A DNA stretch of 64,000 nt. It comes from Bordetella pertussis 18323 (GTDB lineage: Bacteria; Pseudomonadota; Gammaproteobacteria; Burkholderiales; Burkholderiaceae_B). The translations under genes and the position numbers were made by a program. The stretch lies in NCBI RefSeq assembly GCF_000306945.1, contig NC_018518.1, positions 868,001 through 932,000 on the forward strand. The letters are read 5' to 3'. Positions 1 to 64,000 of the stretch are shown here, piece by piece. A model generated the notes under the pieces. It was not told the DNA's origin. It saw nothing but the letters and a program-made list of their open reading frames with translations, and searched no databases. Numbering within the stretch: the first letter of the stretch is position 1; each line of letters opens with the position of its first letter.

Positions 1-388
1 ATCAGATGACATTGTCGGCAAAGTCCACCGGAATTGCAAGCCTGTAAGCCCGGCGTAGGTTTCGGCGCATGTTGGCTGCGGAAAAGCCACAAAACCTGCG
101 TGTTGGCCGCCGATCGCAGCGCGGGCCCGGCGTTGCCGCGCATTCCTTCATGCGCCGCAGGCCCCGGGCAATCGAAAGCACCCGTCGAGAACGCACCAAC
201 TTAGGGCAAATCCGGGTATGAATATTCGTATATATAACTACAAATAACAAATTAATACCGAATACCGATCATTTAAGTCGAATTCCACATCAACAACGGA
301 TTCCACGTCACGGCCTGACACTTCCCGCGCGGGTACGCCGCGCACGTCGTCGACGTTTATTGCGCAAGACCCTACCCAGGAGATGCCC
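1..388. other. Intergenic region, no gene supported
   Basis: I see no convincing gene in these 388 bases. The first 220 bases are GC-rich with no recognisable protein on either strand. Bases 220-290 turn AT-rich, as expected for the promoter of the chemotaxis receptor that follows. The possible minus-strand reading frame at 2-250 has an unusual composition and no known motif, so I leave it out. Confidence 0.5.
245..271 (+). promoter_or_regulatory. Possible sigma-28 (FliA) promoter for the MCP gene
   Basis: TAACAAAT (245-252) and ACCGATCA (264-271) are separated by 11 bases. The flagellar sigma-28 consensus is TAAAGTTT-N11-GCCGATAA. The -10 half matches at 6 of 8 positions and includes the conserved CCGAT core; the -35 half matches poorly. 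Chemoreceptor genes are usual members of the sigma-28 regulon. This is a candidate by eye only. Confidence 0.25.
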
Positions 389-2020
389 ATGCTTGAAAGG
401 ATCAAGGTCCGCACCGCGATGGTGGCGGTATTCGCGTGCTTCCTGGCGGTGCTGATGCTGTCGGGCGCCCTGACGTGGCGCAACGCGGGCAGGAGCGCCG
501 CCGAGATCGAGGGGCTGAACCAGGTCGCCGTCAACCAGGTCGACCCGCTGTTCGAGGCCAGCGGCGCGGCGCTGCGCGCCCGCGTCGCCCTGCTGGAGGC
601 CCTGGCAAACCTGCAGGCCAATCACCTGGACCCGGTGGCGACGCTGCACCAGCAGGCCGGCGCGGCGCAGCGCCAGGCGGCCACGCAATTCCAGCGCTAC
701 GTGGACGTGCCCAAGGAGCCGGCCGCGGCCGAGCTGGCCGCGACCCTGCAGACGCGCTGGCGCGCCTACCAGTCGGTGCTGGACGAGCTGGCCGCCGCCG
801 TCGACGCCGGCCAGGCCGAGCCCGCCCTGGCCGCCATGCATCGCGCGCAGCAGGCCGAACATGCATTCCAGCGCGACATGGAAGCCTTTCTGGCCAGGGT
901 ACAGGCGCACAGCGACGAAGTGCGCAGCGGCGCCGAGGACACCCATGTCGTGGCCCGCTGGAGCGCCATCGCGCTGACCACGCTGGGCGTGCTGCTGACC
1001 CTGGCCGGCTGGCTGTTCGTGCGCCGCGCGGTGCTGCGCCCCTTGCTGGAGGCCGGCCATCATTTCGACCGCATCGCCGACGGCGACCTCACCGCGCGCA
1101 TCGAGGTGCGCTCGGCCAATGAAATCGGCGCGCTGTTCGCGGCGCTCAAGCGCATGCAGGAAGGCCTGACGCGCACCATCGCCGTCATGCGGCGCGGCGT
1201 CGACGAAATCAACGTCGGCGCGGCCGAGATCTCGGCCGGCAACGCCAACCTGTCCAGCCGCACGGAGGAGCAGGCCGCCGCCCTGGAAGAGACCGCGGCC
1301 ACCATGGAGGAACTGGCCACCACGGTCAAGCAGAACGCCGACAATGCCGCGCAGGCCAATCAGCTGGCCGCCGTCAGCATGCAGGTGGCGCAGCGCGGCG
1401 GCGAGTCGGTCGCGCAGGTGGTGCAGACCATGCACGGCATCTCCGCGAGCTCGCGCCAGATCGCCGACATCGTCACCGTGATCGACGGCATCGCCTTCCA
1501 GACCAATATCCTGGCGCTGAACGCCGCGGTCGAGGCGGCGCGCGCCGGCGAACAGGGCAAGGGCTTCGCGGTGGTGGCGGGCGAGGTGCGCAGCCTGGCC
1601 CAGCGCGCCGCGCAGGCGGCCAAGGAGATCAAGGCCCTGATCGAGAGCTCGGTGGCGACGGTGCGCGCCGGCTCGCAACAGGTCGCCAGCGCCGGCGGCA
1701 CCATGGACGAGGTGGTGGCCTCGGTACAGCGCGTGGCCGACATCATGGGGGAGATCTCGGCCGCCTCGGCCCAGCAGGCCAGCGGCATCGACCAGGTCAG
1801 CCTGGCGATTTCGCAAATGGACGAAACCACCCAGCAGAATGCCGCGCTGGTCGAACAGGCCGCGGCGGCGGCCACGGCCATGGAAGAACAGGCCCGCCAC
1901 CTGGCGGCCGCGGCGGCGGTCTTCAGGACGCAGGGCGGCGCCATCATCGACGTCGCCGCCGCGCCGCTGGCCGGGCCGGCGGGCGGCCATGCCGCCCTGC
2001 CGCCGGCCGCGGCCCACTGA
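389..2020 (+). CDS. Methyl-accepting chemotaxis protein
   Basis: Inner-membrane chemoreceptor that passes periplasmic signals to CheW/CheA. The 543-residue protein has a first membrane helix at about 10-30 ([15 protein letters not shown]), a periplasmic helical domain, a second helix near 190-215, a HAMP domain after it ([14 protein letters not shown]), and a long cytoplasmic coiled coil. The hairpin tip reads [20 protein letters not shown], the MCP signature. I chose the ATG at 389 rather than 383 because AGGAG at 378-382 then has normal spacing; from 383 it would touch the start codon. There is no C-terminal NWETF-type CheR/CheB tether; the tail is Ala/Pro-rich. The ligand cannot be told from sequence. 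Confidence 0.93.
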
Positions 2021-2050
2021 GCGCGGCCCCGGTGCCGGGTTGGCGCGCCG

Positions 2051-3364
2051 TCAGCGGCGACGCGCCAGGCCCAGCAGGGCGTACAGGATGATGGCGCCGA
2101 ACGTGGCGGTGCCGATGCCGTTCATCGAGAAATCGCCCAGCTTGACGCTGAAGTCGCCCGCCCCCAGCACCAGGGTCACGGCGGCCACGATCAGATTGCG
2201 GTTGTCGCTGAAATCGACCTGGTTGACCACCCAGATGCGCGCGCCGGCGATGGCGATCAGGCCGAACACCACGACCGACATGCCCCCCAGCACGGGGCCG
2301 GGGATGGTCTGGATCAGCGCGCCGAACTTGGGCGAGAACCCCAGCACCAGCGCGATCACGGCCGCCACCACGAACACCAGCGTGGAATAGATGCGCGTCA
2401 CGGCCATCACGCCGATATTCTCGGCGTAGGTGGTCACCCCGGTGCCGCCGACGGCGCCGGAAACCATGGTCGCCACGCCGTCGCCCACGAAGGCGCGGCC
2501 CACGTAGCGGTCCAGGTCCTGTCCGGTCATGGCGGCGACCGCCTTCACGTGGCCCAGGTTCTCGGCCACCAGGATGATGGCCACCGGCACGATCAGGCCC
2601 ATGGCCTGCGGCTCGAACACCGGCGCGGCGAAGCTGGGCAGGCCGAACCACGGCGCGGCGGCCACCTTGGCGAAGTCCATGGGCGCGCCCAGCCCCAGGC
2701 CGTTGGCGCAGACCGCGTAGATGACGCAGGCCAGCACCAGGCCGACCAGGATCAGCAGCCGCTGCACCATGCCGCGCGTGTAGACGGCGATGCCGCCCAC
2801 GCACAGGATGGTCATCAACGCCATGCTGGCCTCGAAGCCGGACGAACCCATGGCGCCCTTGGCGGCGATCGGGGCCAGGTTCAGGCCGATCACCGCCACC
2901 ACCGCGCCCGTGACGACCGGCGGCATCATGGCCTCGATCCAGCGCGCCCCGTTGCCGCGCGCGCTGGCCGCCCATACGACCAGGCCGATCAGCGCGTACA
3001 CCAGGCCACAGGCGATGATCGCGCCGAGCGCCACGCCGATATTGGCGTTGGCGCCGGGCGCCACATAGCCGGTGACCGCCACCACCCCGCCGATGAAGGC
3101 GAAGCTGGAGCCCAGGTAGCTGGGCACCCGGCCGCCGACGAACAGGAAGAAGATCAGCGTGCCGATGCCGGACATGAGGATCGCCACATTGGGGTCGAAA
3201 CCCATCAGCAGCGGCGCCAGCACGGTGGAACCGAACATGGCGACCACGTGCTGGGCCCCCATGGCGATGTTCTTGGGCCAGGACAGGCGTTCGTCGGGCG
3301 CGATGACCGCGCCCGGCACGGTGTCGTCGGCCAGCCGCCAGCGCGGGAAATAGGTATTGGACAT
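2051..3364 (-). CDS. uraA: Uracil/xanthine-family (NCS2) permease
   Basis: Probable uracil:proton symporter of the nucleobase NCS2 family, 437 residues, with many membrane helices. The N-terminal stretch QHVVAMFGSTVLAPLLMGFD is typical of UraA/RutG. The conserved acidic helix region is present (LIVPVAIILVAENLGH). The ATG at 3364 is preferred; an in-frame TTG at 3400 would add twelve residues unlike the family N terminus. The gene converges with the chemoreceptor across 30 bases containing a short CCCGG-TG-CCGGG hairpin. It could equally transport xanthine or another pyrimidine. Confidence 0.88.
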   Translation of the reverse strand: MSNTYFPRWRLADDTVPGAVIAPDERLSWPKNIAMGAQHVVAMFGSTVLAPLLMGFDPNVAILMSGIGTLIFFLFVGGRVPSYLGSSFAFIGGVVAVTGYVAPGANANIGVALGAIIACGLVYALIGLVVWAASARGNGARWIEAMMPPVVTGAVVAVIGLNLAPIAAKGAMGSSGFEASMALMTILCVGGIAVYTRGMVQRLLILVGLVLACVIYAVCANGLGLGAPMDFAKVAAAPWFGLPSFAAPVFEPQAMGLIVPVAIILVAENLGHVKAVAAMTGQDLDRYVGRAFVGDGVATMVSGAVGGTGVTTYAENIGVMAVTRIYSTLVFVVAAVIALVLGFSPKFGALIQTIPGPVLGGMSVVVFGLIAIAGARIWVVNQVDFSDNRNLIVAAVTLVLGAGDFSVKLGDFSMNGIGTATFGAIILYALLGLARRR

Positions 3365-3434
3365 AGGTATGCGTGGAAGTTGAAGGGATGGGCGGCGCAA
3401 GTGTAAGGGGGGTCGGAAGCGCGCAGCAATATGT

Positions 3435-3462
3435 TTAAGTTCGTCCGCGCGCCTGCCGTATT
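3435..3462 (+). promoter_or_regulatory. Possible sigma-28-like promoter
   Basis: TTAAGTTC (3435-3442) is followed after 12 bases by GCCGTATT (3455-3462), a partial match to the flagellar sigma-28 consensus with one extra spacer base. It lies 35 bases before a FlxA-like gene, and flxA of E. coli belongs to the sigma-28 regulon, which is why I record it. The -10 match is limited to GCCG plus scattered positions. Confidence 0.22.
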
Positions 3463-3497
3463 AAGGACTAACCCTAATCCACGCGGACGCCGCCACC

Positions 3498-3815
3498 ATG
3501 ACCGTCAGTTCCGTTTCATCGCGCATCTCCGCCGGCGCGTTCGACCAGTACGCCAGGCAGTTGCGCGACCGGGCCGCCGCCAGCGGCGCAAAGGACGAGG
3601 CCGGCAGCCCCGCGGCCGAGGCCTTGCAGGCCCTGCAGCGCCAGCTGGCGGCCATCATGCGCCAGATGCGCCAGGTGCGCGAAAGCAACGCCACCGCCGA
3701 GCAGCAGGCCCGGCAGCTGCAGGACCTGAACCGCCAGGCCTTCGCCATCCAGGGGCAGATCCAGAAGCTGCTGGAAGAGCAATTGCGCCTGGCGCAGCGG
3801 CTGGCGGCGCGCTGA
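3498..3815 (+). CDS. FlxA-like coiled-coil protein
   Basis: Small 105-residue protein with no signal peptide or membrane segment. The N-terminal third is Ser/Ala-rich and probably disordered. Residues about 40-105 form one long amphipathic helix rich in Gln, Leu, Arg and Glu (IQGQIQKLLEEQLRLAQRL), which resembles FlxA-like proteins of flagellar regulons. The resemblance is by composition and pattern only. It stands alone, between the divergent uracil permease and the binding-protein gene. The codon usage is typical of the window. Function unknown. Confidence 0.6.
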   Translation: MTVSSVSSRISAGAFDQYARQLRDRAAASGAKDEAGSPAAEALQALQRQLAAIMRQMRQVRESNATAEQQARQLQDLNRQAFAIQGQIQKLLEEQLRLAQRLAAR

Positions 3816-3915
3816 AGCCGGCCGCGCCGTTGATGGCGCGCATCAAAATTTCTGATTGGACTCGGGGGAACACGGGCATTAAGGTCTTGCCACAACTCAA
3901 AAAAGGAGGAGACCC

Positions 3916-5238
3916 ATGCAAGCGTTGCGCCCAGTCCTCGCAGCGGCCATCATGGCTGCCTGCGCGCCGGCCCTGGCCGGCACGGTAACGGTCATCACGT
4001 CTTTCCCCAAGGACCTGACCCAGGCCTACAAGGCGGCCTTCGAGAAGGCCCATCCGGACATCAAGCTGGAGATCCTCAACAAGAACACCGTGTCGGGCAT
4101 CGCCTTCGTGCGCGAAACCCCGGCCGGCCAGCGTCCGGAAGTCTTCTGGGCCAGCGCCCCCGACGCCTTCGAGGTGCTGGGCCGCGACAAGCTGCTGGCC
4201 AAGGCGCCGGACGTGGCCAACCCGGCCGTGCCCGACAAGATCGGCAGCTACCCGATCAACGACCCCTCGGGCATGTACATGGGCCAGGCGCTGGCCGGCT
4301 ACGGCATCATCTACAACACGCGCTACATCAAGGCCAACAAGCTGCCCGCGCCGGTCGAATGGAAGGACCTGCTGGCGCCGCACTGGTTCGGCCACGTCGG
4401 CATCACCGCGCCGTCGCGCTCGGGCACCATGCACCTGACGGTGGAAACGATCCTGCAAGGCGAAGGCTGGAATGACGGCTGGGGCACCCTGCTGCGCATG
4501 TCGGGCAACGCCAGCGCGGTCACCGAGCGTTCCTTCGGCGTGCCCGACAGCGTGAACAACGGCCAGTTCGGCGCCGGTCCGGTGATCGACTTCTTCGGCC
4601 TGTCGAGCAAGTACTCCAAGTTCCCGGTCGATTTCGTCTATCCGTCCGAGACCGCCATCGTGCCGGCCAACATCGCGCTCATCGAAGGCGCGAAGAACAC
4701 CGAGGAAGGCAAGCAGTTCATCGCCTTCACGCTCAGCCAGGCCGGCCAGGAACTGCTGCTCGAACCGAAGATCTCGCGCCTGCCGGTGCTGCCGTACGCG
4801 GCGCTGGCCGGCAAGATCCCGCCGGGCTATCCCGACCCGGCCGAGATCGCCAAGCGCAGCAAGGTGCACTTCGACGCCGACCTGTCGCAGGCGCGCTACT
4901 ACGTGGTCCAGAGCCTGTTCGACCAGACCATCACCTTCCGGCTCAAGGACCTGCAAGCCGCCACCAAGGCCATCTACGACGCCGAAGCCAAGCTGGGCGA
5001 ACGCGCCGGGCAAGGCAAGGCGGCCGAGCTGCTGGCGCAGGCGCGCCAGCTGGCCTGGACGCCGCTGGTCGACGCCGAGCGCGCCGCCGACCCGGCGTTC
5101 CTCAAGCTGTTCGCCGGCAACAAGAAGGACGCCGCGGTCAACCAGCAGATCACGCAGCTCGAAGGCGAGTGGAACGGCAAGGCCCGCGCCAACTACGAGC
5201 AAGCGCAAAAGCTGGCGCGCGAGGCGGCCGCGCTCTAG
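3916..5238 (+). CDS. ABC transporter extracellular solute-binding protein
   Basis: Periplasmic binding protein, 440 residues, with a signal peptide (LAAAIMAACAPALAG, cleavage near residue 22) and a type II binding-protein fold resembling iron, spermidine or thiamine binders (TVITSFPKD at the mature N terminus, EVFWASAPDAFEVL). The last 130 residues form a helical extension beyond the usual domain. A strong ribosome site, AAAAAAGGAGGAG, precedes the ATG. Its stop codon TAG lies inside the CTAG target of IS481, so the insertion leaves the protein intact. The permease and ATPase genes expected downstream are missing; IS481 and T3SS genes follow instead, which suggests a rearrangement. Confidence 0.85.
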   Translation: MQALRPVLAAAIMAACAPALAGTVTVITSFPKDLTQAYKAAFEKAHPDIKLEILNKNTVSGIAFVRETPAGQRPEVFWASAPDAFEVLGRDKLLAKAPDVANPAVPDKIGSYPINDPSGMYMGQALAGYGIIYNTRYIKANKLPAPVEWKDLLAPHWFGHVGITAPSRSGTMHLTVETILQGEGWNDGWGTLLRMSGNASAVTERSFGVPDSVNNGQFGAGPVIDFFGLSSKYSKFPVDFVYPSETAIVPANIALIEGAKNTEEGKQFIAFTLSQAGQELLLEPKISRLPVLPYAALAGKIPPGYPDPAEIAKRSKVHFDADLSQARYYVVQSLFDQTITFRLKDLQAATKAIYDAEAKLGERAGQGKAAELLAQARQLAWTPLVDAERAADPAFLKLFAGNKKDAAVNQQITQLEGEWNGKARANYEQAQKLAREAAAL

Positions 5239-6185
5239 GTGTGAACTGTCAATAGGTTGTATTCGTCCAGGTTGAGTCTGGAGATGGGTACAGCGCGCCC
5301 GATGCCTTGGTGGGGTCGATGCCAGTTGTAGTGGTGTAGCCAGGATTTCATGGCATCGGCTCGGTGTTGGGAGTTCTGGTAGGTGTGAGCGTAAGCCCAC
5401 TCACGCAAGGCCGACTGGATGAAGCGTTCGGCCTTGCCATTGGTCTGTGGGCGGTAAGGTCGGGTAAAGCGGTGCTTGATGCCCAGCTCATGGCACAGCG
5501 CGGCGAAGGCGCGGCTGCGAAAGGCCGAGCCATTGTCGGTGAGCAAGCGCTGGATGGTCACGCCCAGGCGCTGGTAGTAGGCCACTGCGTCCTTGAGGAA
5601 CTGGACGGCGCTGGGGAAGCGCTCGTCGGGGTGGATGTCGGTGAAGGCCACGCGGGCGTGGTCATCGATGGCCACGAAGACGAAGTCCCAGCCGGCCCCC
5701 TCAACGGTATCGCGTCGGTTGCCCGTGACCCGGTGGCCAGGGCGCTGGATACGTCCCAGCTTCTTGATGTCGATGTGCAGCAGATCGCCGGGGGCCTGAT
5801 GCTCGTAGCGCACCACCGGCTCGGCCGGCTCCAGGTCGGCCAGGTGCGACAGACCGGCGCGGGCCAGGACGCGGCTGACGGTGCTGGCTGACACGCCCAG
5901 CGCCTGGGCGATGCGCGCTTGGGTCAGCCGCTTGCGGCGCAGCTCCACGATAGCCAGCGCCTTGGCCGGCGCAATCGCTCGGGGCGAGACCGTCGGGCGC
6001 GAGGACGCATCGGCCAAGCCCGCCTGGCCCTGAGCCAGGAAGCGGCCCAGCCATTTGCGCACAGTCGGCGCGGTGACCCCATAGGCGCGGGCCGCTTCAG
6101 GCACACAAACTTGATGGGCGATCAATTGCTGGACCATTTCGAGTCGACGTAGGAAGGTCAATCGGGCATGCTTATGGGTGTTCAT
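5235..6185 (-). CDS. IS481 transposase (copy 1)
   Basis: DDE transposase of the IS481 family, 316 residues. Two N-terminal helix-turn-helix regions lie near residues 25-50 and 85-110. The integrase-type catalytic core has Asp139 (LLHIDIKK), Asp217 (LLTDNGSA) and Glu253 (NGKAERFIQSA), with 35 residues between the last two, so it is DD35E. The gene reads out of the element: the last codons are CAC ACC TAG, where only CAC and the A of ACC are IS sequence and TAG is the target CTAG. The start is ATG at 6185 preceded by AAGGAG. It is apparently intact. Confidence 0.95.
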   Translation of the reverse strand: MNTHKHARLTFLRRLEMVQQLIAHQVCVPEAARAYGVTAPTVRKWLGRFLAQGQAGLADASSRPTVSPRAIAPAKALAIVELRRKRLTQARIAQALGVSASTVSRVLARAGLSHLADLEPAEPVVRYEHQAPGDLLHIDIKKLGRIQRPGHRVTGNRRDTVEGAGWDFVFVAIDDHARVAFTDIHPDERFPSAVQFLKDAVAYYQRLGVTIQRLLTDNGSAFRSRAFAALCHELGIKHRFTRPYRPQTNGKAERFIQSALREWAYAHTYQNSQHRADAMKSWLHHYNWHRPHQGIGRAVPISRLNLDEYNLLTVHT

Positions 6186-6282
6186 CCGGCCGGGCTCCTT
6201 GAGTGAACTGGGGGGTTGGCGATTTCCAGTTTCTCAAATCCGGTTCGGATGAACCATGCATACAACCTATTGAATCTTCACA
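5240..6282 (-). mobile_element. IS481, copy 1
   Basis: A complete 1043-bp element. The ends are imperfect inverted repeats beginning TGTGAA (left TGTGAACTGTCAATAGG, right TGTGAAGATTCAATAGG, both going on to TTGTAT). The flanks are TCTAGG on the left and ACTAGC on the right. IS481 is known to duplicate a 6-bp NCTAGN target, so these unequal flanks are not one clean duplication and point to recombination between two IS481 copies. At offset 977 (base 6217) this copy has T, where the tandem copies have C. Confidence 0.97.
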
Positions 6283-6283
6283 A

Positions 6284-6400
6284 CTAGCGCGCGTGGCGCG
6301 GAAAGACCAGCAGGTCGGCCGTCACCGGTTCCCTGTTGTCGAATAACAGGTAATGCGTGGCGTCCGGATATTCGCCATGGCGCGCGCCGGATCCGCATGC
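6284..6400 (-). pseudogene. Possible 3' remnant of a lost gene beside IS481
   Basis: On the minus strand the residues YPDATHYLLFDNREPVTADL are followed by LVFPRHAR and a TAG stop inside the IS481 target. They look like the tail of a real enzyme, perhaps an alpha/beta hydrolase. The reading frame upstream, towards 6571, has no coherent protein character. I read it as the truncated end of a gene whose body was lost or moved by IS481 recombination. Family assignment is uncertain. Confidence 0.25.
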
Positions 6401-6555
6401 CCTTGGCGGGGTCCTGCGGCCGGACGTCCGAAAACCGGGATATTCCGAGAAGCAATCGGCTGGCGCCTTCCAGACTGTGCGCATACCATTGCCCTCTTTT
6501 GCCACGCATTTCGAGCGTATGGTTTCCCTTGCGCCCGACGCAGGCTCGCCTCGCC

Positions 6556-6984
6556 ATGACCGACACGGCATACCACCAACTCATCGCCGATTTCGGCCGC
6601 CTCATCGGCATCGACTCGCTCAACCCCGGTGCCGGCGGCCTGTGTCAGTTGATTTTCGAACCGTGCGCACCGGTCTTCATCGCACCGGTGCACGCCCGGA
6701 CGGAAATCATGATTTCCTGCGTGCTGGGCACGGCGGACGCGGCCAACCCGGCAAGCATGGCCCGAGCCAACTTCATGCAGGCCGGCAGCGGCGTCGTGGC
6801 CTGCATCGGCGGCGATGGGTTGTTCTATCTGCAGCAGGCCATACCCCTGTCGCGCGCCACGCCCGCAATCCTGCTCGATCACTGTGAGCGTCTGCTGCAG
6901 GAAGCCTCGCGCTGGCGCGTCGGCGACCACGACGGCTGCGCCACCTCGGCCCCGAATATCGCCGCGCTGACGCGCGGCGTCTAG
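6556..6984 (+). CDS. CesT-type type III secretion chaperone
   Basis: A 142-residue acidic protein of the CesT/SycE type. It has an N-terminal helix (YHQLIADFGRLIGI), then beta strands ending in a long C-terminal helix (LLDHCERLLQEASRWRV). Such dimeric cytoplasmic chaperones bind effectors or regulators of T3SS. It converges with bscF, 35 bases away, and stands on the opposite strand to that operon. No effector gene is next to it, so its client is unknown. I chose the ATG at 6556 because the conserved helix begins there; in-frame sequence upstream is not protein-like. The stop is TAG within another CTAG. Confidence 0.72.
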   Translation: MTDTAYHQLIADFGRLIGIDSLNPGAGGLCQLIFEPCAPVFIAPVHARTEIMISCVLGTADAANPASMARANFMQAGSGVVACIGGDGLFYLQQAIPLSRATPAILLDHCERLLQEASRWRVGDHDGCATSAPNIAALTRGV

Positions 6985-7019
6985 GTCGGCGGCGACTGCC
7001 GGGCGCCGCCGCGGCAGGC

Positions 7020-7286
7020 TCAACTCGCCTTCTGTATGACGCCCTTGAGCGAATCCGCGACCTGCTTGACCACCGTGCTCTGTAGATCGATCATCACGAC
7101 CCACGATTGCATTTCCTGTTGCACGATCAGCAGGTCGGACGTGCTGACCGCGCCGTCTCCGCGCGCGCTGAGCGCCTCCAGGCGGCTGCGCAGGTCGCGT
7201 TCGTGAGCGTTCAGCCGCGTATTGACCGCCTGGTTGACGCTCTGCATGGTCACTCGGCCTGCGTCGCCTCCCAGGTTAATGGCCAT
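7020..7286 (-). CDS. bscF: T3SS needle protein BscF (SctF)
   Basis: Needle subunit that polymerises outside the cell into the hollow injectisome needle. It has 88 residues, the usual size for PscF/YscF/MxiH, and is all helical with two helices either side of a short turn (ISO-type helical hairpin, C-terminal half VVMIDLQSTVVKQVADSLKG). The ATG at 7286 is supported by GAAGGAG seven bases upstream; an in-frame start nine codons earlier would lie inside the preceding gene without such a site. It is the last gene of the bopN operon and overlaps bscE by 11 bases. Confidence 0.9.
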   Translation of the reverse strand: MAINLGGDAGRVTMQSVNQAVNTRLNAHERDLRSRLEALSARGDGAVSTSDLLIVQQEMQSWVVMIDLQSTVVKQVADSLKGVIQKAS

Positions 7287-7575
7287 GCTTGTCTCCTTCG
7301 GCGCATTGTTCATTGCTCAGGCGCGTCAAGACTGACGCCGGAGGGTTGTCCGGCCCGGTCGGGCGCTGCAGCAATACCTGCCGGGCCGCGGTGGCGGCCG
7401 CCAGCGCGTCGCGCCATACGGGATAGGTGTCGCGCCCCACGCCATCGTGCAGGCGGACGCGCAAACGTGTCTCCAGTTCGCCAAGCTGCGACAGCAAGGT
7501 GTCGCGCAAGGCGGAACCGCCCGGCGATGCCAGGCGCACTTCCAGTTCGGTCAGGGCTAGAACAGATGTACTCAT
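7276..7575 (-). CDS. bscE: T3SS protein BscE, probable needle co-chaperone
   Basis: A 99-residue helical protein encoded directly before the needle gene, the position held by sctE-type needle chaperones such as PscE/YscE. The N-terminal half is an amphipathic helix (VLALTELEVRLASPGG...), and the C-terminal half is Pro/Asn-rich. In Yersinia and Pseudomonas the E and G proteins keep the needle subunit monomeric in the cytoplasm; the same job is inferred here from position, because the sequence is weakly conserved. It follows bscD after 40 bases. Confidence 0.7.
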   Translation of the reverse strand: MSTSVLALTELEVRLASPGGSALRDTLLSQLGELETRLRVRLHDGVGRDTYPVWRDALAAATAARQVLLQRPTGPDNPPASVLTRLSNEQCAEGDKHGH

Positions 7576-7615
7576 ATGATGTTGCAGACGAGGGTTGACG
7601 GCTACCGAGGCGATT

Positions 7616-8896
7616 TCATCGCGTCACGATGACCGGTTCGGGACCATCGAAGACCAGGCGGCCGGATTCGATGGCGGTAAGGCGATACTGGTCCCGCAGT
7701 CCGCCCACCAGGAGGCGGCTGCCATCGGCCAGCATCAGGTACGGTTGCGGGCCGCTCACGACACTGCGTATCTCGAACGGCACGTGATCCCGCGTCGCGC
7801 GCGCGGCGGTGGCCGGCAGCCGGACGACGTCGTAGTTGCGCTGGTTGAACGCGGCCACCAGCTCGCGCAGGCGCGCCATGCGGCCTGCCGCCAATCCGCC
7901 GGGATCTGCGTCCAGGCGGTCGGCGTGCCAGCTGAGCTTGACGCCGTCGAGGCGTTCGTCGGCCAGCTGGGCCGCGAACTGGGCCGAGACCTCGTCGGCC
8001 AGGCGTACATCGCGACCGAGGATCGTCATGCCCGGCAGGCGCATGCGCACCGCATGCAGCGCCGCGGCGCGTTCGTGCGCATCGCTGGCGATGCCCGAGA
8101 TCGCCAGGCGGCCATTGCCGTACGGGCGCGCCATGTAGCGCACCCCGAATGTCGCCAGGACATCGCAGGCCAGGGCCCTGGCCTCGTCCTGCCTGCTTAC
8201 CTGCATGGCAGGCCGTGGCGCAAGTTGCGCCAACGCCCTGGCGACCCGAGCGAATTCCGTCTCGTCGTGCACCCATCCGGTCACGGTGAGCACGCCGCCA
8301 CGGCCGTAGGCCGCTTGTAATTGCTCGGTAAGGCCCAGGCTGTCGATGAGCGCCGCGGCGCGGACCAGCGGCGCGGTGGGCGTTGGGGGCGGCGCGGCCG
8401 GCGGCGTGGCGGGTGTGGTCACGGAAACCAGCGCCGTGGCCAGGCCGACCAGCAGGACGGCCGCGGCCGCGCCCAGCGCCAGCCAGGGCCGTCCTGCACG
8501 TCGGCGCGGCATGAGGGCAGCGACGGACGGCGGGCTTGTCGAGCCAGGGACGTCGTGCAAGGCTGTGTCGCTGCCGTCCGGGCCGCACGGCTCCGGCGGC
8601 GCGGGCCACGGCGCGGAAGGGGCGGCCACGGTGATCCAGGCGGCTCCCAGCTCTACGGGTTCGTTGAAGGCCGCGGGCGGACACGGCGCCTGGGCGTCCA
8701 GGCCGGGCGTCACGGCGCCGGCCAACCGCCAGCCGGACTGGTCGATCTCCAGCCATCCCGCCACTTCGGGCATGTCCTCGCCGGTCAGGACGATATCGCA
8801 ATGCGGATTGGCGCCCACGCGCGCGCCATGCACGGCCGGGCAGCGCGCCATGCACTGTGCGCCTGAAAGCACGCGGAATTCCAGCGCCGTCGTCAT
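7616..8896 (-). CDS. bscD: T3SS inner-membrane ring protein BscD (SctD)
   Basis: Outer ring of the injectisome basal body in the inner membrane, 426 residues. The N-terminal cytoplasmic part (about 1-120) is FHA-like ([20 protein letters not shown]...[12 protein letters not shown]). One membrane helix lies near 132-155 ([18 protein letters not shown]). The periplasmic part consists of repeated ring-building alpha/beta domains and ends in a PVIVTR tail. Its ATG overlaps the bcrD stop codon by 4 bases. Size and layout match YscD/PscD. Confidence 0.92.
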
Positions 8897-10992
8897 AGAT
8901 CCACCCTGCCCAGGGGCTGTACATTGATCTCCGGCGTCAGTTCCTGGTAGGACAGCACCGGCAGGGCGTAGAGATCGGCTTCTATCATCTTGCGCGTGTA
9001 GCGCCGGATGTCCATCGACGTCAGCAAGACGGGACGGCTCGCGCCGGCGGCCAGATCGCCGACACATTGACGGATGTGCTCGACCAGCCGGCGTGTCGTG
9101 TCCGGATCGAGGGCGAGATAACTGCCGGCGGCGGTCTGCCGGATGGCGGCGCGCACGGTTTCCTCGACCTTGGGGGCCAGCAGGTAGGCGGGCAGGATAT
9201 TGTGGCCGCTGGTGTACTTGTGGCTGATATAGCGCTTGAGTGCGATTCGGACATACTCCGTAAGCAGGACGGTATCCTTTTCCTTCTGGCCCCATTCGAC
9301 CAGCGCTTCCAGGACGGCGCGCAGGTTGCGTATCGACACTTCTTCGGAAACAAGGCGCTGCAGGATTTCGGCAATCTTCTGCACCGGCATGACGCGCAGG
9401 CACTCCTTGACCAGATCGGGAAATCGTTCTTCCATGGCCGAAAGCAGAAACCGGGTTTCCTGGATGCCGATGAAATCGGTTGAATATTTTTTCAATACAT
9501 ATGCCAAGTGCCAAGTCAGGATCTGGCTGATACCCAGGTAAGGAATACCTGCATCGCGCAAGGCGCCGGTCAGACTGGCCGCAACCCAGATCGTGGGCGT
9601 ATCGGGCAGAAAGGCCGCGCCCGTTTCGTATGCGATCCGCAGGGCCTGCAGGTTCTGCTCGGTGTCCCGCACCAGCACGGCATCGTCGCGCAACATTCCT
9701 TGCGCCACCGGGATCTCCGACAGCACGATGGTGTAGGTATTGGCGGCCAGCGCTTCGGTGAAGCGCAACTGGATGCCGGGAAACGGCACGCCCAGGTCGA
9801 AATAGAGCGCCCGCCGGATCTGCAGCAGATCGTCGGTGAGGGTGGCCGGCTCGAACCGGGGCTGCAGCCGCGCGGCTACGTCGATGATCAGCGGGACGGT
9901 GGGGGCGAATTCCGCCTGCCCATCCGCCGGCGCGCGGGTGCGGGGCTGGCCGTCGGCAGCCATGCCGGCGAGCGCGGGCTCGGCGCCTTCGGGCGGACGC
10001 TGGGATGCGCGCAGCAGTACGAAACCGATGGTGCCCACCGCGGCGGCCAGGGCGAAGAAGACCAGCGTGGGCATGCCGGGAATGAGGCCCAGGCCTGCCG
10101 AGATCGCGCCGGCAATGACCAGGGCGCGAGGCTGCGCCAGCACTTGTGCGCCGATGTCGGTGCCTACGTTGGAGGGGCCATCCCCGGTCTGCACCCGCGT
10201 CACGATGATTCCGGCGCAGATGGCGATGAACAGCGCCGGGATCTGCGCGATGAGCCCGTCGCCTATGGTCAGGATGGCATATGTCTGCACGGCCTCGCCG
10301 GCGCTCAGGCCGCGCTGCAGCACGCCGACCAGCATGCCGCCAAGCAGGTTGACGGCAACGATGATCAGGCCGGCGATGGCATCGCCCTTGACGAACTTCA
10401 TCGCGCCGTCCATGGCGCCATACAGTTGGCTTTCCTTCTCGACCGTACGGCGTCGGCGTCGGGCTTCGTCCATGTCTATGGTGCCCGCGCGCAAGTCCGC
10501 GTCGATGGACATCTGCTTGCCGGGCATGGCGTCCAGCGAGAAGCGCGCGGCGACTTCGGCCACCCGCTCCGCGCCTTTGGTGATGACCACGAACTGCACG
10601 ATCGTGAGGATGAGGAAAACCACCAGGCCGACGATCAGGTTGCCGCCCACCACGAAGTTGCCGAAGGTCTCGATGATGTGGCCGGCATCGCCTTGCAGCA
10701 GGATCAGCCGCGTGGTCGCGATGGAGATGCCCAGCCGGAACAGCGTGGTGACCAGCAGGACCGAAGGGAACGAGGAAAACGCCAGGGGCGAAGGCAGGTA
10801 CATCGCGACCATCAGCAGGACTGCCGACAGCGTCATGTTCGCACCGATCAGCACGTCGACCAGCGTTGTGGGCAACGGCAGGATCATCATGAAGACGATC
10901 GCCACGATGAGCACGGCCAGTACGATGTCGTTGCGGCTGGTGGCCAGCGCCACCGCGCGTTGCAGGCGGCGAATGGATTTCTTGCTCGTCAT
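8893..10992 (-). CDS. bcrD: T3SS export gate protein BcrD (SctV)
   Basis: Major export apparatus protein of the LcrD/FlhA family, 699 residues. Residues 1-310 contain about eight membrane helices ([20 protein letters not shown] first) with the conserved cytoplasmic FHIPEP-type loop region. Residues 350-699 form the cytoplasmic domain that makes the nonameric ring and binds export substrates and the gatekeeper. ATG at 10992 overlaps the bscY stop by 4 bases. The name bcrD is the Bordetella name. No defects seen. Confidence 0.96.
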
Positions 10993-11357
10993 GGCGGGGT
11001 CGCGCTCGCGCAAGACGCCGCCCGTAGCGCCATATAGTCACGCATGGCCTGGCGGGCGTCGTCGGGTCGGTTCAGCGCCTGCATGGCCTGCGCCCGGACC
11101 AGATGGCCGGCGGCATCGGGTGTGGCGCGCAGTGCGCGCTTGTCCAGCGTGACCAAGGCCATGCGCGGTTCGCCCTGGTGCAGATAGCCCAGCGCCAGGG
11201 CCAGCAGGGACTGGCTGTCGATCGCGTCCAGGGCATCCAGGGCCGCCAGCAGGGCAACCGTCTTGCTCCATTGGCGCTGCAACTGGTAGTGGTGCGCAAG
11301 CAATTGCAGAAGTTCGCGTACCTGAAGGCTGGGCGAGGGTAGGGTATGCGGCATCAT
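10989..11357 (-). CDS. bscY: T3SS chaperone BscY (YscY-like TPR protein)
   Basis: A 122-residue helical protein of the YscY type with TPR-like helix pairs ([40 protein letters not shown]). YscY binds YscX, and both interact with the SctV gate; the gene order bscX-bscY-bcrD matches that relationship. It begins ATG-ATG; the first lies four bases inside bscX. Confidence 0.82.
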
Positions 11358-11764
11358 CCCTGGTAGAGCGCGCTGCGATACATGGCAGCCAGGTCGCGCA
11401 GCTTTCCGGCCTCGTTGAGTACGTGCAAGGCGCGGCTTAAGGCTGGCGCGGTGTTGCCGGCATGCAGTTCCATGGCCCGGGACAGTTCGTCGCGCGCCTG
11501 GGCCAGGGCGCGCTCGAACTGCGCGGGCTGGAATAATGCGCCATCCGTCAGGCGAGGCCGCGCCGACTCGTCGAGCATCGCGCTCAGGTCCGGGCGTACG
11601 AGCAGGGCTTTCAGATGATCGACCGCGCCGGTGGCGGGCGGTTCGAGCCAGCGCTCGGGTGGCAGGGTGGGGGCGGGCTCGCAGCGGGGACCGCGCACGA
11701 TGTGGTCGACGCCGCGCTCCAGGCCGAGGTGCATGGCATGCATGCCGGGTACGGCGCTGGACAT
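11354..11764 (-). CDS. bscX: T3SS secreted protein BscX (YscX-like)
   Basis: A 136-residue protein of the YscX family, found only in Ysc-type injectisomes. YscX is an early export substrate and partner of YscY. The N terminus is unstructured and His/Pro-rich; the C-terminal half is helical (ALAQARDELSRAMELHAGNT, LREALRDLAAMY-like end). It starts five bases below the preceding chaperone gene. Confidence 0.8.
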   Translation of the reverse strand: MSSAVPGMHAMHLGLERGVDHIVRGPRCEPAPTLPPERWLEPPATGAVDHLKALLVRPDLSAMLDESARPRLTDGALFQPAQFERALAQARDELSRAMELHAGNTAPALSRALHVLNEAGKLRDLAAMYRSALYQG

Positions 11765-11768
11765 GGCG

Positions 11769-12146
11769 TCACGCCTCCAGGCGGTCGAGCCAGTTCGTCA
11801 GGCCCAGCACCGCCAGGCGCAACGCCGCTGCGTCGAGCGAGCGTTCGGGCAGTCGTGTCTGCGCGACGATCCAGTCCTCGCTGCCCTCCGACCAGAGTGA
11901 CGTCTGGATGGATGCGGCGCTTCCGCGCTGCCCATGGGCCCGTTTCCATGCCGCCAGCAACACGGAGGCGGCGTCGCGCTCGACCCGCTGGGCCAGGTGG
12001 ACCAGGGCCGCGCCGGCGACGCATTCGACGCCCAGGCGGCGCCCGTTGGACAGCGCCAGCGACGCCGATCCGGACGGCCCGAATGCCAGGCCCTCGATGC
12101 CGATATCCTGGCCGAACTGATGCAGCGCCCTATCGGCAGTATTCAT
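11769..12146 (-). CDS. T3SS chaperone, SycN-type, probable BopN partner
   Basis: A 125-residue CesT-fold chaperone. It shows the N-terminal helix (ALHQFGQDIGIEGLAFG), a strand bearing residues that report substrate (SASLALSNGRRLGVE) and a C-terminal helix. Its ATG overlaps the bopN stop by 4 bases. In Yersinia the corresponding gene encodes SycN, which escorts the YopN gatekeeper, so I infer that BopN is its client. Confidence 0.75.
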   Translation of the reverse strand: MNTADRALHQFGQDIGIEGLAFGPSGSASLALSNGRRLGVECVAGAALVHLAQRVERDAASVLLAAWKRAHGQRGSAASIQTSLWSEGSEDWIVAQTRLPERSLDAAALRLAVLGLTNWLDRLEA

Positions 12147-13240
12147 GCGTTCTCCATTGCTATCGCGTTGTCCAGCGTGTCCTGCGCGGCCGCCAGGACG
12201 GTGGCGCGCACGTCCATGTCGGCGTAGATCTGCGTGGGCAGGTCTTTGAGAATCTGGCGTACGCCACCGAGGAATGCGATGCGCTCGGAGAGGGCATTCG
12301 CGCCGTGGCGCTCGGCCAGCTTCTCGAAGCGCGCGGGCGCAATCCATTTGTCCTCGCTGATTCCCACAAGATCGCGCATCAGGCCCTGGGCGTCCGCACA
12401 CTCCTGCGAGCCTGCGTTGCCCAACCGTTGTTTCAGGGCATTGCATTCCTCCAGTACCGTGGCGGCCACCTCGACTTGATAGAGATCGCTCGCCAACACT
12501 TGCAGCCTGACGCCGTCCGTCGACGGTGTCGCCGCGGCCAGGTCGTGTCCCAGCGCCTGAATCAGCGCGCCCAGCGCGCCGTGGATGTCGTCGTTCCCAT
12601 AGCGTTCCAGCACCAGGTCCAGCGTGCGCGCCAACGACAGCTGGCCCAGGGCGATGTCGCGGTACGCGTGCTGGAAGCCGGCCAGCTCGTCAGCGGAACG
12701 CGCGAATGCGCCGGCCGTGGGCAGGGTGTTGATGCCGGCGCGGATTTCGGGGCCATGGGCGAGCTCCAGGTCGGCCAATGCATCGCGCAGGGCTTCGAGC
12801 GCGTGCGGCGCGGCGTCCTCGTGCTCGCCGCGCTGCAGCGCGTGCTGCAGCGCGAGGTATTGCTGCGTGACACCGGGAAACGCTTGCGCGGCCAGCTGCA
12901 TGGGGGCGCCCCGGCCGCGCAGCAGCTCGGCGGTCAGGGCTTCCAGTTTTGCCTGCGCGTCGGGGTCGTGGGTGTGGGAAAACAGTTCCGCAAGCTGCGC
13001 CGCGTCCAGCCAGAGCATCGGACGTTCGGCCGTGACCTTGCGTTCGGAGTGATGCTTTTCCTCGGCAGCCTGCGCCATGTGCAGGCTGAGCTCCTCGGCC
13101 GCGTCCGCCAGCGATATGCCGGTGGGCGCCGGTGCGATGCGCTGGCCTTGCAGCCAGCCGGAGGAGGTGTTGGCCGAGGCGTCGTGGCGCCCCTGCATGG
13201 CGGCGTGGAAGGGATTGGGGGCGGCATCGATACGAGTCAT
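12143..13240 (-). CDS. bopN: BopN, T3SS gatekeeper and effector (SctW)
   Basis: Gatekeeper of the YopN/InvE/SctW family, 365 residues. It controls the switch from translocators to effectors at the export gate and in Bordetella is also secreted. The first 60 residues are Ser/Thr/Ala-rich, as in secretion signals; the rest is helical, with a HrpJ-like domain (about 60-230) and a TyeA-like end (about 270-365, NALKQRLGNAGSQECADAQG). The ATG at 13240 follows GAGGACTCCCC. It is the first gene of the minus-strand operon, divergent from bsp22 with 163 bases between, and it has a candidate BtrS-type promoter. Confidence 0.93.
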   Translation of the reverse strand: MTRIDAAPNPFHAAMQGRHDASANTSSGWLQGQRIAPAPTGISLADAAEELSLHMAQAAEEKHHSERKVTAERPMLWLDAAQLAELFSHTHDPDAQAKLEALTAELLRGRGAPMQLAAQAFPGVTQQYLALQHALQRGEHEDAAPHALEALRDALADLELAHGPEIRAGINTLPTAGAFARSADELAGFQHAYRDIALGQLSLARTLDLVLERYGNDDIHGALGALIQALGHDLAAATPSTDGVRLQVLASDLYQVEVAATVLEECNALKQRLGNAGSQECADAQGLMRDLVGISEDKWIAPARFEKLAERHGANALSERIAFLGGVRQILKDLPTQIYADMDVRATVLAAAQDTLDNAIAMENA

Positions 13241-13282
13241 GGGGAGTCCTCGGAGAAGGAACCATTTGCCTACTGGTGCAGT

Positions 13283-13309
13283 GAGTGTCGCGCGCGCGGT
13301 CATGGTTCC
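13283..13309 (-). promoter_or_regulatory. Candidate BtrS (ECF) promoter of the bopN operon
   Basis: Reading the minus strand, GGAAC (13309-13305) is followed after 15 bases by GACACTC (13289-13283). The layout is that of ECF sigma promoters, whose -35 element is typically GGAAC. The same arrangement occurs before bsp22 and btrA. The distance to the bopN start allows a leader of about 36 bases. Confidence 0.5.
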
Positions 13310-13344
13310 CGGAAACGGGCGCGATATTGGGCAATTCGCAGCCT

Positions 13345-13372
13345 GGAACTTGCCGCGGGCGCAGGGTTACTC
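13345..13372 (+). promoter_or_regulatory. Candidate BtrS (ECF) promoter of the bsp22 operon
   Basis: GGAAC (13345-13349) is followed after 16 bases by GTTACTC (13366-13372), and the ATG of bsp22 lies 32 bases further on. The -35 elements of this and the bopN candidate are 35 bases apart and back to back, so one regulator could drive both T3SS operons. Confidence 0.5.
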
Positions 13373-13403
13373 AGCATGCGTCTTTCAACTCGAAGGAGCT
13401 CTC

Positions 13404-14021
13404 ATGAGCATTGATCTCGGAGTTTCACTCACGTCGCAGGCCGGCGGCCTGCAAGGCATCGACCTCAAGAGCATGGATATCCAGACTCTCATGGTGTATG
13501 TGCAGGGTCGTCGCGCCGAACTCCTCACGGCTCAAATGCAGACCCAGGCCGAAGTGGTGCAGAAGGCCAATGAACGCATGGCGCAGCTCAACGAGGTCCT
13601 GTCCGCGCTGTCCCGGGCCAAGGCCGAGTTTCCGCCCAATCCGAAGCCGGGCGACACCATCCCGGGCTGGGACAGCCAGAAGATCAGCCGGATCGAGGTT
13701 CCTCTCAATGATGCGCTGCGTGCCGCCGGCCTGACGGGCATGTTCGAAGCGCGCGATGGCCGGGTGACCGGCCCCGACGGCCGGGGTACGCAGGTCGTGA
13801 ACGGCACGGGCGTCATGGCCGGTTCCACGACCTATAAGGAACTCGAAAGTGCCTACACCACCGTAAAGGGGATGCTGGATACGGCGTCCAATACGCAACA
13901 GATGGACATGATCAGGCTGCAGGCCGCCAGCAACAAGCGCAACGAGGCTTTCGAGGTCATGACCAACACCGAGAAGCGGCGCAGCGACTTGAACAGCTCC
14001 ATCACCAGCAACATGCGCTAA
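13404..14021 (+). CDS. bsp22: Bsp22, T3SS filament/needle-tip protein
   Basis: The abundant secreted Bordetella T3SS protein, 205 residues (about 22 kDa), that forms a flexible filament on the needle tip and links to the translocators. No signal peptide. Helical N terminus (DIQTLMVYVQGRRAELLTAQ), a Gly-rich middle (VTGPDGRGTQVVNGTG) and a coiled-coil C terminus, the pattern of tip proteins and flagellin-like filaments. AAGGAG lies seven bases before the ATG. It leads the plus-strand operon. Confidence 0.95.
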   Translation: MSIDLGVSLTSQAGGLQGIDLKSMDIQTLMVYVQGRRAELLTAQMQTQAEVVQKANERMAQLNEVLSALSRAKAEFPPNPKPGDTIPGWDSQKISRIEVPLNDALRAAGLTGMFEARDGRVTGPDGRGTQVVNGTGVMAGSTTYKELESAYTTVKGMLDTASNTQQMDMIRLQAASNKRNEAFEVMTNTEKRRSDLNSSITSNMR

Positions 14022-14042
14022 GCGCTGCACAAGGAGTATTCC

Positions 14043-14318
14043 ATGCAGGAGCAAGGCATCCAATCCATCATGCGCGCCGCGGAAGAGCTGGTCGAGCAGA
14101 CCCGCCAGGCGTTGTACAGCGTCGACGAGATCTACGCCCACGTTGGCGTCGACCCCGCCCGCCTGCGCAATCTGGCGGTCGAGCAGGCCAGGATAGAGGC
14201 CGAGGCCCAGGCGGCGTTCCGTGATGACCTCGCGGACATCGAGCGCGAGGCGGCGCGCGTCAAGGCGGCCTGCACCGATGCGCCGCAGGCCCGCAGGGTG
14301 CTTCACAACCACGTCTGA
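14043..14318 (+). CDS. Small helical protein of the T3SS operon, function unknown
   Basis: A 91-residue acidic protein, almost certainly all alpha-helical (SIMRAAEELVEQTRQALYSV; LAVEQARIEAEAQAAFRDDL), with no signal peptide and no Cys except one near the C terminus. AAGGAG precedes the ATG. It sits 21 bases after bsp22 and 15 bases before bcrH1. From its size and place it could be a Bsp22 chaperone or a needle-like component, but I recognise no family. Confidence 0.75.
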   Translation: MQEQGIQSIMRAAEELVEQTRQALYSVDEIYAHVGVDPARLRNLAVEQARIEAEAQAAFRDDLADIEREAARVKAACTDAPQARRVLHNHV

Positions 14319-14333
14319 GCGCGGAGGCCTTCC

Positions 14334-14819
14334 ATGCCAAAGTCAGCCGACCAGGGCGGCTCCCCGGCGTCAGCTTCGCATGAGGCGTTGCGCCATATTC
14401 TCGACGCAGGCGCTTCGATGGGGGGCTTGCAGGGGTTGGACGAGGCGCAGCAGCAGGCGTTGTACGCGATCGGTCATGGCGCCTACGAACAGGGGCGCTA
14501 TGCCGACGCGTTGAAAATGTTCTGCCTGCTGGTCGCGTGCGATCCGCTGGAAGCCCGTTATCTGCTGGCCCTGGGCGCCGCGGCCCAGGAGCTGGGGCTG
14601 TACGAGCATGCCTTGCAGCAATACGCGGCCGCGGCGGCTTTGCAGTTGGACTCCCCCAGGCCCCTGTTGCATGGCGCCGAGTGCCTGTATGCGTTGGGTC
14701 GTCGCCGCGACGCCCTGGATACGCTCGACATGGTGCTTGAGTTGTGCGGCTCGCCGGAGCGTGCGGCCCTGCGCGAACGGGCCGAGTTGCTGCGCAGGAG
14801 CTATGCACGTGCCGACTGA
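14334..14819 (+). CDS. bcrH1: BcrH1, SycD/LcrH-type translocator chaperone
   Basis: Class II T3SS chaperone, 161 residues, with three TPR motifs (AYEQGRYADALKMFCLLVAC; YLLALGAAAQELGLYEHALQ; LLHGAECLYALGRRRDALDT) forming the concave groove that holds hydrophobic translocators in the cytoplasm. It lies immediately before bopD and so most likely serves BopD and/or BopB. A GGAGG ribosome site precedes the ATG. A second chaperone of the same family, bcrH2, follows bopB. Confidence 0.93.
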   Translation: MPKSADQGGSPASASHEALRHILDAGASMGGLQGLDEAQQQALYAIGHGAYEQGRYADALKMFCLLVACDPLEARYLLALGAAAQELGLYEHALQQYAAAAALQLDSPRPLLHGAECLYALGRRRDALDTLDMVLELCGSPERAALRERAELLRRSYARAD

Positions 14820-14866
14820 AACGGCGCCATGTCCGCCGTCAAGATTTCAATTCGAGGAGGTTCGAT

Positions 14867-15808
14867 ATGTCTGTTTCTCCGACTTCGCCCGGCTCTTTCG
14901 GGGCCGGCCCTGTCTTTGACTCCGAATTGCAGGCCCCGGCCCCGTCGGCGCAGCGTCGCGGCGGTGCGGCGCCTGTGCCGCCGCCCGTCGATCGGCGCGG
15001 CGTCGAGCCGGGAGATCCCACGCTGGGCATGCTGCCCGCGCCAGATTTGCTCGCGGGGGGCGCCGTCAGCCGCACCCGCGCGGCGCTCGACGATCTGGAC
15101 GCCGCACGGCTCGGTGAAGACATCTACGCCTTGATGGCGGTGTTGCAACAGGCCAGTCAGCAGATGCGGGACGCCGCCCGTATCGCTCGTGATGCCGAGG
15201 CTACGCGGCAAACGCAGGCTCTCGGCGATGCGGCCAGCCAGATGCGCCAGGCGGCGAGCGAGCGCATGGCCGGAGCGATCGTGGCGGGCGCCATGCAGAT
15301 AGCGGGTGGTTTCGTGCAGCTGGGGGCGGGCCTGGCAGCGGGTTTGCAGGCCATGGGTGGCGCTGCTGCGCAAGCCAAGGGCGCCGCATTCTCCGAGCAG
15401 GCCTCGACAAGCCGCAAGGTGGCGGCCGGCTTGCACGATGCCCCCGAGCTGCAGGCAACGGTGCAGGCCCGCGCAACCCAGCTCGAAGCGCAAGCGGCCT
15501 CGTTTGGTGCGGACGCGGCTCGTTCGTCGGCAAAGTCGCAGCGCGTATCGAGCGTTGCCCAGGCCGGCGCCGCAGCGGCCGGCGGTATCGGCGGCCTGAC
15601 CAGCGCCGCCCAGGAACGCCGCGCCGCCGAGCACGAGGCCAGGCGCGCGGAGCTGGACGTCGAAGCGAAGGTGCATGAAACGGCCTCGCGGCGGGCCGAC
15701 GAAGCCATGCAGCAGATGCTCGACATCATCCGCGGCATCAGGGAAAAGCTGGCCGGGATGGAGCAGTCCCGCAGCGAGACCGCCCGTAGCGTGGCCCGCA
15801 ATATCTGA
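14867..15808 (+). CDS. bopD: BopD, minor T3SS translocator (SctB)
   Basis: Secreted pore protein that, with BopB, opens the host membrane; 313 residues, the published size class for BopD. One hydrophobic Ala/Gly-rich segment lies near residues 125-165 (AGAIVAGAMQIAGGFVQLGA). The C-terminal third is an amphipathic coiled coil (RRADEAMQQMLDIIRGIREK). The first 60 residues are Pro/Ser-rich, with no Sec signal, as expected for T3SS export. CGAGGAGG is eight bases upstream of the ATG at 14867. I did not use longer upstream starts because they overlap bcrH1. Confidence 0.93.
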   Translation: MSVSPTSPGSFGAGPVFDSELQAPAPSAQRRGGAAPVPPPVDRRGVEPGDPTLGMLPAPDLLAGGAVSRTRAALDDLDAARLGEDIYALMAVLQQASQQMRDAARIARDAEATRQTQALGDAASQMRQAASERMAGAIVAGAMQIAGGFVQLGAGLAAGLQAMGGAAAQAKGAAFSEQASTSRKVAAGLHDAPELQATVQARATQLEAQAASFGADAARSSAKSQRVSSVAQAGAAAAGGIGGLTSAAQERRAAEHEARRAELDVEAKVHETASRRADEAMQQMLDIIRGIREKLAGMEQSRSETARSVARNI

Positions 15809-15846
15809 GTGTCCGGCTCCAACCTTCAATCTTGAGGATGACCGTC

Positions 15847-17040
15847 ATGAGTACGACCATATCCACAGCCCCGAGCGGCGCCGCGCTTGCGCCGTCTCGC
15901 ATAGATATGCGGGCGCCGGAGCCCGGGAGTGCCGGCGAAGGCGCCGGTATCCTGGCGTCGGTGACGACGCTGGCTCTGGCGGCGGGCCGGCCGGCTTTGC
16001 CAGCGTCACCGTCGCTGCGCACCGCGCCCGTCCTGGATCCGCCAGTGCGCGATCTCAGCCCCGCCGACTTGGCCGACCTGCTGCGCGTCTTGCGATCCAG
16101 GGCGGTGGACGGGCAGTTGGCCACGGCGCGCGAGAACCTGCAGGATGCGCAAGTCAAGACGAAGCAGAACACCCAGGCCCAGCTCGACAAGCTGGACGCA
16201 TGGTTTCGGAAGGCTGAGGACGCCGAGAGCAAGGGCTGGCTGAGCAAGGTGTTCGGCTGGATCGGGAAGGTGCTGGCGGTCGTGGCATCGGCCCTGGCTG
16301 TGGGCTTTGCTGCCGTCGCCAGCGTGGCCACCGGCGCGGCGGCCACGCCCATGCTGGTGCTCAGCGGCATGGCATTGGTCAGCGCCGTGACATCGCTGGC
16401 CGACCAGATATCGCGAGAGGCGGGAGGGCCGCCTATCAGCCTGGGCGGGTTTCTCTCCGGGCTGGCCGGACGTCTGCTGACAGCGTTGGGGGTGGATCAG
16501 TCGCAGGCCGACCAAATTGCCAAGATCGTCGCCGGCCTGGCCGTGCCCGCCGTCTTGCTGATCGAACCCCAGATGCTGGGCGAAATGGCCGAAGGCGTGG
16601 CCAGGCTGGCGGGCGCCGGCGATGCCACCGCGGGATACATAGCCATGGCGATGTCCATCGTGGCGGCGATCGCGGTCGCCGCGATCAATGCCGCCGGTAC
16701 GGCCGGCGCGGGCAGCGCCTCGGCGATCAGGGGTGCCTGGGATCGGGCCGCCGCGGTAGCCACCCAGGTCCTTCAGGGGGGTACGGCAGTGGCGCAAGGC
16801 GGCGTCGGCGTGTCGATGGCAGTCGATCGCAAACAGGCCGATCTCCTGGTCGCCGACAAGGCGGATCTGGCGGCGAGCCTGACAAAACTGCGGGCGGCCA
16901 TGGAGCGTGAGGCGGACGATATCAAGAAGATCCTGGCTCAATTCGACGCGGCCTATCACATGATCGCGCAGATGATCAGCGACATGGCGAGCACGCACAG
17001 CCAGGTCAGCGCCAACCTCGGACGGCGCCAGGCGGTGTAG
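15847..17040 (+). CDS. bopB: BopB, major T3SS translocator (SctE)
   Basis: Secreted pore-forming translocator of the YopB/IpaB family, 397 residues. It has a coiled coil near 85-125, then a long hydrophobic region at about 135-185 (VLAVVASALAVGFAAVASVA) and a second at about 255-290, the two host-membrane hairpins, and a helical C terminus. In B. bronchiseptica BopB is required for translocation and cell killing. ATG at 15847 fits GAGG spacing better than the ATG at 15838, which the site touches. Confidence 0.92.
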   Translation: MSTTISTAPSGAALAPSRIDMRAPEPGSAGEGAGILASVTTLALAAGRPALPASPSLRTAPVLDPPVRDLSPADLADLLRVLRSRAVDGQLATARENLQDAQVKTKQNTQAQLDKLDAWFRKAEDAESKGWLSKVFGWIGKVLAVVASALAVGFAAVASVATGAAATPMLVLSGMALVSAVTSLADQISREAGGPPISLGGFLSGLAGRLLTALGVDQSQADQIAKIVAGLAVPAVLLIEPQMLGEMAEGVARLAGAGDATAGYIAMAMSIVAAIAVAAINAAGTAGAGSASAIRGAWDRAAAVATQVLQGGTAVAQGGVGVSMAVDRKQADLLVADKADLAASLTKLRAAMEREADDIKKILAQFDAAYHMIAQMISDMASTHSQVSANLGRRQAV

Positions 17041-17063
17041 CGCCGGGCGCTCAAGGAATTTTC

Positions 17064-17525
17064 ATGACTGTTCATGACGACGCGGCCGCGGCGCTGCGCG
17101 CCCGGCTGGATGCGTTGCCGGGCAGCCGGCGCCTGACAGCCGAGCAATTGGAAGTGATTTACGCGATGGCGTATGCGCACGTCGCCAGGTGCGAGTACGG
17201 CAAGGCGCTGCCCATTTTCGCCTTCCTCGCGCAGTACGGCCCCACGCGCAAGCACTACTGGGCCGGCCTGGCGCTATGCCTGCAGAAGACCGACCGTCCC
17301 GACGAGGCGCGCAATATCTATGCGTTGATCCTCACGCTCTATCCAGATTCCGCGGATGCCGTGTTGCGCACGGCCGAGTGCGAGCTGGCGTTGGGTGAGA
17401 ACGAACGGGCGCAGGCGGCCCTGTTCGGCGCAATCGCCATCGATGCAGAAAGTGGGCAGCCAGGTCCGGTCTCGCACCGTGCGCGCGCTTTGCTCGATCT
17501 TATTTCAGTTTCACATCCGGAGTAA
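17064..17525 (+). CDS. bcrH2: BcrH2, second SycD/LcrH-type chaperone
   Basis: Class II chaperone with TPR repeats, 153 residues (AYAHVARCEYGKALPIFAFL; LALCLQKTDRPDEARNIYAL; LRTAECELALGENERAQAAL). It follows bopB after 23 bases. Together with bcrH1 on the other side of bopD-bopB it gives each translocator a possible dedicated chaperone. AAGGA precedes the ATG. Confidence 0.9.
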   Translation: MTVHDDAAAALRARLDALPGSRRLTAEQLEVIYAMAYAHVARCEYGKALPIFAFLAQYGPTRKHYWAGLALCLQKTDRPDEARNIYALILTLYPDSADAVLRTAECELALGENERAQAALFGAIAIDAESGQPGPVSHRARALLDLISVSHPE

Positions 17526-17529
17526 CTCC

Positions 17530-18051
17530 ATGCACTCAGACTCAGGTTCAGATTCAGGCTCAGACTCAGGCTCAGGCTCACCCATGGTCTCGTCGATACA
17601 TCCATCGGAACCGATACAGCCGATGGAGCATGTGCTCGAGGAGGCCGACGCCCGCCTGCTTACCGAAGTGGGTTTTCTGGCGGCGGCCGTCAGCGATCTG
17701 ACGCGCGCGGACGCCATTTTCAATGCATTGCAACGTGTACGGCCGGGCCGGACGCATCCCTGCATCGGCCTGGCGGTCGCCCGCATGAACGCCGGGCTGC
17801 CCGACGAAGCCGCCGAGATCCTGGCGAATTTCCAGCCGGCACAGCCGGAGGACCGCTCGGAACTGGACGCCTGGTGCGGGTTCGCTCTGTTGCTGGCTGG
17901 CCGCTCGGACGAGGCGCGCCGCATGCTGCAGCGAGCCATCGATGCGGGTGGCGAGGCGGCAAGGCTGGCGCAGGTCGTGTTGGACAGCGGACCCGCCATG
18001 ATGCGGCCCGCGCCGTTGCAGTCCGAGCCATTACCTGGAGCTCCTGGATGA
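17530..18051 (+). CDS. TPR protein of the HrpB1/HrpK type with Ser-Asp/Ser-Gly leader
   Basis: A 173-residue protein. Residues 3-17 are a Ser-Asp/Ser-Gly repeat in which every Ser is TCA, a rare codon in this GC-rich DNA. Residues about 35-160 are TPR-like helix pairs (ADARLLTEVGFLAAAVSDLT; LAVARMNAGLPDEAAEILAN; FALLLAGRSDEARRMLQRAI), which resemble the HrpB1/HrpK family of plant-pathogen T3SS. An in-frame ATG at 17584, just after the repeat, could be the start instead. The stop overlaps the bscI ATG by 4 bases. Its role is probably chaperone or assembly factor. Confidence 0.75.
   Translation: MHSDSGSDSGSDSGSGSPMVSSIHPSEPIQPMEHVLEEADARLLTEVGFLAAAVSDLTRADAIFNALQRVRPGRTHPCIGLAVARMNAGLPDEAAEILANFQPAQPEDRSELDAWCGFALLLAGRSDEARRMLQRAIDAGGEAARLAQVVLDSGPAMMRPAPLQSEPLPGAPG
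17536..17580 (+). repeat. Hexanucleotide TCA-RRY-type coding repeat
   Basis: Seven units of TCA followed by GAC, GGT, GAT or GGC, plus a final TCA, encode alternating Ser and Asp/Gly. Changes in unit number would keep the frame, so length variants are possible without loss of the protein. Confidence 0.8.
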
Positions 18052-18455
18052 ATTTGGATCTGACGGCGATCAACGCCGTGCAGGAACGGCTGCTCGCTGG
18101 ATCATTCGACATGCCGCGATCTCCCGCGATGGCGGATCAGGCGCGCTTTGAATTGGCGCTGGGCGAGATGCCCGGCGCATCGGCCCCGAACGGGGCGATC
18201 GCCCTGGCGCCGGTCGCGCTCGACGAGCCGCTGGGCCGTCGCATTCTTGGACAGTTGCGCGGCGGCCTGGCCGATGTGGCAGGAAAATGGCGGGCGGTGC
18301 AGACGGGCTTGGCCGAGGTGAGCCAGGCGCCTACCGTGGTGGGTATGCTCGATCTGCAGGCCAGGTTGCTACAGGCATCCGTGGAGTACGAGTTGGTGGG
18401 CAAGGCAATAGGGCGCGCCACCCAAAACGTCGATACGCTGGCGAGAATGTCATGA
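18048..18455 (+). CDS. bscI: T3SS inner rod protein BscI (SctI)
   Basis: Inner rod/needle adaptor inside the basal body, 135 residues. The conserved C-terminal part (TVVGMLDLQARLLQASVEYE ... GKAIGRATQNVDTLARMS) matches the YscI/PscI pattern, in which the terminal helices resemble the needle subunit. GGAGCTCCTGG precedes the ATG. Both ends overlap their neighbours by 4 bases. Confidence 0.9.
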   Translation: MNLDLTAINAVQERLLAGSFDMPRSPAMADQARFELALGEMPGASAPNGAIALAPVALDEPLGRRILGQLRGGLADVAGKWRAVQTGLAEVSQAPTVVGMLDLQARLLQASVEYELVGKAIGRATQNVDTLARMS

Positions 18456-19276
18456 ACGCCATCGGGGCGATCCAACGGTATCGGCGCGGCGCGGGATGGG
18501 CGGCCCTGGTGCTCGCCCTGGCGCTGCTGGCCGGCTGCGGTGCCCGCGTCGAGCTGTTGGGCGCGGCGCCCGAGAACGAAGCCAACGAAGTATTGGCGGC
18601 GCTGCTCGAGGCAGGCATCGCTGCGCAGAAGCAGTCCGGCAAGGCCGGCTACGCGGTTTCGGTGCCGGCCGAGGCGGTGGCCCGGTCGCTGGAGATCCTG
18701 CGCGCAAGCGGCCTGCCCCGCGAGCAGTTCGACGGAATGGGACGCATATTCCGCAAGGAAGGCCTGGTTTCATCGCCGCTCGAAGAGCGCGCCCGCTACA
18801 TTTATGCGCTGTCTCAGGAATTGGCCGACACCCTGTCGCAGATCGACGGCGTGCTCAGCGCCCGTGTGCACGTGGTGCTTCCCGAGCGCGGCGCGGTCGG
18901 CGAGCCGGCCACCCCTTCGACGGCAGGGGTGTTTCTCAAGTACCGCGACGGACAGAGCCTCGACGCGCTCGTGCCCGAGATCCGCAAGCTGGTCACGCAT
19001 GCCATCCCGGGCCTGGCCGAGGACCGTGTATCGGTTGCCCTGGTGGTGGCCCAGCCCGTTCAGGCCGCACCCGCGCCGGTCGCGTGGCGCCGCGTGCTTG
19101 GCGTACAGGTCGCGGACGGATCGGTCCTGAGATTTTCGCTGTTGCTGCTGTTGTTGCCGGTGCTGTGCCTGATAGTGGCGGGGGCCGCGCTCTACGTCTG
19201 GCGCACGCGCTGGTCCCGCGGCGAAGGGCGCGGCGGCGCTGGCGCCGGCGCCACGGAAGGAGCCGGGCATGACTGA
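18452..19276 (+). CDS. bscJ: T3SS inner-membrane ring lipoprotein BscJ (SctJ)
   Basis: Inner ring lipoprotein, 274 residues. The signal peptide ends in the lipobox LLAGC, so Cys near residue 29 would be lipidated. Two ring-building domains follow (VELLGAAPENEANEVLAALL; ISQIDGVLSARVHVVLPE-type strand), then a C-terminal membrane helix at about 228-250 (LLLLLLPVLCLIVAGAALYV) and a short basic, Gly-rich tail. The overall form is that of YscJ/PrgK/FliF. Confidence 0.96.
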   Translation: MNAIGAIQRYRRGAGWAALVLALALLAGCGARVELLGAAPENEANEVLAALLEAGIAAQKQSGKAGYAVSVPAEAVARSLEILRASGLPREQFDGMGRIFRKEGLVSSPLEERARYIYALSQELADTLSQIDGVLSARVHVVLPERGAVGEPATPSTAGVFLKYRDGQSLDALVPEIRKLVTHAIPGLAEDRVSVALVVAQPVQAAPAPVAWRRVLGVQVADGSVLRFSLLLLLLPVLCLIVAGAALYVWRTRWSRGEGRGGAGAGATEGAGHD

Positions 19277-19931
19277 GGCGAGCGTGCTGCTTTCCGAGCG
19301 GCTCATGATATTCAATCTCCTGCCCAGCCTGACCCTGCATGCCAGTCGCCACGACGAGATGTTTCCAGCCGATTGGGTGCGCGCGTTGTGCAATGCCGAC
19401 GCGGCGTTGGCCAACGCGTGGCATCGCCATTGGTCGCGCTGGATCTTGTGCGAATTGGGCCTGCTGAACCAGCCGGTCCTGAGCCTCGATCCGCCGCAGT
19501 TGAAGGTCGCGCTATTGTCCACGGACGCCTTGCGGACCTGCGCCGCCCATGCGGGAGCGCTGCTGTGCGCGCCGCGCCTGCGACGCGCGATAGACGGCGC
19601 CGAGGTCCGTACCTTGCATGCCGCGCTCGGGCGCGATGTGATGAATTTCGCCGTGTCTTCCGCGGCGCGGGCCCTGCATGACGGGCTCGCCGCCAGTTCG
19701 GACTGGACCCTGGCCGCCACGGTCCAGGCGGCGCAGAAACTGGGCTGGGCCCTGCTGCGCGACGCCGTGCAGGGCGCCGCCGACGAGATAGCGCTGCGTT
19801 GCGCGCTGAAGTTGCCGCGCGACCTTGATCCCGCGCCCGTCCTGCCGCCCGAGGCGGCGCTTGCGCTGGTGCTGTCCATGCTCGAAATCCTGGATGCAGA
19901 ATGGCTTTCCTCGTTCCCCGCCCAAGCCTGA
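19269..19931 (+). CDS. bscK: T3SS sorting platform protein BscK (SctK)
   Basis: Cytoplasmic sorting-platform accessory protein, 220 residues, of the YscK/PscK type. It is expected to link the SctD ring to the SctQ pods. It is rich in Leu, Ala and Trp and helical (WVRALCNADAALANAWHRHW). Identity rests on its place between bscJ and bscL and its size. It overlaps bscJ by 8 bases and bscL by 31 bases. Confidence 0.85.
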   Translation: MTEASVLLSERLMIFNLLPSLTLHASRHDEMFPADWVRALCNADAALANAWHRHWSRWILCELGLLNQPVLSLDPPQLKVALLSTDALRTCAAHAGALLCAPRLRRAIDGAEVRTLHAALGRDVMNFAVSSAARALHDGLAASSDWTLAATVQAAQKLGWALLRDAVQGAADEIALRCALKLPRDLDPAPVLPPEAALALVLSMLEILDAEWLSSFPAQA

Positions 19932-20539
19932 TCCAGGCGGTACGGCCCGGCCGTGCGGATCCCGCGACCGACGTCTTGCGCGCTGAAGACTACGCCGAGC
20001 TGCTCAGCGCCGCGCAGATCGTTGCCCAGGCACACCGGCGGGCCGGCGAAATCGTGGCCGAGGCGCGAGAGGAGTTCGAGCGCGAGCGCAGGCGAGGCTA
20101 TGAGGAGGGGCGCCGCGAAGCGCTTACGGATCAGGCGGAGAAGATGATAGAAACCGTAAGCCGCACGATCGACTACTTCGCGGGTATCGAGAACGAGATG
20201 ATCGAACTGGTCATGAGTGCGGTCCGCAAGATCGTCGACGGTTACGACGACCGCGAGCGCACCGTGATCGCCGTGCGCAACGCATTGGCGGTCGTGCGCA
20301 ATCAGCGCCAGATGACCTTGCGCCTGCACCCAGACGAGGTGGATGTGCTCCGGGAAGGCATGAACCAGCTTCTGGCGGCCTATCCGGGCGTGGGCTACCT
20401 GGACCTGCTGCCCGACGCCAGGCTGGCGCCGGGAGCCTGCATACTGGAGAGCGAGATAGGCATGGTCGAGGCCAGCCTCGAGGACCAGCTGTGCGCCTTG
20501 CGGGCGGCCTTCGAACGTACATTCGGCCGGCGCGGATAG
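19901..20539 (+). CDS. bscL: T3SS ATPase stator BscL (SctL)
   Basis: Stator of the FliH/YscL family, 212 residues, that ties the BscN ATPase to the sorting platform and controls its activity. Residues 45-85 form a charged coiled coil ([20 protein letters not shown]). The C-terminal half is the conserved alpha/beta domain ([20 protein letters not shown] ... [17 protein letters not shown]) related to F-ATPase delta/b subunits. The 31-base overlap with bscK implies coupled translation. Confidence 0.93.
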
Positions 20540-20543
20540 GGGC

Positions 20544-21878
20544 ATGCGTCAGTACCACTACATCACGGAGATGATGCGGGTGGCCCTGCAGGATCTGTCC
20601 ACGCTGCGGATAAAGGGCCGGGTGGTGCAAGTGGTGGGAACGATCATCAAGGCCGTCGTTCCGATGGTCAAGATCGGCGAAGTGTGCCTGCTGCGCAATC
20701 CCGGCGAGGACTTCGAGATGCACGGCGAAGTGGTGGGCTTTGTCCGCGACGCCGCCTTGCTCACGCCTATCGGCGACATGTACGGGATTTCCTCGGCGAC
20801 CGAGGTGATACCGACCGGACGCACGCATATGGTCCCCGTCGGTCCGGGCTTGCTGGGACGCGTGCTGGACGGGCTGGGACGTCCGCTGGACGCCGCCGAG
20901 TCAGGGCCGCTGCATGCCCACAAGTTCTATCCGGTCTTCGCCGATGCGCCAGACCCGCTGACGCGTCGCATCATCCATGCTCCGCTGGAGCTGGGGGTGC
21001 GCGTACTGGACGGTTTGCTTACATGCGGGGAAGGCCAGCGTCTGGGAATTTTCGCAGCCGCCGGCGGCGGCAAGTCGACCCTGCTGGGCATGCTGGTCAA
21101 GGGCGCCGCGGTCGACGTGACGGTGGTGGCGCTGATCGGCGAGCGTGGGCGGGAAGTTCGCGAGTTCCTTGAGCACGAACTCGGTCCGGAGGGCAGACGC
21201 AAGAGCGTGATCGTCTGCGCGACCAGCGACAAGTCCTCGATGGAGCGTGCCAAGGCGGCGTACGTCGCCACCGCCATCGCCGAATACTTCCGCGATCAAG
21301 GGCAGCGTGTACTTTTTCTGATGGACTCGGTCACCCGCTTTGCGCGAGCCCAGCGTGAAATCGGCTTGGCGGCAGGCGAGCCGCCGACGCGGCGCGGCTA
21401 TCCACCGTCGGTGTTCGCCACCTTGCCCAAACTGATGGAGCGCGCCGGCATGAACCAGACGGGTTCGATCACGGCGCTGTATACGGTGCTGGTCGAGGGG
21501 GACGACATGAACGAACCGGTGGCCGACGAGACGCGTTCGATACTGGACGGCCACATCGTGCTCTCGCGCAAGCTGGGAGCGGCGAATCACTATCCTGCCG
21601 TCGACGTGCTGGCCTCGGCCAGCCGGGTCATGAATGCCGTGGTGTCGCCGCGTCACAAGTACCTGGCCGGACGTATGCGCGAACTGATGGCCAAGTACCA
21701 GGATGTCGAGCTGTTGGTGAAAATCGGCGAGTACAAGCAGGGCGCCGATGCGTCGACCGATGAGGCGATACAGAAGATCGGACAGATCAATGCGTTTCTC
21801 AGACAACTAACCGACGAACGCGAAGCATTCGAGGATACCGTACTGCGCATGGCTGAAATCATCGGACCCGAATCCTAA
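20544..21878 (+). CDS. bscN: T3SS ATPase BscN (SctN)
   Basis: Hexameric ATPase that strips chaperones and unfolds substrates at the base of the injectisome, 444 residues. Walker A is [12 protein letters not shown] at about 170-181, in the Ysc-type variant; Walker B is [13 protein letters not shown] near 255; the Arg-finger region and the conserved [11 protein letters not shown] loop are present. Domain order is N-terminal barrel, catalytic core, C-terminal helical domain, as in FliI and F1-beta. It starts 4 bases after bscL and shares one base with the bscO start. Confidence 0.98.
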
Positions 21879-22387
21879 TGGACCTGGAAAGCCTGCTTGC
21901 CATCAAGCATTTTCGCGCCGACCAAGCCCAGCTTGCGCTGAAACGCCAACAGCAGGCCTGCGCGGTTGCTGCCGCGGCGCAGCGTCAGGCGCAAGGCCGC
22001 CTCGACGATTGTCGCCTGTGGGCCGGACAGCTCGAAAACCGTCTATATGCCGAGCTGTGCCGGCGCATCGTCAAGACACGCGACATCGACGAGGTGCTGC
22101 AACGAGTGGGCCACGCCCGCGACCGCCAGGCCAGCCTGGCGCTGCAGCTCGACGACGCCGTGCGCCGTCACGAACATGAAATCCAGCTGCTCGCGCAGCA
22201 GCGCGAGCAGCACCGGGAGTGCTTCCAGGCGCAGCAACGGATCGCCGAGTTGGTGCGCCTGCAGCAGGTCGAGGCGGCGGCCTTGCGCGAGAGCCAGGAA
22301 GATCGCGAAATTCAGGAAGCCATCGAATTGTCGGCGCGTGGGCGCGACGATGCATCGCGAGCCGGCGACGGCCTGGCGCGGCTATGA
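21878..22387 (+). CDS. bscO: T3SS central stalk protein BscO (SctO)
   Basis: A 169-residue protein predicted to be almost entirely an antiparallel coiled coil (LALKRQQQACAVAAAAQRQA; VRRHEHEIQLLAQQREQHRE), like YscO/FliJ, which act as the gamma-like stalk inside the ATPase ring. The start codon shares a base with the bscN stop and the stop overlaps bscP by 4 bases. Confidence 0.9.
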   Translation: MDLESLLAIKHFRADQAQLALKRQQQACAVAAAAQRQAQGRLDDCRLWAGQLENRLYAELCRRIVKTRDIDEVLQRVGHARDRQASLALQLDDAVRRHEHEIQLLAQQREQHRECFQAQQRIAELVRLQQVEAAALRESQEDREIQEAIELSARGRDDASRAGDGLARL

Positions 22388-22932
22388 ACCAGCCAGACGG
22401 GCTGGGTTCGCCCATGGCCGGCGGCGGGCAGCGCATGGGCGTGGCGCGCACGCCGTATGCGCGTCAGCCGGATCGGGATGCGCAGCGTGCCTTCGAGCGG
22501 GAAATGGAACAGGAGAAAGCGAAGGAAGAACTGCCCGGGCCGCAACGCCTGGCGCCGGGTCCGGCCTGCGTCGGCTGGCTGGCGTCGATGGAACCTGCCG
22601 CCGGCCGTCCACCGGCCAGTCTGGCCCAGGCGCTGGCAAGCGTGGCTGCGGGGCTGGCGGTAGGCGACGTGCTGGAGGGGTATCGCGAAGCCCGTATCGT
22701 TGTGGACGATACGCTGCTACCCGACACCACCTTGTCGGTACGGGAGGACGGCGGCTGGATCGTGGTGGCTTTCGCATGCCGACAACGGGACGCTTGCGAG
22801 CGCCTGCACGCGTGCGCCGACCGGTTGGCCATGGAGCTCGCGCTGGAGCTGGCGCGCGACGTCGAGGTTGCGGTGGCATGCGACGGCGAGCCGCACGAGC
22901 GGGTGGCGCGCGCGCAGCGGCCGTGGCGATGA
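22384..22932 (+). CDS. bscP: T3SS needle-length regulator BscP (SctP), short form
   Basis: Probable ruler and substrate-specificity switch, 182 residues, placed between bscO and bscQ as in other Ysc systems. The N-terminal part is Gly/Pro/Gln-rich and unstructured. The C-terminal half has an alpha/beta character (DTTLSVREDGGWIVVAFACR ... LHACADRLAMELALELARD) like the switch domain. It is much shorter than YscP or PscP. Identity rests mainly on position. Confidence 0.78.
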   Translation: MNQPDGLGSPMAGGGQRMGVARTPYARQPDRDAQRAFEREMEQEKAKEELPGPQRLAPGPACVGWLASMEPAAGRPPASLAQALASVAAGLAVGDVLEGYREARIVVDDTLLPDTTLSVREDGGWIVVAFACRQRDACERLHACADRLAMELALELARDVEVAVACDGEPHERVARAQRPWR

Positions 22933-24008
22933 ATCGAGTGGCCGGCGGGGCGGCGGCGCAGGCCGCTGGCATGGTGGATCTCGCGGTTCCGCGGTTGAGC
23001 GCCGGCGAGGCCCATGCCCTGTCGAGGATTGCATGCCATGGCGCGCGATTCGACGTTCGGCTTGGCGAGCCGGCCGTGCGCTGGCACTGCGCCCTGACGC
23101 CTTGCGTGCACGGCGACCTTGCCGATGGCGAGATGGAAAGCCTGCAACTGCAATGGGCCGGGACGTACATCGGCCTGACGGTTCCGCGCGCGGCCGCGGC
23201 GGGATGGCTGGCGGCGCGCCTGCCCCGGTTTTCCGGCGTGGAGTTGCCGGAACCCATTGCGGCGGCGGCCCTGGAGGCAATGCTGGAGGAGGTCTGTCGA
23301 GGCGTGGCCGGACTCGACCAGCAAGGCCCGGTCCGCGTGGCGCGGCAAGGCGGGACGCCACCGGTCCAGCCGCATCGCTGGACCCTGACGGTACGGGCGC
23401 CTGACGGTGGCGTCTGGCGCGCGGTACTGGCGTGCGACGCATGGGCCTTGCAAGCGGTCGCGGCGGCGCTGGATTCCGTTGCGCCTGCCGATGGTCGGGT
23501 CAATCCGGAGCGCGTGCCGGTCAGGTTGCGTGCCGATGTCGGCGCGGCGTCCGTGACCGCAGGCCAGCTGCGGACGCTGCGAGCGGGCGACGTCGTGTTG
23601 CTCGCGCAGTACCGGGTGAGCGATGCCGCAGAACTATGGTTGTCGGCCGGACCCAGCGCGATCCGGGTACGGGCCGAGCATGCGTCTTTTCGTGTAACTC
23701 AAGGTTGGACTCCCATCATGACGGAACCCGCGACACCTGACCCTGGCGAAACCCCGGCACAGGCCGACGCGACGCTCGATACCGATCAGATACCCGTGCG
23801 CCTGACGTTCGACCTGGGCGAGCGCGAGTTCACGCTTGCGCAGCTGCGCAGCCTGCATCCGGGCTGCACGTTCGACCTCGAGCGGCCCATCGCCGACGGG
23901 CCGGTCATGGTGCGGGCCAATGGCCTGTTGCTGGGCAGCGGCCGGCTGGTCGACATCGACGGCCGCATCGGCGTGGTATTGCAGTCGGTCAGGCCTGGAC
24001 TCGCATGA
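22929..24008 (+). CDS. bscQ: T3SS sorting platform protein BscQ (SctQ)
   Basis: Core of the cytoplasmic sorting platform, 359 residues. The N-terminal domain is divergent. Two SpoA (FliN-like) domains end the protein: the first near 185-240 (VPVRLRADVGAASVTAGQLR), the second near 280-355 (IPVRLTFDLGEREFTLAQLR). A Pro/Asp/Thr-rich linker with a methionine separates them. ATG overlaps bscP by 4 bases. Confidence 0.93.
   Translation: MNRVAGGAAAQAAGMVDLAVPRLSAGEAHALSRIACHGARFDVRLGEPAVRWHCALTPCVHGDLADGEMESLQLQWAGTYIGLTVPRAAAAGWLAARLPRFSGVELPEPIAAAALEAMLEEVCRGVAGLDQQGPVRVARQGGTPPVQPHRWTLTVRAPDGGVWRAVLACDAWALQAVAAALDSVAPADGRVNPERVPVRLRADVGAASVTAGQLRTLRAGDVVLLAQYRVSDAAELWLSAGPSAIRVRAEHASFRVTQGWTPIMTEPATPDPGETPAQADATLDTDQIPVRLTFDLGEREFTLAQLRSLHPGCTFDLERPIADGPVMVRANGLLLGSGRLVDIDGRIGVVLQSVRPGLA
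23718..24008 (+). CDS. Possible internal translation product BscQ-C
   Basis: An in-frame ATG at 23718 lies just before the second SpoA domain and would give a 96-residue protein. AAGG lies 13 bases upstream, further than usual. YscQ of Yersinia and SpaO of Salmonella make such short C-terminal forms, which join the full protein in the sorting platform. Position fits; expression is inferred. Confidence 0.4.
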   Translation: MTEPATPDPGETPAQADATLDTDQIPVRLTFDLGEREFTLAQLRSLHPGCTFDLERPIADGPVMVRANGLLLGSGRLVDIDGRIGVVLQSVRPGLA

Positions 24009-24676
24009 GCGATACCGACCCCTTCAGCCTGGCCCTGTTTCTGGCGCTGCTGGCGCTGGTACCGCTCATCGTCGTCATGACCACGTCGTTCCTGAAGATC
24101 GCCGTCGTGCTTGCCTTGGTGCGCAACGCCCTGGGAGTGCAACAGGTACCGCCCAACATGGCCCTGTACGGGCTGGCGCTTATTCTTTCCGCGTATGTGA
24201 TGGCGCCGGTCGTTCACAGGATAGGCACCGAGGTCCAGGCCTTGACCGCGCAAGCCGGGGAGTCCGGCACCGCCGCGCCGATGGCGCTGGACGCCGTGCT
24301 TGGCGTGGCCGAGCGAGGCGTGGGGCCGCTGCGGGCCTTCATGTTGCGCAACAGCCAGCCGGCCCAGCGTGATTTCTTCCTGCGCACAGCGCGTCATCTC
24401 TGGGGCGAGGAGGCATCGCGGGACCTGTCGGAAGACAACCTGCTGGTATTGACGCCCGCATTTCTGGTTTCGGAGCTGACCGCCGCATTCCAGCTTGGCT
24501 TTCTGCTGTACCTGCCGTTCATCATCATCGACCTCATCGTATCGAACATTCTTCTTGCCATGGGAATGATGATGGTTTCTCCCGTGACGATCTCCATGCC
24601 GTTGAAGCTGTTCCTGTTCGTCATGGTGGACGGCTGGACGCGCCTGATCCAGGGCCTGGTGCTTTCCTATCGGTGA
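24005..24676 (+). CDS. bscR: T3SS export apparatus protein BscR (SctR)
   Basis: Core membrane protein of the export gate, FliP/YscR family, 223 residues. Four hydrophobic segments are visible, with conserved motifs VMTTSFLKIAVVLALVRNAL near the N terminus and MGMMMVSPVTISMPLKLFLF near the C terminus. The long loop between them is periplasmic. Five copies are expected per complex. ATG overlaps the bscQ stop by 4 bases. Confidence 0.97.
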   Translation: MSDTDPFSLALFLALLALVPLIVVMTTSFLKIAVVLALVRNALGVQQVPPNMALYGLALILSAYVMAPVVHRIGTEVQALTAQAGESGTAAPMALDAVLGVAERGVGPLRAFMLRNSQPAQRDFFLRTARHLWGEEASRDLSEDNLLVLTPAFLVSELTAAFQLGFLLYLPFIIIDLIVSNILLAMGMMMVSPVTISMPLKLFLFVMVDGWTRLIQGLVLSYR

Positions 24677-24681
24677 CCAGC

Positions 24682-24948
24682 ATGCAAACCCAAGACCTGG
24701 TTTCGTTCATGACACAGGCGTTGTACCTGGTGCTCTGGCTGTCGCTGCCGCCCATCGCCGTGGTGGCGATCGTGGGAACGCTGTTTTCCCTGTTGCAGGC
24801 CTTGACGCAGGTGCAGGAGCAGACCCTGTCCTTCGCCGTGAAGCTGATAGCCGTGTTCGCCACGCTGATGCTGGCGGCCCGGTGGATAAGCGCGGAAATC
24901 TATAACTTCACGATTGCGGTGTTCGATGCCTTTCATCGGATCCACTGA
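24682..24948 (+). CDS. bscS: T3SS export apparatus protein BscS (SctS)
   Basis: FliQ/YscS-family helical hairpin protein, 88 residues, two membrane helices (LYLVLWLSLPPIAVVAIVG; LIAVFATLMLAARWISA). I chose ATG at 24682, which gives the family's usual length and N terminus; an in-frame GTG at 24673 overlapping the bscR stop would add three residues and is also possible. Confidence 0.95.
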   Translation: MQTQDLVSFMTQALYLVLWLSLPPIAVVAIVGTLFSLLQALTQVQEQTLSFAVKLIAVFATLMLAARWISAEIYNFTIAVFDAFHRIH

Positions 24949-24959
24949 GCGGCCAATCG

Positions 24960-25760
24960 ATGCACACGGAGTTCAATTTCGTCGAGGCGAAGGTTTTCCT
25001 GGGAACGCTGGCCATGACGCAACCGCGGATACTCACGGCCATGCTCTTTCTGCCGATGTTCAACCGTCAGTTTCTGCCTGGTCCGCTGCGTTACGCCGTC
25101 GGCGCCTGTCTCGGGCTGATCGTGGTTCCCCAGCTGGCGCCGCAGTATGCCGCGCTGGATATCGACTGGCCCCGGCTGCTGGCGCTGCTGGCCAAGGAGG
25201 CGATGGTGGGCATGTTCCTGGGTTGGCTGGCTGCCTTGCCATTCTGGATCTTCGAGGCCATCGGCTTCGTCATAGACAACCAACGGGGCGCCAGCCTGGG
25301 CGCTATCCTCAACCCCGCCACGGGCAACGATTCGTCGCCCATGGGCATTCTCTTCAATCTGGGATTCATGGTGTTCTTCCTGACGGCGGGCGGATTCGGG
25401 TTGTTCGCCACGATGCTGTATGACAGCTTCGGGTTGTGGAACATCTGGGCGTGGTGGCCGTCCATGCCCGCACAGGGCGCCGTGCGGATGCTGGACCAGT
25501 TCAGTGGCTTTGCCGCGCGTGTCCTGCTGCTGGCCTCGCCGGCCATCGTGGCCATGTTCCTGGCCGAGCTGGGCCTGGCCCTGATCAGCCGCTTCGCGCC
25601 TCAACTGCAGGTGTTCTTCCTGGCTCTGCCGGTAAAGAGCGCGCTGGTGCTGTTCGTGCTGGTGCTGTACATGGCAACGTTGTTCCAGTATGCAGGCGAA
25701 ATCCTGGGTTCTGTGGGCCGGATCGTGCCGTTCCTGCATTCAGCGTGGCCCGGCCCATGA
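24960..25760 (+). CDS. bscT: T3SS export apparatus protein BscT (SctT)
   Basis: FliR/YscT-family membrane protein, 266 residues, several hydrophobic helices and the conserved segment DNQRGASLGAILNPATGNDS around residue 103. One copy caps the SctR-SctS pore in known structures. It lies 11 bases after bscS and overlaps bscU by 4 bases. Confidence 0.96.
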   Translation: MHTEFNFVEAKVFLGTLAMTQPRILTAMLFLPMFNRQFLPGPLRYAVGACLGLIVVPQLAPQYAALDIDWPRLLALLAKEAMVGMFLGWLAALPFWIFEAIGFVIDNQRGASLGAILNPATGNDSSPMGILFNLGFMVFFLTAGGFGLFATMLYDSFGLWNIWAWWPSMPAQGAVRMLDQFSGFAARVLLLASPAIVAMFLAELGLALISRFAPQLQVFFLALPVKSALVLFVLVLYMATLFQYAGEILGSVGRIVPFLHSAWPGP

Positions 25761-26806
25761 GCGGCGAGAAAACCGAGCAGCCCACCCCGAAGCGCCTGCG
25801 CGATTCCCGCGAGAAAGGCGAGGTCGCACACAGCCGGGACTTTACCCAGACGGCGCTGATATGCGCCTTGTTCGGGCACTTTCTGATCAATGCCCCGTCC
25901 ATTCTCGCGTCGCTGCGAGCGCTGATACTGGCGCCGGCGGCCTTTGCCGACCAGGGGTTCGCCGTCGCATTGGGGCCCGTGCTGACGGAAATCCTCGATC
26001 AGGCCGTCCGCGTGCTCGCTCCGCTGATTCTCATCGTGCTTGGGGTGGGGATGTTCGCCGAATTCCTGCAGGTAGGCGTCGTGCTGGCGTTTCGAAAGCT
26101 CAAGCCTTCGGCGGAGAAACTGAATCCCGCCGGCAATTTGAAGAATATCTTCTCGGCGCGCAACCTGATGGAGTTCATCAAGTCGGTATGCAAGATCCTG
26201 TTTCTGGCGGTGTTGGTCACGTTGGTGATACGGGATTCCTTGCAGCCGCTGATGGCCGTTCCCCATAGCGGGCTGGACGGGTTGCGAACGGGCGTAGGCC
26301 GCATTCTGCAGGTCATGGTCTGGAACATCGGACTGGCGTACGGGGCGATTTCGCTGGCGGACCTGGCCTGGCAGCGTTACCAGTATCGCAAAGGCTTGCG
26401 GATGAGCAAGGACGAAGTGAAGCAGGAGTACAAGGAGATGGAAGGCGATCCCCATATCAAGCAGCAACGCAAGCACCTGCACCAGGAGCTGATCATGCAT
26501 GGCGCGGCGGCCCAGGTTCGCCGGGCGACGGTGCTGGTGACCAATCCGACACACCTGGCCGTGGCCCTGTACTACGCGGCGGGCGAGACGCCCTTGCCGC
26601 GCGTGCTGGCCATGGGGCAGGGAGCCGTGGCCGCTCTCATGGTCGAGGCCGCGCGCGATGCCGGCGTGCCGGTCATGCAGAACGTCGCGCTGGCCCGCGC
26701 CTTGCACGACCAGGCGGAGGTGGACCAATACATTCCCGGCGAGTTGGTGGAGCCGGTGGCCGCGGTGTTGCGGGCGGTGCGCCAGGCACTCAAGGAGCAG
26801 ACATGA
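25757..26806 (+). CDS. bscU: T3SS export switch protein BscU (SctU)
   Basis: FlhB/YscU-family protein, 349 residues. It begins with the typical SGEKTEQPTPKRLRDSREKG. Four membrane helices follow, then a cytoplasmic domain with the self-cleaving NPTH motif at residues 263-266 (VTNPTHLAVALYY), cleaved between Asn and Pro. That cleavage lets the machine switch to late substrates. All key residues are present. Confidence 0.98.
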   Translation: MSGEKTEQPTPKRLRDSREKGEVAHSRDFTQTALICALFGHFLINAPSILASLRALILAPAAFADQGFAVALGPVLTEILDQAVRVLAPLILIVLGVGMFAEFLQVGVVLAFRKLKPSAEKLNPAGNLKNIFSARNLMEFIKSVCKILFLAVLVTLVIRDSLQPLMAVPHSGLDGLRTGVGRILQVMVWNIGLAYGAISLADLAWQRYQYRKGLRMSKDEVKQEYKEMEGDPHIKQQRKHLHQELIMHGAAAQVRRATVLVTNPTHLAVALYYAAGETPLPRVLAMGQGAVAALMVEAARDAGVPVMQNVALARALHDQAEVDQYIPGELVEPVAAVLRAVRQALKEQT

Positions 26807-27201
26807 CAGCAACCATTCATCCCGATATTGCCGATTATGCGCGACGCCATGGCCTCGAACCCTCGGTCGACGCCGATGGCGGGCTTGCCGTCCGGATCGA
26901 CGGACGGCATCGCGTCAGGTTGATCCCCGCCGAAGACGGCATGCTGGTGTTGCGGGCGCGGCTGGCCGAGCTGCCCGATGGGTGGCAGGCGCGCGCGGCG
27001 CAGTTGCGCCGGGCGGGCCTGCTGGCCAGCGCCATGGCCCCTGCGACCGATGCGTACTGCGGCATAGACCAGGGCGAAACCGCGTTGTATCTGCACCAGC
27101 GCGTCACACCGGCCGGCAGTGCGCTGGCGGTGGACGAGGCGGTGGGCGAGTTCGTCAATGCCTTGGCCACTTGGAAAAGGGCGATGGCGCAATGGCAATA
27201 G
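26803..27201 (+). CDS. bscW: T3SS protein BscW, CesT-like
   Basis: A 132-residue protein with a CesT-chaperone-like layout: helix (DIADYARRHGLEP), strands (GGLAVRIDGRHRVRLIPAED, MLVLRARLAEL), helix, strands, C-terminal helix. In Ysc systems the position next to the secretin often holds the pilotin or a chaperone; there is no signal peptide or lipobox here, so a pilotin is unlikely. The stop lies inside bscC (10-base overlap). Confidence 0.72.
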   Translation: MTATIHPDIADYARRHGLEPSVDADGGLAVRIDGRHRVRLIPAEDGMLVLRARLAELPDGWQARAAQLRRAGLLASAMAPATDAYCGIDQGETALYLHQRVTPAGSALAVDEAVGEFVNALATWKRAMAQWQ

Positions 27202-28994
27202 GTCGGCTTGGGTATCTTGTCCGCGGCGCATGGGCCGGGGGTGTCATGCTGTTGGCGGCCGGTAGCGCCTGGGCGGCGCCGAACTGGCCTTTGGCGCCGT
27301 ATAGCTACTACGCGCAGCAGCAGAGCCTGTCCGATGTGCTGCGCGAGTTCGCCGCAGGCTTCAGCCTGGCGTTGCAACAGGGCAAAGGGGTGCAAGGCGT
27401 GGTCAATGGGCGTTTCAATGCGCGCACACCCACGGAGTTCATCGAGCGTCTCAGCGGCATCTATGGGTTCAACTGGTTCGTGCATGCCGGCACGCTGTAT
27501 GTCAGCCGCACCAGCGACGTGGTTACCCGCGCGGTGGATGCAGCCGGCGCTTCGCCGTCGGCGTTGCGCCAGGCCTTGCTGCAACTGGGCATCCTGGACG
27601 AACGCTTCGGATGGGGAGAGCTGCCGGCGCAAGGCGTGGCCATGGTGTCAGGGCCGCCGGCCTATGTCGCGCTGGTCGAGCAGGCGGTAGCGGCGTTGCC
27701 CAAGGGGGCCGGCAATCAGCAGGTGGCGGTGTTTCGCCTCAAGCATGCTTCCGTGAGCGACCGGGTGATCCGTTATCGAGACCAGCAGGTAGTTACGCCG
27801 GGGATGGCCACCATGCTGCGCCAATTGATCCTGGGGGCGGGGCCGGGCAACGACGCGGCGCTGGCCGCGGTGGCGGCGCCGCTGCGGGAAAATCTGCCGG
27901 TGTTCGGCGATGCGGCAGCTGACGGGAACGCGCCGCTCGCTGGCGCAGCCCAGGCAGCCGGCCGGCGCCTGAGCGAGCCCAGCGTGCAGGCCGACACGCG
28001 CCTCAATGCCTTGATCGTGCAGGATATTCCCGAACGGATGCCAATCTACCGTGCCCTGATCGAGCAGTTGGATGTGCCCAGCACCCTGATCGAAATAGAG
28101 GCCATGATCGTGGACGTCAATACCGATCTGGTCAACGAGCTGGGTGTCACCTGGGGGGCGCAGATCGGAACCACCAGCCTGGGCTATGGCGATCTGGGGC
28201 TGCGTCCCGGCAACGGCCTGCCCGTGGACGGCGCGGCGGCCGACCTGGCGCCCGGAACCTTGGGGATCAGTGTCAGTACCCGGCTGGCGGCGCGCTTGCG
28301 TGCGTTGGAGTCGGACGGGCAGGCCAATATCCTGTCTCAGCCGTCCATCCTGACCGCCGACAACCTCGGCGCCATGATAGACCTGTCGGATACCTTCTAC
28401 ATTCGCACCCTGGGCGAGCGCGTAGCGACGGTCACGCCTGTCACGGTGGGTACGTCGTTGCGTGTGACGCCGCGCTATATCGCCGCCAAGGGAGGACGCC
28501 AGGTGGAATTGGCGATCGATATCGAGGACGGACGGGTCTTGCAGGAGTATCCCATCGATGGTCTGCCCCGGGTTCGGAAAAGCAGCATCAGCACGCTGGC
28601 GGTGGTGGGGGACGAGCAGACGCTGCTGATCGGCGGCTACAACAATCGCCGTGACGAAGAGCAGGTCGAGAAAGTGCCGCTGCTGGGAGATATCCCCGGC
28701 CTGGGGTTCTTGTTCTCGAGCAAGTCCCGGGCGGTACAGCGCCGCGAGCGGCTGTTCCTGATCCGGCCGCGTGTCGTGGCTATCGAGGGCAAGCCGGTCT
28801 TCAGCCCCGTTGCGGGCACGTCGCAGGTGTTCATGAGCACGGGTTGGGGCGGGCATGGCAGCAGCCTGAGCATTGCACCCGGCGAGGGCGGGCATACACA
28901 AGTGCGTCATGATGCCCGGGCGGGCAGGCCGGTCCGGCTGGTGCCGGATTCATTGCATGTGGAGTATGGCGAGGCGGGGGAGGCGTCGCCCTGA
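27192..28994 (+). CDS. bscC: T3SS outer-membrane secretin BscC (SctC)
   Basis: Outer-membrane ring channel, 600 residues. A signal peptide (GGVMLLAAGSAWAA, cleavage near residue 28) is followed by N0 (SLSDVLREFAAGFSLALQQG), N1 and N3 ring domains, and the secretin domain from about 380 (ILSQPSILTADNLGAMIDLS; VPLLGDIPGLGFLF). An Ala/Gly-rich insert sits between N1 and N3. About 50 residues follow the barrel and could be the S domain. It is the last gene of the 15-kb plus-strand operon and converges with btrS after 20 bases. Confidence 0.96.
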   Translation: MAIGRLGYLVRGAWAGGVMLLAAGSAWAAPNWPLAPYSYYAQQQSLSDVLREFAAGFSLALQQGKGVQGVVNGRFNARTPTEFIERLSGIYGFNWFVHAGTLYVSRTSDVVTRAVDAAGASPSALRQALLQLGILDERFGWGELPAQGVAMVSGPPAYVALVEQAVAALPKGAGNQQVAVFRLKHASVSDRVIRYRDQQVVTPGMATMLRQLILGAGPGNDAALAAVAAPLRENLPVFGDAAADGNAPLAGAAQAAGRRLSEPSVQADTRLNALIVQDIPERMPIYRALIEQLDVPSTLIEIEAMIVDVNTDLVNELGVTWGAQIGTTSLGYGDLGLRPGNGLPVDGAAADLAPGTLGISVSTRLAARLRALESDGQANILSQPSILTADNLGAMIDLSDTFYIRTLGERVATVTPVTVGTSLRVTPRYIAAKGGRQVELAIDIEDGRVLQEYPIDGLPRVRKSSISTLAVVGDEQTLLIGGYNNRRDEEQVEKVPLLGDIPGLGFLFSSKSRAVQRRERLFLIRPRVVAIEGKPVFSPVAGTSQVFMSTGWGGHGSSLSIAPGEGGHTQVRHDARAGRPVRLVPDSLHVEYGEAGEASP

Positions 28995-29014
28995 GCGTGG
29001 CCCGGGCAGGGGGG

Positions 29015-29617
29015 CTACGGCACGCTGTCGTAGCCTCGTTCGCGCAGCGCTTCGCGCAAGGCACAGCGGGCGCGGGAAAGTCGGCTGCGAATGGTTCCTA
29101 CAGGAACCGAAAGCAGTGCGGCAGCCTCTTCATAGGAGAGTTCTTCCACGCCGACCATGAGGATCACGTCGCGCATGCTTTCGGGGAGCTGCTCCAGCGC
29201 TTCGCGTAGCAAGCGCATGCGTTGACGCTGCTCGGTCACGGCTTCGGGGTTGGGCGCACTGCATGGCATGACACCCAGGCTGGCGTCGGAGGTGAATTCA
29301 TAACGGCGCTCTGGCGCACGCGACAAGTGATTGCGGACCAGATTGAGCGCGATGCCGTACAGCCAGGTGGAAAGCTGGGAGTCGCCACGGAACGATTGAT
29401 ACGCGCGCGCCGCCTCGGCGAAAGCCTGCTGCGCAAGGTCCTCGACGTCGCTGCTGTGGCCGATGTGCTTGGCGATGAATCTCTGTAATCGGCCGGCATG
29501 TTCGGCTACCAGGCTGCTCAGCAACTGCTGGTCCGATCGCTCGGTGGCGATATCGGGATATGCGTTGTCCGGTTTTTCGAGAGAAGCGGGAAGACCGGAT
29601 GACGGGGGAGAAACCAT
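29015..29617 (-). CDS. btrS: BtrS (BrpL), ECF sigma factor for T3SS genes
   Basis: Extracytoplasmic-function sigma factor, 200 residues, the direct activator of the bsc and bop operons in Bordetella (called BrpL in B. pertussis). Region 2 (about 25-95) has the core-binding helix DVEDLAQQAFAEAARAYQSF. Region 4 (about 130-190) has the helix-turn-helix YEEAAALLSVPVGTIRSRLS. ATG at 29617 is chosen; an in-frame TTG at 29632 would add five residues. It lies downstream of btrA on the same strand. Confidence 0.95.
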   Translation of the reverse strand: MVSPPSSGLPASLEKPDNAYPDIATERSDQQLLSSLVAEHAGRLQRFIAKHIGHSSDVEDLAQQAFAEAARAYQSFRGDSQLSTWLYGIALNLVRNHLSRAPERRYEFTSDASLGVMPCSAPNPEAVTEQRQRMRLLREALEQLPESMRDVILMVGVEELSYEEAAALLSVPVGTIRSRLSRARCALREALRERGYDSVP

Positions 29618-29667
29618 GCAAAGCGATACCAAGTGAAAGGGTGATAATTCACGTCACCAAGATACTG

Positions 29668-29689
29668 ACTGCCGGTTTTATCCGGCAGT
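29668..29689. terminator. Hairpin between btrA and btrS
   Basis: ACTGCCGG and CCGGCAGT are perfect 8-bp arms around TTTTAT. In the direction of btrA-btrS transcription no U-rich run follows, so it is a weak terminator at best. It could attenuate read-through from btrA into the sigma factor gene or protect an RNA end. Confidence 0.4.
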
Positions 29690-29791
29690 TGTTAACTTCC
29701 GAAACTAATGTCGGATCGCGGTCGCTACCGGAGCATTCAGATACAACGCGCTGAACGTCTTCCGTAAAACTTACGACGCGACGTATGGGGA

Positions 29792-30367
29792 CTACACCAG
29801 GTGGTGCGCAAGGACCTCGCGCAACCATTCTTGCGCCGTATGGGCGGATACCGGCGCCTTACCTGATTGTGCGGCGGATGCGAAGCGCTGCTGCATGCTT
29901 TCGTCGATCGTGGCGCGCAACGTTCCGGATATCTGATCGGGAGAGACACCGGTGTCGTGACAGACCTGTCGGAAGCCGGCGGCGTCGGCGCGGGCCGACC
30001 AGGACAGGAAGGTAAGGAAATCCACGCCCTGCAGGGCGTGGCGTGAGGTTTCCGCCATGTCGACCGCTCGCGTGACGACGCGCGCCGACAGCGATGTCGT
30101 CGGGACCGCGTGCAGATCGAGCTCCTTGGCGACGGCGCGGGCGATTCCCGTGCCGTAGGCCAGCGCCAGCGCGCTGGAAAACATGACAAGCGTGTCCTCG
30201 TCGGTGGCGACCCAGGATACGTTGCGCCCTGACGGCGTCGTGCCGGATGCGATGACCTGGAACTGCTCGCCTGCTTTGGTGACATATAGGGTCTCTCCTT
30301 GGCTGGCGGCGCGCGCAAAGACATCAAGCTCCAAAGCAGGTAAAGCGGGTGGGATCTGGAAGTTCAT
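29792..30367 (-). CDS. btrA: BtrA (BspR), secreted anti-sigma regulator of T3SS
   Basis: A 191-residue protein, known in B. bronchiseptica as BspR or BtrA, that represses T3SS genes by binding BtrS and is itself exported through the injectisome, linking secretion to expression. No signal peptide and no DNA-binding motif; the N terminus (NFQIPPALPALELDVFARAA) is as expected for a T3SS export signal, and the rest is helical. It is upstream of btrS with 174 bases between. A candidate BtrS promoter lies upstream, which would make a feedback loop. Confidence 0.9.
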   Translation of the reverse strand: MNFQIPPALPALELDVFARAASQGETLYVTKAGEQFQVIASGTTPSGRNVSWVATDEDTLVMFSSALALAYGTGIARAVAKELDLHAVPTTSLSARVVTRAVDMAETSRHALQGVDFLTFLSWSARADAAGFRQVCHDTGVSPDQISGTLRATIDESMQQRFASAAQSGKAPVSAHTAQEWLREVLAHHLV

Positions 30368-30436
30368 GCGGTGGGCCGTTGTCTCGAATCCTTGGGTGTA
30401 TCGCGTTCTACGGAGCGGGAACATGGAATATGCACT

Positions 30437-30463
30437 GTGTGACGCTTTCGGCTCTTCGGTTCC
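30437..30463 (-). promoter_or_regulatory. Candidate BtrS promoter of btrA
   Basis: Reading the minus strand, GGAAC (30463-30459) then 15 bases then GTCACAC (30443-30437), the same layout as upstream of bopN. The leader to the btrA ATG would be about 63 bases. A weaker match on the plus strand (GGAAC at 30418, GTGACGC at 30439) points to the divergent ligase gene and shares the same -10 bases. Confidence 0.42.
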
Positions 30464-30526
30464 ATGCCGGCATGACAAACCCGACGGCATGCAGGCCTCG
30501 CTCCCGTCCGGCCACCGAGGCTCGCC

Positions 30527-32013
30527 TTGAACGCTGCGCAAAGTGTCGGCCATACGCTGGGCCTCGAGCTGGAAATGGTGGTGGCCTGTCGTGCGACCGG
30601 GGCCAGCCATCCGGTGGCGCGCCATTTCGAAGCGCTGCGCAACTTGCGCCGTCAACGCGGAGAGTCCGTGCAGGAGTACCGTCTGGACGCGCGCCTGTGC
30701 GGGGGGTGGGCGGTCCCCATGGCCTGAGCGGGCTTGATAACGGCTATAACCTGCTCGAAACCGCATTCGCGCCTGTGAACGGCGGCGCGGGAGGGCTGCG
30801 CCGACTGGCCGAAGCGGTGCGCCGCGAGCTGCGTGACACGCAGCTCGCCCTGGCCGCGGAGGGGGCGATGCTGATCAACGCGGCCGAGCACCCCGCCGCC
30901 AGCCTGGATGCCGACTGGTACCGGCGAGTGCGGGTGCCGCGGCCCATCTACGAGGAACTCGTCGGCCAGCGAGGCTGGCTGCACCGGATCGGGATAGACG
31001 CCAAGGCACAGAACAGCCCCTGCACGTCGGTTCCCGTGGCCATCGCCGCGCGCTGCCTGAACGTCGTGCTGGCGCTGGCTCCCGCGCAGATCGCCATGTT
31101 CGCCAACAGCCCGCTGGAGGCAGGGCGGGTGACCGGTCTCAAGGAAAACCGCCTGACCCTGTGGCCGCGCATGTTCCGAGGCGCGCGCTACCTGGGCGAC
31201 GACCTGCTGCATCGCCTGCCTGCAAGGCCGTTTCGCGATCTCGGCGATTATTTCCGCTGGATGTTCGGCGGATTGACCGCCAGCCGGGCGCTACCGCCGG
31301 GCGACGCTTGCGACTACAAGAACGCCGATGTGGCCTGCCTGGTGGGAGCCCCTTCGCTGGCAGAGTTCCTGTATGCGGGCGCGTGGTCCGCGCGAAACCT
31401 GAATGATGGCGGTTCCGTGCGTCTGGCCGCGCGCAGCGAACATTTCGTCTATTCGCAGTTCGCGCAGTTCCTGGACGCGCGTTGGCGCTACAGGATGCCG
31501 ATTGTCCCCGCCTTGCCGGCGCTGTTGCGAGCCTGGGACAGGCAGGGCGGCCTGGAAGCGCTGTTCGAGCAGGCCGGCGCGCAAGGCTACATCGAGGGGC
31601 GCGCGCCGGGCGCGGTATTTGCCGATGCCGACTTGCTGAGCTCAGCCGGCGATGCAGTCGCGGCCAGTGCGCCGATGGCGGCGTCGGCGCTGCAATTGGG
31701 GCTGTTGCGCAATCTGCACGACGCCGAGGCCCTGGTGAGGCGATGGGGCTGGCTGCGCTTGCGTGCGTTGCGCGATCGGGCCATCGCTTTGGCGTTGGAC
31801 GATGCGCAGGTGCGCTGCCTTTGCCAACAGGTCGTGGCGGTAGCCGAAGGCGGGCTGGCCGGCGACGAGCAGCAATGGCTCGATTATGTGCGTTACGTGG
31901 TGGAAACCGGCGAGACCGCCGCGGACCGCATGCTGCGCTTGTGGCGCCAGGCGCGCGGCACGCCTGAGATGCGCCGCGCACAGGCGTGCCGGCAGCGCGC
32001 GGTGCTGTCCTAG
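30527..32013 (+). pseudogene. Glutamate-cysteine-ligase-like (GCS2) gene, frameshifted
   Basis: Residues encoded from TTG at 30527 (VGHTLGLELEMVVACRATGA ... SVQEYRLDARLCGG) look like the N terminus of a GCS2/carboxylate-amine ligase. The same protein resumes in the next frame (GLDNGYNLLETAFAPVNGG) and runs to TAG at 32013. The break lies in or near GCGGGGGGTGGG at about 30699-30712; loss of one G explains it. Joined, the protein has about 495 residues. GAGG precedes the TTG. The enzyme would ligate an amino acid to a glutamate or similar carboxylate. The gene is divergent from btrA. The fault is either decay or a variable G tract. Confidence 0.72.
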
Positions 32014-32054
32014 GATCCGGCACATTCCTTGCCAGGTCTCGTTGGCCAGGCCTG

Positions 32055-33242
32055 TCAGTGCTCCGCTTCGTACACCTCGTCGGCCGCCAGCAGAATATCC
32101 ACCGGTGGGTCGAAGCCGATGCGCCGCGCCGTTTCCAGATTGATGGCTATCTTGGCGGGGGCATTCCAGACCTGGCTGATGCTGCGCGGCTTTTCCCCAT
32201 TGAAAATGCGGGCAATGGTCTGGGCGTGGAACATGCCTACGCTGGAGTAGTCCGCCTTGGCCAGGCTCATCAACAGGCCGGCCTTGACCTCGTCGGAGCC
32301 TTGCATCGAGAAACTCGGCACGCGGGCGGCGCGCAGCAGCGCGGCGAGCTGCTTGACGGACGTCGAGGTGATGCCCCGGTGCTCGGTGACGTAAAAGGCG
32401 TCGACTTCGCTCGACAGCTTCTGGTAGCAAGCCAGAACGTTCTGGGTTGCCGTGGCGATGGGGATGCCGGTCGCGCGTGCGTCGCAACGCTTGACGGAGA
32501 AATCCAATGCCGGCATTAGTGCGGCGACCTTATCGATGGCTGCGTAGGTGCGACCTGCTTCGGTGTCTTCGTAGACCAGTCCAAGCGTCTTGAACGGCAC
32601 GATGTCATGGAGCAGCTGGATCTGCCGCTGGTAGTGGTCGGGCTGTACCCGGGCATGCAGGTTGTCCTGGCCGCTGTCGGCCGCACTGGGTATGATCCGG
32701 GCGCTTATCGGGTCGGTCGACGAGACGACCACGGTGGGTACCGGCGTGCCCAGTTCGACCATGTCCTGTCCAGCCCAGGTACCCATGGCGATGATCAGGT
32801 CGATGTCCTTGGCGCCACGCAGGCGTGCCGCAACGGCTTCGCGCACGGCAGGCCGCAAGGCGGTGTCGAAGTTGCCGGGCTGCCACCACGCATCGGGCAC
32901 GAACTCGATGTAGTTGCTGCGGGCATGCGTGGCCAGGTAAAGCCAGGCCTTTCGCATATCGGTTATCTCGGGCATGTCGTCGATACGCAGCCATCCGAGT
33001 TGTTGCAATGCGCGCGCGATCGCGTAGAGCGTGCGCGGATACTCCTCGTACTCGCCGCTACCCACATAACCGATGCGCCATTTCCGGCCGGATGTATGGG
33101 AGGGAGGCGGAAGGCGGGGCGAGGTAAGGGCGACGCCGGAGCTCAGGGCCGCGACAGGAGGAGGGCTGGATGCCGCCGCGATGGGCCACGCGAGGCCAAG
33201 AAGCAGGGCGAGCGGGGCGAGTATTCCGGGGCGAAGGGTCAT
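32055..33242 (-). CDS. ABC-type substrate-binding protein beside btrU
   Basis: Exported protein of the ABC-substrate-binding-like family, 395 residues. The signal peptide (LAPLALLLGLAWPIAAA) is followed by a two-lobed periplasmic-binding fold with the start IGYVGSGEYEEYPRTLYAIA and VFYVTEHRG/SMQGSDEVKAG segments in the second lobe. Its ATG overlaps the btrU stop by 4 bases, so the two are co-translated. No permease or ATPase gene is near, so it may feed a signal to BtrU rather than serve transport; that is inference. Confidence 0.8.
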   Translation of the reverse strand: MTLRPGILAPLALLLGLAWPIAAASSPPPVAALSSGVALTSPRLPPPSHTSGRKWRIGYVGSGEYEEYPRTLYAIARALQQLGWLRIDDMPEITDMRKAWLYLATHARSNYIEFVPDAWWQPGNFDTALRPAVREAVAARLRGAKDIDLIIAMGTWAGQDMVELGTPVPTVVVSSTDPISARIIPSAADSGQDNLHARVQPDHYQRQIQLLHDIVPFKTLGLVYEDTEAGRTYAAIDKVAALMPALDFSVKRCDARATGIPIATATQNVLACYQKLSSEVDAFYVTEHRGITSTSVKQLAALLRAARVPSFSMQGSDEVKAGLLMSLAKADYSSVGMFHAQTIARIFNGEKPRSISQVWNAPAKIAINLETARRIGFDPPVDILLAADEVYEAEH

Positions 33243-35260
33243 GGGCGATGAATGGCGATGATGGTGAGATCGTCGGATTGTTCGGAATCGGCGGCGAATT
33301 CGCGTAGGTCGTGCAGAATGTGCTCGATGAGTTCGGCCGCTGCGTGCGGCGCGCCCTGCATCAGGGCGACCAGCCGCGGCAGACCATACTGGGCGCAGCC
33401 GCCGTGGATGGCTTCGGTGACGCCGTCGGTAAACGCGACCAGCGAGGTGCCGTTCGGCAAGGTGGTGCTCAGGGTGGAATACGCCTCGTTGTCCAGCACG
33501 CCGCAGGCCGCGCCGCTGCTTCCTTGAAGCAGGCGGACCTCGCCACGTTCGTCGATGAGCAGCGGCGGCGGGTGGCCGGCGTTGACCCAGGCCAGGGCGC
33601 CTGTTTCCGGGGTGAAGACGCCTATCAGCAAGGTGACAAACATCAGCTTGGGGTTGTTCTCGGCCAGACGGTGGTTCACCTTGGTGGCGATGGCGCCCGG
33701 GTCGTGCTCTTCTTCCGCCACGCTGCGTATCAAGGTCCTGACGATGGCCATGAACAGGGCCGCGGGCACGCCTTTTCCGGATACGTCGCCGATGGCAAAG
33801 CACAGACGCCCGTCTGCCAGCACGAAGTAGTCGTAGAAATCCCCACCGACCTCCCGGGCCGGGTACATGACGGCACGCAACTGGCTGCCGCGCGTGGCCG
33901 CATCGGGCAACGGCTGGGGAAGCAGGCCAAGTTGGATGGAGCGGGCGATGCTCAATTCGCTTTCGAGGCGTTCGCGGTTCGATATCTGCGCCATCAGGGC
34001 CCGCACATTGTGGTGCAGCTGTTCGTTCATGAACAGGAACGATTCGGCGAGCTGTCCGACTTCGTCGCGCCGCCGGCGCGGCAGGCATGCCACCGACGGC
34101 GGAACCCGGATCGGCTCGGTGAGGTCCTGGGTGGGAAGCTGGCGAGCGTAGTTGCTCAGTTGCGCCAACGGCCGGGCGATGCGCACCGCCACCACCCATG
34201 CCAGCATCAGCCCGGCCAGCAAGGTGGCGGCGAAGATCAGTGCCTGCCGGCGCACCAGATTCTGTGCCGGGTCGGTCAGGTCCGGCTCGGGAACGACACC
34301 GATGATGGTCCAATGCAGCGGCTTGTATCGCAGGGCGTCGATCTGCCAGGCGCTTTCGCCGTTGGTAAAGCGCAACGTCAGGCCGCGGGTAGACGAGATT
34401 TCGGCAAGCATCGAATGCAATACCCGTCCCGATTCGACGTCTGTCGAGTCCAGCAGCCGGGCGGCCGATGGGGGTGGCGGCACGATCACCGTGCCATCGT
34501 CCGCAACCACGAACACGAAACCATGGCGGCTGAGCCGCAGCTCCGACAGGTTCCGGTCTATCGCGGCAATCATGTTGGCTTTCTGGGCGGCAACCTTGTC
34601 GATGATGGCTTGTGAGCTATCGGAGATGGCGAGAACCCACTTCCACGCGGGGAAGTACACGAAATAGGCGTGTCGCATCTGGGCGGACTCGTCCAGGGGA
34701 GACGGGTAGATGGCGAAGCCGCGACCGTCGTTGCGGCTTTCCTCGTACATGGCGGCGGCGAGCGGCCGGCCCTTGAAGTCGCGGATCCCGGAGAGGTCCC
34801 GGTCGATCATCCGGGGGTTGGTGCTGGCCAGCACGGTGCCTTCCGCGTCATAGGCGAAGGCGACGCGGCGCGGTCCCAGGTCGAGATGGTTCAGCCAGAC
34901 ACGCGCCATGCCCTTGGCGGCGCCGGTAGTGACGTGTCCGCGCTCGGCCTGCGCGGCATAGGCGTTCAGCACCGATGTCACGACCGCGCTGAGTTGGATC
35001 AGTTGCCTGCGGCTTTCCCGGATGGTGCGGATCTTGTCGTCGAGCAGCGTGGACCAGCGCGTGTCGGTGTCACGAACTACCAAGTCCATGATGTTACTGA
35101 CGGCATGCAGTTCGTTCTTGATGATGTTGTTCGTGACATCGCGCTGGGTCACGAGCATCACGACGATGCCTACGAGTAGCAGCGTGGATGCAATGAGCAG
35201 GAGGAACTTCCCACGCAATGAAAGCGGCAACTCTAGCCGGGGAGTACGGCGCATGAACAT
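33239..35260 (-). CDS. btrU: BtrU, membrane PP2C phosphatase (RsbU-type)
   Basis: Partner-switch phosphatase that dephosphorylates BtrV and so permits T3SS function; 673 residues. N-terminal membrane helix (FLLLIASTLLLVGIVVMLV), large periplasmic Cache-like sensor to about 340, second helix near 345-365 (LIFAATLLAGLMLAWVVAV), HAMP, short coiled coil, then SpoIIE/PP2C domain (about 455-673) with REVGGDFYDYF, FAIGDVSGKGVPAALFMA and SDDLTIIAI motifs carrying the metal-binding aspartates. The start is at 35260 or the second ATG at 35254. Confidence 0.95.
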   Translation of the reverse strand: MFMRRTPRLELPLSLRGKFLLLIASTLLLVGIVVMLVTQRDVTNNIIKNELHAVSNIMDLVVRDTDTRWSTLLDDKIRTIRESRRQLIQLSAVVTSVLNAYAAQAERGHVTTGAAKGMARVWLNHLDLGPRRVAFAYDAEGTVLASTNPRMIDRDLSGIRDFKGRPLAAAMYEESRNDGRGFAIYPSPLDESAQMRHAYFVYFPAWKWVLAISDSSQAIIDKVAAQKANMIAAIDRNLSELRLSRHGFVFVVADDGTVIVPPPPSAARLLDSTDVESGRVLHSMLAEISSTRGLTLRFTNGESAWQIDALRYKPLHWTIIGVVPEPDLTDPAQNLVRRQALIFAATLLAGLMLAWVVAVRIARPLAQLSNYARQLPTQDLTEPIRVPPSVACLPRRRRDEVGQLAESFLFMNEQLHHNVRALMAQISNRERLESELSIARSIQLGLLPQPLPDAATRGSQLRAVMYPAREVGGDFYDYFVLADGRLCFAIGDVSGKGVPAALFMAIVRTLIRSVAEEEHDPGAIATKVNHRLAENNPKLMFVTLLIGVFTPETGALAWVNAGHPPPLLIDERGEVRLLQGSSGAACGVLDNEAYSTLSTTLPNGTSLVAFTDGVTEAIHGGCAQYGLPRLVALMQGAPHAAAELIEHILHDLREFAADSEQSDDLTIIAIHRP

Positions 35261-35302
35261 GAAAGGGTTTCGTACTACGTGCGGGCAGCGCGCGTTGGAT
35301 TG

Positions 35303-35319
35303 CGTGACATGCCGTCACG
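35303..35319. promoter_or_regulatory. Inverted repeat between btrU and the sensor-MFS gene
   Basis: CGTGAC (35303-35308) and GTCACG (35314-35319) are separated by ATGCC. Outer arms GGCAGC and GCTGCC extend the symmetry. It lies in the 84-base gap between two divergent genes and is a candidate operator for both. No known regulator is assigned. Confidence 0.4.
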
Positions 35320-35344
35320 GGCTGCCGCATGGTTGGGTTCAGCC

Positions 35345-37786
35345 ATGAGTACGTGGTTCGATCGCGGAAAAGGGGCGCTGCGCAAGCTGAACTCGCGCCC
35401 ATTGCTGGGCGTGACGCTGGCGTGCGTGGCGTTGCTGTGCTTGGCGCAGGGCCTGACCGGATTGTTGACGCTGAGCGCCCTGCAGCGGCAGATCGTGGAC
35501 GCGACCGCCGCGCGGGTCGAGGCGAGCGCGCGGCAATCGGCGATAGTCATCGAGAACGGCGTGCGCCTGGGCAAGCCGCTGGAGCAGTACTTCGGCCTGC
35601 GCGACCTGCTGGACGGGTTGCTGGAGGAGTCCCATGGTGTCACCGGAGTAGCGGTTGTGCTGAAAGACGGCCGATTAGTGGCGTCGGCCGGAGTGTTGGT
35701 TCCGCATGCGGCGCGGCTGGCGCGCGCTTTGGCCTTTCCCGATGATGAGCCGGACGTGCAGCGCCAGCCGTCGGGCAGCGTACGCCTGGTCGGCGACGAA
35801 GCGGTTTCGCTGGGTATTCCGTTGGCCGGAAGCGACGGCATCGTGCGAGCCGCACTGGTGCTGGGCTGGTCGCGCGATCCCGCCTTCATGCATGCGCTGA
35901 TGTGGCGCAACCTGCAGGTCCTGGCCTTGGTCACGGCGGCCGTTGCGCTGGCCCTGGCCCTGGCGCTGGTCCTGCGCCGCGGCGAACGGCGCAGGCGGGA
36001 GCGCGGCGGCGCCCGAGCCCGTTTCGTGCTGCCCCTGGTCGCGCTGTTGCTGGCGCAAGGCGTGTACGCGGGCTACACGATAGGCATGTTCCGGGACGTA
36101 TGGCTGGACGTTGTCCGCCACAATGCCGTCGTGCTGGCCACGGGTTTGCAGCGCGGCCTGGACTGCGTATTGGGCTACGGCTTGGAACTGCACCAGTTGC
36201 GCGGCGTGGACCGGCTGTTTTCCCGCACCATACATGCCTATCCATTGATCGGCTCGATCGCGCTGGTGGCAAGCGATGGCAGGGTGCTGCAGGAAGTGGA
36301 CGCGCGCGGTAGCGTCACCGGCGACGCGCAGCGGCGATTTGCGGACGACCCGGGCTACACGGTGTCGCTGCCGCTGGGCGGCCCCGACGCCAGCCGTGGC
36401 GCGCTGGCCCTGCGGCTGGACGGCGGCGCGGTCGCGGCGGCCCTGCGTGATCGCGCCCTGGACGCGGCGACGGTGGCGGTCGTGGCGCTGGTGGTGGCGG
36501 TCGAGTTGTTGCTGCTGTTGGCGGTGGTCATGAACCGGGCGTTGCCGAGCGGACAAGGTCGGCAACCGTCTGCTGACGGTACGGACGTGGGCGGATTGAC
36601 GCGCCCCGTGATGTTCGGCTACCTGTTTGCCTGCGCCATGCCGGCCAGTTTCTTGCCGCTGTTCGCCCGCAGCCTGCCCGCCGCGAACCTCCCCTTGCCG
36701 CCTGGCCTTCTGATAGCCTTGCCGATCTCCCTGGAGATGGGGTGTGGGTTGCTCGCGGCCTTGATGGCGGGCAGATTGAGCGAGCGCAAGGGTTGGCGCC
36801 ATGCCGTGCTGCAGGGCTTGCTGCTTTCATGTGTCGGATTCGTGGCCAGTGCGTTGGCGCCCAATCTGGCATGGTTCGTGTCGGCGCGTGGCGTCGTCGG
36901 CCTGGGATACGGCTTGACGTGGATGGGCCTGCAGGCATTGGTTGTCAGCCGCAGTCCGCCGACGCATCGCGGCCGCAGCATGGCCGGTGTGGTCGCGGGC
37001 CTGTTCGCCGGGCAGCTCTCGGGCGTCGCCGTGGGCGCAATGCTGATGGAGCAGCTCGGTTTCCGCGCCGTCTTCGCGATCGGGGCGGTCTTGCTCCTGC
37101 TGCCCTTGGCCGGCGTTGCCTCGCTGTTGCGGGCCTGCGCGCTCCCTTCCGCAATGGCCGCCTCGACCTCCGTCCCGCAGGGCAGGCGCGCGCCCTTGGG
37201 GCCCCTGTTGCGCGGGCGCGGCTTCGGCATGTTGCTGTGGACGAGCGTGATTCCTTTTTCGATAGCCCAGGTGGGCGTGATGTCGTTCGCCTTGCCCCTG
37301 TACCTGGAAGCTGAAGGGGCGGCGCCGGCGAGCATCGGGCGCATATTCATGATCTATGGGGTTTGCGTGGTCTACCTGGGGCCGCTTGTGGCCAGGTGGG
37401 TCGACTGGTCCGGCGTGCGCCGGCCGTGGATCGTGTTGGCGGGAGCGCTCGGGACCGCCGGCTTGCTGGTGTTCCGGTTGCTGCCTGACGGATTGCTCGC
37501 CGCTGGCGTGGCGCTCTCGCTGCTTGCCTTGGCCGGCTGCTTCGCGGGCGCCTCGCAAATGCCCTATATGCTGGAGTTGCGCGCTGTGCGCGAGCATGGC
37601 GCGGCGGGCGCGGCCAGCGTGATGCGCGCGGCCGACAAGCTGGGGCAGATGCTGGGGCCCTTGCTGATCGGGGCGCTGTCGGGCCCGCTCGGAATGGGCG
37701 CCGCCATGGCGGCGCTGGGGATGATGTACCTGGGCGCCACCCTGTGGTTCGTGCTGGCGCGCCCTTGGCGGCAGGGCGGCGACTAG
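35345..37786 (+). CDS. Periplasmic sensor-MFS transporter fusion protein
   Basis: A large 813-residue membrane protein. Residues 1-400 hold four membrane helices (about 18-40, 188-212, 226-248, 375-397) enclosing two periplasmic domains (about 41-187 and 249-374) of sensor type (VTGVAVVLKDGRLVASAG; YPLIGSIALVASDGRVLQE). Residues about 420-805 are a 12-helix major facilitator domain (motif SERKGWRHAV in loop 2-3). It is divergent from btrU, in the part of the locus where btrX is described, so it may be BtrX; I am not sure. The stop codon is the TAG of an IS481 target. Confidence 0.82.
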   Translation: MSTWFDRGKGALRKLNSRPLLGVTLACVALLCLAQGLTGLLTLSALQRQIVDATAARVEASARQSAIVIENGVRLGKPLEQYFGLRDLLDGLLEESHGVTGVAVVLKDGRLVASAGVLVPHAARLARALAFPDDEPDVQRQPSGSVRLVGDEAVSLGIPLAGSDGIVRAALVLGWSRDPAFMHALMWRNLQVLALVTAAVALALALALVLRRGERRRRERGGARARFVLPLVALLLAQGVYAGYTIGMFRDVWLDVVRHNAVVLATGLQRGLDCVLGYGLELHQLRGVDRLFSRTIHAYPLIGSIALVASDGRVLQEVDARGSVTGDAQRRFADDPGYTVSLPLGGPDASRGALALRLDGGAVAAALRDRALDAATVAVVALVVAVELLLLLAVVMNRALPSGQGRQPSADGTDVGGLTRPVMFGYLFACAMPASFLPLFARSLPAANLPLPPGLLIALPISLEMGCGLLAALMAGRLSERKGWRHAVLQGLLLSCVGFVASALAPNLAWFVSARGVVGLGYGLTWMGLQALVVSRSPPTHRGRSMAGVVAGLFAGQLSGVAVGAMLMEQLGFRAVFAIGAVLLLLPLAGVASLLRACALPSAMAASTSVPQGRRAPLGPLLRGRGFGMLLWTSVIPFSIAQVGVMSFALPLYLEAEGAAPASIGRIFMIYGVCVVYLGPLVARWVDWSGVRRPWIVLAGALGTAGLLVFRLLPDGLLAAGVALSLLALAGCFAGASQMPYMLELRAVREHGAAGAASVMRAADKLGQMLGPLLIGALSGPLGMGAAMAALGMMYLGATLWFVLARPWRQGGD

Positions 37787-38733
37787 GTGTGAACTGTCAA
37801 TAGGTTGTATTCGTCCAGGTTGAGTCTGGAGATGGGTACAGCGCGCCCGATGCCTTGGTGGGGTCGATGCCAGTTGTAGTGGTGTAGCCAGGATTTCATG
37901 GCATCGGCTCGGTGTTGGGAGTTCTGGTAGGTGTGAGCGTAAGCCCACTCACGCAAGGCCGACTGGATGAAGCGTTCGGCCTTGCCATTGGTCTGTGGGC
38001 GGTAAGGTCGGGTAAAGCGGTGCTTGATGCCCAGCTCATGGCACAGCGCGGCGAAGGCGCGGCTGCGAAAGGCCGAGCCATTGTCGGTGAGCAAGCGCTG
38101 GATGGTCACGCCCAGGCGCTGGTAGTAGGCCACTGCGTCCTTGAGGAACTGGACGGCGCTGGGGAAGCGCTCGTCGGGGTGGATGTCGGTGAAGGCCACG
38201 CGGGCGTGGTCATCGATGGCCACGAAGACGAAGTCCCAGCCGGCCCCCTCAACGGTATCGCGTCGGTTGCCCGTGACCCGGTGGCCAGGGCGCTGGATAC
38301 GTCCCAGCTTCTTGATGTCGATGTGCAGCAGATCGCCGGGGGCCTGATGCTCGTAGCGCACCACCGGCTCGGCCGGCTCCAGGTCGGCCAGGTGCGACAG
38401 ACCGGCGCGGGCCAGGACGCGGCTGACGGTGCTGGCTGACACGCCCAGCGCCTGGGCGATGCGCGCTTGGGTCAGCCGCTTGCGGCGCAGCTCCACGATA
38501 GCCAGCGCCTTGGCCGGCGCAATCGCTCGGGGCGAGACCGTCGGGCGCGAGGACGCATCGGCCAAGCCCGCCTGGCCCTGAGCCAGGAAGCGGCCCAGCC
38601 ATTTGCGCACAGTCGGCGCGGTGACCCCATAGGCGCGGGCCGCTTCAGGCACACAAACTTGATGGGCGATCAATTGCTGGACCATTTCGAGTCGACGTAG
38701 GAAGGTCAATCGGGCATGCTTATGGGTGTTCAT
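37783..38733 (-). CDS. IS481 transposase (copy 2)
   Basis: Identical 316-residue DD35E transposase to that of copy 1 (Asp139, Asp217, Glu253). The TAG stop comes from the target CTAG at 37783-37786, which is also the stop codon of the convergent sensor-MFS gene. Confidence 0.95.
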   Translation of the reverse strand: MNTHKHARLTFLRRLEMVQQLIAHQVCVPEAARAYGVTAPTVRKWLGRFLAQGQAGLADASSRPTVSPRAIAPAKALAIVELRRKRLTQARIAQALGVSASTVSRVLARAGLSHLADLEPAEPVVRYEHQAPGDLLHIDIKKLGRIQRPGHRVTGNRRDTVEGAGWDFVFVAIDDHARVAFTDIHPDERFPSAVQFLKDAVAYYQRLGVTIQRLLTDNGSAFRSRAFAALCHELGIKHRFTRPYRPQTNGKAERFIQSALREWAYAHTYQNSQHRADAMKSWLHHYNWHRPHQGIGRAVPISRLNLDEYNLLTVHT

Positions 38734-38830
38734 CCGGCCGGGCTCCTTGAGTGAACTGGGGGGTCGGCGATTTCCAGTTTCTCAAATCCGGTTCGGATGA
38801 ACCATGCATACAACCTATTGAATCTTCACA
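37788..38830 (-). mobile_element. IS481, copy 2 (left member of tandem)
   Basis: A 1043-bp element with the same ends as copy 1. The flanks are ACTAGG (37782-37787) and ACTAGG (38831-38836): a perfect 6-bp target duplication, so this copy is a true insertion event at this place. It carries C at offset 977 (38765), shared only with copy 3. Confidence 0.97.
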
Positions 38831-38836
38831 ACTAGG
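38831..38836. repeat. IS481 target duplication shared by the tandem copies
   Basis: ACTAGG is the only sequence between copies 2 and 3. It is the right duplication of copy 2 and the left flank of copy 3. Confidence 0.9.
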
Positions 38837-39782
38837 TGTGAACTGTCAATAGGTTGTATTCGTCCAGGTTGAGTCTGGAGATGGGTACAGCGCGCCCGAT
38901 GCCTTGGTGGGGTCGATGCCAGTTGTAGTGGTGTAGCCAGGATTTCATGGCATCGGCTCGGTGTTGGGAGTTCTGGTAGGTGTGAGCGTAAGCCCACTCA
39001 CGCAAGGCCGACTGGATGAAGCGTTCGGCCTTGCCATTGGTCTGTGGGCGGTAAGGTCGGGTAAAGCGGTGCTTGATGCCCAGCTCATGGCACAGCGCGG
39101 CGAAGGCGCGGCTGCGAAAGGCCGAGCCATTGTCGGTGAGCAAGCGCTGGATGGTCACGCCCAGGCGCTGGTAGTAGGCCACTGCGTCCTTGAGGAACTG
39201 GACGGCGCTGGGGAAGCGCTCGTCGGGGTGGATGTCGGTGAAGGCCACGCGGGCGTGGTCATCGATGGCCACGAAGACGAAGTCCCAGCCGGCCCCCTCA
39301 ACGGTATCGCGTCGGTTGCCCGTGACCCGGTGGCCAGGGCGCTGGATACGTCCCAGCTTCTTGATGTCGATGTGCAGCAGATCGCCGGGGGCCTGATGCT
39401 CGTAGCGCACCACCGGCTCGGCCGGCTCCAGGTCGGCCAGGTGCGACAGACCGGCGCGGGCCAGGACGCGGCTGACGGTGCTGGCTGACACGCCCAGCGC
39501 CTGGGCGATGCGCGCTTGGGTCAGCCGCTTGCGGCGCAGCTCCACGATAGCCAGCGCCTTGGCCGGCGCAATCGCTCGGGGCGAGACCGTCGGGCGCGAG
39601 GACGCATCGGCCAAGCCCGCCTGGCCCTGAGCCAGGAAGCGGCCCAGCCATTTGCGCACAGTCGGCGCGGTGACCCCATAGGCGCGGGCCGCTTCAGGCA
39701 CACAAACTTGATGGGCGATCAATTGCTGGACCATTTCGAGTCGACGTAGGAAGGTCAATCGGGCATGCTTATGGGTGTTCAT
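38832..39782 (-). CDS. IS481 transposase (copy 3)
   Basis: Identical 316-residue transposase. Its stop is the TAG of the CTAG between the two tandem elements, so the last two codons read ACC TAG as in copies 1 and 2. Confidence 0.95.
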   Translation of the reverse strand: MNTHKHARLTFLRRLEMVQQLIAHQVCVPEAARAYGVTAPTVRKWLGRFLAQGQAGLADASSRPTVSPRAIAPAKALAIVELRRKRLTQARIAQALGVSASTVSRVLARAGLSHLADLEPAEPVVRYEHQAPGDLLHIDIKKLGRIQRPGHRVTGNRRDTVEGAGWDFVFVAIDDHARVAFTDIHPDERFPSAVQFLKDAVAYYQRLGVTIQRLLTDNGSAFRSRAFAALCHELGIKHRFTRPYRPQTNGKAERFIQSALREWAYAHTYQNSQHRADAMKSWLHHYNWHRPHQGIGRAVPISRLNLDEYNLLTVHT

Positions 39783-39879
39783 CCGGCCGGGCTCCTTGAG
39801 TGAACTGGGGGGTCGGCGATTTCCAGTTTCTCAAATCCGGTTCGGATGAACCATGCATACAACCTATTGAATCTTCACA
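38837..39879 (-). mobile_element. IS481, copy 3 (right member of tandem)
   Basis: A 1043-bp element in the same orientation, starting directly after ACTAGG. Its right flank is GCTAGG (39880-39885), which differs from the left flank in one base, so it is not a clean single insertion. It shares with copy 2 the C at offset 977 (39814). Copy 2 may have transposed next to it, or the pair arose by unequal exchange. Confidence 0.97.
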
Positions 39880-39880
39880 G

Positions 39881-41044
39881 CTAGGCAGGGGGCCCGCGCA
39901 GCAGCGCCGCGTGGTCGGCTCGCATCAGGGGCACGCGCGCCGTCAGCCCGGTGAGCAACTCGGCGGCGATGGTGCCCGCCGCGTGCGCGATGTGTTCGAC
40001 CGGCAGCTGCGGCGAGCCCCACAGCACGACAGGCGCGCCCCGGGCCGCGGCGGGGATCGGCCGCAGATCGACAGCCATCAGGTCCATCGAAATCCTGCCC
40101 ACCGTCCGTGTCAGCACGCCGTCCACCTGGACAGGGAAGCTGGCTCGTGGATTGTGCGGGTAGCCGTCGCCGTACCCGCAACGCACCAACCCCAGCGCCA
40201 TCGGCTGGTCGGCCACGAACGTGCAACCATAGCCGACCGAGGCGCCGGCAGGCAGGTTCTGCGTCGCGCACAATGTGCTGCGCAAGGTCATGGCGGGGCG
40301 CAGGCCCAGGTCGCGCCCGGCGCGGCCCGGAATGGGGCTTACGCCATACAGTGCCAGACCGGGGCGGACCCAGTCGGTTCGCGCCGCCATCGTCGGCAGG
40401 ACACAGGCGGCCGCCGAATTGCAGGTGGAAACCGGCCCCGGCAGACCCCGGATGCAGGCCTCGAAATCGGCGTGCTCGCGTTCGAGATCGCCGACGCTGG
40501 CGGCGTTCGCGTAGTGGTTCAGATGGCCCACGCCACGCAGCGCGCCATGCTGCTGCAGCTCACGGCAGCGCGCATAGGCGCACCGATACTCGCTGGCGTC
40601 CAGCCCGCCCAGCCGCGTGGCGCCGATGTAGCGCAGCCATACCCAGGGCGCGCACGAATACAAGGGCTTGCCTGGCAGCCATTCGAGTTGCGTCATGTCG
40701 GTAATGACCAGGTGCAGCTGTTGCAGCGTCAGGAGCGCGGCCTCGCGTTCGTGGGTCAGCCCGGCATAGACCATGATGGGACCGCTCCAGCCGACACGGC
40801 GGCACTGGTGGGCTTCGTGCAGATGCCGGACGGCGATGCCGTCGGCGGCGCGCAGGCCCGGCAGGACATTGTGCAGTCCGTGCCCATAGGCATCGGCCTT
40901 GACGGTGGCCCATATGCGCGGACCATCGACGCCCACGCCCAGCCGTTGGCGCAGGACTTCCAGGTTGTGGGCCACCGCAATCGGGTCGATGCAGGCATGG
41001 AGGCCGGGAATCGGAGCGTCGAAGGGATCGGACGCGAGGGGCAT
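39881..41044 (-). CDS. alr: Alanine racemase
   Basis: PLP-dependent interconversion of L- and D-alanine for cell-wall synthesis; 387 residues. The PLP lysine lies in ATVKADAYGHGL near residue 49, and the catalytic tyrosine region reads YGCTFVADQPMALGLVRCGY, with VRPGLALYG before it. The N-terminal barrel and C-terminal beta domain are complete. It lies 83 bases downstream of btrW on the same strand and ends at the IS481 target (stop TAG inside CTAG), so a slightly longer ancestral end cannot be excluded. Confidence 0.93.
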   Translation of the reverse strand: MPLASDPFDAPIPGLHACIDPIAVAHNLEVLRQRLGVGVDGPRIWATVKADAYGHGLHNVLPGLRAADGIAVRHLHEAHQCRRVGWSGPIMVYAGLTHEREAALLTLQQLHLVITDMTQLEWLPGKPLYSCAPWVWLRYIGATRLGGLDASEYRCAYARCRELQQHGALRGVGHLNHYANAASVGDLEREHADFEACIRGLPGPVSTCNSAAACVLPTMAARTDWVRPGLALYGVSPIPGRAGRDLGLRPAMTLRSTLCATQNLPAGASVGYGCTFVADQPMALGLVRCGYGDGYPHNPRASFPVQVDGVLTRTVGRISMDLMAVDLRPIPAAARGAPVVLWGSPQLPVEHIAHAAGTIAAELLTGLTARVPLMRADHAALLRGPPA

Positions 41045-41127
41045 GGCTGTGGCCTCGTCGATGTCGATGGGTGCAGGACTGTCACGCCGGACATGGCATG
41101 CGCAGCGGGCGGCGCATGGCGCGGCGA

Positions 41128-41556
41128 TCAGGATTCAGGCGCTGAGTGTGATGTCAGGGTGAGATGGTTCCATCCGTCGCGGCGCTGGTAGCTGAGCGCG
41201 TGCATGAAGTGGCGCATCAGCCGCAGGCCGTGCCCGCCCGGTTGCGCGTCGTCCAGGCTGCGGGCCAGAGGGGGGGAAAGAGCCTGCGTGGGGTCGTAGG
41301 CGGCGCCGTTGTCGGCAATGTGCAGGCTGACTTCCCGTCGTGTCTGACGTAGCGTCAGGTGTATCGCGGCCGGGTGGCCGGGCGTGAACGCATGGGACAC
41401 GATGTTGTTCAGCGCCTCGTCGGCGCACAGTGTCAGTGTGAAGCGCAGGCGGGCGGACCAGCGGTCGCGCAGGGCGATGTGTTCCAGCCAGTACAGCGCG
41501 TCGGTTGCCGTAGTGGCGGTGACGGACAGCTCCAGCGTATCGGTTTTGCTTGACAT
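41128..41556 (-). CDS. btrW: BtrW, serine kinase / anti-sigma-like switch protein
   Basis: RsbW-type GHKL kinase, 142 residues, that phosphorylates BtrV. N box DEALNNIVSHAF, G1 box IADNGAAYDP and G2 box PGGHGLRLMRHFMHAL are all present. In Bordetella the BtrU-BtrW-BtrV cycle controls T3SS activity. It is divergent from btrV with 143 bases between. Confidence 0.95.
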   Translation of the reverse strand: MSSKTDTLELSVTATTATDALYWLEHIALRDRWSARLRFTLTLCADEALNNIVSHAFTPGHPAAIHLTLRQTRREVSLHIADNGAAYDPTQALSPPLARSLDDAQPGGHGLRLMRHFMHALSYQRRDGWNHLTLTSHSAPES

Positions 41557-41699
41557 GACGTATCGCGCAACGCAATGCCGGCAAGTATGCCCGAGTCATG
41601 AGAACGCAGAGGATTCGTACAGCGTCGGATATTTCGCGCACTAACGCTGTCCCGTATTATTCGCGCAGACGAAGGTGCGTTAGCGAGCGAGGTCAGCGC

Positions 41700-42050
41700 A
41701 TGAAGTTGACGATGGACAAGATGGACGGCATGTTGATTGCATGCCTGCAAGGCGTGGTGAACAGCGCGAACGCGGAACAGCTCGAAGCCGAGCTGGCGGC
41801 GCAGGTCGACAAGGGCGAGCGCCGTGTCGTGCTGGATTTGGGGCGGCTTGACTACATTTCCAGCGCGGGGCTGCGCGTGGTGTTGCTGGTGGCCAAGCAA
41901 CTGCGGCAGGTCCAGGGCGAACTGGTGCTGTGCGAACTGAAGCCGCACGTGCGAGAAGTATTCGAGATCAGCGGTTTTCTCACCATATTCCCGGTGGCGA
42001 ATTCGCGAGAGGCCGCTGCCGCCGCCTTCATGACGGCCTTGCCCCGCTAG
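41700..42050 (+). CDS. btrV: BtrV, STAS-domain antagonist
   Basis: RsbV-type STAS protein, 116 residues, the phosphorylated partner in the switch. The conserved loop VLDLGRLDYISSAGLRVVLL carries Ser54-Ser55, the second being the likely site of BtrW phosphorylation. ATG at 41700 follows GAGG. The stop TAG (42048-42050) shares a CTAG palindrome with the stop of the convergent cardiolipin synthase gene. Confidence 0.95.
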   Translation: MKLTMDKMDGMLIACLQGVVNSANAEQLEAELAAQVDKGERRVVLDLGRLDYISSAGLRVVLLVAKQLRQVQGELVLCELKPHVREVFEISGFLTIFPVANSREAAAAAFMTALPR

Positions 42051-43504
42051 AGATATGGCGTAGCCAGCCAGATCACCTTGTTGCGCAGGCGCTTGATGAA
42101 CGGCTGCGCGTTCAGGGCCTGCAGTGTTTCCTGCCGCGCGTGGCGGATCTGCGCGTCGATGCGCTGCCCGATCCAGCCGGCCAGCTCACGATCGTAGATT
42201 TCGGTGTCCAGCTCGAAGTTCAGGCGCAGGCTGCGCGGGTCCATGTTGGACGAGCCCACATAGGACCAGGCATCGTCCACCGTCAGCAGCTTCGAGTGGT
42301 CGAAGGCGCCGGCCGAGCGCCATACGCGGCAGCCCGTGCGGATGACCTGGTCCAGTTGTGCGCTCATGGCGTAGTTGACCAGGCGCAGGTTGTTCGAGCC
42401 CGGAATCACGATATCGACCTTGATGCCGCGGCGCGCGGCGGTCCCCAGTGCGCCGATCAGCGTCTGGTCAGGCAGGAAATAGGGGGATTGGATCCGCACA
42501 TGGCGCTGCGCCACCGCCAGCGCGCCCAGCAGCATCTTGTGCGTGCTGCCCAGGGCGCTGTCCGGCCCCGAGGCCACGCAGCGCATCGGCACCGAGCCCG
42601 GCGCGCGTTCGGGAGCCGGCGGGAACCAGGTCGGGCCTTCCAGGGATTCGCGGGTCGTGAAATTCCAGTCGTGCGCGAAAACCGCCATCAGTTGCGCCAC
42701 CACCGGACCTTCCAGGCGGAAGTGGGTATCGCCGTTGGCGGCCTTGCCGGCCAGGGCCGTCACGAAGGCGGCGCGGATGTTCATGCCCCCGGTGAAGCCG
42801 ACATGTCCGTCGACCACCAGGATCTTGCGGTGGCTGCGCAGGTTGGCGTAGGGCATGCGCATGACGCCCAGCGGGTTGGTCATGAAGCGCGCGGTGCGCA
42901 CGCCGCCGCGCACCAGCGTACGAACGATCGGCGGACGGGAGTACTTGCTGCCGATGGCATCGATGAGCACGCGCACCTGCACGCCGCGCTGCTGCGCCTC
43001 GACCAGGGCCTGCGCCATTTCGCGGCCGATCGGATCGCAGTCGAAGATATAGCTTTGCATGGCGATCGAGACGCGCGCCTCGCGTATCGCCTGCATCATG
43101 GCGGGATAGGCCTCGTCGCCGCCGGCCAGCGGCCGCACCTGGTTGCCGCCCAGCAGGCGGAAGCGGCTGACCTGGTCGCCCAGCACGCGCAGCGAGGCGA
43201 ATTGCGGACCGCTGCAGGGGACCACGTCCTCGACCTGGGCGTCGGGATGGCCCGTGTAGGCCAGCATGGCGTCGTCGTGCTGCTGCGACACCAGCGAACG
43301 GCGGATGCGGTTGATGCCGGCGACGAAATAGAGCAGGGCGCCAAAGAGCGGCGAGAACAGGGCGACCCCGACCCAGGCGATGGCGGCGCGCACATCCTGT
43401 TTGGTCATGGCGGCATGCACGGCGGCGCCGGTGCCGGCGACCACGCTGATCGCAAAGACGATATGCGGCCAATAGTCGCGCAGCAATTGTTCCAATGGGT
43501 CCAT
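42047..43504 (-). CDS. cls: Cardiolipin synthase
   Basis: Phospholipase-D-type enzyme that joins two phosphatidylglycerols into cardiolipin in the inner membrane; 485 residues. Two N-terminal membrane helices lie at about 12-32 and 40-62. Two HKD motifs follow: HRKILVVDGHVGFTGG near 222 and HSKLLTVDDAWSYVGSSNMD near 403. ATG at 43504 follows AGGA. The gene ends with a 4-base overlap with btrV, stop facing stop. Confidence 0.93.
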   Translation of the reverse strand: MDPLEQLLRDYWPHIVFAISVVAGTGAAVHAAMTKQDVRAAIAWVGVALFSPLFGALLYFVAGINRIRRSLVSQQHDDAMLAYTGHPDAQVEDVVPCSGPQFASLRVLGDQVSRFRLLGGNQVRPLAGGDEAYPAMMQAIREARVSIAMQSYIFDCDPIGREMAQALVEAQQRGVQVRVLIDAIGSKYSRPPIVRTLVRGGVRTARFMTNPLGVMRMPYANLRSHRKILVVDGHVGFTGGMNIRAAFVTALAGKAANGDTHFRLEGPVVAQLMAVFAHDWNFTTRESLEGPTWFPPAPERAPGSVPMRCVASGPDSALGSTHKMLLGALAVAQRHVRIQSPYFLPDQTLIGALGTAARRGIKVDIVIPGSNNLRLVNYAMSAQLDQVIRTGCRVWRSAGAFDHSKLLTVDDAWSYVGSSNMDPRSLRLNFELDTEIYDRELAGWIGQRIDAQIRHARQETLQALNAQPFIKRLRNKVIWLATPYL

Positions 43505-43639
43505 GGCGTCCTGGAGAAAGGCTTGCGTGGCAGCCGGGGCCGCCAGCGGCGGGTCCGGTATGTGGGTACGGATGCGCAAGGATAGCAACAAGATTTGCCC
43601 GCCGGAAGCGCCGGGGCTGATGCGTCATTTATTTTGTGC

Positions 43640-43645
43640 TAGAAT
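43640..43645 (+). promoter_or_regulatory. -10 element of the tRNA-His promoter
   Basis: TAGAAT lies 16 bases before the tRNA, a good sigma-70 -10 hexamer. The -35 region 17 bases upstream (CTGATG) is weak. Confidence 0.5.
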
Positions 43646-43661
43646 CTCGCTTCTTTGCTGC

Positions 43662-43738
43662 GGTGGCTGTAGCTCAGTTGGTAGAGTCCCGGATTGTGAT
43701 TCCGGTTGTCGTGGGTTCGAGTCCCATCAGCCACCCCA
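43662..43738 (+). tRNA. tRNA-His (anticodon GTG)
   Basis: Full cloverleaf: acceptor GTGGCTG pairs with CAGCCAC, D arm with AGCTCAGTTGGTAGAG, anticodon arm CCGGATTGTGATTCCGG with GTG, T arm GTGGGTTCGAGTCCCAT. The extra 5' G pairs with C73, the hallmark of bacterial tRNA-His. CCA is encoded. Confidence 0.97.
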
Positions 43739-43759
43739 CCCGAATTCGTTTGAAAACAG

Positions 43760-43788
43760 GCACTTAGGCGCAAGCCGGGTGCTTTTTT
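43760..43788 (+). terminator. Rho-independent terminator of tRNA-His
   Basis: GCACTT(A)GGC pairs with GCCGGGTGC around a GCAA tetraloop and is followed by six T. The bulged A and two G-U pairs are tolerated. It lies 21 bases after the CCA. Confidence 0.8.
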
Positions 43789-44158
43789 CTTGGGCGGATG
43801 GTGGCAATATCCCGATTCGGTGGCAAGGCGTTCGCGCAGAACGCCGGCTGCCGCCCTGATCCTGATCGGGTGCGCAAAGCCAACTGGCCCCCGCAGAGGC
43901 GCGGCCTGGATGAACGGCCCCGCCGAAGGTGGCCTGGCCTGCGAGAGCGCGCAGTGGATCAGCGGATCAGGCCTGCCCTGAGCGTCGAGCGTCCTGTGCG
44001 CTGGAAGCCAAGCTCTTCATGGAAACCGCTTGCCTGGGCATCAGTCTCGCCGGGCGGGGCAGCCCGCGTCCACCTCCTGTGCGTGATGCCTGTTAAGAAT
44101 TCGTGCACGATGCCGTATTGAGCGTATATATTTCGCGTCTACTTGGGGAGGGTTGGTC
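43789..44158. other. Intergenic region before the autotransporter
   Basis: No supported gene in 370 bases; short frames on the plus strand are Arg/Pro/Ala-rich and have no ribosome sites. TATATATTTCG at 44125-44135 and a GGGGAGGG ribosome site at 44145-44152 belong to the following gene. Confidence 0.5.
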
Positions 44159-46870
44159 ATGGTCGGCAGGAGTTGTCATCGTGCAGGGTGGTTATACCGG
44201 GCGACCTTCCTCTTATACGCCGCAAACTGTGCTTATCCCGCGAACGCCCAATCGGTTTCTGGTTCCGGTCAGGTGTCGAACGGGCCGATCACGTCACCGC
44301 ACTGGGTGGTGGGCGGGGAACTGATCGTCGGGGATACGGGCGCCGGGACCTTGCTCATCGAGGCCGGCGGTACCGTGCTCAACGACTGGGCCTATATCGG
44401 CAGTGACAATGGCGCTGTGGGCACCCTGACGGTGTCGGGCCGCGACGGCGCCGGGGCCGCGTCGACCTGGACGACTGTCGACGATGTGTCGATCGGCGTT
44501 GCGGCGGGCAGCAGGGGCACGCTCGAGGTGCTCGGCGGGGCCAGGGCGCAAAGCGGATGGGGCACCATCGGCGTCGCTGCAGGCAGCGTCGGAAGCGTGA
44601 CCGTGTCCGGGCCCGGGTCGGTGTGGAATATCGCCACGGTCAATTCGTTCCAGATCGGCTCGGGCGGCAGCGGGACGCTGTGGATCGACCAGGGCGGCGC
44701 AGTGTATAGCGGGCAGGGCGTCATCGGTTGGAACCCCGGCAGCGACGGGCACGTCACGGTATTGGGTCCGGCAACGGTATGGAACCCGCTGAACAATATC
44801 TATGTCGGTCTCGGCGGGACTGGTGAACTGGATATCCGGGACGGCGCGGCCGTTGCGACTGCAGGGTCGAGCCCGCCGGGCGCCGCGGCATCGATCTACA
44901 TCGGGACGAGCGCAGGGAGCGCCGGCACGGTAACGGTGTCGAGCGCGACGGCCGTCACCTCGACGCTCACGTCGACCGACCGTATCGAAATCGGCTCGGC
45001 CGGCGCCGGGGTGCTGACTGTCGCCAAAGGCGGGATGGTGGGCGTCGCCAGCGACGCCTGGATAGCCATCACCGGCACGTCCTCCGGAACGCTGAACCTG
45101 ACCGGCGATGCCAGCGGCCGAGGCGTGCTGGAAACGGGCTCGGTCATCAAGGGCGCCGGCAACGCGACCTTCAACCTGGATGGCGGGGTCCTGCGCGCCA
45201 ATCGTGACGAGGCCAATTTCCTCAATGGTTTCTCCACGCAGGCGGTGGGAAGCGGCGGCGCCTGGTTCGATACGAATGCCCATGACGTGGGCGTTGTCAC
45301 CGCCTTCTCGGGTACGTCCAGCTTCAACAAGCTGGGAGCCGGCACGCTGACGCTGTCAGGCAACAGCGCCGCGTTCACGGGGAACACCGATATCCAGGCC
45401 GGAACGCTGCAGGTGGACGGCGTTCTTGGCGGGCCGGTGGATGTGCTGGCGGGGGCGCGGTTGACCGGTACCGGGCGCGTCGGTGCGACGGCCAACAAGG
45501 GCACCATTGCGCCGGGCCCGCGCAGCGGCTTTGGCACCCTGACGATCGCCGGGGATTACGCGGCCCAGGGCGGCAACCTGGAAATCCGTACGCAGCTTGG
45601 CGCCGACGACTCGCCGACCGACAGGCTGGTGATCACGGGCGCCAGCGCTGGCGTGACACCGGTCACGGTCGAGAATATCGGCGGCACGGGCGCCTCGACC
45701 CAGCGGGGCATACAGGTCGTGCAGGTCAATGGCGCTTCGGCAGGCCGGTTCAACCTCGCCAACGGCGATTACGTCATCGAGGGGCGTCCGGCGCTGGTGG
45801 CCGGCGCCTATGGCTATGTGCTGCAGCAGGACGCCGCCGACGGCGATTGGTATCTGAAATCGTCGCTGCCCGACCCTGGGGCTCCCCAAGGCGGGGGCGG
45901 TCTGCCGGGCGCCGGGGAGCCCGTGCTTTATCAGCCCGGCGTGCCGGTCTATGAAGCCTATGCCAACACGCTGCTGCATCTGAGCCGGCTTTCCACCTTG
46001 CGCCAACGGGTCGGCAATCGCCTTTATGATCCGGCAGATGTCGGCCGCAACGGCGTATGGAGCCGCGTCGAGGGCTCCGCGAGCCAGCTCGATCCTTCCG
46101 CGTCCACGACTGGCGAACGCCAGGACGTCGATAGCTGGAAAGTGCAGTTCGGTGTCGACCGTATCCTGGCCGGCGGGCAAGAGGGCTCCCGCCTGGTGGG
46201 CGGATTGGCGCTGCAGTACGGCAAGGCCGACACGCGCGTGTCGTCGATATACGGCAATGGCACTGTCGACGCCACGGCCTATGGCCTGACCCCGACGCTG
46301 ACCTGGTACGGCAGGGACGGCGCCTATGTCGATGCCCAGGCCCAGGCGATCTGGTTCGACAGCGACCTGAGTTCACGGCTGGCCGGCAAGCTCAAGGATG
46401 GCCGGAAAGCGCATGGCTATGGGCTGGGTATCGAAGCGGGCAAGGCCTTCGGATTGCGGGAGGGGCTGGCCCTGATCCCGCAGGCGCAATTGTCGTACGC
46501 ATCGACCCGCTTCGACAGCTTCGACGACAGATTCGGCGCCCGCGTCGAAGACGATAAGGGCGACAGCCTGCAGGGCCGTCTCGGCATCGCGCTGGACTAC
46601 AAGAGCAGCTGGCAAGCGGGCGGCGCGAACCGGGAGTCGAGTGTCTTCGGCATCGTCAATGTGAAGCATGAGTTCCTGGATGGCACGCGCGTGCGCGTTG
46701 CCGGCGTGCCGGTAAGCAGCCGCATGGCGCGCACCTGGGGCAGCGTGGGAGTGGGGGCCGATTACGGTTGGGGAGAACGCTACGCCATTTACGGCCAGGT
46801 GGACGCCGATGCAGATTTCGCCGGCAGCTACATCGTCACCGCGACCGCGGGGTTCAGGATGATGTTCTAG
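44159..46870 (+). CDS. Autotransporter (type Va secreted protein)
   Basis: A 903-residue autotransporter. A basic, hydrophobic N terminus (GWLYRATFLLYAANCAYPAN) is the probable signal, ending near Ala30. The passenger (about 35-600) is a beta-helix of roughly 35-45-residue repeats with the pattern IG...GSxGTLTVSGxGSxW, and one autotransporter-repeat segment (KLGAGTLTLSGNSAAFTGNT). A Pro/Gly linker (PDPGAPQGGGGLPGAG) precedes the 12-strand barrel (about 640-903), which ends in the required Phe. ATG at 44159 fits the GGGGAGG site; a TTG at 44153 is less likely. No RGD or SGRL motif was seen. Confidence 0.92.
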   Translation: MVGRSCHRAGWLYRATFLLYAANCAYPANAQSVSGSGQVSNGPITSPHWVVGGELIVGDTGAGTLLIEAGGTVLNDWAYIGSDNGAVGTLTVSGRDGAGAASTWTTVDDVSIGVAAGSRGTLEVLGGARAQSGWGTIGVAAGSVGSVTVSGPGSVWNIATVNSFQIGSGGSGTLWIDQGGAVYSGQGVIGWNPGSDGHVTVLGPATVWNPLNNIYVGLGGTGELDIRDGAAVATAGSSPPGAAASIYIGTSAGSAGTVTVSSATAVTSTLTSTDRIEIGSAGAGVLTVAKGGMVGVASDAWIAITGTSSGTLNLTGDASGRGVLETGSVIKGAGNATFNLDGGVLRANRDEANFLNGFSTQAVGSGGAWFDTNAHDVGVVTAFSGTSSFNKLGAGTLTLSGNSAAFTGNTDIQAGTLQVDGVLGGPVDVLAGARLTGTGRVGATANKGTIAPGPRSGFGTLTIAGDYAAQGGNLEIRTQLGADDSPTDRLVITGASAGVTPVTVENIGGTGASTQRGIQVVQVNGASAGRFNLANGDYVIEGRPALVAGAYGYVLQQDAADGDWYLKSSLPDPGAPQGGGGLPGAGEPVLYQPGVPVYEAYANTLLHLSRLSTLRQRVGNRLYDPADVGRNGVWSRVEGSASQLDPSASTTGERQDVDSWKVQFGVDRILAGGQEGSRLVGGLALQYGKADTRVSSIYGNGTVDATAYGLTPTLTWYGRDGAYVDAQAQAIWFDSDLSSRLAGKLKDGRKAHGYGLGIEAGKAFGLREGLALIPQAQLSYASTRFDSFDDRFGARVEDDKGDSLQGRLGIALDYKSSWQAGGANRESSVFGIVNVKHEFLDGTRVRVAGVPVSSRMARTWGSVGVGADYGWGERYAIYGQVDADADFAGSYIVTATAGFRMMF

Positions 46871-46904
46871 ATTCGGCAAGCCGCCTGCGCCGGTACGGGC
46901 GCGC

Positions 46905-46922
46905 GGCCTGCGCGCAGGCTTT
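46905..46922 (+). terminator. Possible terminator after the autotransporter
   Basis: GCCTGCGCGCAGGC is a perfect 14-bp palindrome followed by TTTT, 35 bases after the stop codon. The loop would be CGCG. Short U run, so moderate at best. Confidence 0.45.
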
Positions 46923-47128
46923 TGCCGGGTAACGGCCGGGATCTGCGCGCTTTGGCCCGGGACCCGTATGCGGGCGCAAGCCGGCACGCCGGGGGCGAAG
47001 GCTGTCCGCTGTCAGGGAAATTACGGGTGGTTCGGCGGAGATGTGTATCTTTTCTCTGCCATAGTTACAAAATATAAAGACCACTGCGCCCGGATGCGGG
47101 GTATGCTCAATGAAGAGAGGGCATCCGC

Positions 47129-47401
47129 GTGTATCAGAACAATTTGATCTACAAGGGATACCGCTTGACCGCCAAAGTAGCCAGACACACTGTCGAGGTT
47201 AACGAAGCCGCGCCGAGCGGCCCCTTATTCCAGGCAACCGTTTCGGTGGTTCAGGCCGATTCCATCCAGGATACGGGTGACGAGTACCCCGTACCGTATT
47301 TTGCCGACGGCGGTTTCGTATACAGCCCGCGCGAAGCGGTGCACCAGGCAATCAGCCATGGCCGCGAAATCGTCGACGCGCTGATCGGGCTGCCAGCCTA
47401 G
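47129..47401 (+). CDS. Small conserved-looking protein, function unknown
   Basis: A 90-residue protein starting with GTG at 47129 after GAAGAGAGGG. It is mostly beta (YKGYRLTAKVARHTVEVNEA; FQATVSVVQADSIQDTGDEY) with a C-terminal helix (PREAVHQAISHGREIVDALI). No signal, no membrane helix, no Cys. Codon use is normal, so it is probably real. The TAG stop lies in the IS481 target. Unknown family. Confidence 0.7.
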   Translation: MYQNNLIYKGYRLTAKVARHTVEVNEAAPSGPLFQATVSVVQADSIQDTGDEYPVPYFADGGFVYSPREAVHQAISHGREIVDALIGLPA

Positions 47402-48348
47402 CTGTGAACTGTCAATAGGTTGTATTCGTCCAGGTTGAGTCTGGAGATGGGTACAGCGCGCCCGATGCCTTGGTGGGGTCGATGCCAGTTGTAGTGGTGT
47501 AGCCAGGATTTCATGGCATCGGCTCGGTGTTGGGAGTTCTGGTAGGTGTGAGCGTAAGCCCACTCACGCAAGGCCGACTGGATGAAGCGTTCGGCCTTGC
47601 CATTGGTCTGTGGGCGGTAAGGTCGGGTAAAGCGGTGCTTGATGCCCAGCTCATGGCACAGCGCGGCGAAGGCGCGGCTGCGAAAGGCCGAGCCATTGTC
47701 GGTGAGCAAGCGCTGGATGGTCACGCCCAGGCGCTGGTAGTAGGCCACTGCGTCCTTGAGGAACTGGACGGCGCTGGGGAAGCGCTCGTCGGGGTGGATG
47801 TCGGTGAAGGCCACGCGGGCGTGGTCATCGATGGCCACGAAGACGAAGTCCCAGCCGGCCCCCTCAACGGTATCGCGTCGGTTGCCCGTGACCCGGTGGC
47901 CAGGGCGCTGGATACGTCCCAGCTTCTTGATGTCGATGTGCAGCAGATCGCCGGGGGCCTGATGCTCGTAGCGCACCACCGGCTCGGCCGGCTCCAGGTC
48001 GGCCAGGTGCGACAGACCGGCGCGGGCCAGGACGCGGCTGACGGTGCTGGCTGACACGCCCAGCGCCTGGGCGATGCGCGCTTGGGTCAGCCGCTTGCGG
48101 CGCAGCTCCACGATAGCCAGCGCCTTGGCCGGCGCAATCGCTCGGGGCGAGACCGTCGGGCGCGAGGACGCATCGGCCAAGCCCGCCTGGCCCTGAGCCA
48201 GGAAGCGGCCCAGCCATTTGCGCACAGTCGGCGCGGTGACCCCATAGGCGCGGGCCGCTTCAGGCACACAAACTTGATGGGCGATCAATTGCTGGACCAT
48301 TTCGAGTCGACGTAGGAAGGTCAATCGGGCATGCTTATGGGTGTTCAT
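47398..48348 (-). CDS. IS481 transposase (copy 4)
   Basis: The same DD35E transposase, but the last residue is Ser instead of Thr: the codon AGC is completed by the target base G, which shows that the final sense codon and the stop are read from flanking DNA. Confidence 0.95.
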   Translation of the reverse strand: MNTHKHARLTFLRRLEMVQQLIAHQVCVPEAARAYGVTAPTVRKWLGRFLAQGQAGLADASSRPTVSPRAIAPAKALAIVELRRKRLTQARIAQALGVSASTVSRVLARAGLSHLADLEPAEPVVRYEHQAPGDLLHIDIKKLGRIQRPGHRVTGNRRDTVEGAGWDFVFVAIDDHARVAFTDIHPDERFPSAVQFLKDAVAYYQRLGVTIQRLLTDNGSAFRSRAFAALCHELGIKHRFTRPYRPQTNGKAERFIQSALREWAYAHTYQNSQHRADAMKSWLHHYNWHRPHQGIGRAVPISRLNLDEYNLLTVHS

Positions 48349-48445
48349 CCGGCCGGGCTCCTTGAGTGAACTGGGGAGTTGGCGATTTCCAGTTTCTCAA
48401 ATCCGGTTCGGATGAACCATGCATACAACCTATTGAATCTTCACA
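47403..48445 (-). mobile_element. IS481, copy 4
   Basis: A 1043-bp element, same orientation as the others. The flanks are CCTAGC (47397-47402) and GCTAGC (48446-48451), differing in the first base. It has a private A at offset 974 (48377) and T at offset 977. Confidence 0.97.
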
Positions 48446-48496
48446 GCTAGCGCCCGCGCCCGCCGGCCAGGCGGGTTGCTTCTGTGCGCGGCGCTT

Positions 48497-49207
48497 TCAG
48501 GAAGCGAGCTGTCCGCGCACGGCGCGGTAGGAGGCGCCCAGCAGCAGCTTGGCGCTTTCTTCGGCGGCGGCGGCATCGCGCGTGCACACTGCCTCGAGCA
48601 GGCGCTGCCAGTCGCCCACGGACTCGCGCCGGCGCTGCTGGCTCTGGAAGCTGAGCGACTTGCCGCGCACGGAGGTTTTCCAGAGCATCTGGTTGCTCAG
48701 GCCCTCGTACATCGTGTCCAGCTGTTTCCAGCCTACTGCCTGTATCAGCAATTGCTGGGTCTCGATGGAGACCTTCGCATAGGACGCCGGCGAGGTGGAT
48801 GGCTTGTCGGCGAGCTGGCGCAGGCGTTCCACCTGTTGGCGCAGCTGCTCCAGGATTTCGTCGTCGCCATGTTCGGCCACCCGGCGCGCGGCCAGTCCGA
48901 GCAGCTGCGCGCGGATGCAGAAGATTTCTTCTATTTCATCGGCGCGGATCTCGCGCACGCGCGCCCCGAAGCGGGGCACGCGTTCGATGACGCCGCGGCG
49001 CTCCAGGGTGCTGATGGCCTCGCGCACGGTGGTGCGGCTGACCGCGAATCGATCGGACAGCGTTTCTTCCTTCAGGCGTTCCCCCGGCTGCAGCACGCCG
49101 GTCTGGATCGACTGCATCAGCCGGTCGGCGACCTGTTCAGGCAGCGACTTCGACGTTCGTCCCAGGGGGAGTTCTTCTATATCGGCCGACTGTGGTTGGC
49201 GAGTCAT
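48497..49207 (-). CDS. GntR/FadR-type transcriptional regulator
   Basis: A 236-residue regulator. The N-terminal winged helix is at about 20-85 (EQVADRLMQSIQTGVLQPGE; DRFAVSRTTVREAISTLERR) and the C-terminal FCD effector domain at about 90-220 (IEEIFCIRAQLLGLAARRVA). It is the last gene of a minus-strand set with a dioxygenase, a binding protein and a ThDP enzyme, and probably controls them through the inverted repeat near 53025-53061. Effector unknown. Confidence 0.9.
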   Translation of the reverse strand: MTRQPQSADIEELPLGRTSKSLPEQVADRLMQSIQTGVLQPGERLKEETLSDRFAVSRTTVREAISTLERRGVIERVPRFGARVREIRADEIEEIFCIRAQLLGLAARRVAEHGDDEILEQLRQQVERLRQLADKPSTSPASYAKVSIETQQLLIQAVGWKQLDTMYEGLSNQMLWKTSVRGKSLSFQSQQRRRESVGDWQRLLEAVCTRDAAAAEESAKLLLGASYRAVRGQLAS

Positions 49208-49278
49208 TGAGGTGCGGTCAGGAAGAAAGGGCCATGATGGAGAGCGGATAGTATATCCCGCGCCCATGCGCGGATGCC

Positions 49279-50940
49279 TCATGCGGCAAGGGTCGGCAGG
49301 TCGCGGCGCGCCGAGATCGCGGCGGGGTCGGTGCGTATCTCGATGAGCGCGGCCCGGCCGCTGGCGCAGGCCCGTTCGAACGCCGCGGGGAAGTCGTCGT
49401 GGTGCGCCACGCGCTCGGCATGGGCGCCGTAGGCGCTGGCGAGCGCGACGAAGTCGGGGTTGCGCAGCGAGGTGCCCGACACGCGCCCGGGGTAATGCAT
49501 TTCCTGGTGCATGCGGATGGTGCCGAACATGCCGTTGTTGACGACGATGAAGACCACGGCGGCGTCGTGCTGGATGGCGGTGGCCAGTTCCTGGCCGTTC
49601 ATCATGAAGCAGCCGTCGCCGGCGAAGCAGACCACGGTGCGGGCCGGCGCCGCCAGCTTGGCGGCGATGGCTGCCGGCACGCCGTAGCCCATGGCGCCGT
49701 TGGTGGGCGCGAGTTGCCGGCGCTGCGGCGAATACTGGAAGTAGCGGTGCACCCAGCCGGCGTAGTTGCCGGCGCCGTTGGTCACGATGGCGTTCTGCGG
49801 CAAGTGCTGGTTGAGCCAATGCATGACCTGCGCCAGGTCGGTGTCGCGGCGGGACGGGGCGACGGCCAGGTCGGTCCGGTAGTCGTCCGCCAGCTCGCGC
49901 AGCCAGGCGTCGCAGCGGGCGGGCGGGTTGTCGCAGGCATCCAGTTGCGCCGCGAAGGCCTGCACGTCGGCCGCGATGGGCAGGTCGGCCGGATAGACGC
50001 GGCCCAGTTCCTGCGGATCGGGATGGACGTGGATCAAGGTCTGGCCGGGATGCTCCGGCGTGATGAGCGCGTAGCTGTCCGTGGTGGCGTCGGCCAGGCG
50101 CGCGCCGACGACCAGCAGCAGGTCGGCCTGCCGCACATGGCGCGCCAGGCTGGGCGCGATGCCCAGCCCGATGTGGCCGGCATAGCAGGGGTGGCGGTTG
50201 TCGAAGCGATCCTGGCGCCGGAACGCCGTGGCCACGGGCAGGCCGGCGCGCTCGGCATAGCGGGTGATGGCGGCGCTGGCCGCCTCGTTCCAGCCGCCGC
50301 CGCCGACGATCAGCAGCGGCCGCCGGGCCGCCGCCAGCAGTTCGTGCAGCCGCTTCATGTCGGCGCTGGTTGCGCAGGCGCGGGCGATGCGGTGGGGAAC
50401 GCGGTCGGCGGCGTGCGCCGTCGCCCGCAGGACGTCCTCGGGCAGGGCCAGCACCACGGGCCCCGGCCGGCCCGACAGCGCGACCTGGTGCGCCCGATGG
50501 ACGAATTCCGGGATGCGCTGCGCGTCGTCGATGCTGGCCACCCACTTGGCCATCTGGCCGTACATCCTGCGGTAGTCGATCTCCTGGAAGGCCTCCCGTT
50601 CGGCCACGTCGGCGCCCACCTGGCCGACGAACAGAATCATCGGTGTCGAGTCCTGGAAGGCGGTATGCACGCCTATGCTGGCGTTGGTGGCGCCCGGCCC
50701 GCGCGTCACGAAGCAGATGCCGGGCTTGCCGGTCAGCTTGCCATAGGCTTCGGCCATGAAGGCCGCGCCGCCCTCCTGGCGGCAGACAGTCAGCCGGATG
50801 TCCTGCGCATCGTCGCGCAGGGCATCCAGCACGGGCAGATAGCTTTCGCCGGGCACGCAGAAGGCCTGGTCCACGCCGTGGACCTTCAACGCATCGACCA
50901 GGATACGGCCGCCGGTACGGGCGGCAAGAGTCGGATTCAT
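49279..50940 (-). CDS. Thiamine-diphosphate enzyme, acetolactate-synthase-like
   Basis: Cytoplasmic ThDP-dependent enzyme, 553 residues, three domains. The PYR domain has the catalytic Glu in CRQEGGAAFMAEAYGKLTGK, a central Rossmann-like domain follows, and the PP domain has GDGCFMMNGQELATAIQHDA ... IVVNN, the Mg/ThDP site. It resembles the large subunit of acetolactate synthase, but no small subunit is nearby and the operon is catabolic, so a decarboxylase, carboligase or sulfoacetaldehyde-type activity is as likely. The ATG at 50940 is the best fit. Confidence 0.85.
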   Translation of the reverse strand: MNPTLAARTGGRILVDALKVHGVDQAFCVPGESYLPVLDALRDDAQDIRLTVCRQEGGAAFMAEAYGKLTGKPGICFVTRGPGATNASIGVHTAFQDSTPMILFVGQVGADVAEREAFQEIDYRRMYGQMAKWVASIDDAQRIPEFVHRAHQVALSGRPGPVVLALPEDVLRATAHAADRVPHRIARACATSADMKRLHELLAAARRPLLIVGGGGWNEAASAAITRYAERAGLPVATAFRRQDRFDNRHPCYAGHIGLGIAPSLARHVRQADLLLVVGARLADATTDSYALITPEHPGQTLIHVHPDPQELGRVYPADLPIAADVQAFAAQLDACDNPPARCDAWLRELADDYRTDLAVAPSRRDTDLAQVMHWLNQHLPQNAIVTNGAGNYAGWVHRYFQYSPQRRQLAPTNGAMGYGVPAAIAAKLAAPARTVVCFAGDGCFMMNGQELATAIQHDAAVVFIVVNNGMFGTIRMHQEMHYPGRVSGTSLRNPDFVALASAYGAHAERVAHHDDFPAAFERACASGRAALIEIRTDPAAISARRDLPTLAA

Positions 50941-51014
50941 GATTTTCTGGATGGGCAGTCTTGCGACAATCGGCACGGCAGTGGGGGCGGCCGGGGCCGC
51001 CCGCCGGGCTGCCG

Positions 51015-51980
51015 TCAGTTGAGGTTGATGTGGGCGGTGCGGATGACCTTGCCCCATTTGTCGACTTCTTCCGCGATGTAGGCGTCGGCCTGCGCCGGCG
51101 TGCGCGCGACGGCCTCGCCGCCCAGCTTGGCCAGTTGCGCCACGAAGTCAGGGTCGGCGGAAATCTTCTTCAGGGCGTCGTTGTAGGCCTGCACCGTCGC
51201 GTCGGGCGTCTTGGCCGGCGCCAGCAGCGTGAACCATCCCAGCACTTCGAAATCCGGGTAGCCGCTTTCCGCCATGGTCGGCGTATCGGGCAGGAAGCGC
51301 GAGCGCGTCTTCGACGTGATGGCCAGCGGCCGGACCGTGCCCTGCTGGATGTGCGGCAGCATCACGGCGATGTTGTCGAACATCATGGGCACGCGTCCGG
51401 CGATCAGGTCGGGCAGGGCGGCCGCGCTGCCCTTGTAGGGCACATGCATGATGTCGACGCCGGCCTCGTCCTTGAACAATTCCGCCGCCAGGTGCTGGCC
51501 CGTGCCCGGGCTGGCGGACGCGAACTCCACCTTGCCCGGGTTGCGCTTCAGGTAATCGACGAAGTCGCGCAGGTTGGTGGCCTGCATGCCGGGATTGACG
51601 ACCAGGACATAGGGCGTCACCGCGACCATGCCGACGGCGCGAAAGCTCTTGACGGTGTCGAACGACTGGTTGGTGTAGAGCGAGGCATTGGTGGCGTGGC
51701 TGCTGGGGGCGAACAGCAGCGTGTTGCCGTCCGGGTCGGCCTTGGCCACCGTCGCCGCGGCCAGGTTGCCGCTGGCGCCGGCGCGGTTCTCGACCACGAC
51801 CGAGCGGCTCAGTTCGCCGCCCAGCCGTTGCGCCACCAGGCGCGCGATGACGTCGGTCGTGCCGCCGGGGGGAAAGCCGACCATCATGCGCAGGGGTTGC
51901 TGCGCACAGGCCACGCCGGCCCACAGGGGCATGGCCACCAGGGCGAGCGCGAGCGCCGCCTTCTCGAATATCCGCTGCAT
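51015..51980 (-). CDS. Bug-family (tripartite tricarboxylate) binding protein
   Basis: Periplasmic binding protein, 321 residues, of the Bug family that is greatly expanded in Bordetella. Signal peptide LALALVAMPLWAGVACA, then the typical MMVGFPPGGTTDVIARLVAQ and later HVPYKGSAAALPDLIAGRVP. It captures small carboxylates. No membrane partner genes are next to it, as is usual for orphan Bug proteins. GGAG precedes the ATG. Confidence 0.93.
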   Translation of the reverse strand: MQRIFEKAALALALVAMPLWAGVACAQQPLRMMVGFPPGGTTDVIARLVAQRLGGELSRSVVVENRAGASGNLAAATVAKADPDGNTLLFAPSSHATNASLYTNQSFDTVKSFRAVGMVAVTPYVLVVNPGMQATNLRDFVDYLKRNPGKVEFASASPGTGQHLAAELFKDEAGVDIMHVPYKGSAAALPDLIAGRVPMMFDNIAVMLPHIQQGTVRPLAITSKTRSRFLPDTPTMAESGYPDFEVLGWFTLLAPAKTPDATVQAYNDALKKISADPDFVAQLAKLGGEAVARTPAQADAYIAEEVDKWGKVIRTAHINLN

Positions 51981-52034
51981 GTCTTGTCTCCGTATATAAG
52001 TGTTGTATGGCGCGGTGCGCCGGCGTGCGCGTGG

Positions 52035-52943
52035 TCAGGACACGGCGGCGATCGCGCTGCGCGCGGCCTGCTCGTCCAGCGGGGCGTCCTCGATCACGTA
52101 GCCGGACGGCTCGCCCAGCATGGAGCAGCGCATCATGTGGCGCGGCTTGCTCTGGTCGAAATCCGGCAGCGCGATGTGCAAGGTGCAGCGGTTGTCCCAC
52201 ATCACGATGTCGTTCACGCTCCAACGGTGCCGGTAGACGAACTCCGGCGACGTGGCATGGCGGTTCAGGAAGTCCAGGATCGGACGGCTTTCTTCTTCGG
52301 TCATGCCGACGAACGTGCGGACCCGGTCGCTGACGAACAGGCATTTGCGGCCGGTTTCGGGATGGATGCGCACGACCGGATGGGCGATGGGCGGGTTGCG
52401 GCGCTTGAGCGCGGCGGTCTGCTCCGGATCGCGGCGGTCGAACCCCTTGATCAGGCTGATGTCGTGCACGGCGTGCAGGCCGTCGACGAAGCGCTTGAAC
52501 GGCGCGCTGAGCGACTCGTAGGCCTGGTACATGTTGGCGAACATGGTGTCGCCGCCGACCGGGGGCTTTTCCTTGCACATCAGTACCGAGCCCTTGGCGG
52601 GCCGGTCGGTATAGCTGAGGTCGGAGTGCCAGTTGCGGCCGGTGTTGCGGGTTTGCGAAGGCTTGCCGTCGCGCGGCTTGTTCGTCACCAGCAGGACTTC
52701 GGGGTAATCGGGGTCGCGGTAATAGGGCACGCTGTCGTTGCGCTCGACGTCGCCGAAATGGCGCGTGAAATCGATCAGTTGCGGGGCGTTCAGGTCCTGG
52801 CCGGGGAAGACCAGCACCAGGTGTTCATGCCAGGCCGCGCGCAGCCTGGCCAGTTGTTCCGGCTGCAGCGCCTGCCGCAGGTCGATGCCCGATACCGCCG
52901 CGCCGGCCGCGTAGCCGAGCGGGCGAACCGTGATGTCGCTCAT
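52035..52943 (-). CDS. TauD/TfdA-type 2-oxoglutarate dioxygenase
   Basis: Fe(II)/2-oxoglutarate-dependent dioxygenase, 302 residues. The metal-binding HxD is in NWHSDLSYTDRPAKGS near residue 108, the distal His in WDNRCTLHIALPDFDQ near 254, and the 2-oxoglutarate Arg in KPRHMMRCSML near 272. TauD-type enzymes release sulfite from taurine or split related compounds; the substrate here is unknown. It is the first gene of the minus-strand operon, with GAGGAG before the ATG. Confidence 0.92.
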   Translation of the reverse strand: MSDITVRPLGYAAGAAVSGIDLRQALQPEQLARLRAAWHEHLVLVFPGQDLNAPQLIDFTRHFGDVERNDSVPYYRDPDYPEVLLVTNKPRDGKPSQTRNTGRNWHSDLSYTDRPAKGSVLMCKEKPPVGGDTMFANMYQAYESLSAPFKRFVDGLHAVHDISLIKGFDRRDPEQTAALKRRNPPIAHPVVRIHPETGRKCLFVSDRVRTFVGMTEEESRPILDFLNRHATSPEFVYRHRWSVNDIVMWDNRCTLHIALPDFDQSKPRHMMRCSMLGEPSGYVIEDAPLDEQAARSAIAAVS

Positions 52944-53024
52944 GTCTGTGTCTCCTCGGGCGGCCGGGGGAGGGCCGCGATGTCACGCGCCGGATTCACG
53001 CGTCCGGAAATCATAGTCCGTATA

Positions 53025-53061
53025 TTGCACATTGTCGACATCGACAAAAAACAATGTGCAA
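53025..53061. promoter_or_regulatory. Nested inverted repeat, candidate GntR operator
   Basis: TTGCACATTGT (53025-53035) and ACAATGTGCAA (53051-53061) are perfect 11-bp arms. Inside lies TTGTCGA-CA-TCGACAA, a second dyad. The site is about 80 bases upstream of the dioxygenase start. Dyads of this kind are typical GntR targets, and a gntR gene ends the operon. Confidence 0.55.
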
Positions 53062-53215
53062 TGTGCGGGAAAGAAGCAAGGCAAGGAACGCGACGAGGGC
53101 GCGCCCGGAACGTCGGCGAGGACGCGCTATTTGCGGGCGGGAATGGCGGGGAGGGGCGCGGCGTCGGCGGCCGGCGGCGGTGCGCGGCTGGCGGGGCCGC
53201 GTGAAGGGGGGAGAG

Positions 53216-53243
53216 GGGGCGGCAGCCCTGGCGCTGCCGCCCC
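53216..53243 (-). terminator. Hairpin after the malic enzyme gene
   Basis: GGGGCGGCAGC and GCTGCCGCCCC are perfect 11-bp arms around a 6-base loop, seven bases beyond the stop codon of maeB. In the minus direction the following bases are C/T-rich with only short T runs, so termination may be partial or Rho-assisted. Confidence 0.5.
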
Positions 53244-53249
53244 GCCGTC

Positions 53250-55538
<2,289 letters not shown>

Positions 55539-55607
55539 GTCGTCCTCGAAGGGTGGCGGCGCTGGTGTGCGGCGCCCGGCCTGTTACGCATGGCCCATTC
55601 TAGGCAC

Positions 55608-55641
55608 AAGATATAAGCAAACTATTTTGTTTTAAGATATA
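55608..55641. promoter_or_regulatory. Direct repeat in the maeB-lysR promoter region
   Basis: AAGATATA occurs at 55608-55615 and 55634-55641, 26 bases apart, on the same face of the helix after about two and a half turns (so opposite by phase). The region is AT-rich, unlike the surroundings, and lies between divergent genes. It may hold binding sites for the LysR protein. Confidence 0.35.
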
Positions 55642-55679
55642 GACATAACTTTTAAGTGATATTACTGCGTTCCGTCCCT

Positions 55680-56651
55680 ATGACTGGTTCTCCTTCCGTC
55701 GACGCCGCCGAGATCGTCCGCCGGCTCACTTCGCGCCTGAAAATGCGCCACCTGCAGTTGCTGCTGCACGTGCGGCAGCTGGGATCGCTGACGCGCGTCG
55801 CGCAGCAGTTGTCCACCAGCCAGCCGGCGGTCACCAATGCCCTGGCCGAACTGGAGGACATGTTCGGGGCGCCGCTGTTCCAGCGCACCGCGCGCGGCAT
55901 GACGCCCACGCCGCTGGGCCTGGTGGTGCTGGCCCGCGCCGAGGCCATCATCCACGACCTGCGCCATCTGGTGGACGACATGGGGGCATCCGCGTCGGGC
56001 TACACGGCGCGCCTGCACCTGGGCGTGACGCCGTTTGTCTCCAGCCGCCTGATCGCTGCGGCCATCGGGCGCGCGCAGCGCGCCGACCATCGGCTGGCCG
56101 CCAGCGTGCACGACGGCATCAGCGGCAAGCTGCTGGCCGGCCTGCGCGACCACAGCCTGGATGTGGTGGTGGCGCGGGCCGGCCCGGCGCTGGACGTCGA
56201 GGGCATTGTCTTCGAGCCGCTGTACGTGCAGCAGCCGCGCCTGATCGCCAGCCGCCGGCTGGCCGCGCGGCTGGCCCGCCGCGCGCTCGACTGGAGCGCC
56301 CTGGCCGAGCTCGACTGGATCCTGGGCGTGCCGCAGACCGCCATGCGCGACCAGGTCGCCAGCCTGTTCATGCAGGCCGGCATCCGGCCGCCCGCCGCCA
56401 CCACCGAGTGCCATTCGGCCAAGCTGATCGGCGAACTGATCGCCGCCAGCGACCGGGCCCTGTCGATCGTGCCGGCCGACATCGCCGACGAACTGGTCAG
56501 CGTGGCCGGCGTGGCCATCGTGCCGTTCTCGTTCACCTGGCACCTGCCGCCGATCGCCGTATTCATGCGCCACGAAAGCCAGGGCAGCGCGCCCCACCGG
56601 CTGTTCGCCGAGGCCCTGCGCGAAGAGTGCCGGCACGCCCGGGCCGGCTGA
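55680..56651 (+). CDS. LysR-type transcriptional regulator
   Basis: A 323-residue LysR regulator. The winged helix is at about 22-80 (HLQLLLHVRQLGSLTRVAQQ; STSQPAVTNALAELEDMFGA), followed by the linker helix and a periplasmic-binding-like effector domain from about 105. ATG at 55680 is preferred over a GTG at 55656. It is divergent from maeB and upstream of an ABC operon on the same strand, so either could be its target. Confidence 0.92.
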   Translation: MTGSPSVDAAEIVRRLTSRLKMRHLQLLLHVRQLGSLTRVAQQLSTSQPAVTNALAELEDMFGAPLFQRTARGMTPTPLGLVVLARAEAIIHDLRHLVDDMGASASGYTARLHLGVTPFVSSRLIAAAIGRAQRADHRLAASVHDGISGKLLAGLRDHSLDVVVARAGPALDVEGIVFEPLYVQQPRLIASRRLAARLARRALDWSALAELDWILGVPQTAMRDQVASLFMQAGIRPPAATTECHSAKLIGELIAASDRALSIVPADIADELVSVAGVAIVPFSFTWHLPPIAVFMRHESQGSAPHRLFAEALREECRHARAG

Positions 56652-56902
56652 ACAGGGCGTTTCCCTGGTCCGCGCGCATAGGGGGATACCCTAGGCGACG
56701 GCCGCCCCCTGTCCACGCGTGCCCAGCGCTGGCAAGGCTTTGCATGAGAGTTCTAATAAAGGCAATGCTTTTTTAAGAATATTGATATGGTTGGAATGCT
56801 CCCCCCTATCTAGAATGCGCCGCAGGTCGTTGCGGCCCGGCGTGCCCGGTCCGCGCCGACAGCGGCCGGGCCGATGGCCCGTTCTCACTGGAAGGGGATT
56901 CA

Positions 56903-57844
56903 ATGCTTTCGTACACATTGCGACGGCTGCTCATGACCTTGCCCGTCATGCTGTTCGTCGCGCTGTTCGTCTTCGGCCTGCTGGACCTCGCGCCCGGCGA
57001 CCCGGCCGCCCTGCTGGCCGGCGAGGACGCCACGCCGCAGGACATCGCGCGCATCCGCGCCACCCTGGGCCTGGACCAGCCGTTCCTGCAGCGCTTCGCG
57101 GAATGGGGCTGGAACGTGCTGCATGGCGACCTGGGCACCTCGCTGTTCACCGGCCTGCCGGTCAGCCACATGATCGGCCAGCGGCTCGTTCCCACGTTTT
57201 CGCTGATGCTGATGACGCTGCTCGTCTCGGTCGTGATCGCCATCCCCATCGGCGCGCTGGCGGCCTGGAAGCACAACCGCCTGCAGGACCGCGGCATCAT
57301 GGTCCTGGCGGTGTTCAGCTTCTCCGTGCCGTCGTTCGCGGTGGGCTACCTGCTGGCGTGGATCTTCGGCCTGCAGCTGCGCTGGTTCCCGGTGCAGGGC
57401 TATGTGCCGCTGGCCACCGGTTTCTGGGCCTCGGTGCACACCCTGGTGCTGCCCGCCCTGGCGCTGGGCAGCGTCTACGTGGCGCTGATTACCCGCATCA
57501 CGCGCGCCACGCTGCTCGAAACCCTGTCGCAGGACTACATCCGCACGGCGCGCGCCAAGGGCGTGGGCAACCGCGGCCTGCTGTTCCGGCACGCCCTCAA
57601 GAACGCGGCCGTGCCCATCATCACCGTCATCGGCAGCGGCGTGGCCCTGCTGATCAGCGGCACCGTGGTGACGGAAACCGTGTTCTCCATCCCCGGCCTG
57701 GGCCGGCTGGTGGTCGACGCCATCCTGCGGCGCGACTACCCGGTCATCCAGGGGGTGATCCTGCTGTTCAGCTTCATGTACGTGCTGGTCAACCTGCTGG
57801 TCGATCTGCTCTATCGCGCCTTCGACCCGAGGATCAAATACTGA
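56903..57844 (+). CDS. ABC peptide-type permease (DppB-like)
   Basis: Inner-membrane permease, 313 residues, of the DppB/OppB family: first helix LLMTLPVMLFVALFVFGLLD, conserved LAPGDPAALLAG, and the ATPase-contact EAA loop YIRTARAKGVGNRGLLFRHA near 212. GGAAGGGG is well placed before the ATG. It is the first gene of an operon of permease-permease-ATPase-binding protein-peptidase. Confidence 0.94.
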   Translation: MLSYTLRRLLMTLPVMLFVALFVFGLLDLAPGDPAALLAGEDATPQDIARIRATLGLDQPFLQRFAEWGWNVLHGDLGTSLFTGLPVSHMIGQRLVPTFSLMLMTLLVSVVIAIPIGALAAWKHNRLQDRGIMVLAVFSFSVPSFAVGYLLAWIFGLQLRWFPVQGYVPLATGFWASVHTLVLPALALGSVYVALITRITRATLLETLSQDYIRTARAKGVGNRGLLFRHALKNAAVPIITVIGSGVALLISGTVVTETVFSIPGLGRLVVDAILRRDYPVIQGVILLFSFMYVLVNLLVDLLYRAFDPRIKY

Positions 57845-58677
57845 TGAGCAATATTGCCGGTTTTCTCAAGCGCCACCCGACCACGGCGGTGGGCGGCGGG
57901 CTGCTCCTGCTGCTGTTCCTGATGGCGGTCTGCGCGCCCTGGCTGGGCACGGTGGACCCCACCGCGCTCTCGCCCATCCACCGCACCCGCGCGCCGAGCG
58001 AACAGTTCTGGTTCGGTACCGACCTGCTCGGCCGCGACGTGTACTCGCGCGTGATCTACGGCGCCCGCGTCTCGCTGATCGTGGGGTTCACCGTCGCCGC
58101 GCTGTCGACCGTGATCGGCGTGGTGATCGGCCTGGCCGCGGGTTTCGTGCGTTGGGTCGATGCGGTGGTCATGCGGATCATGGACGGCTTCATGTCGATT
58201 CCCACCATCCTGCTGGCGATCGCGCTGATCGCGCTGACCCGCGCCTCGCTGCAGAACGTCATCATCGCGATCACCATCGCCGAAGTGCCGCGCGTGGTGC
58301 GCCTGGTGCGCGGGCTGGTGCTGTCGCTGCGCGAGCAGCCGTATGTCGAGGCGGCGGTGGCCGCGGGCGCCAGCCGCCTGCGCATCGTCGCGCGGCATAT
58401 CTTCCCCAACACGCTGGCCGCCCTGATGGTGCAGGCCACCTACATCTGCGGCGTGGCCATCCTGGCCGAGGCCAGCCTGTCGTTCATCGGCGCGGGTGTG
58501 CCGCCGTCGGTGCCGTCGTGGGGCAACATCATGGCCGAAGGCCGGGCGCTGTGGCAGATCAAGCCGCATCTTATCGCCTTCCCCGCGGTGTTCCTGTCCA
58601 TCACGATCCTGGCGATCAACATGCTGGGCGACGGGTTGCGCGATGCGGTCGACCCGCGCATGGCCAAGAGGATCTGA
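57844..58677 (+). CDS. ABC peptide-type permease (DppC-like)
   Basis: Second permease, 277 residues: N-terminal helix (GGGLLLLLFLMAVCAPWLG), FGTDLLGRDVYSRVIYGARV signature of DppC proteins, and EAA loop EAAVAAGASRLRIVARHIFP near 174. The start codon shares a base with the preceding stop (TGATG), so translation is coupled. Confidence 0.94.
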   Translation: MSNIAGFLKRHPTTAVGGGLLLLLFLMAVCAPWLGTVDPTALSPIHRTRAPSEQFWFGTDLLGRDVYSRVIYGARVSLIVGFTVAALSTVIGVVIGLAAGFVRWVDAVVMRIMDGFMSIPTILLAIALIALTRASLQNVIIAITIAEVPRVVRLVRGLVLSLREQPYVEAAVAAGASRLRIVARHIFPNTLAALMVQATYICGVAILAEASLSFIGAGVPPSVPSWGNIMAEGRALWQIKPHLIAFPAVFLSITILAINMLGDGLRDAVDPRMAKRI

Positions 58678-58680
58678 TCG

Positions 58681-60531
58681 ATGACCACAACGACGACACA
58701 AAGCCGGCGCGTGCTGGAGCTGGAAAACCTCTCGATCGCCTTCGGCCGCGGCGTCCATACGTTTCACGCCGTCAAGTCGCTGAGCCTGCACGTGGACCGC
58801 GGCGAGACGCTGGCCATCGTGGGCGAATCGGGTTCGGGCAAATCGGTGACCTCGCTGGCGGTGATGCGCCTGGTCGAGTTCGGCGGCGGACGCATCGAAA
58901 GCGGGCGCATGACCTTCTATCGCGGCGCGGGCGAGGCGGTGGACCTGGCGGCCGCCTCCGAGGACAGCATGCGCGCCATGCGCGGCAACGACCTGGGCAT
59001 GATCTTCCAGGAGCCCATGACCTCGCTCAATCCGGTGTTCACCGTGGGTGCGCAGATCGTGGAGGCCATCCGCCTGCACCAGGCCTGCGACGCCAGGGCG
59101 GCGCAGGCGGCGGCCAAGCGCATCCTGGACCAGGTGCGCATTCCCGATTCGGCCAGCATCCTGGGCCGCTACCCGCACGAGCTGTCGGGCGGCATGCGCC
59201 AGCGGGTCATGATCGCCATGGCCCTGTCCTGCAAGCCGGCGCTGCTGATCGCCGACGAGCCGACCACGGCGCTGGACGTGACGATCCAGGCGCAGATCCT
59301 GCAGCTGATCCGCGAACTGCAGCGCGAGATGGACATGGGCGTGATCTTCATCACGCACGACATGGGCGTGGTGGCCGAAGTGGCCGATCGCGTGCTGGTG
59401 ATGCGCAAGGGCGACGTGGTCGAGAACAACGACGTGCACGGCCTGTTCAATGCGCCCAGCCATCCCTACACCAAGGCGCTGATGGCGGCGGTGCCGCGCC
59501 TGGGCGCCATGCAGGGCACGACGGCGCCGGCGCGCTTCGCGCTGCTGAGCGACGCGCAGGCCCGCCACGAGGCCGAGCCGCCCGCCGTGGCGCCATCGGA
59601 CAAGGTGGTGCTGCGGGTGCGCGACCTGGTGACGCGCTTCGATGTGCGCGGCGGCATTTTCGCGCGGGTCAAGAAGCGCGTGCATGCCGTCGAACAGGTC
59701 AGCTTCGACCTGCATGCCGGCGAAACCCTGTCGCTGGTGGGCGAGTCGGGCTGCGGCAAGACATCGACCGGCCGGTCCCTGCTCAGGCTGGCCAAGACCA
59801 CGCGCGGCCAGATCGAGTTCGACGGCAAGCCGGTGCGCCAGGAGGATCCCGCCTCGCTGCGCGCCCTGCGCCGCAACATGCAGTTCGTGTTCCAGGATCC
59901 GTTCGCCTCGCTCAACCCGCGCATGCGCGTGGGCGATTGCGTCAAGGAGCCCATGCTGATCCACAACCTGTACAGCGGGGCGCAGGCCGACCGCAGGGCG
60001 GCCGAGCTGTTCGAGCGGGTCGGCCTGGACGCGGCCATGATGCAGCGCTGGCCGCACGAGTTCTCCGGCGGGCAGCGGCAGCGCATCTGCATTGCGCGCG
60101 CGCTGTCGGTCGACCCCAAGGTGCTGATCGCCGACGAGTCGGTGTCGGCGCTGGACGTGTCGATCCAGGCGCAGATCGTCAACCTGCTGATCGACCTGCA
60201 GCGCGACCTGGGCGTGAGCTATCTGTTCATCTCGCACGACATGGCGGTGGTCGAGCGGATCAGCCACCGGGTAGCGGTGATGTACCTGGGCCAGATCGTC
60301 GAGATCGGCCCGCGCCAGGCCATCTTCGAGAACCCGCAGCACCCCTATACGAAGAAATTGATGCAGGCCGTGCCGATCGCCGACCCCGGCGCGCGGCGCA
60401 GCATCACGCTCGAACTGAGCGAGTTGCCCAGCCCGGCTCGGCCGGTGGGCGACGAGCCCGTCGTCAAGCTGCTGGAGCAGGCCGGACCGGGGCATTTCGT
60501 GGCGCGGCACCGCATCGGCGGCGCGTATTAG
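58681..60531 (+). CDS. ABC peptide-type ATPase with two nucleotide-binding domains
   Basis: A DppD-DppF fusion, 616 residues. Domain 1: Walker A GESGSGKS near 42, signature LSGGMRQR near 168, Walker [14 protein letters not shown]. Domain 2: Walker [12 protein letters not shown] near 357, signature FSGGQRQR near 463, Walker [13 protein letters not shown]. Each has the C-terminal oligopeptide-type extension ([27 protein letters not shown]). Fusions of this kind occur in GsiA. It starts 3 bases after the permease gene. Confidence 0.95.
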
Positions 60532-60599
60532 GGCTGGCGGGCGTCCGTCGGGACGCCGCCCGGCCCGGGATCGTTTTTCCTTTATCTGGGAGATAGACA

Positions 60600-62222
60600 A
60601 TGGATCGTAGAAGTTTCCTGCTGGCTTCCTCCGCTACGGCGGCCGCCTGGGCCTTGCCCGGCATGTCCTGGGCCGCGCCGGGCAAGAGCGCGTTCCGCTG
60701 GGTGCCGCAGGCCGACCTGGCGCTGCTGGACCCGATGTTCACCACCGTGGCGATGACCCAGGTGCACGCGCAACTGGTGTTCGACACCTTGTTCGGCCTG
60801 GATTCGCAGTACCTGCCCAGCCCGCAGATGGCCGCCGGCCATACCAGCGAAAACGACGGCCTGCTGTGGAAGATCACCCTGCGCGACGGCCTGGCGTTCC
60901 ATGACGGCTCGCCGGTGCGGGCGCAGGATGCCGTGGCCAGCATCAAGCGCTGGTCCAAGCGCGACCTGATGGGCCGTTCGCTGATGCAGGCGACCGAGTC
61001 GCTGACCGCGCTCGACGACAAGACGATCCAGTTCAAGCTGAGCAAGCCTTTCCCGCTCATCCTGCACGCGCTGGGCCGCCAGTCCGGCAACATGGCGTGC
61101 ATCATGCCCGAGCGCCTGGCCTCGCAGCCGGAAACCGAGGCGGTCAAGGAAATGGTGGGCAGCGGCCCGTTCACCTTCGCGGCCGCGAAATGGGTGTCCG
61201 GCTCGCGCGTGGTGTACGAGAAGTTCGCCGGTTACGTGCCGCGCAAGGACGACCGCAAGCTCGACTTCGCCGCCGGTCCGAAGATCGCCCATGTCGACGA
61301 AGTGCACTGGCACATCATCCCCGACCGCGCCACCGCCATCGCCGCGCTGCAGGCCAACGAGGTCGATGGCGTCGAGATGGTCGACAGCGACTTCCTGCCC
61401 ATCCTGACCCAGGACCCCAACATCAAGCTGGTCAAGCGCAGCCTGCCCACCATAGGCGTGATGCGCTTCAACCACCTGCATGCGCCGTTCAACAACGTGG
61501 AAATCCGCCGCGCGGTGCTCAGCGTGGTGAATCAGACCGAATACATGACCGCCATGAACGGCGCCGATTTCCCGGAGTACTGGAGCGACCGCTGCGGCGT
61601 GTTCGTGCCCGGCTCGCCGATGGACAGCGACGCCGGCATGGAGAAGCTGACCGGCAAGCGCGATATCGAGAAGGCGCGCGCCGCCATCAAGGCCGCCGGC
61701 TACAACGGCGAGAAGGTGGTGCTGCTCGATCCGGTCGATTTCCCCACCTGGCACGCCGCCGCGCTGGTGACGGCCGACCTGTTCAAGCGCCTGGGCTTCA
61801 ACGTGGACCTGCAGACCATGGACTGGGGCGCCGCCGTGCAGCGCCGCAACAACCAGGAGCCCGTGTCGGCCGGCGGCTGGAGCGTGGCGTTCACCGGCAA
61901 TACCGGCCCGAACAACCTGGATCCGGCCGGCCACCTGCCCATGCGCGGCAACGGCAAGCAGGCCTGGTTCGGCTGGCCCACCAGCGAGCGCCTGGAGCAG
62001 CTGCGCATCGACTGGTTCAACGCGCCCGACCTGGACGCGCAGAAGAAGATCTGCCGCGAGATCCAGCTGCAAGTGTTCGAGGACGTGCCGTACATTCCGC
62101 TGGGCGCCACCTATCCGGTCTCGGCCCTGCGCAAGCGAATGGAAGGATTTCCAGCCCCAGATGTCGCTGTTCTACACGCTGCACAAGGCTTGAGCGGAAC
62201 CGGAGATTTTCATGAGCAGTAA
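60600..62222 (+). CDS. ABC peptide-type binding protein (SBP family 5), altered C terminus
   Basis: Periplasmic binding protein with signal peptide (SATAAAWALPGMSWA) and a family-5 fold (DLALLDPMFTTVAMTQVHAQ; LLWKITLRDGLAFHDGSPVR). It reads to 62222 as 540 residues, but a single extra T in GGATTTCC (62146-62152) shifts the frame at about residue 517. Without it the end would read EGFQPQMSLFYTLHKA with a stop at 62191-62193, the normal end of such proteins. The shifted tail is 23 unrelated residues and overlaps the next gene by 11 bases. The protein may still fold. Confidence 0.88.
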   Translation: MDRRSFLLASSATAAAWALPGMSWAAPGKSAFRWVPQADLALLDPMFTTVAMTQVHAQLVFDTLFGLDSQYLPSPQMAAGHTSENDGLLWKITLRDGLAFHDGSPVRAQDAVASIKRWSKRDLMGRSLMQATESLTALDDKTIQFKLSKPFPLILHALGRQSGNMACIMPERLASQPETEAVKEMVGSGPFTFAAAKWVSGSRVVYEKFAGYVPRKDDRKLDFAAGPKIAHVDEVHWHIIPDRATAIAALQANEVDGVEMVDSDFLPILTQDPNIKLVKRSLPTIGVMRFNHLHAPFNNVEIRRAVLSVVNQTEYMTAMNGADFPEYWSDRCGVFVPGSPMDSDAGMEKLTGKRDIEKARAAIKAAGYNGEKVVLLDPVDFPTWHAAALVTADLFKRLGFNVDLQTMDWGAAVQRRNNQEPVSAGGWSVAFTGNTGPNNLDPAGHLPMRGNGKQAWFGWPTSERLEQLRIDWFNAPDLDAQKKICREIQLQVFEDVPYIPLGATYPVSALRKRMEGFPAPDVAVLHAAQGLSGTGDFHEQ

Positions 62223-63745
62223 CGCCCCGAAAGTGGCCATCCTCGGTTTCCACCTGGAGTCCAACGCCTTTTCCCCGCTGTCCGTCGAGGCGGACTTCCT
62301 GGCGCAATGCTGGGAGCAGGGCGAGGACATCACGCGGCTGGCGCGCGGCGCCAGCCGCCTGCCCAGCGAAGTGCCGGGCTTCTATGCCCGCATGGACGAG
62401 CTGGGCGCGTGGACGCCGGCGCCCCTGATCGTGATCGGCGCGCCGCCGGGCGGTCCGGCCAGCGCCGGTGTGTGGCGGCGTTTCCTGGCGGAAGCCGAGA
62501 CGCGCCTGCGGGCGGCCTTGCCGGTTGATGCCGTGTACGTGGCCAATCACGGGGCGTCCTCCGCCGAGGGGCAGGACGATACCGAAGGCGAGCTGATGGG
62601 CCGGCTGCGGGCCATCGTCGGCCCGGGGGTGCCCATCGTCGCCAGCCACGACCTGCATTGCAATGTGTCCGAGCAGACCGTGCAGGCGCTCGACGGGCTG
62701 ATCTCCTATCGCACCAATCCCCACGTCGACCAGCGCGAGCGCGCCGCGGACGCGGCCGATATGATCCACGAGATCCTGGGCGGCACGCGCATGGTGTCGG
62801 CCTATGTGCGGCTGCCCCTGACGCCGCCGTCGGTGACCTTGTTGACTTCCAGCGGTCCCTATGCCGATCTGGTGGCGCTGGGCGCCTCGTTGATCCAGAA
62901 GCCGGACGAAGGCCCCATCGCCAATGTCTCGGTGTGCTCGGGGTTCGTGTTTTCGGACCTGCCCAAGTGCGGCCTGACGATCACCGTCACCGCGCGCGGC
63001 GACCTGCAGGCCGCGCGCCGCGCGGCGCTGCGGATCGCGCGGGCCGGCTGGGCCGACCGCAAGCGCTACGTGGCCAACACGGTCGAGGTGGCGCGCGCGG
63101 TCGAGCTGGCGCGCGCCGCGGGCCAGCCCCTGTTGTTCGCCGACGTGGCCGACAACCCGGGCGGCGGCGGCGGCAACACGGCCTGGCTGCTGCGGGCTTT
63201 CCACGAAGCGCGCATTCCCGGCGTGGTGCTGGGCGTGTTCGTCGATCCGGAACTGGCCGCGCAAGCCGCGCAGCTGGGCGAAGGCGCCGAGTTCGACGCG
63301 GTGTTCAACCGCATCGAAACCGACTATGCGCGGCGCTATCAGGCGCGCGCGCGTGCTCAGGCTGACCGACGGCGAGGGCATGGGGTGGCGCGGCATCCTG
63401 CGCGGCCGCAAGTTCTCGCTGGGGGCGTCCTGCCTGCTGGAGCTGGTCGACTCGGGCATGCGCGTGGTGGTGGGCAGTCTGCGCCGGCAACTGGCCGAGC
63501 CGGCCATGCTGGAGATGCACGGTATCGACATCGCGCGGGCCGGGCATGTGGTGGTCAAGAGCCGCGGGCACTACCGCGCGGGGTTCGACGAGTTCTTCCC
63601 GGACGATCGCATCCACGACGTCGACAGCCTGGGCCTGACCACGCCCAACCTCAAGCAGATCGCCTTCAAGCGCCTGCCGCGGCCGGTCTGGCCGCTGGAC
63701 GACGCGGCCGCCTGGCAGGAGCCGGACTGGGCCGAGGGGCTGTAG
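62212..63745 (+). pseudogene. M81-family peptidase (MlrC-like), frameshifted
   Basis: MlrC/microcystinase-like metallopeptidase in two frames. The first part, from ATG at 62212, has VAILGFHLESNAFSPLSVEA, VYVANHGASSAEGQDDTEGE and SHDLHCNVSEQTVQALDG (zinc-ligand region), down to ETDYARRYQARA. The C-terminal domain continues in the next frame (LRLTDGEGMGWRGILRGRK ... PLDDAAAWQEPDWAEGL, stop at 63745). The break lies in GCGCGCGCGCG near 63341-63352; loss of one GC pair or gain of one base explains it. Such genes often accompany dipeptide ABC transporters. Probably inactive here. Confidence 0.85.
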
Positions 63746-63778
63746 CGGCGTTCGCGCCGCGGGCGACTGTGCGGGGCG

Positions 63779-63827
63779 CCTGTCTCCGCGGGGACAGGCA
63801 CTCGGGCCTCTCCGCGGGGACAGGCAC
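63779..63827. repeat. Repeated palindromic element at convergent gene ends
   Basis: TCTCCGCGGGGACAGGCAC occurs at 63783-63801 and 63809-63827. The first copy sits in the near-perfect palindrome CCTGTCTCCGCGGGGACAGG (63779-63798). The pair lies between two convergent genes and may end transcription in both directions or be a REP-like dispersed element. Confidence 0.6.
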
Positions 63828-63838
63828 CCTTGCACCCT

Positions 63839-64000
63839 TCACAGCGCGCCCGAGCCGCGCCCGGCGGCCAGCCAGGCCGGGTCGGCGTAGGAGGCGTTGA
63901 TGCGCGAGGCCAGCGCCTGCACGAAGCGCCCGACGCTGGCGGGCAGTTGCCGGTCGGCCATGGTCTGGATGTGCATGATGCGCTGGTGCAGCTCGCTGTT
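63839..64000 (-). CDS. C-terminal part of a regulator, probably LysR type (cut by window end)
   Basis: The last 53 residues of a minus-strand protein whose start lies beyond 64000. The helix ELHQRIMHIQTMADRQLPAS followed by VGRFVQALASRINASY is like the end of LysR-type regulators. The stop is TGA. No more can be said. Confidence 0.5.
   Translation of the reverse strand, partial: NSELHQRIMHIQTMADRQLPASVGRFVQALASRINASYADPAWLAAGRGSGAL

Follow-up and report, generated by a model that had tools for sequence, protein, structure and literature searches.

A conserved ECF-type promoter box at bsp22, bopN and btrA as the probable recognition sequence of BtrS in the Bordetella type III secretion locus

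The sequences upstream of bsp22, bopN and btrA in the type III secretion system (T3SS) locus of Bordetella pertussis 18323 share a two-block element, GGAAC-N15/16-GWYACWC. Judged by sequence comparison, these three sites are very probably ECF promoters read by RNA polymerase carrying the sigma factor BtrS, the gene for the anti-sigma factor BtrA included. The box is conserved with fixed spacing, tracks the genomes that hold both BtrS and Bsp22, and recurs with one mismatch at the bteA start, and these findings support the suggestion of an earlier note on this DNA that it is the BtrS recognition sequence. From the same comparisons we infer binding by BtrS, the exact transcript starts and the dynamics of the resulting loop. 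That the Bordetella T3SS has a sigma factor of its own is established knowledge (Mattoo 2004, cited by PMC7498569). Under its other name, BrpL (PMC7498569), it is reported to be needed by a set of genes that includes those with the box (PMC7498569, PMC7253368), and the genes from bscN to bsp22 and from bopN to orf2 require it (PMC7498569). The available text of PMC7498569 and PMC7253368 gives this dependence and no recognition sequence, and searches of open-licence papers found no statement of the box sequence for BtrS. Control of these genes by BtrS is already in print.

In the window, which here means the whole 64,000-nucleotide (64 kb) stretch analysed, the predicted bsp22 promoter lies on the plus strand at 13345..13372, with the -35 block GGAAC at 13345-13349, a spacer of 16, the -10 block GTTACTC at 13366-13372 and an A at 13373. 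The predicted bopN promoter (13283..13309, minus strand) consists of GGAAC at 13309-13305, a spacer of 15 and GACACTC at 13289-13283, followed by an A at 13282, while the predicted btrA promoter (30437..30463, minus strand) has GGAAC at 30463-30459, a spacer of 15, GTCACAC at 30443-30437 and an A at 30436. From the -10 block to the start codon, the gap is 31 nt at bsp22 (ATG 13404), 42 nt at bopN (ATG 13240) and 69 nt at btrA (ATG 30367). The earlier note had given the sites these positions, letters and spacers, and had described them as ECF-like in form, at sensible distances from the starts and, for bsp22 and bopN, back to back; a re-read of the window bears out this description throughout, with two blocks at a fixed spacer upstream of each gene. 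By analogy with bteA, the bsp22 transcript is predicted to begin near 13380 (+), and the predicted 5′ ends of bopN and btrA fall near 13275 (-) and 30429 (-).

GGAAC-N15/16-GWYACWC matches three times in the window, against a mean of 0.01 expected from 100 dinucleotide shuffles, none of which held three matches. The whole 4.04 Mb genome contains five matches and none to the reversed pattern. The remaining two genome matches, at 428420 (minus strand, L001) and 3077277 (plus strand, L005), score 10.9 and 12.5 with a matrix built from relatives, and both are without the A that comes after the -10 block in the bsp22, bopN and btrA sites. The btrA-side and bsp22-side sites of relatives yield a sharper form, GGAACY-N14/15-GTTACTCA. 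A loose form, GGAACYN16/17ACNCA, was rejected because it gave 10 matches in this genome compared with 16 for its reversed control and so is not specific.

The first gene past the rightward promoter, bsp22 (13404..14021, plus strand), is an open reading frame for the tip filament protein, and bopN (12143..13240, minus strand) encodes an SctW/LcrE gatekeeper with HrpJ and TyeA domains and a match to the SctW/LcrE model. The btrA gene, also called bspR (29792..30367, minus strand), encodes a T3SS anti-sigma factor (NCBIfam NF052467, 237.9 bits against a cut-off of 160) of 191 aa, a length that agrees with PMC3372540. The ECF sigma factor gene btrS (29015..29632, minus strand) has Sigma70_r2 and r4_2 domains and a TIGR02937 match above cut-off; among NCBIfam models, the 25 listed as its best matches describe ECF sigmas in general or the RpoE/SigX type. 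The gene names agree with RT-PCR primers published for bsp22, bopN, btrS and bteA (PMC3372540), which map into the expected genes, those for bteA into L018, seven of the eight without mismatch and one btrS primer with a single mismatch. The btrS gene follows btrA on the minus strand after a gap of 159 bp, so the btrA promoter could also feed btrS. A scan of this gap found no terminator-like site, though a 7 bp inverted repeat that lacks a T run is visible there.

To follow the box in relatives, homologues were sought in 268 genomes of the family, and the loci fetched, one per genome, were searched for GGAAC-N15/16-GNYAC within 250 nt upstream of each gene. Bsp22 homologues occur in 34 of the 268 genomes, and of their fetched loci 27 of 29 have the box before bsp22 (missing at L024 and L048). 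It was found upstream of btrA at 26 of 27 loci (missing at L108) and upstream of bopN at all 15 loci with a visible bopN start, each of them a divergent pair with a facing site. These counts leave out three loci where the alignment did not come near the gene start (L027 for bopN; L087 and L094 for btrA), among which L027 shows a bopN site, L094 a btrA site and L087 none. The spacing is constrained: spacers from 10 to 23 other than 15 and 16 gave one match in all (btrA, spacer 23). The reversed pattern appeared upstream of bsp22 at 2 of 29 loci with spacer 15 and at up to 3 of 29 with other single spacers, and it was found nowhere upstream of bopN and btrA in the same relative loci.

A survey of named genomes, in which the best 39 of 69 loci were examined, gave a similar result for btrA. 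The gene is present at 25 of the 39 loci. At 23 of the 25, among them loci of Achromobacter, Castellaniella, Bordetella ansorpii and Bordetella genomospecies 1, 5 and 13, the site is retained upstream, between 31 and 92 nt from the aligned start. With this conservation, the negative feedback loop through btrA that had been proposed earlier holds at the level of sequence. Loss of the motif in other Bordetella with an active T3SS had been named as one observation that would tell against the BtrS reading; where genes of the btrA-bsp22 form of the locus are present, such a loss was not seen. BtrS-like sigmas without btrA make up the other 14 of the 39 named loci; the 15/16 box was absent near 13 of them, L148 being the one exception. 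In Bordetella hinzii and pseudohinzii no btrA adjoins the BtrS-like sigma, and no such box was found there.

Some of these loci show features of their own. At L140, L143 and L144, which have a BtrS-like sigma and no btrA, a looser scan revealed GGAAC-N14-GTTACAAA at the same place on the minus strand (about 2670-2705); this could be a short-spacer variant of the box. The Achromobacter loci L139, L142 and L145-L147 carry a BtrS-like sigma (48 to 54% identity) with no adjoining btrA and no clear box nearby, and some of these genomes also hold the btrA-linked sigma.

Copies of GGAACYN14/15GNYACTCA were counted in all 268 genomes, with the reversed pattern as control, and compared with the occurrence of BtrS and Bsp22. 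BtrS homologues were found at E 2.2e-44 or better in 42 of the 268 genomes, the next best matches lying at 3.6e-37. None of the 31 genomes with both BtrS and Bsp22 lacks the motif, and their mean is 4.06 copies, against 0.61 for the reversed control. Where a BtrS-like sigma occurs without Bsp22, in 11 genomes, the mean is 0.64 (control, 0.36), with at least one copy in 5; two genomes of this kind, G090 and G233, do have btrA. The 208 genomes without a BtrS-like sigma have a mean of 0.36 (control, 0.60), with at least one copy in 57, and 18 genomes from two genera, in which the sigma is more distant (36 to 45% identity), have a mean of 3.00 (control, 1.00). A Mann-Whitney comparison of the 42 with the 208 genomes gives p = 4e-19 (reversed control, p = 0.59), values that refer to related, non-independent genomes and to groups set after the BtrS scores had been seen. 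Three Bsp22 genomes have no BtrS match at that level, namely G116 (3 copies), G193 (1) and G235 (0), of which G116 and G235 are less than 90% complete.

These counts bear on the first alternative, that the sites are promoters of another ECF sigma, for example of RpoE type. A GGAAC block is common to several ECF sigmas and serves as the -35 element for RpoE-type and several other ECF groups, and candidate sigmas are plentiful: some sigma related to BtrS is matched at E 1e-20 or better in 247 of the 268 genomes, including 187 of the 208 without a BtrS-like sigma, these other matches probably being RpoE-type. Yet the 208 genomes show no motif excess over the reversed control although 187 of them have such a sigma, which argues that the motif does not belong to those sigmas, and the -10 block GTTACTCA differs from the RpoE -10 element. 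We consider another ECF sigma very unlikely. The reading as BtrS promoters has points against it as well: btcA has no box, the picture at btrM is ambiguous, and motif excess is slight in the 11 genomes whose BtrS-like sigma is not accompanied by Bsp22.

A second alternative, in our estimate also very unlikely, is that the element is an activator site or an operator beside a sigma-70 promoter rather than the promoter itself. The binder is not readable from the sequence, and Bvg control acts on the locus (PMC7498569). Against this, the two blocks keep a rigid spacing of 15/16 bp, always point the same way relative to the gene and lie no more than 250 nt from its start (31 to 92 nt at the named btrA loci), and a scan of 29600-30560, on the btrA side, found no sigma-70-like site there. 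The bteA 5′ end also lies 10 nt past the -10 block. This end was mapped to -68 by 5′-RACE (Han et al. 2011, PMC3053399), and bteA in the genome studied here has AGAAC at -102, 15 bases and then GTTACCAA, with one mismatch to the box and the C of its GTTAC 10 nt before the published start. CCTAAC occupies -142 to -137 of bteA here and is the target reported for an IS481 insertion at -136 (PMC3053399), an agreement that confirms the bteA locus and its numbering.

The same 5′-RACE study placed the btcA start at a T 31 nt before the start codon (PMC3053399). In this genome btcA (L109, G000:C1:278355-278747) has a CesT match below cut-off; GGAAC does not occur within 110 nt of the gene's start, and the mapped 5′ end shows nothing box-like. 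Its position -31 is A, not T, so that the start codon, the numbering or the strain differs. Within the 268 genomes, btcA, the presumed BteA chaperone gene, has no relative at E 1e-5 outside its own genome, so the observation of a box at bteA comes from this genome. We take bp0499, bp0500, bp2256 and bp2257 to be btcA, bteA, bsp22 and bopN. Together with bp2232 (btrM) and bp2233 (btrA) (PMC7498569), these genes are described by Coutte et al. 2020 as Bvg-activated, without a BvgA site and BrpL-regulated (PMC7253368). A genome scan compared with the BtrS regulon, the check proposed in the earlier note, agrees at bsp22, bopN and btrA, each with a full box, and at bteA with one mismatch, and does not agree at btcA, which has none, or at btrM, which has weak candidates only; a box at all six BrpL-listed genes was not found.

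The btrM gene (window 30527-32013, plus strand) contains a glutamate-cysteine ligase family 2 domain and seems to read in two frames: the leading one, of 66 aa (30527-30727), matches no family, and the main one begins at about 30733. The gene may be broken in this genome. One weak promoter candidate for it, GGAAC-N16-GTGACGC at 30418..30445 (plus strand), has a matrix score below 6; the 5 bp of its GTGAC (30439-30443), read on the opposite strand, are those of the btrA GTCAC. If real, this shared core would form an overlapping two-way ECF promoter for btrA and btrM. A facing site upstream of btrA was not found in 27 relative loci with a pattern that demanded A or G where the antisense of the candidate has C, and a looser, fairer pattern revealed none overlapping the btrA site in relatives either. 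A second weak candidate, GGAACT-N14-GTGACATA at 30259..30286 (plus strand), lies inside btrA on the opposite strand and is the fourth best matrix match in the window (16.1; 0.1 expected at 16 or above per shuffled window); it was not seen in relatives. Neither candidate is claimed as a btrM promoter.

The matrix used for these scores was built from 43 sites of relatives and none from this genome. Site picking fixed GGAAC, G..AC and, in 18 bsp22-side sites, the C at position 7, whereas the three T bases of GTTACT and the A at the end were left free. The final A is present in 43 of the 43 sites; one dropped site is without it. The bopN-side sites of relatives, which are outside the matrix, mostly have GTTACTA (GTTACTAC) as the -10 block. 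In the window, the three top-scoring positions are the bsp22 (25.6), btrA (19.8) and bopN (19.7) sites, whereas shuffled windows hold 0.02 matches each at 19.6 or above and none of 100 contains three. Elsewhere in the same genome, a site inside an apparent coding region (L011) scores 20.8, so the matrix is imperfect genome-wide. Single matches thus occur by chance, but a chance likeness of three G+C-rich intergenic sequences is of negligible probability and is refuted by conservation, with 0.01 matches expected in the window and the sites found again at these genes in 26 and 27 further genomes. A low-scoring sequence, GGAAAT-14-TTCACTCA, recurs at window positions 6227, 38775, 39824 and 48390 (-) and once in L018, presumably inside insertion sequence copies.

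If BtrS reads these sites, GGAAC would be the -35 element and, 15 or 16 bp from it, the GTTACTCA-like sequence the -10 element. The promoters of bopN and bsp22 would stand back to back, so that both transcripts would leave one intergenic region, and the btrA promoter would place synthesis of the anti-sigma under the control of the sigma that BtrA inhibits. As BtrA is exported by the T3SS (PMC7498569), the loop would be gated by secretion, holding BtrS down until secretion opens and leaving it most free while secretion runs. Contact between BtrA and BtrS has been reported from yeast two-hybrid and co-purification experiments, whereas an earlier GST pull-down saw none. B. pertussis RNA-seq data place btrS, btrA and bsp22/bopN in three different response groups (PMC7828420), which indicates that inputs beyond the BtrA-BtrS loop act too. 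The box offers an explanation of how bopN and bsp22 can be started together and would put the anti-sigma gene inside the loop.

Two known systems are close parallels. In the flagellar FliA-FlgM pair, the exported anti-sigma is made under its own sigma, and export releases the sigma. BtrS-BtrA would be the same in having an exported anti-sigma under the control of its own sigma, and differs in the anti-sigma family, in serving a T3SS injectisome rather than a flagellum and in using an ECF sigma rather than sigma-28. The second parallel is the hrp box, read by HrpL in the T3SS of Pseudomonas and related bacteria, with the consensus GGAACC-N15/16-CCACNNA. Both boxes have a -35 block of the form GGAAC(C), spacers of similar length and a -10 centred on CCAC/YAC, and HrpL is likewise an ECF sigma encoded beside a T3SS whose box marks T3SS, chaperone and effector genes. 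Set against this consensus, the Bordetella box has GGAAC in common, C or T as the sixth base and a -10 with YAC and a later A, but with GT in front. It further differs in that its -10 is GTTACTCA and not CCACNNA, in its occurrence in Betaproteobacteria and in that its sigma has an exported anti-sigma, BtrA. Examples of hrp boxes are listed in PMC2997014, Table 4.

The box is likely to be a family-wide mark of the T3SS regulon, a 'btr box', in Bordetella, Achromobacter and Castellaniella, pointing to T3SS chaperones and candidate injected proteins, some of them far from the main locus, and the exported anti-sigma loop, through the btrA site, is likewise likely to be a circuit conserved across the family and not confined to classical Bordetella. 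A defined recognition sequence would make the BtrS regulon readable from genomes and could be used to look for T3SS chaperones and substrates in relatives that have been little studied. A search with GGAACYN14/15GTYACTCA in eight genomes, chosen because they have many motif copies or the distant sigma, gave 35 matches in 7 of the 8, and the surroundings of 30 were retrieved. Downstream of 27 of the 30 sites, a frame of 100 aa or longer begins within 100 nt, compared with 15 of 30 on the other side and strand; L196, L200, L202 and L206 among the 30 are btrA or bsp22 sites.

Ten hand-chosen frames were compared with Pfam and NCBIfam, the genomes and frames both being the author's choice. No Pfam or NCBIfam match was found for L204, L205 and L208, and L201 has a very weak SicP match. 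CesT chaperones above cut-off follow the box at L198, far from btrS, and at L192, about 16 kb from btrS, and L194, far from btrS, encodes a SycD/LcrH-like TPR protein just under the NCBIfam cut-off. Ankyrin-repeat proteins are encoded at L180 (about 6 kb from btrS), L184 (where the site precedes the gene in G213) and L197. The genes past the boxes in these eight relatives fit a T3SS regulon and are a lead. The genomes with the more distant sigma are G141-G156, G213 and G214, and most of G141-G156 carry two sigma copies about 3 kb apart in opposite directions. The bsp22 gene, a single copy in this genome, is present as several tandem copies in many relatives (L020-L048), some with a box of their own.
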